Of a stretch of 27,881 nucleotides of DNA, positions 1 to 27,881 are shown in pieces. This DNA is from a virus. A model generated the notes under the pieces. The model made no database searches. It was not told the DNA's origin and saw only the letters and a list, made by a program, of their open reading frames with translations. The stretch spans positions 1-27,881 of IMG/VR virus record IMGVR_UViG_3300035698_035288; one strand, written 5' to 3'. The position numbers and the translations under genes are program-made. Each line of letters starts with the position of its first letter. Position 1 is the stretch's first letter.

Positions 1-171
1 GATGTGCGCCGGACCTTGAACCCGCTGTTCGTCGAGGCGCTGATGGGCTGGCCCACCGGGTGGACCGGCTTCGCCTCTGTGGCAACGGCGTGGTCCCCCT
101 GGTTGCAGCGCATGCGCTTCGAACTCTCGCAGCTGAACTGCTGGCCGATGGATGAAGGGGCACCTGCATGA
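1..171 (+). CDS. C-terminal fragment of an upstream phage gene, possibly a DNA (cytosine) methyltransferase
   Basis: Frame 1 is open from the window edge to a TGA at 169-171, giving 56 residues with no start codon, so this is the 3' end of a gene that begins outside. The peptide begins DVRRTLNPLFVEALMGWPTG. A motif of the form LNPxFVExLMGWPxGW is one I associate from memory with the C-termini of phage DNA cytosine methyltransferases. No catalytic motif lies in the visible part, so the assignment rests on that short tail only. The stop overlaps the next gene's start (ATGA), which indicates translational coupling. Confidence 0.45.
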   Translation, partial: DVRRTLNPLFVEALMGWPTGWTGFASVATAWSPWLQRMRFELSQLNCWPMDEGAPA

Positions 172-404
172 AGCAGTCGCGCGCCATGTCGCTGGTCGAG
201 TCCGTTGCCAATGTGATCGTCGGCTACGGCTTCGCTGTGGTCACGCAGATCCTGATCTTCCCCATCTTCGGGCTGCACACGACGCTGGCGCAGAACATGA
301 AGATGGGCGCGGTGTTCACCGTGGTGAGCATCGCTCGCTCGTTCACCCTGCGGAGACTGTTCGAGGCGATCCGTGTTGCGTCGGAAAAGAGAAATCATCA
401 ATAG
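168..404 (+). CDS. DUF7220-type small membrane protein
   Basis: This 78-residue protein has the pattern QSRxMSLVESVANVxVGYG, then a hydrophobic stretch (about residues 20-37), and a second hydrophobic segment near residues 46-58 ending in arginines (RSFTLRRLFEA). This agrees with my recollection of the phage-associated DUF7220 family, small two-segment inner-membrane proteins of unknown function found beside late genes in alphaproteobacterial prophages. The start is the ATG that overlaps the preceding stop, supporting coupling to the upstream gene. No function is known to me. Confidence 0.7.
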   Translation: MKQSRAMSLVESVANVIVGYGFAVVTQILIFPIFGLHTTLAQNMKMGAVFTVVSIARSFTLRRLFEAIRVASEKRNHQ

Positions 405-481
405 CCCGCGTCCATGCGGTGTGGCTTCTGTGTTGTCGCTAACTCATTCAGATCGTATGGTTTCGGAAATTTGACAGTTGA

Positions 482-1303
482 TTGAACTCCGGTTTTGTCG
501 GCCCCAAGCTAAATCGGATCGAGAGTGATTTGTTGAAAAACCTAGACGAGGAAAAGACCGATCAAGATTTGCTTCCGGATGGGTTGGAGGCTCTGCGGCA
601 GGAGCTGAGCCTCACGGATGTGATGGGGCTGATCGAGCGCACTGCGAGATGGGTCGATCCAAAAACCTTCGAGTATCTTCCTGTGTGGTATCCGGAGCAT
701 GCGCGGCGTGTCCTGTTCTACAAGGCGAACTGGTCCGAGCCGCAGATGAACCGCAATCGTCAGACGGGCGTCAGCATCCACAAGTCTGAAGGGAATACGC
801 ACGCGAACAAGGCGCTGACGCTTGCCTTGGGGCTTCGAGCCGCGGAAAGACCGAACTGGTCATGCTGCCATATCTGGGGTGTTGATGATGCCGCCTATCA
901 GATCAGCAATGCCGTAGTGCAGGATCGTCGTTTCTTTTCCTGCGTGGCAAACATGGTTCTTCTTCCGACGCCGCTGAAGGCGTTCACCGACGTCATGCCT
1001 GAAGTGAAGATCATGCTCCGCGTCTGCGCACTTCATCTCTATGGCTGGTCTTGCGACCATGAAGAAGTGGCTGGCATCGCCAAACAAGTTTCGGAATGGG
1101 CTGGCTGGGACGCTTACCCGAAGAGCTGGCCCAAACCGGGGACGGTTTCGCTTCCGCTCGGAACGGCCAAATTTTCCACACGGATCAAGAAAGCCGCCGA
1201 CCGCAGGAAGGCCGCAATTCGCAAGGATCTGGCATCGGCCGGTGCAAATTATCCTCGCGAGGAGGTCGAAAAGGTTCTCAGCTACTGGAATGTTCCGCTC
1301 TGA
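482..1303 (+). CDS. Conserved protein with an HNH-like core, possible nuclease (accessory gene)
   Basis: This is a long open frame (273 residues from the first possible start, a TTG at 482). The start is unsure: the TTG follows an in-frame TGA directly, there is no clear Shine-Dalgarno site, and the first in-frame ATG lies near 620. The central block has the spacing of a beta-beta-alpha metal fold: CCHIWG (His near residue 129), about 25 residues, then FSCVANMVLLPTPLKAFTD, where Asn-x-Val-x-Leu-Pro resembles the second half of HNH nucleases. The final histidine is not evident. The text is visibly less GC-rich than the head genes, and the gene faces the reverse-strand DUF3489 gene, which suggests independent acquisition. 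It could be a restriction-type or homing-like nuclease or a non-catalytic relative. The open frame is secure and the function is inferred. Confidence 0.55.
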   Translation: MNSGFVGPKLNRIESDLLKNLDEEKTDQDLLPDGLEALRQELSLTDVMGLIERTARWVDPKTFEYLPVWYPEHARRVLFYKANWSEPQMNRNRQTGVSIHKSEGNTHANKALTLALGLRAAERPNWSCCHIWGVDDAAYQISNAVVQDRRFFSCVANMVLLPTPLKAFTDVMPEVKIMLRVCALHLYGWSCDHEEVAGIAKQVSEWAGWDAYPKSWPKPGTVSLPLGTAKFSTRIKKAADRRKAAIRKDLASAGANYPREEVEKVLSYWNVPL

Positions 1304-1309
1304 AAGACC

Positions 1310-1334
1310 GCCGCTGCCCCATGAGGACAGCGGC
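1310..1334. terminator. Hairpin between two convergent genes, possible terminator
   Basis: The arms GCCGCTG and CAGCGGC are perfect complements around an 11-base loop. The hairpin lies between the stop at 1303 and the end of the reverse-strand gene at 1358. Only a short T-containing stretch follows on the reverse strand and none on the + strand, so intrinsic termination is weakly supported. Confidence 0.25.
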
Positions 1335-1357
1335 AAGGCTCTGGTTTCGCAGGTGCT

Positions 1358-1930
1358 TCAGGCCACAGGCAGCTTGTACACGCGCCCCCTATCCTCGATC
1401 TTCTCCGAGGTCACCTCGAGCCCGAGCTTCTTCTTCAGGGCCCCGGCCATCGCGCCGCGCACCGTGTGCGACTGCCAGCCCGTCGCGGCCATGATCTCCT
1501 CGATGGTCGCGCCGTCCGGCGCGCGCAGCATGGCGATCAGCATCGCCTGCTTGGTGCCCTCGCGCGGCGTGCGCGTCTCGGGCGCGGCCTTCGGTTTGGT
1601 GAGGGTGTCCTGCGTGGGCTCCTCGGTCGGCGCGTCCGTCGCGCCTGCAGGCGCGGTGTTCGCGTCCTCGGGCTCGATGCCGATAGCGGCGAGGCCTGCG
1701 TCGGTGGCGATCAGCGTGACGCCGTGGCCGTCGCCGGTCTCGCGCCAGACGGGCTCGCCATTGCGAGTGTTCGCCTCGACCTCTTCGAGGAAACCTTTGG
1801 CGATCATGGTACTGACCACTTTGGTGGCGGCACCGCCGCGCAGGCTGTCGGGTAACGGCAAAGCGATCAGGTCGTCGCGTTGGGATGCGGCGCTGAGGAT
1901 GATCGCCTGGGTGTCGGAAATCTTGGTCAT
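1358..1930 (-). CDS. DUF3489 domain-containing protein, probable DNA-binding regulator
   Basis: The protein has 190 residues. The N-terminal half (KISDTQAIILSAASQR, about residues 3-90) and the C-terminal part (about 125-185, with GTKQAMLIAMLRAPDGATIEE and GWQSHTVRGAM) are joined by a Pro/Thr/Ala/Glu-rich linker. The C-terminal block matches my recollection of DUF3489: a winged-helix-like unit with the signature TGWQxHTVRGxxxGxLKKKLG. Such proteins recur in alphaproteobacterial genomes and prophages near terminase genes. The start ATG has a good AAGGAG site 7-8 bases upstream on the reverse strand. The gene is divergent from the terminase genes and convergent with the HNH-like gene, so a regulatory role at the late-operon boundary is plausible but not shown. 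Confidence 0.8.
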   Translation of the reverse strand: MTKISDTQAIILSAASQRDDLIALPLPDSLRGGAATKVVSTMIAKGFLEEVEANTRNGEPVWRETGDGHGVTLIATDAGLAAIGIEPEDANTAPAGATDAPTEEPTQDTLTKPKAAPETRTPREGTKQAMLIAMLRAPDGATIEEIMAATGWQSHTVRGAMAGALKKKLGLEVTSEKIEDRGRVYKLPVA

Positions 1931-2071
1931 GGGGTCGTCTCCTTGTTCGGGCCCGCGTCATGCGGCGCCTTCTACGACCCCAAGCCGCGCAGGGCGCGCG
2001 GCAGGTCATCGGGCTGGCTCCTTGGTCGAGTTGCATCGCTTCGTCGGCGTGACGTTCGCTCTGTCCGCGCC

Positions 2072-2090
2072 GCTTATCAACTCGATAAGC
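2072..2090. promoter_or_regulatory. Inverted repeat upstream of the terminase small subunit gene, possible operator
   Basis: GCTTATC and GATAAGC form a perfect 7-base inverted repeat around AACTC, in the AT-rich part of the divergent intergenic region, about 30 bases before the small terminase gene. Downstream AT-rich bases (TAGAAT at 2099-2104, GATAAT at 2105-2110) could be -10 elements, but no convincing -35 pairs with them. It may bind a late-gene regulator. Confidence 0.35.
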
Positions 2091-2121
2091 ACATGATTTA
2101 GAATGATAATCGGAGCCACCA

Positions 2122-2682
2122 ATGCAGGGCATGAGCGAGCGCCAGTACGCCGCGCATGTCGGCTTGTCGCGGGGCGCGATCCAGAAGGCGAAGACGGCCG
2201 AGCGGCTGATCCTCTATCGCGATGGAAGCATCAACGCGGCGGCCAGCGACGCCAAGCGTGCAGAGACGACGGACCCGTCGAAGACCCGCAAACCGCCCAC
2301 GCCGAAGCTGAAACCCGTTCCCGAGGCGGCCGTTACTGCTGTCGGCGACACCTTGCGCGAACAGGGTCTGGCGGTCCCCGCGGTGGGTGGCGGCACGACC
2401 TACCTTCAGGCGAAAACCGCCAACGAGGTGCTGAAGGCGCAGGAGCGGCGCATCCGCCTGCAGAAGCTGAAGGGGGAATTGATCGAGCGGGCGCGGGCGC
2501 TGTCGCTGGTGTTTCGCTTGGCGCGCGAGGTGCGGGACGCATGGGTGAACTGGCCCGCGCGGTCGTCGGCATTGATGGCGGCGGAACTGGGCGTGGAACC
2601 GGCCGCGATGCAGAAGGCCTTGGAAAAACATGTACGCGCCCACCTCGACGAGCTTGCCGAGGTCCGGCCAGACTTCCGGTGA
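2122..2682 (+). CDS. Phage terminase small subunit-like protein (DNA-recognition)
   Basis: The 186-residue protein begins with a helix-turn-helix-like segment (MSERQYAAHVGLSRGAIQKA, residues 4-23). A short basic/proline-rich linker follows (about 52-68), then a charged helix (about 95-125) and a C-terminal helical part. This is the Nu1-like layout of small terminase subunits that bind phage DNA ends and recruit the large subunit. Homologs are often labelled 'elements of external origin'. The ATG at 2122 has a GGAG 6 bases upstream. The gene lies just before the gpA-type large terminase and its 3' end overlaps that gene's first ATG, which supports the role more than sequence alone does. Confidence 0.75.
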   Translation: MQGMSERQYAAHVGLSRGAIQKAKTAERLILYRDGSINAAASDAKRAETTDPSKTRKPPTPKLKPVPEAAVTAVGDTLREQGLAVPAVGGGTTYLQAKTANEVLKAQERRIRLQKLKGELIERARALSLVFRLAREVRDAWVNWPARSSALMAAELGVEPAAMQKALEKHVRAHLDELAEVRPDFR

Positions 2683-4654
2683 CGATGATGGATTGACGGA
2701 CCCCGGATCGTGGTCCGGGGCAAGCTTCGACGGCGCGAGCGAGATCCTGCGCGCCTGGGGTGCTGGCCTCACGCCCGATCCGGATCTGACAGTGTCGCAA
2801 TGGGCGGACCGGCACCGGATGCTCTCGGGCCGCGCCTCGGCCGAGCCCGGGCGATACCGCACGGTGCGCACGCCCTACATGCGCGAGATCATGGACCGGC
2901 TCTCGCCGGGCGATCCGACCCAGCGGATCGTGTTCATGAAGGCCGCGCAGGTCGGGGCGACCGAGGCGGGCAACAACTGGATCGGCTTTGCCATCCACCA
3001 GGCCCCGGGGCCGATGCTGGCGGTCCAGCCGACCGTGGAACTGGCGAAACGTAATTCACGACAACGGATCGATCCGCTGATCGACGAAAGCCCGGAACTG
3101 CGCGAACGGGTCAAACCGGCGCGCTCGCGCGACGCGGGCAATACGATGCTCTCGAAGGAGTTCGCGGGTGGCATCCTGATCATGACGGGCGCGAACTCGG
3201 CCGTCGGGCTGCGCTCGACACCCGCGCGCTATATCTTCCTCGACGAGGTCGATGCCTATCCGGCCTCGGCAGACGAGGAAGGCGACCCGGTCACGTTGGC
3301 GGAGGCACGGTCACTGACCTTCGCCCATCGGCGTAAGGTGTTTCTGGTCTCGACGCCCACAATCCGGGGGCTGAGCCGGATCGAGCGGGAATACGAAGCA
3401 TCGGACCAGCGCCGGTACTTCGTGCCGTGCCCGCATTGTGGCCACGCACAGTGGCTGAAGTTCGACCGGCTGCGCTGGCAGAAGGGCCGCCCGGAGACGG
3501 CGGAATATCACTGCGAGGGCTGCGATCGGCCCATCGCAGAACACTACAAGACGGCGATGCTGGAGGGCGGCGAATGGCGCGCGACCGCCACGGCCACCGA
3601 TCCGACCACGGTCGGGTATCACCTCTCCGCACTCTATTCGCCGATCGGCTGGCTGAGCTGGGAGCGGATCGTGCGGGCATGGGACGCAGCCCAAGGGTCG
3701 GACGAGGCAATCAAGGCGTTCCGCAACACGATCCTTGGCGAGACATGGGTCGAGACCGGCGAAGCGCCCGACTGGCAGCGGTTGGCGGACCAGCGCGAGA
3801 CCTGGAATGCTGGCGCTGTGCCATCAGGCGGTCTGTTCCTGACTGCGGGAGCGGATGTTCAGAAGGATCGCATCGAAGTCGATGTCTGGGCCTGGGGCCG
3901 CGGGCTGGAGAGTTGGCTGATCGATCACCTGGTCATCGAGGGAGGGCCCGGCGACCAGGCGTGCTGGCAGCAGCTGACCAATTTGCTCGGCCAGACATGG
4001 ATGCATGCTTGCGGTCAGAAGATGACGTTGGCACGGCTGGCGATCGATACCGGCTACGAGACAAGTGCTGTGTATGCCTGGTCGCGACAGGTCGGCTTCG
4101 CGCAGGTGGCTCCGGTCAAAGGCGTCGAAGGATTCAACCGGTCCAGCCCGGTCACCGGCCCGACATATGTGGACGCGACCATCGCAGGCAAAAGGCTGCG
4201 GCGCGGGGCCCGGCTTTGGACGGTCGCCACGTCGACCTTCAAGACCGAGACCTATCGCTATTTGCGCCAGGACCGGCCGACGCGGGAGGAAATCGAGGCT
4301 GGGCACCTTTGCCCGCCCGGAACGATCCATCTGCCAAACTGGGCGGACGGCGAGTGGCTGAAGCAATTCACGGCCGAACAACTGATCACGGTCGCTACCC
4401 GCCGCGGCTTCGCCAGGCTCGAATGGCAGAAGCTGCGCGAACGCAATGAAGCTCTGGATTGTCGCGTCTATGCCCGGGCAGCCGCCTGGATATTGGGCGC
4501 TGACCGTTGGTCCGATGCGCGGTGGGCCGATCTGGAAGCACAGGCCGGGATCAAGGCGGTGGACATGGCTGAGGACGGGGCGGGAAACACCATGCCCGCT
4601 TCTCGGCGCGCGGGACCACAGCGGCGAACCGTGCGCTCAAGTTACATGAGGTGA
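2630..4654 (+). CDS. Terminase large subunit, GpA family (packaging ATPase and nuclease)
   Basis: This protein packages DNA into the prohead with an N-terminal ATPase and cuts concatemers with a C-terminal nuclease. From the 2630 start it has 674 residues. Visible elements are a Walker A-like KAAQVGAT (about 104-111), Walker B YIFLDE (201-206), a zinc-finger-like CPHC...CEGC (C267, C270, C295, C298), and an acidic nuclease strand GADVQKDRIEVDVW with D409. Length and order fit the lambda gpA family (PF05876). The start is uncertain. ATG 2630 overlaps the small-subunit gene by 53 bases with a modest GGA site. TTG 2693 would begin after that gene's stop. Conserved sequence begins only near DGASEILRAW, and the residues before it are partly encoded by a palindromic repeat. 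Confidence 0.93.
   Translation: MYAPTSTSLPRSGQTSGDDDGLTDPGSWSGASFDGASEILRAWGAGLTPDPDLTVSQWADRHRMLSGRASAEPGRYRTVRTPYMREIMDRLSPGDPTQRIVFMKAAQVGATEAGNNWIGFAIHQAPGPMLAVQPTVELAKRNSRQRIDPLIDESPELRERVKPARSRDAGNTMLSKEFAGGILIMTGANSAVGLRSTPARYIFLDEVDAYPASADEEGDPVTLAEARSLTFAHRRKVFLVSTPTIRGLSRIEREYEASDQRRYFVPCPHCGHAQWLKFDRLRWQKGRPETAEYHCEGCDRPIAEHYKTAMLEGGEWRATATATDPTTVGYHLSALYSPIGWLSWERIVRAWDAAQGSDEAIKAFRNTILGETWVETGEAPDWQRLADQRETWNAGAVPSGGLFLTAGADVQKDRIEVDVWAWGRGLESWLIDHLVIEGGPGDQACWQQLTNLLGQTWMHACGQKMTLARLAIDTGYETSAVYAWSRQVGFAQVAPVKGVEGFNRSSPVTGPTYVDATIAGKRLRRGARLWTVATSTFKTETYRYLRQDRPTREEIEAGHLCPPGTIHLPNWADGEWLKQFTAEQLITVATRRGFARLEWQKLRERNEALDCRVYARAAAWILGADRWSDARWADLEAQAGIKAVDMAEDGAGNTMPASRRAGPQRRTVRSSYMR
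2701..2720. repeat. Short palindromic repeat inside the 5' end of the large terminase gene
   Basis: CCCCGGA and TCCGGGG are perfect inverted arms around TCGTGG. The unit resembles an abundant intergenic palindrome (CCCCGGATC...TCCGGGG) that I recall from many alphaproteobacterial genomes. It lies where the small terminase gene ends and before the conserved start of the large terminase protein, so it is either translated as DPGSWSG or lies in an untranslated gap, depending on the real start. Confidence 0.5.
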
Positions 4655-4658
4655 ATTG

Positions 4659-4874
4659 ATGCCCACGATAGCCGAGCTCCGCGCCCGCCGCGAGACCCTG
4701 GCTGTTCAGCGTTCCTCTGGTGTGGCGCGTGTCAGTTACGACGGAAAGACGGTGGACTATCGCAGCGTCGCGGAAATCGACCGGGCCATCGAGGCCATCG
4801 ACCGCGAGATTGCCACCGCCGAGGGACGACGGATTGTTCGGCAGGTGCGTGTAACGACGGCGAAGGGTCTTTGA
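4659..4874 (+). CDS. Head-tail joining protein, gpW-like
   Basis: This small protein has 71 residues. An N-terminal helix (IAELRARRETLA) is followed by a short beta hairpin (ARVSYDGKTVDYRSVAE) and a second helix (IDRAIEAIDREIATAEG). This is the gpW fold pattern, found between the large terminase and portal genes in lambda-like head modules. GpW-type proteins bind below the portal and help form the connector. A GAGGTG ribosome site at 4648-4653 sits 5 bases before ATG 4659, so I prefer this ATG to the adjacent TTG at 4656. The order terminase-gpW-portal supports the call. Confidence 0.8.
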   Translation: MPTIAELRARRETLAVQRSSGVARVSYDGKTVDYRSVAEIDRAIEAIDREIATAEGRRIVRQVRVTTAKGL

Positions 4875-4877
4875 TCC

Positions 4878-6473
4878 ATGGGCCTGTTTGATCGTTTCCG
4901 TCGCCCATCCTCGGGCGGCCCGGCAGCCGTGTCAGCGCGCCTCGAAGGCGCGATGGCCCGGCGGCGGCTTCGCGGCTGGAACCCGCCGCTGGAAAACATC
5001 AATTCGCTGGTCGCCTCGGGCGGTCCACGCCTGCTGGCGCGGTCGCGCGAACTGGTCGTGACCAATGGCTATGCCGCCAATGCCTGTGAGGCATTTGCAT
5101 CAAACCTGGTGGGCGATGGCATCAAGCCCTCGTCGCTTATCACGGATGCGGCGTTGCGTGACAGCGTTCAGCAGCTCTGGCTCGCATGGACCGACGAGGC
5201 GGATGCGGATGGACTGACCGATTTCTACGGTCTGCAGGCCATGGTGGCGCGCGAAATGTTCGTGGCGGGCGAATGCTTCGTGCGTCTGCGTCTCCGCCGC
5301 GCCGAGGACAGCCTGCTTGTGCCGATGCAACTGCAGTTGCTCCAGTCGGAGATGCTGCCGTTCGAGAAGACCGAGACCGCGGCAAATGGCAATCGCATCC
5401 GTTGCGGGATTGAATTTGACGCCATCGGACGGCGCGTGGCCTATCATTTTCGCCGTCGCCATCCTGGAGACAGCACCGATCAGGGGATGGTGATCCCCGA
5501 AACGGTGCGCGTGCCAGCCGACGACGTGCTGCACATCTACCGCCCCATTGACGCAGGCCAGATCCGTGGCCTGCCGCATGTGGCGCCCGCCATGGTGCGG
5601 CTGTTCCTGCTCGACCAATACGACGATGCCGAACTTGACCGCAAGAAAACCGCGGCGATGTTCGCGGGGTTTATCACCAAGACAGCGCCGGAAGACCCGA
5701 TGATGGGCGAGGGTGAGGCCACTCTTGATGGCACCGCCATTGCGAGCCTCGAACCCGGCACGATGCAGGTTCTGCTACCGGGCGAAGACGTGAAGTTCTC
5801 CAGTCCTGCAGATGTTGGGGGCGGCTATGAGGCGTTTCAATACCGAACGCTCTTGTCGGTATCAGCCTCGCTGGGGCTGCCGTATCACCTCGTAACCGGG
5901 GATGTGCGTCAGGCGAACTATTCGAGCCTGCGGGCAGAGCTGGTCGAGTTCCGCCGCCGCATTGGCCAGCTGCAACACGCGGTGATGGCGCACCAGCTGT
6001 GCCTTCCGATCTGGCGGCGCTGGCTTGAGACGGCCGTGTTGTCGGGGGCGCTGGATATCGGTGACCCCGCCGCCGCGCGAGCGGTGCAGTGGATCCCGCC
6101 ACGCTGGGATTGGGTCGATCCGCTGAAGGACATCCAGGCTCAGGTGCTGGCGATGGAAGCGGGGATCACCTCACGCCGCAAGGTGGTCGAGGCCACCGGC
6201 TATGACGTTGAGGAAGTCGACCGAGAGAATGCGGCAGATGCCAAACGCGTTGCAGATCTGGGGCTGAGCTACCGCGCGAGCCCTGGCGAAACGCAGGGCG
6301 CGCGGGCGACGCCCGCAGCGCGGCCTGATCCTGGAGATGGCACGGGCGAAGACACGGGCCAAGACACGGGCCAAGACACGGGCAAAGACACGGGCAAAGG
6401 CACGGACAAAGGCACGGACAAAGGCACGGGCGACGGATCCGCCTCCACCGATCCCGCCACCGAACAGGAGTGA
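4878..6473 (+). CDS. Portal protein, lambda family
   Basis: This is the dodecameric ring at the capsid vertex through which DNA is pumped and to which the tail joins. The protein has 531 residues, as expected for the lambda gpB family (PF05136). Typical blocks are NSLVASGGPRLLARSREL (about 36-53), NGYAANACEAFASNLVGDGIK near residue 60, a central GECFVRLRLRR, and LGLPYHLVTGDVRQANYSSLR (about 335-356). The last 50 residues are low complexity with tandem DTGQ/DTGK/GTDK units. The ATG follows the gpW-like stop by 3 bases. The stop lies 4 bases before the protease start, and the protease frame is also open through the portal tail. Confidence 0.93.
   Translation: MGLFDRFRRPSSGGPAAVSARLEGAMARRRLRGWNPPLENINSLVASGGPRLLARSRELVVTNGYAANACEAFASNLVGDGIKPSSLITDAALRDSVQQLWLAWTDEADADGLTDFYGLQAMVAREMFVAGECFVRLRLRRAEDSLLVPMQLQLLQSEMLPFEKTETAANGNRIRCGIEFDAIGRRVAYHFRRRHPGDSTDQGMVIPETVRVPADDVLHIYRPIDAGQIRGLPHVAPAMVRLFLLDQYDDAELDRKKTAAMFAGFITKTAPEDPMMGEGEATLDGTAIASLEPGTMQVLLPGEDVKFSSPADVGGGYEAFQYRTLLSVSASLGLPYHLVTGDVRQANYSSLRAELVEFRRRIGQLQHAVMAHQLCLPIWRRWLETAVLSGALDIGDPAAARAVQWIPPRWDWVDPLKDIQAQVLAMEAGITSRRKVVEATGYDVEEVDRENAADAKRVADLGLSYRASPGETQGARATPAARPDPGDGTGEDTGQDTGQDTGKDTGKGTDKGTDKGTGDGSASTDPATEQE
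6337..6432 (+). repeat. 12-bp tandem repeat array in the portal gene 3' end
   Basis: Eight consecutive 12-base units of the type AAGACACGGGCC/AAGGCACGGACA run through the 3' end of the portal gene. In the portal frame they encode four-residue units such as DTGQ, DTGK and GTDK. In the +1 frame they encode basic AKTR/AKAR units. Since the unit is a multiple of 3, copy-number changes keep the frame. The array gives the portal a flexible hydrophilic tail. Confidence 0.85.
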
Positions 6474-6477
6474 TTAT

Positions 6478-7596
6478 ATGACAAGCTGGTATGCGATCCG
6501 CGCCCGGGGAACCGGCGCGGAAGTGGCGATCTATGACGAGATCGGTGCCCATGGGGTTTCGGCGAAGGGGTTCCTTGCCGAACTCGGCGCACTGCCAGAC
6601 GGAACGCCAGTCGATCTGCGGCTGAACAGCCCGGGCGGGTCAGTCTTCGATGCGGTCGCGATTTACAATGCGCTGAAACGGCACGCGGGCACGGTCACGG
6701 TCTGGATCGACGGTATTGCCGCTTCGGCTGCGTCCTATGTCGCGATGGCGGGCGACGAGATCGTCATGCCGGAGAACGCGTTCCTGATGATCCACGATCC
6801 GTCGGGGTTGGCAATGGGCACGGCGGGCGACATGCGCGCGATGGCCGAGGCGCTTGACAAGATCGCGGGCAGCCTGGTTCGGGGATATGCCGCCAAATCC
6901 GGCAAGAGCGATGACGAGATCGCAGCGCTGATGGCGGCCGAAACCTGGTTCGATGCGGCCGACGCGGTTGCGGCGGGCTTCGCGGACCGGCTGGCGGAAC
7001 CTGTGAGGATGGCCGCCCGCTTCGACATCGGTCGGTTCCGCAACGCGCCGCCCGACCTCGTCGAGGCAGTGGAAGCCACTGGCCAGGAGGATGTTCCGAC
7101 CGAGGCGGAGGGCGTTCAGCCCGAACTGGAGCACGTTGGCGAGGACAGTATCCAAGACACCGGCACAAAGACCGACAGTATCGTGGACGGCGATGTCGAA
7201 CCCGCCGATAGCACCGGCGAGGCGGGCAGCGACGAAGCGCTTGTCGAGCCCGAGGGGCATGGTGCCGCCGACGACATGCCCAGCCCTTCGGCTCGGATCC
7301 CGGCTCCGGATGGCGCACCGCCCGATGCCGCCGCGATCAGCGCCGAGGCAATCCGAGCCGAGGCGATCACTCATGCCCGCGCTATCGTCGATCTTTGCCG
7401 ACTTGCAGGTCAGCCACAGATGGCTGGACGGTTCCTGGAACAGGACGCCCGCCTCGACGACGTCCGCATGGCCCTTCTGGCTTTGAGGTCAGAGGCCGAA
7501 CCCGACATCACTGCCCATCACCCGCAACCCGGCCGGACCACGACGGCCCGCCCATGGGGTGAGATCGTCGCCCGTACCTTCAAGCTGAAAGGATAA
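6478..7596 (+). CDS. Head maturation protease, ClpP-like serine peptidase
   Basis: The protein processes scaffold or capsid components during prohead assembly. It has 372 residues from ATG 6478. The ClpP-like domain spans about residues 1-190: LNSPGGSVFDA (50-60), a nucleophile motif GIAASAAS with Ser83, and FLMIHDPSG with His106. The C-terminal half is acidic and low complexity (about 205-300), then has a helical segment (about 300-370). Such a tail may act as an internal scaffold, as lambda nu3/C does, but I only infer this. A GGAG at 6468-6471 supports ATG 6478. The frame stays open upstream to 6337 through the portal repeat, but that extension is just basic repeat peptide. Confidence 0.9.
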   Translation: MTSWYAIRARGTGAEVAIYDEIGAHGVSAKGFLAELGALPDGTPVDLRLNSPGGSVFDAVAIYNALKRHAGTVTVWIDGIAASAASYVAMAGDEIVMPENAFLMIHDPSGLAMGTAGDMRAMAEALDKIAGSLVRGYAAKSGKSDDEIAALMAAETWFDAADAVAAGFADRLAEPVRMAARFDIGRFRNAPPDLVEAVEATGQEDVPTEAEGVQPELEHVGEDSIQDTGTKTDSIVDGDVEPADSTGEAGSDEALVEPEGHGAADDMPSPSARIPAPDGAPPDAAAISAEAIRAEAITHARAIVDLCRLAGQPQMAGRFLEQDARLDDVRMALLALRSEAEPDITAHHPQPGRTTTARPWGEIVARTFKLKG

Positions 7597-7600
7597 CCAC

Positions 7601-7978
7601 GTGACCACGCTTACCGAGACCACGCATCCAGGAGGCTTCCTCGTTTGGGAGGCGTTCCGCGACTTCACCCGCGAAACCATCACCGTCGCCACAGGAACAG
7701 CGTTTGCCAAGCTCGATCCGGGCACCGTGCTGGGCAAGATCACCGCGTCTGGCAAATACACCGCCCATGATCCTGCCGCCGTCGATGGCACGGAAACCGC
7801 CGTGGCGGTGCTTTGGGGCAGGGCCGATGCCACAGGCGGCGATGTGCCAGCCGTTGCGCTGGTTCGCGGTCCCGCCATCATCAATCGCCACGATCTCGTT
7901 TTTGCCGGCACCCCCAGTGAGGGCGAGATTACCGCCGCCCATGCCGCGCTGCTGGCGGTCGGCATCCTCGTCCGCTGA
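7601..7978 (+). CDS. Head decoration protein, gpD-like
   Basis: The 125-residue protein starts at GTG 7601 with an AAAGGA upstream. MTTLTETTHPGGFLVWEA is followed by TITVATGTAFAKLDPGTVLGKIT and a C-terminal AAHAALLAVGILVR. This is the arrangement of lambda gpD-type decoration proteins (PF02924), trimers that cement the expanded capsid. Its place between the protease and the major capsid gene is the conserved lambda-type order. The N-terminal arm (residues 1-15) is expected to be disordered until capsid binding. Confidence 0.88.
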   Translation: MTTLTETTHPGGFLVWEAFRDFTRETITVATGTAFAKLDPGTVLGKITASGKYTAHDPAAVDGTETAVAVLWGRADATGGDVPAVALVRGPAIINRHDLVFAGTPSEGEITAAHAALLAVGILVR

Positions 7979-8003
7979 TCAAACCCTCAAAGGAGGCATT
8001 CCC

Positions 8004-9017
8004 ATGACCACCATGGATATTTTTGAGGCCGATGCATTCACCATCATCGAGCTTACCCGCGCGCTGGAAAACATCCCCTTCAAGCCCGCGATCCTGTCGG
8101 GCGCCAGCCTGTTCTCACCGCGCGGCGTGCGCTCGCGCACCGTCGTGATTGAAAGCCGTGACGGCACACTGTCGCTGATCCCGTTCTCTGAACGCGGCTC
8201 GGCGGCCGAGCAACAGGTGCCGGAGCGTCGCGACATGCGCGCCTTTGTCTGCCGCCAGTTCAAGAAGCAGGACGTGCTCTGGGCCTCTGAAATTCAGGGC
8301 ATCCGCGACTTTGGCTCGGAAAGTGCGACCCAGCAGGTGCAAAGCGAGGTCGCCCGCAAGCTCGCCCGTTTGCGCCAGGATGCGGAGGCGACGTTCGAAT
8401 ATCACCTGCTGAACGGCATTCAGGGGATCGTGAAGGATCCCAAGGACAACGCCACGGTGATCAACTACTTCACCGAGTTCGCCATCACGCCCGCCACCGA
8501 GATCGACTTCGATCTGGACAATGCGACCCCGGCCTCCGGTGCGCTGCGCAAGCGCTGCCAGGCACTGATCGAAAGCGTCGAGGACTCGATGGGCGGGCTT
8601 GCCGCCGGGGCCGTGCAGGTCCGCGCCGAATGTGGCTCAGCCTTCTTCGCCGATCTCATCGCCCACAAGGAGGTGCGCGAGACTTATCTCAACACTGCCG
8701 CTGCTGCCGATCTGCGCGGCCGGGTCGCCGACGAGGTCAGCTTTGGTGGTATTACTTTCCGTCGCTACCGCGGTGGGGCGGGCTTCGGTGTGCCGACCGA
8801 CAAGGCCTTCTTCTATCCCGAAGGGGTGGAGGGCCTCTTCGAGATCTACCATGCCCCCGCCGACACGTTCGAGACGGTCAATACTCTGGGATTGCCGCTC
8901 TACGCGCGCACCATCCCCGACCGGGACCGTGACGAATGGGTGCGGCTTGAAATCGAGAGCAACCCACTGCCGATCTGCACTCGCCCACAAGTGCTGCGCT
9001 CGGCAAGGCGGACGTGA
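8004..9017 (+). CDS. Major capsid protein, gpE family
   Basis: This is the main shell protein, 337 residues, close to lambda gpE. Characteristic segments are FTIIELTRALENIPFKP near residues 12-28, then RTVVIESRDGTLSLIP, QVQSEVARKLARLRQD in the long helix, and a C-terminal GLPLYARTIPDRDRDEWVRL block followed by LEIESNPLPICTRP, typical of PF03864. ATG 8004 has a strong AAGGAGG 8 bases upstream. The frame is open further upstream (to 7704), but that part overlaps the decoration gene and has no family match. The stop overlaps the next start. Confidence 0.93.
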   Translation: MTTMDIFEADAFTIIELTRALENIPFKPAILSGASLFSPRGVRSRTVVIESRDGTLSLIPFSERGSAAEQQVPERRDMRAFVCRQFKKQDVLWASEIQGIRDFGSESATQQVQSEVARKLARLRQDAEATFEYHLLNGIQGIVKDPKDNATVINYFTEFAITPATEIDFDLDNATPASGALRKRCQALIESVEDSMGGLAAGAVQVRAECGSAFFADLIAHKEVRETYLNTAAAADLRGRVADEVSFGGITFRRYRGGAGFGVPTDKAFFYPEGVEGLFEIYHAPADTFETVNTLGLPLYARTIPDRDRDEWVRLEIESNPLPICTRPQVLRSARRT

Positions 9018-9328
9018 TGTCTGCCTTCGACGCCGCCGTCAATTTGCTGTTCGCCGATCCGAACATCGGTCGGGATGCGGTCTACATCGCAGACGGCGGC
9101 GCACCCGTGCTGGTGCGCATCGTCGCCCGGCAGGCTGATGCGATTACCGACTTCGGCGATGCGCGGCTTTGGTCCGAAACCATGCGGGTCGACCTGCGCG
9201 TGGCCGAGGTGCCTAATCCGCGCCCGGGTGACCGCTTGGAAATCGACGGCGACGCCTTCCTCATTCAGGGCGCGCCTGTGCGGGATCGCGAGCGGCTTGT
9301 CTGGACCGTGGACTTGCGGCCGTCATAG
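9017..9328 (+). CDS. Head-tail joining protein, gpFII-like
   Basis: The protein has 103 residues and begins at the ATG overlapping the capsid stop (TGATG). It is mostly beta (DAVYIADGGAPVLVRIVARQ; MRVDLRVAEVPNPRPGDRLEIDGDAFLIQ; RLVWTVDLRP), as expected for gpFII-type connectors (PF05354), which attach to the head after packaging and receive the tail. Assignment comes from size, predicted beta content and the place straight after the capsid gene. It is the last gene of the uninterrupted head block: the next + strand gene is separated by a reverse-strand insertion. Confidence 0.72.
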   Translation: MSAFDAAVNLLFADPNIGRDAVYIADGGAPVLVRIVARQADAITDFGDARLWSETMRVDLRVAEVPNPRPGDRLEIDGDAFLIQGAPVRDRERLVWTVDLRPS

Positions 9329-9368
9329 GCTACCGGTCGTCTGAAACGCCAACTGCCAGCGGGTCAGA

Positions 9369-9653
9369 TTATTTGAACCGCTTCATCGCACTTTGGAACG
9401 AGTCCGAGATGCTGTCCCAGGCCGATTGAAAACCCTTGCTCATATCGTCCCAGGCGGCGTTAGATGCCAGCTGCGCCTCCTTCATCTTCGCCTCGGCGTC
9501 ATCGCGTTGCTTGCGCATTTCGGCAAGCTGCTTCTCGTATTCGATCTTCGCATCGGCCTGCGCTTCCTTGGCGTTTGCCTGCATCTTGTCGATCTCTGCG
9601 TTCCACTTGTCGATATTGGCCTTGGCCTTCTCTACATACGCGTCACGATCCAT
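9369..9653 (-). CDS. Small coiled-coil protein, sll1863-like, encoded against the late operon
   Basis: The protein has 94 residues, almost entirely one charged coiled coil (residues 5-65: AKANIDKWNAEIDKMQANAK, then EYEKQLAEMRKQRDDAEAKM). A C-terminal amphipathic part WDDMSKGFQSAWDSISDSFQ ends in KRFK. The pattern agrees with my memory of small bacterial coiled-coil proteins of the sll1863 stress-response type. A GGAGG lies about 9 bases before ATG on the reverse strand. It is the only reverse gene in the head-tail region, so it probably has its own promoter and works in the lysogen (a moron). I see no convincing -35/-10 pair. Confidence 0.65.
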   Translation of the reverse strand: MDRDAYVEKAKANIDKWNAEIDKMQANAKEAQADAKIEYEKQLAEMRKQRDDAEAKMKEAQLASNAAWDDMSKGFQSAWDSISDSFQSAMKRFK

Positions 9654-9725
9654 CGTCGTTGTCCTCCACGGTTCTGAATTTCAAATAAGGGTCCATGGTA
9701 ACCTGAAAATGAAGTCTTTGGAAAT

Positions 9726-10355
9726 TTGAGACTGAAGCTCGACATTGATCCCGACATCGTCGCGATGATGGCGGCCGAGGTCGCGGCGGGCGAGCGCGCG
9801 GTGACAGCCGCCATGCGCGAGGCTGGGGGCGGGCTCAAGACTGCCTGGCGCACGCAGATCACTGGAGCGGGGCTCGGGCCTCGGCTGGCCAACTCGATCC
9901 GTAACCAGAACTTCCCGAGGTCCGGCGAGAGCCTGGATGCCGCGGCGCTGGTCTGGTCCAATGCCCCGGTCATCGTCGGTGCGCATGACACCGGTCCGCT
10001 GATCCGCTCGAAGGAGGGGTTCTGGCTCGCGATCCCGCTGCCCGCGGCTGGCAAATCCCTGCGCGGCGGCCGGATCACCCCCGGTGAATGGGAACGACGA
10101 CGCGGGCAGCGCTTGCGCTTCGTCTATCGCCGCACGGGTCCGAGCCTGCTGGTGGCGGAGGGACGCCTGAACACGAAGGGTCAGGCGGTGGTGTCGCGCT
10201 CGAAGACCGGGCGCGGCAAAGTCACCGCGCCGATCTTCCTGCTGGTGCCGCAGGTCAAGCTGCCGAAGCGGTTGGATCTGGCGCGGGACGCAGACCAGGC
10301 ATTGGACAGCGTCCCGGGGCTGATCGTGGCGAACTGGGTGGAGACCCGGTTCTGA
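9726..10355 (+). CDS. DUF6441 family phage protein (tail or head-tail completion)
   Basis: The protein has 209 residues, starting MRLKLDIDPDIVAMMAAEVA, with GLKTAWRTQITGAGLG and a C-terminal FLLVPQVKLPKRLDL block. I recognise this as DUF6441, found between head-tail connector and tail terminator genes in alphaproteobacterial prophages, where neck or tail-completion proteins (HK97 gp10-like) are usually encoded. TTG 9726 is the start matching the conserved N-terminus. Its ribosome site is poor (GGA close to the start), perhaps because the insertion of the reverse-strand gene replaced the original upstream region. Confidence 0.75.
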   Translation: MRLKLDIDPDIVAMMAAEVAAGERAVTAAMREAGGGLKTAWRTQITGAGLGPRLANSIRNQNFPRSGESLDAAALVWSNAPVIVGAHDTGPLIRSKEGFWLAIPLPAAGKSLRGGRITPGEWERRRGQRLRFVYRRTGPSLLVAEGRLNTKGQAVVSRSKTGRGKVTAPIFLLVPQVKLPKRLDLARDADQALDSVPGLIVANWVETRF

Positions 10356-10365
10356 ACGGTGGTGG

Positions 10366-10394
10366 TCGACATGTGGAAGACATTGGCATATATT
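10366..10394 (+). promoter_or_regulatory. Sigma-70-like promoter of the parDE pair
   Basis: TCGACA (10366-10371, one mismatch to TTGACA) is followed after exactly 17 bases by TATATT (10389-10394, one mismatch to TATAAT). The predicted transcript starts near 10401, just before the ribosome site of the antitoxin gene. It is the best-formed promoter in the window and lets the toxin-antitoxin pair be expressed without the late operon. Confidence 0.7.
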
Positions 10395-10400
10395 GCCAAT
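10382..10400. promoter_or_regulatory. Palindromic operator overlapping the parDE -10 box
   Basis: ATTGGCA and TGCCAAT are perfect 7-base inverted arms around TATAT, covering the -10 element. Ribbon-helix-helix antitoxins such as ParD bind palindromes of this kind at their own promoter and repress it, more tightly with bound toxin. Placement makes autoregulation likely. Confidence 0.7.
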
Positions 10401-10419
10401 CACCTGCATGGAGACCTAC

Positions 10420-10677
10420 ATGGCCACGCGAAACGTCGTTCTCACCGATACGCAATCCGACCTGGTCGACCAACTGGTCGCATCGGGGCGCTACCAGAAC
10501 GCCTCGGAAGCCCTGCGGGCGGGCCTTCGGCTGCTCGAACGCGAAGAGAGCGAACTGGGCGAGTTGCGTTCCCGGCTGCAATCCGGCCTCGAGGAAGCAC
10601 ACAGGGGCGATCTTGCCGAGGGTTCGGGCGAGGACGCCATCCGTCGCGCCTTTGCGGCTGCGCGCGAAGGGTCCTGA
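10420..10677 (+). CDS. parD: ParD-family antitoxin
   Basis: The protein has 85 residues. The N-terminal MATRNVVLTDTQSDLVDQLV and the helix ASEALRAGLRLLERE form a ribbon-helix-helix DNA-binding unit (residues 1-45) of the ParD/CC2985 type. The C-terminal acidic, helical part (50-85) would wrap and neutralise the toxin. GGAG (10410-10413) 6 bases before ATG 10420 decides this start over upstream in-frame ATG 10408 and TTG 10393. The stop overlaps the toxin start (TGATG), so the two are co-translated. Confidence 0.88.
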   Translation: MATRNVVLTDTQSDLVDQLVASGRYQNASEALRAGLRLLEREESELGELRSRLQSGLEEAHRGDLAEGSGEDAIRRAFAAAREGS

Positions 10678-11021
10678 TGCCGAAACCGTGGCGGCTGACG
10701 CGGGCGGCGGAAGCCTCGCTCATCGATATCGCACGTTGGACGTTCGAGACCTTCGGGCCGCGACAGGCTGCGGCTTATGAGGAAGATCTGATCGCCGTGT
10801 GCCGCGACATCGCGGCGGGAATTGCCTTGTCGCAGGATTGCCGCCGTCTAATCGATCCGTACCTGGCCGAGGATCTGCGTTTTTCGCGCTGCGGCCAGCA
10901 TTTCATCGTGTTTATCGAGGACCTGGATCAGGTGATCATCATTGATTTCCTGCACAGCCGATCCGACCTGCCGGGAAAGCTGGCGATGTTGCAGGGTCCA
11001 AAACCTTACCGCAACCGTTGA
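10677..11021 (+). CDS. parE: ParE/RelE-superfamily toxin
   Basis: The protein has 114 residues. The order is typical of ParE toxins: WRLTRAAEASLIDIARWTFE (first strand and helix), AYEEDLIAVCRDIA (second helix), then the beta sheet CRRLIDPYLAEDLRFSRCGQ, HFIVFIE and VIIIDFLHSRSDLPGKL. ParE toxins usually inhibit DNA gyrase; that target is a family property and not visible here. Start is the ATG overlapping the parD stop. In a late phage operon the pair is an insertion with its own promoter and could stabilise the prophage or exclude other phages. Confidence 0.87.
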   Translation: MPKPWRLTRAAEASLIDIARWTFETFGPRQAAAYEEDLIAVCRDIAAGIALSQDCRRLIDPYLAEDLRFSRCGQHFIVFIEDLDQVIIIDFLHSRSDLPGKLAMLQGPKPYRNR

Positions 11022-11055
11022 GACCATTGGGTCCGATGATACCCGGAGCCCGTCG

Positions 11056-11475
11056 ATGCCCTCCCTCCGCGAAATCATACTCACCGCGCTGCACACCCTG
11101 CTGCAGGCGCTGCCCGCCACCGTCTTGCGCGGAGAGGTCCTGCCCGAGCGGGTTCCGGCCGAGGGCCTGCTGATCCTGCGTGACGGCGAGCCGGGGGAGC
11201 CCGAAGTCACGCTCTCGCCCCTGCGCTACCACTACCAGCACCGCGCCGAGATCGAGGCGGTTGTGCAGGGCACTGACCGTGACGCCACCTTCGACACGCT
11301 GATCGCCAGTATCGGCACGGCACTCGCCGCCGACCGGACTCTCGGCGGGCTCTGCGACTGGATCGAAGCCGAAGCGCCACGGCCGGTCGATCTGCCCGTC
11401 GAGGGCGCGGCCAGCCTGAAGGCGGCGGTCATTCCGGTCGTCCTTCACTATTCGACAGCTGATCCGCTGGGATGA
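11056..11475 (+). CDS. Putative tail terminator / tail completion protein
   Basis: The protein has 139 residues. MPSLREIILTALHTLLQALP is followed by a beta-rich core (GLLILRDGEPGEPEVTLSP; YHYQHRAEIEAVVQG; TFDTLIASIGTALAADRTLG; GLCDWIEAEAP), ending VIPVVLHYSTADPLG. Homologs in alphaproteobacterial prophages are, from memory, often mislabelled 'acyl-CoA transferase'. The gene order (DUF6441, this gene, tail tube) matches the tail terminator slot (lambda gpU, SPP1 gp17). GGAG lies 8 bases before ATG 11056. The last codons are repeated in diverged form downstream at 11555-11590. Confidence 0.7.
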   Translation: MPSLREIILTALHTLLQALPATVLRGEVLPERVPAEGLLILRDGEPGEPEVTLSPLRYHYQHRAEIEAVVQGTDRDATFDTLIASIGTALAADRTLGGLCDWIEAEAPRPVDLPVEGAASLKAAVIPVVLHYSTADPLG

Positions 11476-11483
11476 CCCGGCGA

Positions 11484-11590
11484 CTAGCCTGAAGGCCGCG
11501 TTCGGCGGGACGACAGTCCACTGGACTGTCGTCTGATCCGCCTCACTCCCGGTAGTCCTGCACTATTCCACGGCCGATCCACTCGGCTGA
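11484..11590 (+). pseudogene. Leftover 3' end of a second tail-terminator allele
   Basis: AGCCTGAAGG at 11485-11494 repeats the same bases at 11413-11422. Codons 11555-11590 encode VLHYSTADPLG and a stop, exactly the C-terminus of the intact gene (11440-11475), with mainly synonymous base differences: the aligned 45 bases differ at about 8 positions. The two matching parts are separated by a palindromic element. This looks like the tail of a homologous gene whose upstream part was replaced by recombination. Confidence 0.75.
11509..11533. repeat. Perfect 12-base-arm palindrome inside the terminator-gene remnant
   Basis: GACGACAGTCCA and TGGACTGTCGTC pair perfectly around a single C, with outer GGCGG/CCGCC (11504-11508, 11538-11542) extending it after a bulge. 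It splits the homology between the remnant and the intact gene, so it was probably inserted as a unit, like a REP-type element. No T tract follows, so a terminator role is not supported. Confidence 0.7.
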
Positions 11591-11614
11591 CCCCGACAAT
11601 CCAAGGAGAAAACG

Positions 11615-12556
11615 ATGGCACGAGCCCAAGGGGCGCGGGCGCAGATGGCGCTTGCGTTCGAGACGACCTATGGAACGCCCCCTGTGGGCGGCTTCACCAG
11701 GATGCCCTTCGCCAGCACCTCTTTGGGGGCGGAGCAGCCACTGCTGAACAGCGAGTTGCTGGGCTACGGCCGCGATCCGCTGGCACCGATCAAGGATGCG
11801 GTGACGGCGGATGGCGATGTTGTCGTACCGCTCGATGCTGAGGCCTTCGGGTTCTGGCTGAAGGCGGCGTTCGGGACACCCACGACGATGGGCGCGGAGG
11901 CGCCCTATAGCCACGAGTTCCAGTCGGGGTCCTGGACGCTGCCCTCGATGTCCATCGAGACCGGCATGCCCGAACTGCCGCGATTTGCCATGTACTCCGG
12001 CTGCGTGCTCGACCAGATCACCTGGCAGATGCAGCGCTCCGGCCTGCTGACCGCGACGGCGCGGCTGGTGGCGCAGGGCGAGACGGTTGGCACGACGACC
12101 AGCGCAGGCACGCCCGCCGCGTTGGAGCTGAAGCGCTTTGGCCATTTCAACGGAGCCATCACGCGCAACGGATCGGCGCTCGGCAATTTGGTCTCTGCCC
12201 AGATCACCTACGCCAACAATCTCGACCGGATCGAGACCATCCGCTCGGACGGCCGCATCGACGGCGCGGACCCGTCCATTGCAGCCCTGACTGGCTCCAT
12301 CGAGGTGCGCTTCGCCGATCAGACGCTGGTGACGCAGGCGATCAACGGCGAGGCCTGCGAGATGGAGTTCGCCTACGTGCTGCCCTCTGGCGAGAGTTTT
12401 ACCTTCACCGTGCACGCCGTCTACCTGCCGCGTCCCCGCATCGAGATCTCCGGGCCGCAGGGCGTGCAGGCGACCTTCGACTGGCAGGCCGCCCGCGACA
12501 GCACCGTCGGCCGGATGTGCACCGCAACCCTCGTGAATGATGTGGAGACCTATTGA
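11615..12556 (+). CDS. Phage tail tube protein
   Basis: The protein has 313 residues and forms the stacked hexameric rings of the tail. N-terminal MARAQGARAQMALAFETTYG is followed by GFWLKAAFGTPTT, the beta-rich core SMSIETGMPE, YSGCVLDQITWQMQRSGLLT and LVSAQITYANNLDRIETIRS. A C-terminal domain (about 260-313) contains HAVYLPRPRIEISGPQGVQA. This matches my recollection of the tail tube family PF18906. The AAGGAG before ATG 11615 is strong, as expected for a highly expressed structural gene. The order tube-chaperone-tape measure downstream is canonical. Confidence 0.88.
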   Translation: MARAQGARAQMALAFETTYGTPPVGGFTRMPFASTSLGAEQPLLNSELLGYGRDPLAPIKDAVTADGDVVVPLDAEAFGFWLKAAFGTPTTMGAEAPYSHEFQSGSWTLPSMSIETGMPELPRFAMYSGCVLDQITWQMQRSGLLTATARLVAQGETVGTTTSAGTPAALELKRFGHFNGAITRNGSALGNLVSAQITYANNLDRIETIRSDGRIDGADPSIAALTGSIEVRFADQTLVTQAINGEACEMEFAYVLPSGESFTFTVHAVYLPRPRIEISGPQGVQATFDWQAARDSTVGRMCTATLVNDVETY

Positions 12557-12993
12557 TGCTGACGCTCGACCTGACCAACCAGCCGCGCTGGCATGATCTG
12601 GTGCCGGGCGTTCGGGTGCAGCTGCGCCCGCTCACCACGGCGCTGATGGTGGCGACCCGAAGCGATCCAGTTGTCGAAAGCCTGCCAGAGGAGGCCAGCG
12701 ACGAGGAACGCGCCGTCGCCTTCGCCAAGGCGCTGGCGCGGCGGGCGATGCTTGCCTGGGAGGGCATCGGTGATGCGGACGGCAAGCCGATCGATCCCAG
12801 CCCGGAGGCCATCGACGCGCTGCTCGACGTCTGGCCAATCTTCGAGGCGTTCCAGCTGACATACGTCTCCAAAGGCCTGCTGCTGGAACAGGAAAAAAAC
12901 GTCTCCGCGCTCTCGCCGAATGGTCCTTCGGCGGGGGCGAGCGCTACTGCGACGCGTGCCAAGCGACCTGCGAAACCTGCCCGGCGCGGCTGA
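12556..12993 (+). CDS. Tail assembly chaperone, short (G-like) form
   Basis: The protein has 145 residues, beginning MLTLDLTNQPRWHDLVPGVR, then RPLTTALMVATRSDPVV, a helical middle (EERAVAFAKALARRAMLAW) and WPIFEAFQLTYVSKGLLLEQ. After the slippery site the unshifted frame ends in a basic, low-complexity tail (TRAKRPAKPARRG). The start ATG overlaps the tail-tube stop. Position between tube and tape measure defines the lambda G slot: these proteins coat the tape measure during tail assembly and are absent from the virion. Confidence 0.82.
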   Translation: MLTLDLTNQPRWHDLVPGVRVQLRPLTTALMVATRSDPVVESLPEEASDEERAVAFAKALARRAMLAWEGIGDADGKPIDPSPEAIDALLDVWPIFEAFQLTYVSKGLLLEQEKNVSALSPNGPSAGASATATRAKRPAKPARRG

Positions 12994-13220
12994 ACCGTCC
13001 GGAAACGCCGGAAGGTTGGCAGGTCTGGGACCTCGTCGGCCGTCTGGGTGGCCAGCTCCGTGTCCTGCCTGGTGCTGTGATCGGCTGGGACATGTCGGCC
13101 GCGCTGGCGCTCGGTGACGCGCTTGGTGTGCCGCCGCTCGCCATGGCCGAACTGCTGCCCGTCATCGAGGCAGTGATGGTCGCCAAACTCAACGAACAGA
13201 TGGATCACTCCCATGGCTGA
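12556..13220 (+). CDS. Tail assembly chaperone, frameshifted long (GT-like) form
   Basis: A -1 shift at 12894-12900 would join residues 1-115 of the G-like protein to a 106-residue extension ending at TGA 13218-13220, for 221 residues in all. The extension starts RLRALAEWSFGGGERYCDAC and includes a Cys-x2-Cys-x3-Cys-x2-Cys cluster, then a folded-looking part (GWQVWDLVGRLGGQLRVLPG; LPVIEAVMVAKLNEQ). It has no good start codon near its beginning, and it overlaps the tape-measure start by 8 bases. This is what is expected for the T part of lambda gpGT, which bridges tape measure and tube subunits. Confidence 0.8.
12894..12900 (+). other. -1 programmed ribosomal frameshift site (A AAA AAC)
   Basis: In the chaperone frame the codons are GAA AAA AAC, so the heptamer A AAA AAC fits the X XXY YYZ rule exactly. 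It is the only A7 run I noticed in this GC-rich region. Slipping back one base opens a 106-codon frame. The following bases are GC-rich and could form a stimulatory structure, which I did not fold. Confidence 0.85.
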
Positions 13221-15396
13221 GAAGAGGGTCAGCGTCCGCCTTGCTGCGGTTGGCGGCCGACAGGTGCGCGCCGAGCTGGAAGGTGTCGGCGAGGCCGGGT
13301 CGCGCGGCTTCGGACGGCTGAGCCGGGAGATGGAAGCGGCCAACACTCGGCTTGCGGCCTTCTCGCGGCGGGTCTCTGTGGCCGCCGCAGCAGCGGTTGC
13401 TGCCGCTGGAGCTGCTGGCGTCGCTATGGTCCGATCCGGGCTCTCCAGCGTCGATGCGCAGGCCAAGCTCGCGCAGTCGCTGGGGACCACGGTCGCCTCG
13501 ATCCAGACGCTGGAGCGCGCCGGCGAGCTTGCGGGCGTCTCGATGTCGGGCATCGAGCAGGCCACGAAGGATCTGACGCGTCGTCTCAGTCAGGCGGCGG
13601 CCGGGAGCGGTCCCGCCGCCGACGCGCTCGACCGGCTCGGGCTCTCGGCCAACGAGCTGATCGCGCTGCCGCTGGACCAGCGTGTGGGTGCGATCAACGC
13701 CGCCATCGAAAGCTTCGTGCCCGCCGCAGAGCGCGCGGCCGTGGCAGGTCAGCTTTTCGGTGAGGAAGGCTCCATCGCCATGTCGCGGATCGACACGGCG
13801 ACGCTGCGACAGGCGACGCAGGACGTGCTTGCCTTCGGGGTCGTGGTCTCCGAGCAGGATGCCGACCAGATCGAGCGCACCAACGATGCCATCTCCCGGC
13901 TTGGCCTGATCTGGCGCGGGCTGTCGAACCAGCTGGCGGTGGCCGCCGCCCCCGCGCTGGAAGCCGTCGCGAACGCCATGGCTGCGGTCGCCAGCCGCAC
14001 CGGGCCCCTCGGCATCGCCATTCGCGGCCTCTTCGACAACATTGGCCGTCTGACCATCTATGCCGGAACCTTCGCGGCGTTCCTGGCCGGACGCTGGGTG
14101 GCTGGCATGGCTATCGCAGCGCTGTCGGTCCGCGGGCTCGCCATGGCGCTGGTGGTCCTGCGCGGCGTGCTGATCCGCACCGGCATCGGCTTGGCTGTAG
14201 TCGGCGCGGGCGAGCTCGTCTACCAGTTCACCCGCCTTGTTTCTGGTGCGGGTGGGTTCGCAAACGCGCTGGACCTTATGGGCAATGTCGCCCGTGCCGT
14301 CTGGGACGGTATCAAGGCCACGATGTCGTCCTTTGTCGACGACTTCCGTGCGATGCGCGCCAACATTGAAGGCATCTGGCTGCAGCTCATGGGGTTCCTC
14401 TCGGCAAAATGGGCCGAGTTCCTCGGCATGATCGGGCCGACGTTCAACGCGGTTGCCGACCGCATCGGCTCGGATGTCCAGATCGACTGGTTCGGGGCGC
14501 AGTCCTACGCCTCGATGCTCGACCATGCGGCAAGCACCATGGGCGCGAGCGCCGAGCACTTTGCCCAGCGCGCCACCCAGACCCGCGCCGCGGCCTTCGA
14601 CGGCGTACGCGATGCCGTTGCCGCACTCGTCGACGCGATGCGTGGCTCGAGTGAGGACACCGAAGACGCGATGGATGCTGCTGCCGCAGGCGCACAGCGT
14701 GTGACCGACGCGCTCGATCAGGCCCAGGCAGCAGCAGGCCGCGCAGGGTCGGCCGGAGGGCAGGCAGGCATGGATACCCAGACGGGCGCGCAGGAAGCCC
14801 TGACCGGCTGGCAGGCCGTCACCGCCGCTCTGTCGGACTACGCCAGCAAGGCCCGAGAGATCGGCGGCGACATTGGCCAGAGCCTTGTTGGCGCCTTCCA
14901 GTCGGCCGAGAACGCGGTCGGTGAGTTCGTGAAGACTGGCAAGCTCGACTTCCGCGACCTCGTCACCTCCCTGCTGGCCGATCTGGCAAAGCTCGCAGCG
15001 CGGCGCTTCGTCCTGGGACCGATCGCCAATGCGCTCTCCGGTGTGTTCTCCGGAGCGGGGGGTATCTTCGCCAACGTATTGCACGCGGGCGGGATGGTCG
15101 GGTCGGCCAGTCCCTCGCGCATGGTCCCGGCGATGGCCTTTGCGGCCGCGCCCCGCATGCATTCCGGCGGGATAGCCGGGCTTGGCCATGATGAAGTGCC
15201 AGCGATCCTGCAGCGCGGCGAGCGGGTGCTGAACCGGGATGAGACGCGCGCCTATGGGCGCGGCGAGCCCCGATCTGGCAGCGCGATCGTCAATGTCACC
15301 ATCCAGACGCCGAACCCGACAGCCTTCGACGCCAGCCGTAGCCAGATCGCGGCAGGGCTTGCCCGTGCCGTTCGCTCCGGAATGCGAGGCCTGTAG
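13213..15396 (+). CDS. Tail tape measure protein
   Basis: The protein has 727 residues. It sets tail length and passes into the cell envelope during infection. The N-terminal third is alpha-helical and Ala-rich (MEAANTRLAAFSRRVSVAAA; SGIEQATKDLTRRLSQAAAG). Hydrophobic segments lie near residues 278-338 (TIYAGTFAAFLAGRWVAG; ALSVRGLAMALVVLRGVLIR; GIGLAVVGAGELVY). A C-terminal lambda-type block (TGKLDFRDLVTSLLADLAKL, AARRFVLGPI) agrees with PF09718. The Gly/Met-rich part near 620-665 (GGIFANVLHAGGMVG, MHSGGIAGLGHDEVPAIL) is typical of tape measures with a late cleavage or tail-tip region. The start overlaps the end of the chaperone extension. A 666-codon frame on the other strand is a GC shadow. 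Confidence 0.92.
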   Translation: MAEKRVSVRLAAVGGRQVRAELEGVGEAGSRGFGRLSREMEAANTRLAAFSRRVSVAAAAAVAAAGAAGVAMVRSGLSSVDAQAKLAQSLGTTVASIQTLERAGELAGVSMSGIEQATKDLTRRLSQAAAGSGPAADALDRLGLSANELIALPLDQRVGAINAAIESFVPAAERAAVAGQLFGEEGSIAMSRIDTATLRQATQDVLAFGVVVSEQDADQIERTNDAISRLGLIWRGLSNQLAVAAAPALEAVANAMAAVASRTGPLGIAIRGLFDNIGRLTIYAGTFAAFLAGRWVAGMAIAALSVRGLAMALVVLRGVLIRTGIGLAVVGAGELVYQFTRLVSGAGGFANALDLMGNVARAVWDGIKATMSSFVDDFRAMRANIEGIWLQLMGFLSAKWAEFLGMIGPTFNAVADRIGSDVQIDWFGAQSYASMLDHAASTMGASAEHFAQRATQTRAAAFDGVRDAVAALVDAMRGSSEDTEDAMDAAAAGAQRVTDALDQAQAAAGRAGSAGGQAGMDTQTGAQEALTGWQAVTAALSDYASKAREIGGDIGQSLVGAFQSAENAVGEFVKTGKLDFRDLVTSLLADLAKLAARRFVLGPIANALSGVFSGAGGIFANVLHAGGMVGSASPSRMVPAMAFAAAPRMHSGGIAGLGHDEVPAILQRGERVLNRDETRAYGRGEPRSGSAIVNVTIQTPNPTAFDASRSQIAAGLARAVRSGMRGL

Positions 15397-15441
15397 CGTT
15401 TAGCCAAGCGAAGTGGGAACCGGTTCGTGTGAAGCGAACGC
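15396..15441. repeat. Palindromic intergenic element, copy 1
   Basis: Outer arms GCGTT and AACGC flank a central perfect palindrome GAACCGGTTC (15417-15426), with GCGAAGTGG and GTGTGAAGC between. Read on the reverse strand it contains GAACCGGTTCCCACTTCGC, which strongly resembles a short repeat I remember as common between genes of Hyphomicrobiales. It fills the gap between tape measure and DUF2460 genes. Confidence 0.6.
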
Positions 15442-15456
15442 GTGAGAAAGAACCAG

Positions 15457-16047
15457 ATGCCGCAACCGTTTCTCGATATCGCCTTTCCTGGCTCGGTTGC
15501 ACGCGGTGCTACCGGTGGCCCGGGTTTTTCGACGCAGATCGTCACGCTCGCTTCGGGCGCAGAGCAGCGCAACATCAATTGGGCGAACAGCAGGGGCCGC
15601 TGGAACATCTCGACCGGTATCCGCAGCCGTGCCGACATGGCAGCGGTGATCGCGCATTTTCATGTGGTGAAGGGCAGGGCCTATTCGTTCCGGTTCAGGG
15701 ACTGGAACGATTTTGACGCCACCGATCAGGCAATGATCCAGATCACGCCAACGCTCTGGCAGATCGTCAAACGCTACAATCGCGCTGGCTACGAGCATGT
15801 CCGCACGATCACCAGGCCCGTTGCCGGATCTGTCACGGTAAAGATTGCCGCAACCCCGGTCACACCGGCAGCCATCGATGCGCTGACGGGCCAGATCACC
15901 TTTGCCTCCGCGCCGGGGTCAGCGCCGACGGCCTCGTTCCAGTTCGACGTTCCTGTCCGCTTCAATACCGACAGCCTGCCGGTTCAGGCCAACGCCTGGG
16001 ACGTGCAGATCGTCAACGATATCGACCTTGTGGAAGTCCTGGAGTGA
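15457..16047 (+). CDS. DUF2460 family tail protein (GTA gp12-like distal tail)
   Basis: The protein has 196 residues. The pattern FLDIAFPGSVARGATGGPGF, STQIVTLASGAEQRNINW, GRWNISTGIRSRADMAAVIA, and FRFRDWNDFDATDQ is the signature of DUF2460 (TIGR02217). In the Rhodobacter capsulatus gene transfer agent this slot (gp12) is the distal tail ring below the tube. ATG 15457 matches the conserved start MPQPFLDI; GTG 15442 is possible but lies right beside the palindromic element. The ribosome site (GAGAAAG) is weak. The next conserved gene (DUF2163) is normally adjacent, but here it is separated by an accessory gene. Confidence 0.9.
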   Translation: MPQPFLDIAFPGSVARGATGGPGFSTQIVTLASGAEQRNINWANSRGRWNISTGIRSRADMAAVIAHFHVVKGRAYSFRFRDWNDFDATDQAMIQITPTLWQIVKRYNRAGYEHVRTITRPVAGSVTVKIAATPVTPAAIDALTGQITFASAPGSAPTASFQFDVPVRFNTDSLPVQANAWDVQIVNDIDLVEVLE

Positions 16048-16267
16048 CAAGCTGGACATCCGCAATAACCTAGTCGCCGATACGCTTTCATGCATTTTGC
16101 CATGAACAAATCAGATTCGAAGCGCGAACATATCAGAATCAAAAGTGCCTCGGGTAATCGCCGAGTTCTGTGTCTGGGGGTTTTTGCGGCTGTCCAGCTT
16201 GGGGTTGTGCCCAATCTCATCAAGCACATCGCTTTCGGCTGGCGCACGGAATCGCCTATAAAGAAAA
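16048..16267. other. Lower-GC spacer before the ADP-ribosyltransferase-like gene
   Basis: This stretch is visibly richer in A and T than the tail genes and seems to belong to the inserted segment that continues to about 16912. A 69-codon frame (16090-16299) runs through it and overlaps the next gene, but has no good ribosome site or recognisable feature. TATAAA at 16257-16262 is too close to the following ATG to be a normal -10 box. I see no convincing promoter or terminator. Confidence 0.4.
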
Positions 16268-16861
16268 ATGCGCGAGAAACCGAAGACGATCGTCATTAAA
16301 TTTGTTGAACCGAATGGGCTCACGCATTCTGAAATGACGCTTGAGATTCCAGACACGCTAGGCACTCCCGATGTGCTGCAAGAAATGTTCGAGCGAACCA
16401 CGAACGAGAACATGTGGCGGGAGAAAGCTGGCGAGTTGCTTGCAACGGGAGAATATGATCCGACTTTCCGGCACAAATTCCATACCTACTGGACGGTAGC
16501 TGGACATCACATTCGAGCGCAGATCGACGACGATAAGCGTCTGATATCGTTACTTCGACTGATCCTTCCTCCGTATGTCGGACCTGGCCGCACTCTGTAC
16601 CGCGGGGAAAACCTTGATCGATGGAAATCTGGCAGAATTGGGCTTTGCTGGTCTGACAACATTGAGACCGCCCTGATGTTTGGCCGCGGGCTCAATGCAA
16701 CAGGAGCCGGAGGCGTTCTGCTTCAGTGGCAAGCGTCGAACGACGCAATAATCGCTGGCCCAAGTGCCCACAGCCTCTATCTCGGCGAGAGCGAATATAC
16801 CCTAGACTTATCGGAGACCTCTGAGATCGAGGAAATCCAGCAGTATCCCTCGTCGGGCTGA
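16268..16861 (+). CDS. Putative ADP-ribosyltransferase-like protein, accessory gene in the tail-tip block
   Basis: The 197-residue protein is not a known tail component. Its C-terminal half resembles the R-S-E class of ADP-ribosyltransferase folds. TLYRGENL contains Arg112. GLCWSDNIETALMFGRG has Ser129 at the Ser-Thr-Ser position, followed by the A-x-x-F helix. GVLLQWQ and DAIIAGP form strands, and LGESEYTLD supplies an E-x-E pair (Glu174, Glu176). The N-terminal 100 residues have no match I recognise. Base composition is clearly less GC-rich than the genes on both sides, and the gene separates two genes that are normally adjacent, so it is an insertion. ATG 16268 has only a poor A-rich ribosome site. 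The fold assignment is inference from motifs; a host-modifying enzyme, toxin or superinfection-exclusion factor are all possible. Confidence 0.5.
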   Translation: MREKPKTIVIKFVEPNGLTHSEMTLEIPDTLGTPDVLQEMFERTTNENMWREKAGELLATGEYDPTFRHKFHTYWTVAGHHIRAQIDDDKRLISLLRLILPPYVGPGRTLYRGENLDRWKSGRIGLCWSDNIETALMFGRGLNATGAGGVLLQWQASNDAIIAGPSAHSLYLGESEYTLDLSETSEIEEIQQYPSSG

Positions 16862-16913
16862 TCGCTAACACAAGCTCCGAGCCCAAACAGCGCTCGAATT
16901 CGGACACCTCAAT

Positions 16914-17801
16914 ATGAAAACCCTACCTCCCGCGCTTGCCACCCATGTTGCGGGCGGTCTTACAACGCTGTGCCGTTGTTGGCGGGTGGAACGCCGCGAC
17001 GGCGTGGTGATGGGCTTCACCGACTTCGACCGCGATCTGGCTTTCGATGCCGTCACCTACAAGGCGGCGTCGGGCTTCACTGCGACTGCAATCGAAGGCC
17101 AGCTTGGGTTGGCCGTTTCCAACCTCGATGTGCAGGGCGCGCTGTCCTCTGACGCGCTCACCGAGGATGATCTTCATGGCGGGCGCTATGACGATGCTGC
17201 GGTGACGATCTACCTCGTCAACTGGTTGGATGTGGCGCAGCGGGTGATCCTGCGCGCGGGCAATCTTGGCCAGATCTCGCGCGGCAAGCTCGCCTTTTCC
17301 GCTGAACTGCGCGGCCTGGCCGCCAGGCTCGACCAACCGGCTGGCCGCCTCTTCCAGCGGTCCTGCGCCTGGGATCTGGGCGATGGGCACTGTGGTATCG
17401 ATCTCAATGCCACCGGGCACAATGGTACAGGTGAAGTGAGCCAGGTTCTCGATGCCTTCGAGTTCGTGGCATCTGGCTTGTCTGCAGTGGTTTCGGGTGG
17501 GTTGACACGCGGCAAGCTGGTCTGGACCTCCGGGGTCAACAATGGCCTTTCTGTCGAGATCAAGACGCATTCCTCGAGCGCTGGCGTTGCACGCATCGCC
17601 ATCGCCTTGCCGATGGGCGCACTTGCCGCGGTCGGCGACACGTTCAGCGCGACGGTGGGATGCGACCGCACGTTCGCGACCTGCCGGGATCGTTTTGCCA
17701 ACACGGCCAACTTCGGCGGCTTCCCGCATATGCCCGGAACCGACTTCGCCATGTCCTACCCAAACCAGGGCGCCGGTAACGACGGCGGCAAGATCACATG
17801 A
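16914..17801 (+). CDS. DUF2163 family tail-tip hub protein (GTA gp13-like)
   Basis: The protein has 295 residues. N-terminal LPPALATHVAGGLTTLCRCW is followed by TDFDRDLAFDAVTYKAASGF and GKLAFSAELRGLAARLDQPA. The C-terminus carries four cysteines (C151, C160, C250, C257) in SCAWDLGDGHCGIDL and VGCDRTFATCRDRF. This is the DUF2163 / TIGR02218 pattern. The four cysteines are placed as in hub proteins that hold an iron-sulfur cluster (lambda gpL and, as I recall, the GTA hub). ATG 16914 matches the family start but has no clear ribosome site, perhaps a result of the upstream insertion. The last bases overlap the NlpC/P60 gene by 4. Confidence 0.9.
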   Translation: MKTLPPALATHVAGGLTTLCRCWRVERRDGVVMGFTDFDRDLAFDAVTYKAASGFTATAIEGQLGLAVSNLDVQGALSSDALTEDDLHGGRYDDAAVTIYLVNWLDVAQRVILRAGNLGQISRGKLAFSAELRGLAARLDQPAGRLFQRSCAWDLGDGHCGIDLNATGHNGTGEVSQVLDAFEFVASGLSAVVSGGLTRGKLVWTSGVNNGLSVEIKTHSSSAGVARIAIALPMGALAAVGDTFSATVGCDRTFATCRDRFANTANFGGFPHMPGTDFAMSYPNQGAGNDGGKIT

Positions 17802-18241
17802 GCAATTCATTCTCTGGCCGCGAAACCATCATCCTCGAGGCCCGCTCCTGGGTCGGCACGCCCTATCATCACCAGGCAGCACTCAAGGGCGTCGGCTGCG
17901 ATTGTCTGGGGCTTGTGCGCGGTGTCTGGCGGGCCGTCTATGGCGCCGATCCCGAACTCCCGCCCGCGTATTCTCGCGATTGGGCCGAGACGCTGCGCGA
18001 AGAAACGCTCGCCGATGCGGCTGGCCGCCATATGATACCGCTGGCGCTCGATGCCTTCGATCCCGGTGATCTTCTGCTCTTTGCCATCAACGACAACGCG
18101 CCCGCCAAGCATTGCGCAATCCTTGTCACAGAAGATCGTATGGTGCACGCCATCGAGTCCCATCCGGTGGCGGAAGTCTCGCTGGTGCCGTGGTGGCGCA
18201 GTCGATTGAGATTTGTGTTTCGATTTCCCGATCACCTGTAG
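17798..18241 (+). CDS. NlpC/P60 tail peptidase (GTA gp14-like)
   Basis: This is a cysteine peptidase of the tail tip that cuts peptidoglycan cross-links during DNA entry. It has 147 residues. ARSWVGTPYHHQAALKG precedes the catalytic motif GCDCLGLVRG with Cys36. His105 in AKHCAILV and the region RMVHAIES (His117) supply the remaining catalytic positions. Agreement with NlpC/P60 family TIGR02219 is clear. The start overlaps the hub gene (ATGA), as in GTA clusters. The last 10 bases overlap the end of a reverse-strand gene. Confidence 0.9.
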   Translation: MSNSFSGRETIILEARSWVGTPYHHQAALKGVGCDCLGLVRGVWRAVYGADPELPPAYSRDWAETLREETLADAAGRHMIPLALDAFDPGDLLLFAINDNAPAKHCAILVTEDRMVHAIESHPVAEVSLVPWWRSRLRFVFRFPDHL

Positions 18242-18495
18242 TCAAAGCCAGCTTTCCGAATAGCCGCAACGCTGCGCTCAACATCAAGATCGGCTTCGGG
18301 ACAAATGCGGGCCACTTCGGCACCGACCTTTGCCCAGTGCCATGCTTCCGGACCATCCCCAGATTGCCGCGCACGCGCGATCTCGACTTGCGCAGCATGA
18401 AATGCAGTTCGCTTGTCGAACGCTATCAAACGACGCGCATCCGCTTTCCAACGTGCTCGGCGCGCAAGCCGTCTATCGAAGAACCCTCTGAGCAT
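18232..18495 (-). CDS. Small basic hypothetical protein encoded against the tail operon
   Basis: The 87-residue protein has an Arg-rich N-terminus (MLRGFFDRRLARRARWKADA) and a helical body (FHAAQVEIARARQS, GPEAWHWAKVGAEVARICPE, ADLDVERSVAAIRKAG). The HWAKVGAEVARI segment reminds me of short proteins in other alphaproteobacterial genomes, but I cannot name a family. It is convergent with the NlpC/P60 gene and divergent from the TIM-barrel gene, so it needs its own promoter. The ribosome site is weak (GGA 3 bases before ATG). A + strand frame over the same bases looks less protein-like. A non-coding gap is still possible. Confidence 0.5.
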   Translation of the reverse strand: MLRGFFDRRLARRARWKADARRLIAFDKRTAFHAAQVEIARARQSGDGPEAWHWAKVGAEVARICPEADLDVERSVAAIRKAGFDYR

Positions 18496-18509
18496 AGTTC
18501 CAAACCACC

Positions 18510-18527
18510 CCCGTCAGTTCTGACGGG
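18510..18527. promoter_or_regulatory. Perfect palindrome between divergent genes, possible operator
   Basis: CCCGTCAG and CTGACGGG pair perfectly around TT. It lies 15 bases upstream of the reverse-strand gene and 59 bases upstream of the TIM-barrel tail gene. A regulator-binding site is plausible. As a hairpin with a 2-base loop and no T tract it is a poor terminator. Confidence 0.4.
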
Positions 18528-18585
18528 CACCGTCAAAAGCACAAATCAATAAACCTAATCACGCTGACGGAAAAGCACCTGATCA

Positions 18586-21500
18586 ATGGCCGTTCTTCTC
18601 CTCACCGCCGCAGCCTCCGCGCTGACGGCGGGCGCCTCGGCGTTTGTCCAGATCGCGGCAGCGGCAGCGGCGACCGCGGCCGGCAGCTTCATCGACAACC
18701 GTCTGTTTGGCGCCTCGCTGGGCGATACCTCGCAGGAGGGCCCGCGCCTCGACAACACGCAGATCCAGGCCTCGAGCGAGGGTGCTGCGATCCCGGAGAT
18801 TGCCGGACGGGTTCGGATCGCAGGCCAGATCATCTGGGCAACCAGGTTCAAGGAAGTGGCGACCACGACCACGCAACGCTCCGGCGGCGGCAAGGGCAGC
18901 GGCGGTGGTGGCGGATCGGTCACGACGACCACCTATTCCTATTTTGCCAACTTCGCGGTCGGGCTTTGTGAAGGTACGATCGACCGGATCGGCCGCATCT
19001 GGGCAGACGGCAAGCCGCTCTCGCTCGCCGGTATTACCATGCGGGTCTATCGCGGCTTGGGCGACCAGTCGCCCGATCCGTTGATCGAAGGCGTCGAAGG
19101 CTCTGGTAATGCGCCCGCCTATCGCGGCACCGCCTATGTGATCTTCGACAGTCTGGCGCTCGAAAAGTTCGGCAACCGCCTGCCACAGCTCACTTTCGAA
19201 GTGTTCCGGCGCGTCTCCTCCACGGCTGGTGACAGCCTCGAGACCATGGTGCGCGCCGTGACCATGATCCCCGGTGCTGGCGAGCGCGCCTATGACACCA
19301 AGGTCCAGAAGCGCGATCTGGGCGGCGGCTCGACCACACCGGAGAACGACAGCGCCGGGCGCTCGACCTCGGACTGGTCGGTGGCGCTCGATGATCTCAA
19401 AGCCTCGTTGCCCAATGTCGATAGGGTGTTTCTGGTGGTGGGCTGGTTCGGGGACGATCTGCGCTGCGGCTCCTGCACGATCCGTCCAAAGGTCGAGGTC
19501 GCCGACAAGGTGACAACGCCCGATGCCTGGATGGTGCATGGCGTTGCGCGCTCCGGCGCGCTCGTCATGTCGCTGAGCTCCGGCAAGCCTGCCTATGGCG
19601 GCACGCCCTCGGATGACACCGTCGTTCGCGCGATCCGCGATCTGAAGGCGCGTGGCTACGCGGTTGTCTTCTATCCGTTCGTGTTCATGGACGTGCCCAC
19701 CGGCAACGCGCTGCCAAATCCTTATGGAGGAACTGGCCAGCCCGTCTATCCCTGGCGCGGAAGGATCACCTGCCACCCCGCCGCGAGCCAGCCTGATACG
19801 GTGGACCAGACGGCAGCAGCTGGCAACCAGATCGCCGCCTTCTTTGGTTCCTGCTCGCCTGCTCATATCTCCCTATCGATCAACACCAGCACCGATGCGG
19901 TGACGACCAGCTATTCCGGCCCGGCCGAATGGGGCTTGCGCCGGTTCATCCTTCATTATGCCAAGCTCTGCGCGGCGGTGAACGCCATGGATGCCGGCGC
20001 TCTTGATGCTTTCCTGATCGGCTCGGAATTCCGCGCGCTTTGCTCGGTGCGCGACAGCGCCACGAACTTCCCGGCCGTGGCGCGGCTGAAGACCCTGGCC
20101 GCCGACGTGAAGGGTATTCTCGGCGGCGGGGTAAAGGTCAGCTACGCCGCCGACTGGTCGGACTATAGCGGCTACAAGCCCGCCGACAGCCAGGGCAACC
20201 CGACTGGCGATGTCTTCTTCCATCTCGATCCGCTCTGGGCCGACAGCAACATCGATTTTGTCGGGATCGACTGGTACGCGCCGCTCGCCGACTGGCGCGA
20301 CGGCACTGGCCACCTCGACAGCATCGCAGGCGCGCCCTCGATCTATGATCGCGCCTATCTGCAAGCCAATATCGAAGGCGGCGAATTCTTCGACTGGTTC
20401 TATGCCAGCGATACCGCGCGCACCAATCAGACCCGCAGCACCATCACCGACGGCGCCCATGACAAGCCGTGGGTGTTCCGTTCAAAGGACCTGCGCAACT
20501 GGTGGCAGAACCGGCATTACGACCGCCACCAAGACCGCCAGCATGACCACACAGGCATCATTGAGAGTGCATCACCGACGGCGTGGCTGCCAGAGATGAA
20601 GCCGATCTGGTTCTGCGAACTTGGCGTGCCCTCGATCGACAAGGGCGCAAATCAGCCCAACACATTCTATGATCCGAAGTCGTCAGAAAGCTTCCTGCCC
20701 TATCACTCGAAGGGCACGCGCGACGATCTGATCCAGCGCCGGGCGCTGGAGGCTGTGCTCGCCTATTGGGCGCCTTCAGGCGCCAACAACCCGGTCTCTG
20801 ATGTCTATGGCAGCCCGATGATCGAAACCTTCGGTATCTGGACATGGGATGCCAGGCCCTATCCGGCATGGCCGGGCCGGGCTGATCTGTGGTCAGACGG
20901 CGATCTCTATCCACTCGGGCATTGGCTCAACGGCAAGGTGGGCCTTGCCGATCTGGCGGCGCTGGTCGCCGAACGCTGCCGGCGCGTCGGCTTCACGGAT
21001 TACGATGTGTCGGCGCTGGTTGGCGTCATCACCGGCTATCTGCGCGACCGGCCCATGAGCCCCCGCGCCGAGCTCGAAGCCCTGGCTTCCGCTCTTGCCT
21101 TTGATGCCGTCGAAACCGACGGCGTGATCCGCTTCACCCCGCGCGGGCGCCCCTCGGTTGCAACCTTGAGCCTGCAGGAGCTGGTGGTGCCCGATGACGG
21201 CCAGGGAACCGGCGAGGAGATCACCTTGACACGCGGCCAGGAAACCGAACTGCCCAATGAGGTGGCGGTCGGCTTCACTGATGCGGGGGACGGATACAAG
21301 CCCGGCGCGGTCTCCGCCCGGCGTCTTGCCGGCTATTCGCAGCGCAAGAGCGATCTGCAGCTCGCACTGGTGATGGATCAGGTTCAGGCGCAATCGATCG
21401 CCGATCGCGCGCTGGTGGAAGCATGGGTTGCCCGCGAGACGGCGCAACTGGCGTTGCCGCCTTCCCACATCGCGCTCGATCCGGGCGATGTGATTGACGT

Positions 21501-22584
21501 CCTCATCAATGGCCAGGCGCGATCCTTCCGTCTGACGCGCCTGCTCGACAAGGGCGCGCGCGAGGCCGAAGGTGTTCGTGTCGAAGCGGCACTCTATGCG
21601 CCACCGCTCAACGGGATTGCCCCACCGACACTGACACCGCCGCCGATCTTCGGCGCGGCAGTGCTGCAGTTGATGGATCTGCCGCTGCTGCGCGACAGCG
21701 ACGACGGCTTCTCGCCCTATGCCGCAGCGTCGGCCTCGCCCTGGGGCGGCATCGCGGTGATGGACAGCGCAACAGGTTCCGACTTCGCGCTCGACACGAC
21801 GCTGGCGGTTCGGGCCACCCTCGGGCAAACCATTCAACCGTTTCCCGCCGGGCCGAGCGAGTATTGGGATGAGGGCTCTGTTCTCGAAGTAAAGCTCTAT
21901 GCCGGGGAACTGGCAAGCGCCACGCCCGACACGATCCTGAGCGGTGGCACGAACAGCCTCGCTCTCGGCACGCCCGATGGCGATTGGGAGATCGTCCAGT
22001 TCGCCGACGCCGTGCTGACCGGATCGCAAACCTATCGGCTGACCAAGTTGCTGCGCGGACGCCTCGGCACCGAGCACGCGATCCGTTCCTCGCTTGCAAT
22101 AGGCGCGCCGGTTGTCCTTCTGGATGAAGCTGTTGCGCAGATCGCAGCCAGGCCGGCCGAGCGTCTTGCCGCCAGGTTCTATCGATGGGGACCGCTAGCA
22201 CTCGATATCGCCGACCCTGCGTGGCAGCAGACGACATTCGCCACGAAGGCCGTCGGTCGCATGCCGTGGTCGCCGGTCCAGGTCTCAGGCGCACGCGATG
22301 GCGTCGGCGATCTCACCATCACATGGGTTCGGCGCACCCGGCTCAGTGGGGTCTGGGCCGATGGCGTCGATGTTCCGCTGAACGAGGAAAGCGAGCGCTA
22401 CGAGGTCGATGTGATGGATGGCGCGATCGTCGTGCGGACTTTTCCCACGACCACACCGACCGCCAGCTATTCCGCCGCCCAGCAGGTCGAGGACTTCGGA
22501 TCGGCGCAAGGCTCGATCTGCGTGCGCGTCTACCAGCTGTCCGCCTCGGTCGGGCGTGGCTGGCCGGGCGTTGCCATTCTCTAA
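18586..22584 (+). CDS. Giant tail protein with TIM-barrel domain (GTA gp15-like host-specificity/baseplate protein)
   Basis: The protein has 1332 residues, the largest in the window. An Ala-rich hydrophobic N-terminus (residues 1-35) is followed by a phage-tail N-terminal domain with a Gly/Thr-rich loop near 104-122 (SGGGKGSGGGGGSVTTTTYS). A glycoside-hydrolase-like TIM barrel covers about 430-770 (KVSYAADWSDYSGYKP near 518; DFVGIDWYAPLADWRDG near 556; IWFCELGVPSIDKGANQ near 675). A baseplate/fibre-like remainder ends with a fibronectin-like segment (about 1226-1332). This is the order of GTA gp15 ('megatron'; GTA_TIM PF13547 and PF13550), which closes the tail tip and recognises the cell surface. 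GGAAAAG lies upstream of ATG 18586. Confidence 0.92.
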   Translation: MAVLLLTAAASALTAGASAFVQIAAAAAATAAGSFIDNRLFGASLGDTSQEGPRLDNTQIQASSEGAAIPEIAGRVRIAGQIIWATRFKEVATTTTQRSGGGKGSGGGGGSVTTTTYSYFANFAVGLCEGTIDRIGRIWADGKPLSLAGITMRVYRGLGDQSPDPLIEGVEGSGNAPAYRGTAYVIFDSLALEKFGNRLPQLTFEVFRRVSSTAGDSLETMVRAVTMIPGAGERAYDTKVQKRDLGGGSTTPENDSAGRSTSDWSVALDDLKASLPNVDRVFLVVGWFGDDLRCGSCTIRPKVEVADKVTTPDAWMVHGVARSGALVMSLSSGKPAYGGTPSDDTVVRAIRDLKARGYAVVFYPFVFMDVPTGNALPNPYGGTGQPVYPWRGRITCHPAASQPDTVDQTAAAGNQIAAFFGSCSPAHISLSINTSTDAVTTSYSGPAEWGLRRFILHYAKLCAAVNAMDAGALDAFLIGSEFRALCSVRDSATNFPAVARLKTLAADVKGILGGGVKVSYAADWSDYSGYKPADSQGNPTGDVFFHLDPLWADSNIDFVGIDWYAPLADWRDGTGHLDSIAGAPSIYDRAYLQANIEGGEFFDWFYASDTARTNQTRSTITDGAHDKPWVFRSKDLRNWWQNRHYDRHQDRQHDHTGIIESASPTAWLPEMKPIWFCELGVPSIDKGANQPNTFYDPKSSESFLPYHSKGTRDDLIQRRALEAVLAYWAPSGANNPVSDVYGSPMIETFGIWTWDARPYPAWPGRADLWSDGDLYPLGHWLNGKVGLADLAALVAERCRRVGFTDYDVSALVGVITGYLRDRPMSPRAELEALASALAFDAVETDGVIRFTPRGRPSVATLSLQELVVPDDGQGTGEEITLTRGQETELPNEVAVGFTDAGDGYKPGAVSARRLAGYSQRKSDLQLALVMDQVQAQSIADRALVEAWVARETAQLALPPSHIALDPGDVIDVLINGQARSFRLTRLLDKGAREAEGVRVEAALYAPPLNGIAPPTLTPPPIFGAAVLQLMDLPLLRDSDDGFSPYAAASASPWGGIAVMDSATGSDFALDTTLAVRATLGQTIQPFPAGPSEYWDEGSVLEVKLYAGELASATPDTILSGGTNSLALGTPDGDWEIVQFADAVLTGSQTYRLTKLLRGRLGTEHAIRSSLAIGAPVVLLDEAVAQIAARPAERLAARFYRWGPLALDIADPAWQQTTFATKAVGRMPWSPVQVSGARDGVGDLTITWVRRTRLSGVWADGVDVPLNEESERYEVDVMDGAIVVRTFPTTTPTASYSAAQQVEDFGSAQGSICVRVYQLSASVGRGWPGVAIL

Positions 22585-22589
22585 TCTGC

Positions 22590-22633
22590 GCAATCGCGGA
22601 CGGAAACCCGGTTTCCACTTTTCCTGCGATTGC
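22590..22633. repeat. Palindromic intergenic element, copy 2
   Basis: Outer arms GCAATCGC (22590-22597) and GCGATTGC (22626-22633) are perfect complements. An inner pair GGAAACC / GGTTTCC (22602-22608, 22610-22616) surrounds a single C. The text between, including GGACGGAAACC and CCACTTTTCCT, resembles an intergenic repeat I remember from Hyphomicrobiales genomes. It occupies most of the gap between the TIM-barrel gene and DUF2793. Confidence 0.65.
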
Positions 22634-22651
22634 TTCTGAAAGGTCATCATC

Positions 22652-23350
22652 ATGCCAACGCCGAACCTCGGCCTGCCCACGCTCGCGCAAGGGCAGGCGC
22701 AAAAGGAAATCACCCACAATGAAGCGCTGCTGCGCCTCGACGCGTTGGTGCAGTCCAGCGTCAAGAGCCGGGCACTGGCGACGCCGCCGGGAAGCCCGGC
22801 GAACGGCGAGCGCTGGATCGTGCCTTCTGGCGCAACCGGCGTCTGGGCGGGCCAGACTGACCAGGTTGCGTTCTGGCGCGAGGGTGCATGGGCGTTCCTG
22901 GTCCCTGCCAGCGGCTGGCGGGTTCATGTCGAAGACGAGCGCCTGACCGTGGTCTGGACGGATGGCGCCTGGCGCGACCAGATCGTCGGCACTGCCAATG
23001 GCGGGGCGATCCGGCTCGTGGCGCTCGAACAGGAACTGACCCTCACCGGCGCCTTCGTCGACGCCACCACCGCCGTGATCGCCGACCGCATGATCGTTCT
23101 GGCAGTCGCTTCGCGGACCACGCAAGCCATAACTGGCGCGACCTCCTACGGAGTCGGCGTGGCCGGCAATACCAGCCAGTTTGGCGGCTCGCTCGGCATC
23201 GCACTCGGCTCGAACAACATCGGCGTGATCGGTCCGACGGCCTTCTACGCCAACACGCCAATCCGCGTCACCGCAACAGGCGGCAATTTCGCTGGCGGCA
23301 AGGTGCGTGTGGTTGTCTACGCGCTCGCCTTCACCGCCCCGACCTCGTGA
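22652..23350 (+). CDS. DUF2793 domain-containing phage protein (likely tail fibre-associated)
   Basis: The protein has 232 residues. The N-terminal half is the DUF2793 signature: TPNLGLPTLAQGQAQKEITH, NEALLRLDALVQSSVKS, GSPANGERWIVPSGATGVW and VAFWREGAWAFLVPASGW. The C-terminal part (about 135-232) is Gly/Thr/Val-rich beta structure (GATSYGVGVAGNTSQFGG; KVRVVVYALAF), as in receptor-binding or fibre tips. DUF2793 regularly follows the TIM-barrel gene in GTA-like tail clusters, so an adsorption role is likely. AAAGG lies 8-9 bases before ATG 22652. Confidence 0.85.
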   Translation: MPTPNLGLPTLAQGQAQKEITHNEALLRLDALVQSSVKSRALATPPGSPANGERWIVPSGATGVWAGQTDQVAFWREGAWAFLVPASGWRVHVEDERLTVVWTDGAWRDQIVGTANGGAIRLVALEQELTLTGAFVDATTAVIADRMIVLAVASRTTQAITGATSYGVGVAGNTSQFGGSLGIALGSNNIGVIGPTAFYANTPIRVTATGGNFAGGKVRVVVYALAFTAPTS

Positions 23351-23358
23351 GAACAGGA

Positions 23359-23401
23359 GCGTTTTGCGGCCAGGTGCATACCGGTTCGCCGCGCAAAACG
23401 C
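23359..23401. repeat. Palindromic intergenic element, copy 3
   Basis: GCGTTTTGCG (23359-23368) and CGCAAAACGC (23392-23401) are perfect 10-base arms; the centre contains GTGCATACCGGTTCG. It shares ACCGGTTCG and the outer GCGTT...AACGC arms with copy 1 at 15.4 kb, so the two belong to one family. It fills the gap before the small membrane protein gene and ends just before that gene's AAGGAG site. Confidence 0.65.
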
Positions 23402-23422
23402 GTCAACAAGGAGCCAACGCCC

Positions 23423-23761
23423 ATGAACCCCTCACTGCCTTCCATCGCCATCGCCCCTGAAGCTCTCACGCTCACATGGGTCGTCGTCGGCAGCATTGTC
23501 CTTGAACTGCTGGTCCTGATCGTCTTCCTCGTTCGCGTGTCTTGGTGGCTCTCACACCGTTTCACCATGATCGACGCCAGCTTCATTACTGTCGGCAAGG
23601 ACGTGACACAGCTGAAAGCCGATCTCGGCAACGACATTGCCGGGCGGCGCGCCGTCGCTGATGCGCGCGGCGACATTGCCCAAATCAAGGCGACGCTGGT
23701 CGAGTTCCGCGAACGCATCGATCGCATCGAAGCCAATGAGGATGGGCGCAGGCACGCCTGA
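23423..23761 (+). CDS. Small membrane protein with coiled coil, holin-like candidate
   Basis: The 112-residue protein has one strong transmembrane segment (about residues 17-38, TWVVVGSIVLELLVLIVFLV) and a charged C-terminal coiled coil (about 50-108, with VTQLKADLGNDIAG and IAQIKATLVEFRERIDRIEA). AAGGAG precedes ATG 23423. It sits just before the M15 endolysin, the usual holin location. A single membrane span with a long cytoplasmic coil is unlike most holins, so a tail-associated or spanin-helper membrane protein is an alternative. Confidence 0.6.
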   Translation: MNPSLPSIAIAPEALTLTWVVVGSIVLELLVLIVFLVRVSWWLSHRFTMIDASFITVGKDVTQLKADLGNDIAGRRAVADARGDIAQIKATLVEFRERIDRIEANEDGRRHA

Positions 23762-23833
23762 TTCTCCACCCTGGACCCTCCCCGGACCCTCTGCCTTCAA
23801 CCCCAATCGTAACCCCAACCGCAACACGACCCA

Positions 23834-23856
23834 AAGCCCGCCACTTCGGCGGGCTT
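23834..23856 (+). terminator. Strong hairpin before the endolysin gene, possible intrinsic terminator
   Basis: AAGCCCGCC and GGCGGGCTT form a perfect 9-bp stem around ACTTC, followed by CGTCGTTT. Stem strength and the A-stem-T symmetry fit a rho-independent terminator, although the T-rich tail is interrupted. Since lysis genes follow at once, partial read-through or a fresh promoter would be needed; it may time or reduce lysis gene expression. Confidence 0.5.
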
Positions 23857-23876
23857 CGTCGTTTCAGGAGGACACC

Positions 23877-24551
23877 ATGACCACGACCTTTTACCGACAT
23901 TGGCGCGACGTGCCGCAGAGCACCTGGCGCTGGCCCAACTTTTCTCCCCCCGAGATCGCCTGCCGGGGCACCGGCAAGCTGCTGATCAACGATCCCGCAC
24001 TCGACAAGCTTCAGGCGCTGCGCGACCGGCTGGGCAAGCCGCTGATCGTGCGTTCCGCCTATCGCAGCCCGGAACACAATCGTGCCGTCGGCGGCGCAAG
24101 CCGGTCCAAGCATATGGATGGCGCAGCCTTCGACATCGCCATGACGAACCACGACCCGGTGGCCTTCGAGGCTGCGGCGCGTGAGGTCGGGTTCCTGGGC
24201 TTCGGCTTCTATCCGCGCTCGGGCTTCATGCACGTCGATCTCGGCCCCGCCCGTCAATGGGGCCAGCGGTTCCCGGTCCGGGCGACCGCATTCGCAGCCG
24301 AGACGCCGCCCGCGCGTGAAGTGCTGGCACAGAGCCGCACCATGAAGGGCGGTGGCGCGGCCGGTGTTGCGACGCTTGGCGCGGCGGGTGTCGAGGTCGC
24401 GCAGAACGTCCTCACGGAAACTCAGTCAGCCGTCCTGCCGCTGGTGCCATACCTAGACACCCTGCGCTGGGTGTTCATCGCGGTAGCGCTCATTGGCATC
24501 GCCGTCACGATCTACGCCCGCCTCGACGACTGGAAGCGGGGGCGTCGGTGA
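23877..24551 (+). CDS. Endolysin: M15-type peptidase with C-terminal membrane segment
   Basis: The protein is a peptidoglycan peptidase for lysis. It has 224 residues. The zinc-binding motifs of the M15 (YcbK/VanX-like) group are visible: SAYRSPEHNRAVGGASRSKH with His79, Asp86 in DGAAFDIA, and His119 in FMHVDLG. After residue 140 a linker leads to a Gly/Ala-rich stretch and a transmembrane helix (about 198-214, WVFIAVALIGIAVTIYA) with a basic end. The membrane tail could keep the enzyme inactive or anchored until lysis. GGAGG lies 5-7 bases before ATG 23877; the frame is open further upstream, but that part is the previous intergenic text. The C-terminal third is duplicated at 27228-27470. 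Confidence 0.88.
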   Translation: MTTTFYRHWRDVPQSTWRWPNFSPPEIACRGTGKLLINDPALDKLQALRDRLGKPLIVRSAYRSPEHNRAVGGASRSKHMDGAAFDIAMTNHDPVAFEAAAREVGFLGFGFYPRSGFMHVDLGPARQWGQRFPVRATAFAAETPPAREVLAQSRTMKGGGAAGVATLGAAGVEVAQNVLTETQSAVLPLVPYLDTLRWVFIAVALIGIAVTIYARLDDWKRGRR

Positions 24552-24805
24552 TCGCCGGGCTCCTCACCGGGATCGCCGGATCGGCATGGGCCTGCACAGC
24601 GCTGCGCTACGGCGCCATCGTCCTCGCTGTGCTCCTGTTCCTGCTGTCGCTTCGGCGCACCGGGGAACGAACGGGACGCCTCGCCGAACGCCTTGAAACC
24701 ATGGAGAAGGCCAATGAAATCCAACGCCGGATGCTGGAAGCAGCAGCTCGCCGTCCTCGCGATCGCGACGAGCTTGCTCAGCGGCTGCGCGACGGTGAGT
24801 TCTGA
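24548..24805 (+). CDS. Inner-membrane spanin-like protein (Rz-like), copy A
   Basis: The protein has 85 residues: an N-terminal transmembrane helix (about 20-36, LRYGAIVLAVLLFLLSL), then a charged periplasmic coiled coil (ERTGRLAERLETMEKANEIQ, RRMLEAAARRPRDRDELAQR). It starts at a GTG that overlaps the endolysin stop. A lipoprotein gene is nested in its 3' part in the +1 frame. This Rz/Rz1 arrangement identifies the pair as spanins, which fuse inner and outer membranes in the last step of lysis. Sequence resemblance to lambda Rz is not visible; the call rests on topology and nesting. Confidence 0.78.
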   Translation: MIAGLLTGIAGSAWACTALRYGAIVLAVLLFLLSLRRTGERTGRLAERLETMEKANEIQRRMLEAAARRPRDRDELAQRLRDGEF

Positions 24806-24965
24806 CGGAATGCTGACTGGGCCGTGTCCGCCTGTCGTCGAGTATAGCCGTGAGTTTCAGGCTCGGGCGGCCGAGGAGATCAGGTTGCTTCCGGGCCGAT
24901 CGGCCGTCGCCGAGATGCTGAGCGATTACGCCGTGATGCGCGAGCAGGCGCGGGTCTGTCGATGA
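24714..24965 (+). CDS. Outer-membrane lipoprotein spanin-like (Rz1-like), copy A
   Basis: The protein has 83 residues. The signal MKSNAGCWKQQLAVLAIATS leads to lipobox LLSGCA (Cys25), a signal peptidase II site. The mature part begins ATVSSDGMLTGPCPPVVEYS and ends EMLSDYAVMREQARVCR. The gene starts inside the Rz-like gene in another frame and extends past it, the classic nested Rz/Rz1 layout. GAGAAGG before ATG 24714 decides this start over TTG 24693. A mature domain of nearly 60 residues is longer than lambda Rz1. Confidence 0.8.
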   Translation: MKSNAGCWKQQLAVLAIATSLLSGCATVSSDGMLTGPCPPVVEYSREFQARAAEEIRLLPGRSAVAEMLSDYAVMREQARVCR

Positions 24966-25025
24966 AAGGGCAGAGCCGCAGTCAAATTGATGGCATGGAC
25001 GCCGCAATGCCGCTAATCTGTGAGC

Positions 25026-25406
25026 ATGACACCGGTGGACGAAAAACGCGTCGCAGCCAAGCTTGCCAAGATCATGGCAATTCTGTGTGTGCGCAATACG
25101 CAGTTGGAAGGGCTGCATGCCGGCCTGGGGCCAATCACCCGGACCGGCGACTATTCGGATGTTTTTGTCATAGACGCGGATGGCCGGCGTATTCCGTGGA
25201 CCGAGGTCTCACACATTGATGACGCCGAGATGCGCGAGCTTATGCGCGATATCGTCAACCGCCTCTACACGTTTCACCTCTGCGCCGATGATCCCAAGCT
25301 TCAGGCCCAGATCGAACGTTGGATGGCCGCCGCATCAAAATGGGACGAGCCGGAAATCGACCAGTTTATGATAACACCGGATCATTTACCTGCCGTTGAT
25401 CGTTGA
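25026..25406 (+). CDS. Hypothetical protein next to the umuDC operon
   Basis: The protein has 126 residues, no membrane segment or signal peptide. MTPVDEKRVAAKLAKIMAIL is followed by GLGPITRTGDYSDVFVIDAD (beta-rich), then DAEMRELMRDIVNRLYTFHL and IERWMAAASKWDEPEIDQFM. I recall similar uncharacterised proteins near phage ends and SOS genes in alphaproteobacteria but cannot assign a function. ATG 25026 is preferred over the in-frame GTG 25020; the ribosome site is weak. The gene converges on umuC with a 26-base gap that holds a short tandem repeat (GTTGATC) but no clear terminator. Confidence 0.6.
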   Translation: MTPVDEKRVAAKLAKIMAILCVRNTQLEGLHAGLGPITRTGDYSDVFVIDADGRRIPWTEVSHIDDAEMRELMRDIVNRLYTFHLCADDPKLQAQIERWMAAASKWDEPEIDQFMITPDHLPAVDR

Positions 25407-25432
25407 TCGTTGAATTGGCGTTATTACCAAAC

Positions 25433-26701
25433 TCATTTTACAACCGGCAGGTCCGAAAGTCGTGTTGTGTAGCGCGGGCTGCGGTAATCCGCACGCAAGT
25501 GCCAGGACCGCGTCATGCCTTCACTGGCCAGCACCATGGTTTTCTTTCCGAAACGGGCGTTCACCGCATCCAGCGCTGTCATCAGCGCCGGTGACCTCTG
25601 CGGCACATCGAAAAGTGTTCTGGGCCGATTTTCCAACGGCAGAAGATCATCCAGCATCACGCCCGCCTTGGTAAAGGCATAAAGCTTGTCCCCAGTTTTT
25701 GGCCAAGCGGCTAAGGCGCACCGCCTTGCAGCAGCAACCAGATCAAATGTGTCTGATGACATCGGCGTGAGCCTCGTGGTCCTGGATCCAGCATACTGGG
25801 GTCTATCCGCGCGGTGCCGGTTGGTGTGGTAAAATACTGTCAACGTACCAGCTACCAGCCCATGCTGACGGAGTTTTTCTGCCGCCCTTGTGGCATGGGC
25901 TGTAATGGCTTGAAACAGCGTATCAAAATCCTGCATCGGCGTGCCAGCTGAGCGAGATACGGCCATGCCCTTCCTTTGGGGCTCGACATCATCAAACGCA
26001 ATGCAGGGCTCTCCCTGCAACTCCAGGACAGTCCGCTCCAGAACCACAGTGCCCATGCCCCGCGCCTGACGGAGGGGCATGGCGCGAAGTTCTGCGGCAG
26101 AATTGATGCCGATCCCCTTCAGCTTGGCCTCAGTTTTGCGCCCGATCCCCCAGATATCACCAACAGGGACCAGAGGCAGAAGCCAATCAGCCAGGGTTGG
26201 ATCCATCATATCCAGAACGCCGCTGAATATCGGGTTCTTTTTGGCAATATCATTGGCGCACTTTGCAAGCGTCTTTGTGGGAGCGATGCCGACCCGGACC
26301 GGTACACCCACTCGTCGCAGCACTTCACGCCGCATGGCCTGTGCGTGGGCAACGCGATCCTTCAATCCGGCAAAGTCGAGAAAGCATTCATCGATGGAGT
26401 AGATTTCGACATTTGGTGCGTAGTCTTCGTAAACAGCAACAACACGGCGGCTGATGTCACCGTAGAGCGTGTAGTTTGAGGAAAAGACCCGGATCCCATG
26501 CGCCGCGATCTTGTCGCGGATCAGATGCAGGGGTTGTCCCATCTTGATACCAAGCGCCTTGGCCTCGTCACTGCGCGCCACAGCGCAGCCATCATTATTT
26601 GACAGTACGATAACTGGCACGCCCATCAGCGTTGGATCAAAGATCCGTTCTGCGCTGACATAGAAGTTCGCGCTGTCGCTGATTGCTATGGGCCGCGTCA
26701 C
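25433..26701 (-). CDS. umuC: UmuC, catalytic subunit of translesion DNA polymerase V
   Basis: This Y-family polymerase copies past DNA lesions after SOS induction. The 422-residue length matches UmuC. Motifs are [17 protein letters not shown] with catalytic Asp9 (the more usual text is DCNNFYASCE), [28 protein letters not shown] with Asp104 and Glu105, and [18 protein letters not shown]; the helix-hairpin-helix-like region [20 protein letters not shown] follows. The little-finger and C-terminal regions appear complete. The start overlaps umuD by 4 bases (ATGA), so the two are one operon. It is less GC-rich than the neighbouring phage genes. Confidence 0.95.
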
Positions 26702-27132
26702 CCCAGATCATACCGCCGCACAACGCCGGCGATGACGCCCCAAATTTCGCTACCCTCGTTCAATTCAATGTCGGGGAAGTCCTCGCGGCTGTTTGCAGGT
26801 GCGAGATAGAACTTGCCCGCACGCTTGCGCAATATTTTCGCAGTTACAGCGCCGTCGACCACCGCGAGTACGGCTCGGCCAAGGCGCCGCTTTCCGGCCC
26901 TGTCCACAGCAATGATGTCGCCGTCCCGAATGCCGACGTCCCAAAGGCAATCGCCTTCCACCCGCCACCAGAACGTCGAAGACGGGTGCCTCACGACCCA
27001 TGCGATCGGATCGATTTCATCCTCAAGGTCATCACCTGCTGGAGATGGAAAGCCTGCGCTTGCGCGAACCGCAAAAAGTTGGACAGGTTGTCCCTGCGTG
27101 CGAATAGGCGCTTCGAACGGGTAGACTGGCAT
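26698..27132 (-). CDS. umuD: UmuD-like S24 family protein with Cys at the nucleophile position
   Basis: The protein has 144 residues. The N-terminal arm contains [13 protein letters not shown]: the Ala26-Gly27 bond aligns with the UmuD self-cleavage site (CGFPSPA in E. coli). The catalytic block reads [20 protein letters not shown], where E. coli UmuD has SGDSMIDGGISDGD; Cys62 (codon TGC) replaces the nucleophilic serine. The general-base lysine is kept in GAVTAKIL (Lys99). The end [15 protein letters not shown] matches UmuD. UmuD' with UmuC makes Pol V. G-rich bases precede the ATG at 27132. A LexA box lies 17 bases upstream. Whether cysteine supports self-cleavage is open. Confidence 0.9.
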
Positions 27133-27148
27133 CCGCGACCCCCAAACT

Positions 27149-27163
27149 GTTCATGATATGTTC
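27149..27163 (-). promoter_or_regulatory. LexA (SOS) box of the umuDC operon, GAAC-N7-GAAC type
   Basis: On the reverse strand the site reads GAACATATCATGAAC, a perfect GAAC-N7-GAAC direct repeat (GTTC-N7-GTTC on the + strand). This is the established alphaproteobacterial LexA operator form. Its edge is 17 bases upstream of the umuD ATG, where it would block the promoter until DNA damage. It also supports an alphaproteobacterial origin. Confidence 0.88.
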
Positions 27164-27227
27164 CATTTCTTCTGTCATATCGAGGCGATGAGTCAAGCCA
27201 GTCTGAATTGAAAAATACCGAACCTTG

Positions 27228-27470
27228 CCCGCCCGCGAGGTGCTGGCTGACAGCCGCACCATGAAGGGTGGAGGCGCGGCCGGAGTGGCGACGCTGGGCG
27301 CAGCCGGAGTTGAGGTTGCGCACAGCGTCCTCGCCGAGACCCAGACCGCGATCCTGCCGCTCGTGCCCTATCTCGACACGCTCCGCTGGGTGTTCATCGT
27401 GGTGGCACTCGGCGGCATCGCGGTCACGATCTACGCCCGGCTCGACGACTGGCGCCGGGGGCGGCGATGA
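27228..27470 (+). pseudogene. Truncated endolysin C-terminal segment, copy B
   Basis: The 80 codons correspond to the linker and membrane tail of the M15 endolysin at 24309-24551: PAREVLADSRTMKGGGAAGV, VPYLDTLRWVFIVVALGGIA, then TIYARLDDWRRGRR. The catalytic domain is missing: homology ends abruptly at 27228, where the umuDC upstream region begins. It can be read from a TTG at 27225, so a short membrane peptide could be made, but no clear ribosome site exists. I read it as a remnant. Its stop overlaps the following ATG as in copy A. Confidence 0.82.
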
Positions 27471-27724
27471 TTGCCACCTTTCTCGGCGCAATAGCCGCCA
27501 GCCCCTGGATGCGGGCGGCGATGCGCTACGGCGCCATCGTCCTCGCCGTGCTCCTGTTCCTGCTGTCGCTTCGAAAGTCAGGCGAGCGAGCGGGACGTTT
27601 CGCCGAACGTCTTGAAACCATGGAGAAGGCCAATGAAATCCAACGCCGGATGCTGGAGGCGGCGGCTCGCCGTCCTCGCGATCGGGGCGAGCTCGCTGAC
27701 AGGCTGCGCGACGGTCGGTTCTGA
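27467..27724 (+). CDS. Inner-membrane spanin-like protein (Rz-like), copy B
   Basis: The protein has 85 residues, the same length as copy A. The first 15 residues differ strongly (MIATFLGAIAASPWM versus MIAGLLTGIAGSAWA). The transmembrane helix (AIVLAVLLFLLSLRKSGERA) and coiled coil (FAERLETMEKANEIQRRMLE) are nearly unchanged. It starts at an ATG where copy A has GTG. Reading frame and topology are intact, so it may be functional. Confidence 0.78.
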   Translation: MIATFLGAIAASPWMRAAMRYGAIVLAVLLFLLSLRKSGERAGRFAERLETMEKANEIQRRMLEAAARRPRDRGELADRLRDGRF

Positions 27725-27881
27725 CGGCAGCGGGCCATGGGTCTGTCCGCCGGTTGTCGAGTATAGCCGGGAGCTCCAGGCAAGAGCTGCCGAGGAATTG
27801 GAGCTGTTGCCAAACGGCTCTGCCGTGGTCGAGATGATGAGTGACTATGCTGTGATGAGGGAGCAGGCGCGCAGTTTCTAA
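27633..27881 (+). CDS. Outer-membrane lipoprotein spanin-like (Rz1-like), copy B
   Basis: The 82-residue protein is nested in the Rz-like copy B as in copy A. Signal MKSNAGCWRRRLAVLAIGAS leads to lipobox SLTGCA (Cys25). The mature part (VGSDGSGPWVCPPVVEYSRE; MMSDYAVMREQARSF) differs from copy A mostly outside the overlap; the C-terminal Cys-Arg of copy A is replaced by Ser-Phe. GAGAAGG supports ATG 27633. The TAA stop is the last codon of the window. Confidence 0.8.
   Translation: MKSNAGCWRRRLAVLAIGASSLTGCATVGSDGSGPWVCPPVVEYSRELQARAAEELELLPNGSAVVEMMSDYAVMREQARSF

What the first reader, a model, noticed from the sequence alone, without database searches (positions are those of the whole stretch)
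482..1303. Lower-GC gene with an HNH-like core upstream of the packaging module
The segment CCHIWG...ANMVLLPTPLKAFTD has the spacing of a beta-beta-alpha metal nuclease, but the last histidine is missing and no family name comes to mind. It lies among small phage genes beside a possible methyltransferase end and a DUF3489 regulator, a place where accessory or defence genes often lie.
Basis: partly seen in the sequence, partly recalled or inferred. Interest (0 to 1): 0.5.

Follow-up and report, generated by a model that had tools for sequence, protein, structure and literature searches.

The report
Uncatalogued HNH-like gene carried by phages
A bacterial virus carries, in an optional cargo site beside its DNA-packaging genes, a strongly conserved gene of an uncatalogued family that looks like a DNA-cutting enzyme with a reduced active site and that elsewhere often sits near bacterial anti-virus systems, so it is a candidate new defence gene, not yet tested.

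Summary
The ORF is real, conserved and under purifying selection (dN/dS 0.05-0.09). It probably starts at TTG530 (257 aa). No Pfam, NCBIfam or PADLOC model and no related PDB sequence was found; the one PHROG row has E 0.11. A second AlphaFold2 model (pLDDT 75) has strand(His)-strand(Asn)-helix order, but no fold match, and profile comparison with HNH_2 is only suggestive. So: HNH-like, membership unproven. The gene sits in a cargo slot between DUF7220 and DUF3489: of 118 distinct slots in related phages, 45 are empty, 14 hold this gene, 59 hold 200 bp or more of something else, toxins among it. Outside this cassette 8 of 28 homologues lie within 2.2 kb of a Gabija, Shedu, short-Argonaute or restriction-modification component, against 0 of 20 random stretches (that control holds three matches to broad 'mads' models). 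Best reading: mobile, self-contained anti-phage nuclease; the linked methyltransferases are not a dedicated partner.

The parts
530..1303 (+). HNH-like cargo gene, 257 aa, most likely start TTG530 (open frame from TTG482)
866..871 (+). Cys129-His130: proposed general-base histidine in the first strand
   Evidence: His 11 of 11, Cys 10 of 11 in the superfamily alignment; strand 86-92 of the model
923..925 (+). Asp148, invariant in the superfamily; candidate metal ligand
   Evidence: 11 of 11; role is inference
950..952 (+). Asn157, proposed metal-binding Asn at the second strand
   Evidence: 11 of 11; strand 116-122 of the model
977..979 (+). Lys166, position of the third (last) His of HNH_2; not conserved
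   Evidence: register; Ala or other in distant rows
989..991 (+). Asp170, invariant, aligned with the Asp of the HNH_2 'FD' end
433..461 (+). promoter-like element TTGTCG-N17-TATGGT in front of the cargo gene
   Evidence: TTG[TC]CG-N17-TATGGT in 13 of 19 cassette copies and 0 of 12 outside; 8 of 12 consensus positions, not called by the consensus scan; a TTGACA-N16-TTTTGT further on scores 9 in the window alone
168..404 (+). DUF7220 gene, left border of the cargo slot
1358..1930 (-). DUF3489 gene, right border of the cargo slot
2122..2682 (+). terminase small subunit
   Evidence: phrog_57
2630..4654 (+). terminase large subunit (GpA)
1..170 (+). tail of a C5 cytosine methyltransferase region

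Best explanation
The gene is phage cargo: a self-contained unit that comes and goes in a slot between DUF7220 and DUF3489, and that also occurs on plasmids and in chromosomal loci near defence genes. It encodes a stand-alone protein with a beta-beta-alpha-metal (HNH-like) core whose active site uses His130 as general base and Asn157, probably with Asp148 or Asp170, to hold a metal ion, without the third histidine. It most likely cuts DNA of competing phages or mobile elements for the benefit of the lysogen or plasmid host. Shown: family, invariance, purifying selection, slot behaviour, neighbourhood. Inferred: fold membership, metal, catalysis, target, and how self DNA is spared.
For: His, Asn and two Asp in 11 of 11 aligned superfamily rows. 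AlphaFold2 model, pLDDT 74.9 and pTM 0.75, has a strand with the His, a strand with the Asn, then a helix. hhalign against 31 HNH_2 domains puts His on His, Asn on Asn, Asp on Asp; 3 of 200 column shuffles score as high. dN/dS 0.05-0.09. Slot: of 118 distinct stretches, 45 empty, 14 with this gene, 59 with 200 bp or more of something else; occupants include a DarT1 relative (E 5.9e-23), a ParE/RelE-type toxin (E 1.4e-9), and by sight a classical HNH, a VapC-like and a GIY-YIG-like gene. Outside the cassette, 8 of 28 homologues have a defence component (PADLOC E <= 1e-10) within 2.2 kb: GajB, with GajA next to it (L044), SduA (L051), DUF4365-APAZ with short pAgo (L030, L053; in L055 only the first part, in two frames), type IIG (L056, L057), type I MTase (L068). 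Two more come within 3 kb: L048 (type III MTase at 2.7 kb, weak REase at 0.5 kb, E 2.3e-9) and L052 (type IIG at 3.0 kb). None of these systems occurs in 20 random stretches: p 0.008, or 0.04 after merging near-identical loci.
Against: No HNH profile hits it. Foldseek and VIA-align find no similar fold. hhalign gives a probability of only 1.5%, and the window family alone does not beat shuffles against HNH_2 (62 of 200). PADLOC itself does not know the protein. The random control holds three member matches to the 'mads' models; if each is counted as defence, 8 of 28 against 3 of 20 is not significant (p 0.23). That control is mostly core genome, so part of the enrichment may only say that the gene is accessory. 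18 of 28 non-cassette loci showed no known defence component within 3 kb in what I scanned.
Confidence: 0.45

Rival explanations
1. Same cargo and defence role, but the domain is not HNH: an unrelated fold whose His, Asp and Asn form a different active or binding site (for example a Cys/His metal site or a DNA sensor).
For: No HNH hit in any library and no fold match; invariant residues beyond an HNH core, Asn105, Asp148, Tyr187, Tyr212, Trp216; Cys128, Cys129 and Cys154 invariant or at least 90% in the 41 rows of A6.
Against: Register of H, N and D with HNH_2 and strand-strand-helix order.
Confidence: 0.27
2. Packaging-associated HNH that helps terminase, as HK97 gp74 does (recalled).
For: The gene ends 0.8 kb upstream of TerS, and this order is kept in 23 of 28 viral loci.
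Against: 45 of 118 distinct slots of related terminase modules are empty and 59 hold something else; homologues 80-81% identical lie outside the cassette beside Gabija (L044) and a type III RM locus (L048); others on plasmids.
Confidence: 0.07
3. Restriction half of a restriction-modification pair with the phage's C5 methyltransferase.
For: C5 MTase adjacent in 7 of 10 scorable slots with the gene against 28 of 79 without (p 0.045).
Against: Not found next to the gene in 3 of 10; frequent without it; an N6/N4 MTase is nearby in 87 of 89 scorable slots whatever the occupant; no constant MTase outside the phage.
Confidence: 0.08
4. Counter-defence: the protein helps its element survive host restriction or other defence.
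For: Found on plasmids and phages; two of 96 scanned neighbour ORFs carry an ArdC N-terminal domain.
Against: It also lies in a chromosomal locus beside a Gabija pair; antirestriction does not need an enzyme-like invariant core (inference).
Confidence: 0.13

Closest known systems
HNH_2 (PF13391) and the beta-beta-alpha-metal nucleases
   Same: H...N...D in the same order and, from Asn on, the same gapless register (NGLALSGTVHWMFD against NMVLLPTPLKAFTD); strand-strand-helix order in the model
   Different: No HMM hit; third His replaced by Lys/Ala; Cys before the His in 10 of 11 rows; 27 residues from His to Asn against 14 in the HNH_2 row L139 (16-17 in the distant relatives); invariant Asp148
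I-PpoI, Serratia nuclease and Cas9-HNH type active sites (recalled)
   Same: General-base His plus an Asn metal ligand without the last His of classical HNH
   Different: No detectable sequence or fold match here; only the two-residue logic is shared
Prophage defence hotspots of P2-like phages (PMC9122126; search listing and start of abstract seen)
   Same: A fixed place in a temperate phage with exchangeable accessory genes
   Different: Different phage group, different borders (DUF7220/DUF3489 by the terminase), no tested defence activity
Single-gene nuclease defence, Shedu (SduA)
   Same: Stand-alone gene near other defence genes; SduA lies 105 bp upstream of the homologue in L051
   Different: Unrelated sequence; SduA is a PD-(D/E)XK nuclease (recalled)

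Membership tests
HNH / beta-beta-alpha-metal nucleases | Recognised by HNH family models | tested here: not met
   No HNH model for the window protein nor for four relatives (Pfam)
HNH / beta-beta-alpha-metal nucleases | Conserved general-base His and metal-site Asn | tested here: met
   His130 and Asn157 in 11 of 11 aligned rows; His invariant and Asn at least 90% in A6, 41 rows
HNH / beta-beta-alpha-metal nucleases | Third metal-binding residue (His, Asp or Asn) on the helix | tested here: not met
   Lys166 or Ala/other at that place; some bona fide members also lack it (recalled)
HNH / beta-beta-alpha-metal nucleases | Beta-beta-alpha fold | tested here: inconclusive
   Strand 86-92, strand 116-122, helix 125-131 in a pLDDT 75 model, but no Foldseek or VIA match and no coordinates to measure
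HNH_2 (PF13391) | Profile-level similarity | tested here: inconclusive
   hhalign score 15.2, probability 1.5%, 3 of 200 shuffles as high for all rows; five distant rows alone 6 of 200; window family alone 62 of 200
Restriction-modification | Dedicated linked methyltransferase | tested here: not met
Phage moron (autonomous cargo gene) | Absent at the same place in related phages | tested here: met
   45 of 118 distinct slots empty, 59 with other contents
Phage moron (autonomous cargo gene) | Own promoter and terminator | tested here: inconclusive
   Promoter-like element in 13 of 19 cassette copies, not called by the scan; a G+C hairpin after the gene is seen by eye but no terminator was called there
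Known anti-phage system | Hit in PADLOC-DB | tested here: not met
Known anti-phage system | Protects cells from phage | not testable with these tools
   needs a plating assay

The most novel reading that the evidence does not exclude
A new stand-alone anti-phage nuclease family, spread mostly among alphaproteobacterial phages, plasmids and defence loci (and seen in an acidobacterium), with a two-residue His/Asn beta-beta-alpha active site completed by an invariant Asp instead of the third His.
Probability: 0.31. Interest if true: 0.66.

Novelty: new variant of a known kind. Interest (0 to 1): 0.5.

Why it matters
The family is under strong selection and in several genomes sits beside Gabija, Shedu, short-Argonaute or restriction systems, yet none of the four family libraries searched names it. 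If it is a defence nuclease it adds a single-gene system with a reduced active site. The phage slot between DUF7220 and DUF3489, easy to find by its borders, would then be a ready source of further toxin and defence genes in these phages.

Tried and rejected
First AlphaFold2 job (20 rows, full length) gave pLDDT 44 and was dropped. Foldseek against PDB and viral models, and VIA-align on 62 chains, gave nothing usable; the top viral row, an HNH endonuclease of phage Bcep22, has E 0.98 and TM 0.19 and is not evidence. PDB sequence searches with A3 and A4 found no nuclease. Viral scans with the Tistrella-type, Phenylobacterium-type, L085-type and A4 queries found no relatives; a profile scan led by L082/L031 returned only contigs already found. 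Genome sampling with A3 gave 5 of 385 (class), 1 of 299 (phylum) and 2 of 149 (phylum of the acidobacterium), centre genomes included and with only part of each genome's first-look candidates scored, so these are lower bounds. RM-pair, packaging and counter-defence readings were weighed and ranked lower. The tree does not place the window row with support; its group statistic counted only the labelled rows. Rows dropped: duplicates before alignments; 43 of 139 neighbour ORFs left out of A2 by hand, some examined later; of the 113 PADLOC models only the first 25 were shown, so the count of defence neighbours may be low. The slot set kept the best 80 of 581 TerS and the best 80 of 345 DUF7220 loci; my script added L002, L005, L011, L015 and L016, of which L011, L015 and L016 came in only because they carry the gene: without them 11 of 115 slots hold it. 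The class 'other' rests on a gap of 200 bp or more; in at least one (L225) the gap is a partly aligned DUF3489, so 59 is an upper figure. Papers: PMC9122126, PMC10810196 and the other papers were seen as search listing with start of abstract only; none was opened.

Full report
WHAT IS THERE. The ORF 482-1303(+) is open from TTG482. Among the 28 viral-contig homologues, L002 has no start upstream of the codon that matches TTG530. The gene is therefore most likely 530-1303, 257 aa. Its GC (56.5%) is below that of DUF3489, TerS, TerL and portal; DUF7220 is at 58.6%. It lies after a DUF7220 gene (168-404) and before a DUF3489 gene on the other strand, followed by TerS and the GpA-type TerL. The only row for it at E <= 1 was one PHROG of unknown function at E 0.11; four unrelated PDB chains have E above 1; Pfam, NCBIfam and PADLOC gave none.

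FAMILY. Homologues: 28 loci in viral contigs (57-100% identical), 39 in species-representative genomes (56-85%), mostly named as Alphaproteobacteria or unclassified Pseudomonadota and one as an acidobacterium (Silvibacterium), and three plasmids (67, 46 and 26%). Some viral and genome loci are the same DNA. L070 is broken inside the frame and L071 ends with its contig. More distant relatives were found by profile in single genomes (L084, L085, L086) and on the Tistrella and Methylorubrum megaplasmids. The distant profile A4 finds the window family back at E 1e-11 to 1e-14, so the kinship is real. Purifying selection is strong: dN/dS 0.047-0.087 in the six comparisons with finite dS; one more pair was saturated and one had another length.

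RESIDUES. In the alignment of 11 rows, His130, Asn157, Asp148, Asp170, Asn105, Pro60, Pro162, Ala111, Leu165, Leu179, Tyr187, Tyr212 and Trp216 are the same in 11 of 11. Cys129 is Asn in one row. The third-His place, Lys166, is Ala or another residue in distant rows.

IS IT HNH? For: register. From Asn on, the family aligns without a gap to HNH_2 (N-M-V-L-L-P-T-P-L-K-A-F-T-D against N-G-L-A-L-S-G-T-V-H-W-M-F-D). hhalign of 31 family rows (some of them near-identical) against 31 HNH_2 domains puts His on His, Asn on Asn and Asp on Asp; 3 of 200 column shuffles reach its score, and its stated probability is only 1.5%; the five distant rows alone give the same register with 6 of 200; the 26 near rows alone do not (62 of 200). 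The second AlphaFold2 model (41 rows, window 602-1150, pLDDT 74.9, pTM 0.75) has strand 86-92 with His (residue 90 of the model), strand 116-122 with Asn (117) and helix 125-131. I had no coordinates, so I could not measure whether the residues meet. Against: no HMM hit, no PDB sequence relative, no fold match. I call it HNH-like and do not file it as HNH. That a His/Asn pair can suffice in beta-beta-alpha nucleases (I-PpoI, Serratia nuclease) is recalled, not from a call.

THE SLOT. In 23 of 28 viral loci and 12 of 39 genome loci the order DUF7220 - this gene - DUF3489 - TerS is kept; two more genome loci are cut by contig ends. To see whether the gene belongs to the phage core, I collected loci by TerS and by DUF7220. 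Of 163 loci examined, 136 hold both markers in order, 118 of them with distinct sequence: 45 have under 200 bp between DUF7220 and DUF3489 (typically 60 bp), 14 hold this gene (11 of 115 without three loci that I added because they carry it), 59 have 200 bp or more of something else, at least one of these an alignment artefact. Other occupants: a DarT1 relative, a ParE-type toxin with a Phd-like partner by sight, a classical HNH (weak PDB match, E 0.042; motif by sight), and by sight only VapC-like, GIY-YIG-like, methyltransferase, SMR transporter and transposase genes. This is a cargo slot. A promoter-like TTG[TC]CG-N17-TATGGT stands before the gene in 13 of 19 cassette copies and 0 of 12 others; a near variant (TTCACG-N17-TATGGT) stands before the non-cassette copy L047. 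It scores 8 of 12 against consensus and is not called by the scan.

NEIGHBOURS OUTSIDE THE SLOT. In 28 loci outside the cassette (25 genome loci and three plasmids) no neighbour family is constant. Several have defence components: CoiA-like gene upstream and DUF4365-APAZ plus short pAgo downstream (L030, L053; in L055 DUF4365-APAZ lies in two frames and the contig then ends), SduA with an HNH_2 gene further on (L051), GajB, GajA and a DrmMI/type IIG-like gene (L044), type III MTase and a weakly matched REase (L048), type IIG enzyme (L056, L057 and, 3 kb away, L052), type I MTase (L068). At PADLOC E <= 1e-10 and within 2.2 kb this makes 8 of 28, and 10 of 28 within 3 kb with L048 and L052 (distances). 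Twenty 5.1-kb stretches from eight genomes that carry the gene (six of them among the 28) gave in 83 ORFs only three matches to two 'mads' models and none of the systems above; 96 neighbour ORFs, some of them from the phage loci L024-L027, gave 113 models. Fisher p is 0.008, 0.04 after merging near-identical loci, and 0.23 if each 'mads' match counts as a defence stretch. The control is mostly core genome, so this shows accessory, defence-rich surroundings, not function. Copies 80-81% identical to the window's lie beside Gabija (L044) and type III RM (L048), so close relatives of the phage gene live in such loci.

METHYLTRANSFERASES. The phage's C5 MTase is next to DUF7220 in 7 of 10 scorable slots with this gene, 19 of 36 empty and 9 of 43 other; the N6/N4 MTase is near in 87 of 89. 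They are frequent in these phages. A mild link to the C5 enzyme (p 0.045) remains open.

MECHANISM. Most likely a stand-alone nuclease that protects the host of the element from competitors. Steps shown: family, selection, slot, neighbourhood. Steps inferred: metal-dependent cutting by His130/Asn157 with an Asp, DNA as substrate, and self-protection. Short pAgos are associated with APAZ proteins that carry a DUF4365, SMEK or HNH nuclease domain (PMC10810196, start of abstract seen), but here the gene is separate and mostly without a pAgo.

NOVELTY. Searches on HNH with Gabija/Shedu, HNH with missing His, HNH/terminase/prophage/Rhodobacter, SPARDA/HNH, prophage hotspots, DUF3489 (one paper) and prophage HNH defence showed, in the rows listed, no title or abstract start that describes this family; I opened none of the papers. 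Verdict: new variant of a known kind, interest 0.5.

Noticed in passing
window 1-170; L040:6454-7648; L002:3496-4684: The C5 methyltransferase gene upstream looks coded in two overlapping frames: the catalytic motifs and a 'GNGVVPLVAAHALRTLA' end lie in one frame, while 'WPTP..' repeats and 'NPLFVEALMGWPTGWT' lie in another, both kept in the two phages looked at. Possible dual-frame gene or programmed frameshift.
   Followed up: partly
slot between DUF7220 and DUF3489 in related phages (L170-L327): A cargo slot with a DarT1-type toxin (L273), ParE-type toxin (L233 and others), classical HNH (L238), VapC-like (L281), GIY-YIG-like (L270) and many unknown genes; a source of new toxin or defence genes.
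   Followed up: partly
L051:5111-7896: An HNH_2 gene and a Shedu SduA gene upstream of the homologue in Mesorhizobium.
   Followed up: partly
L030:6023-11576, L053: CoiA-like gene, this gene, DUF4365-APAZ and short pAgo in a row on the same strand: possibly an extended short-Argonaute locus.
   Followed up: partly
window 25433-26701 (-): Y-family DNA polymerase (DNA polymerase IV relatives in PDB, E 4.8e-20).
   Followed up: no
window 16268-16861 (+): 197-aa ORF in the lowest-GC stretch of the window (about 50-56%), no PDB relative at E 0.1.
   Followed up: no
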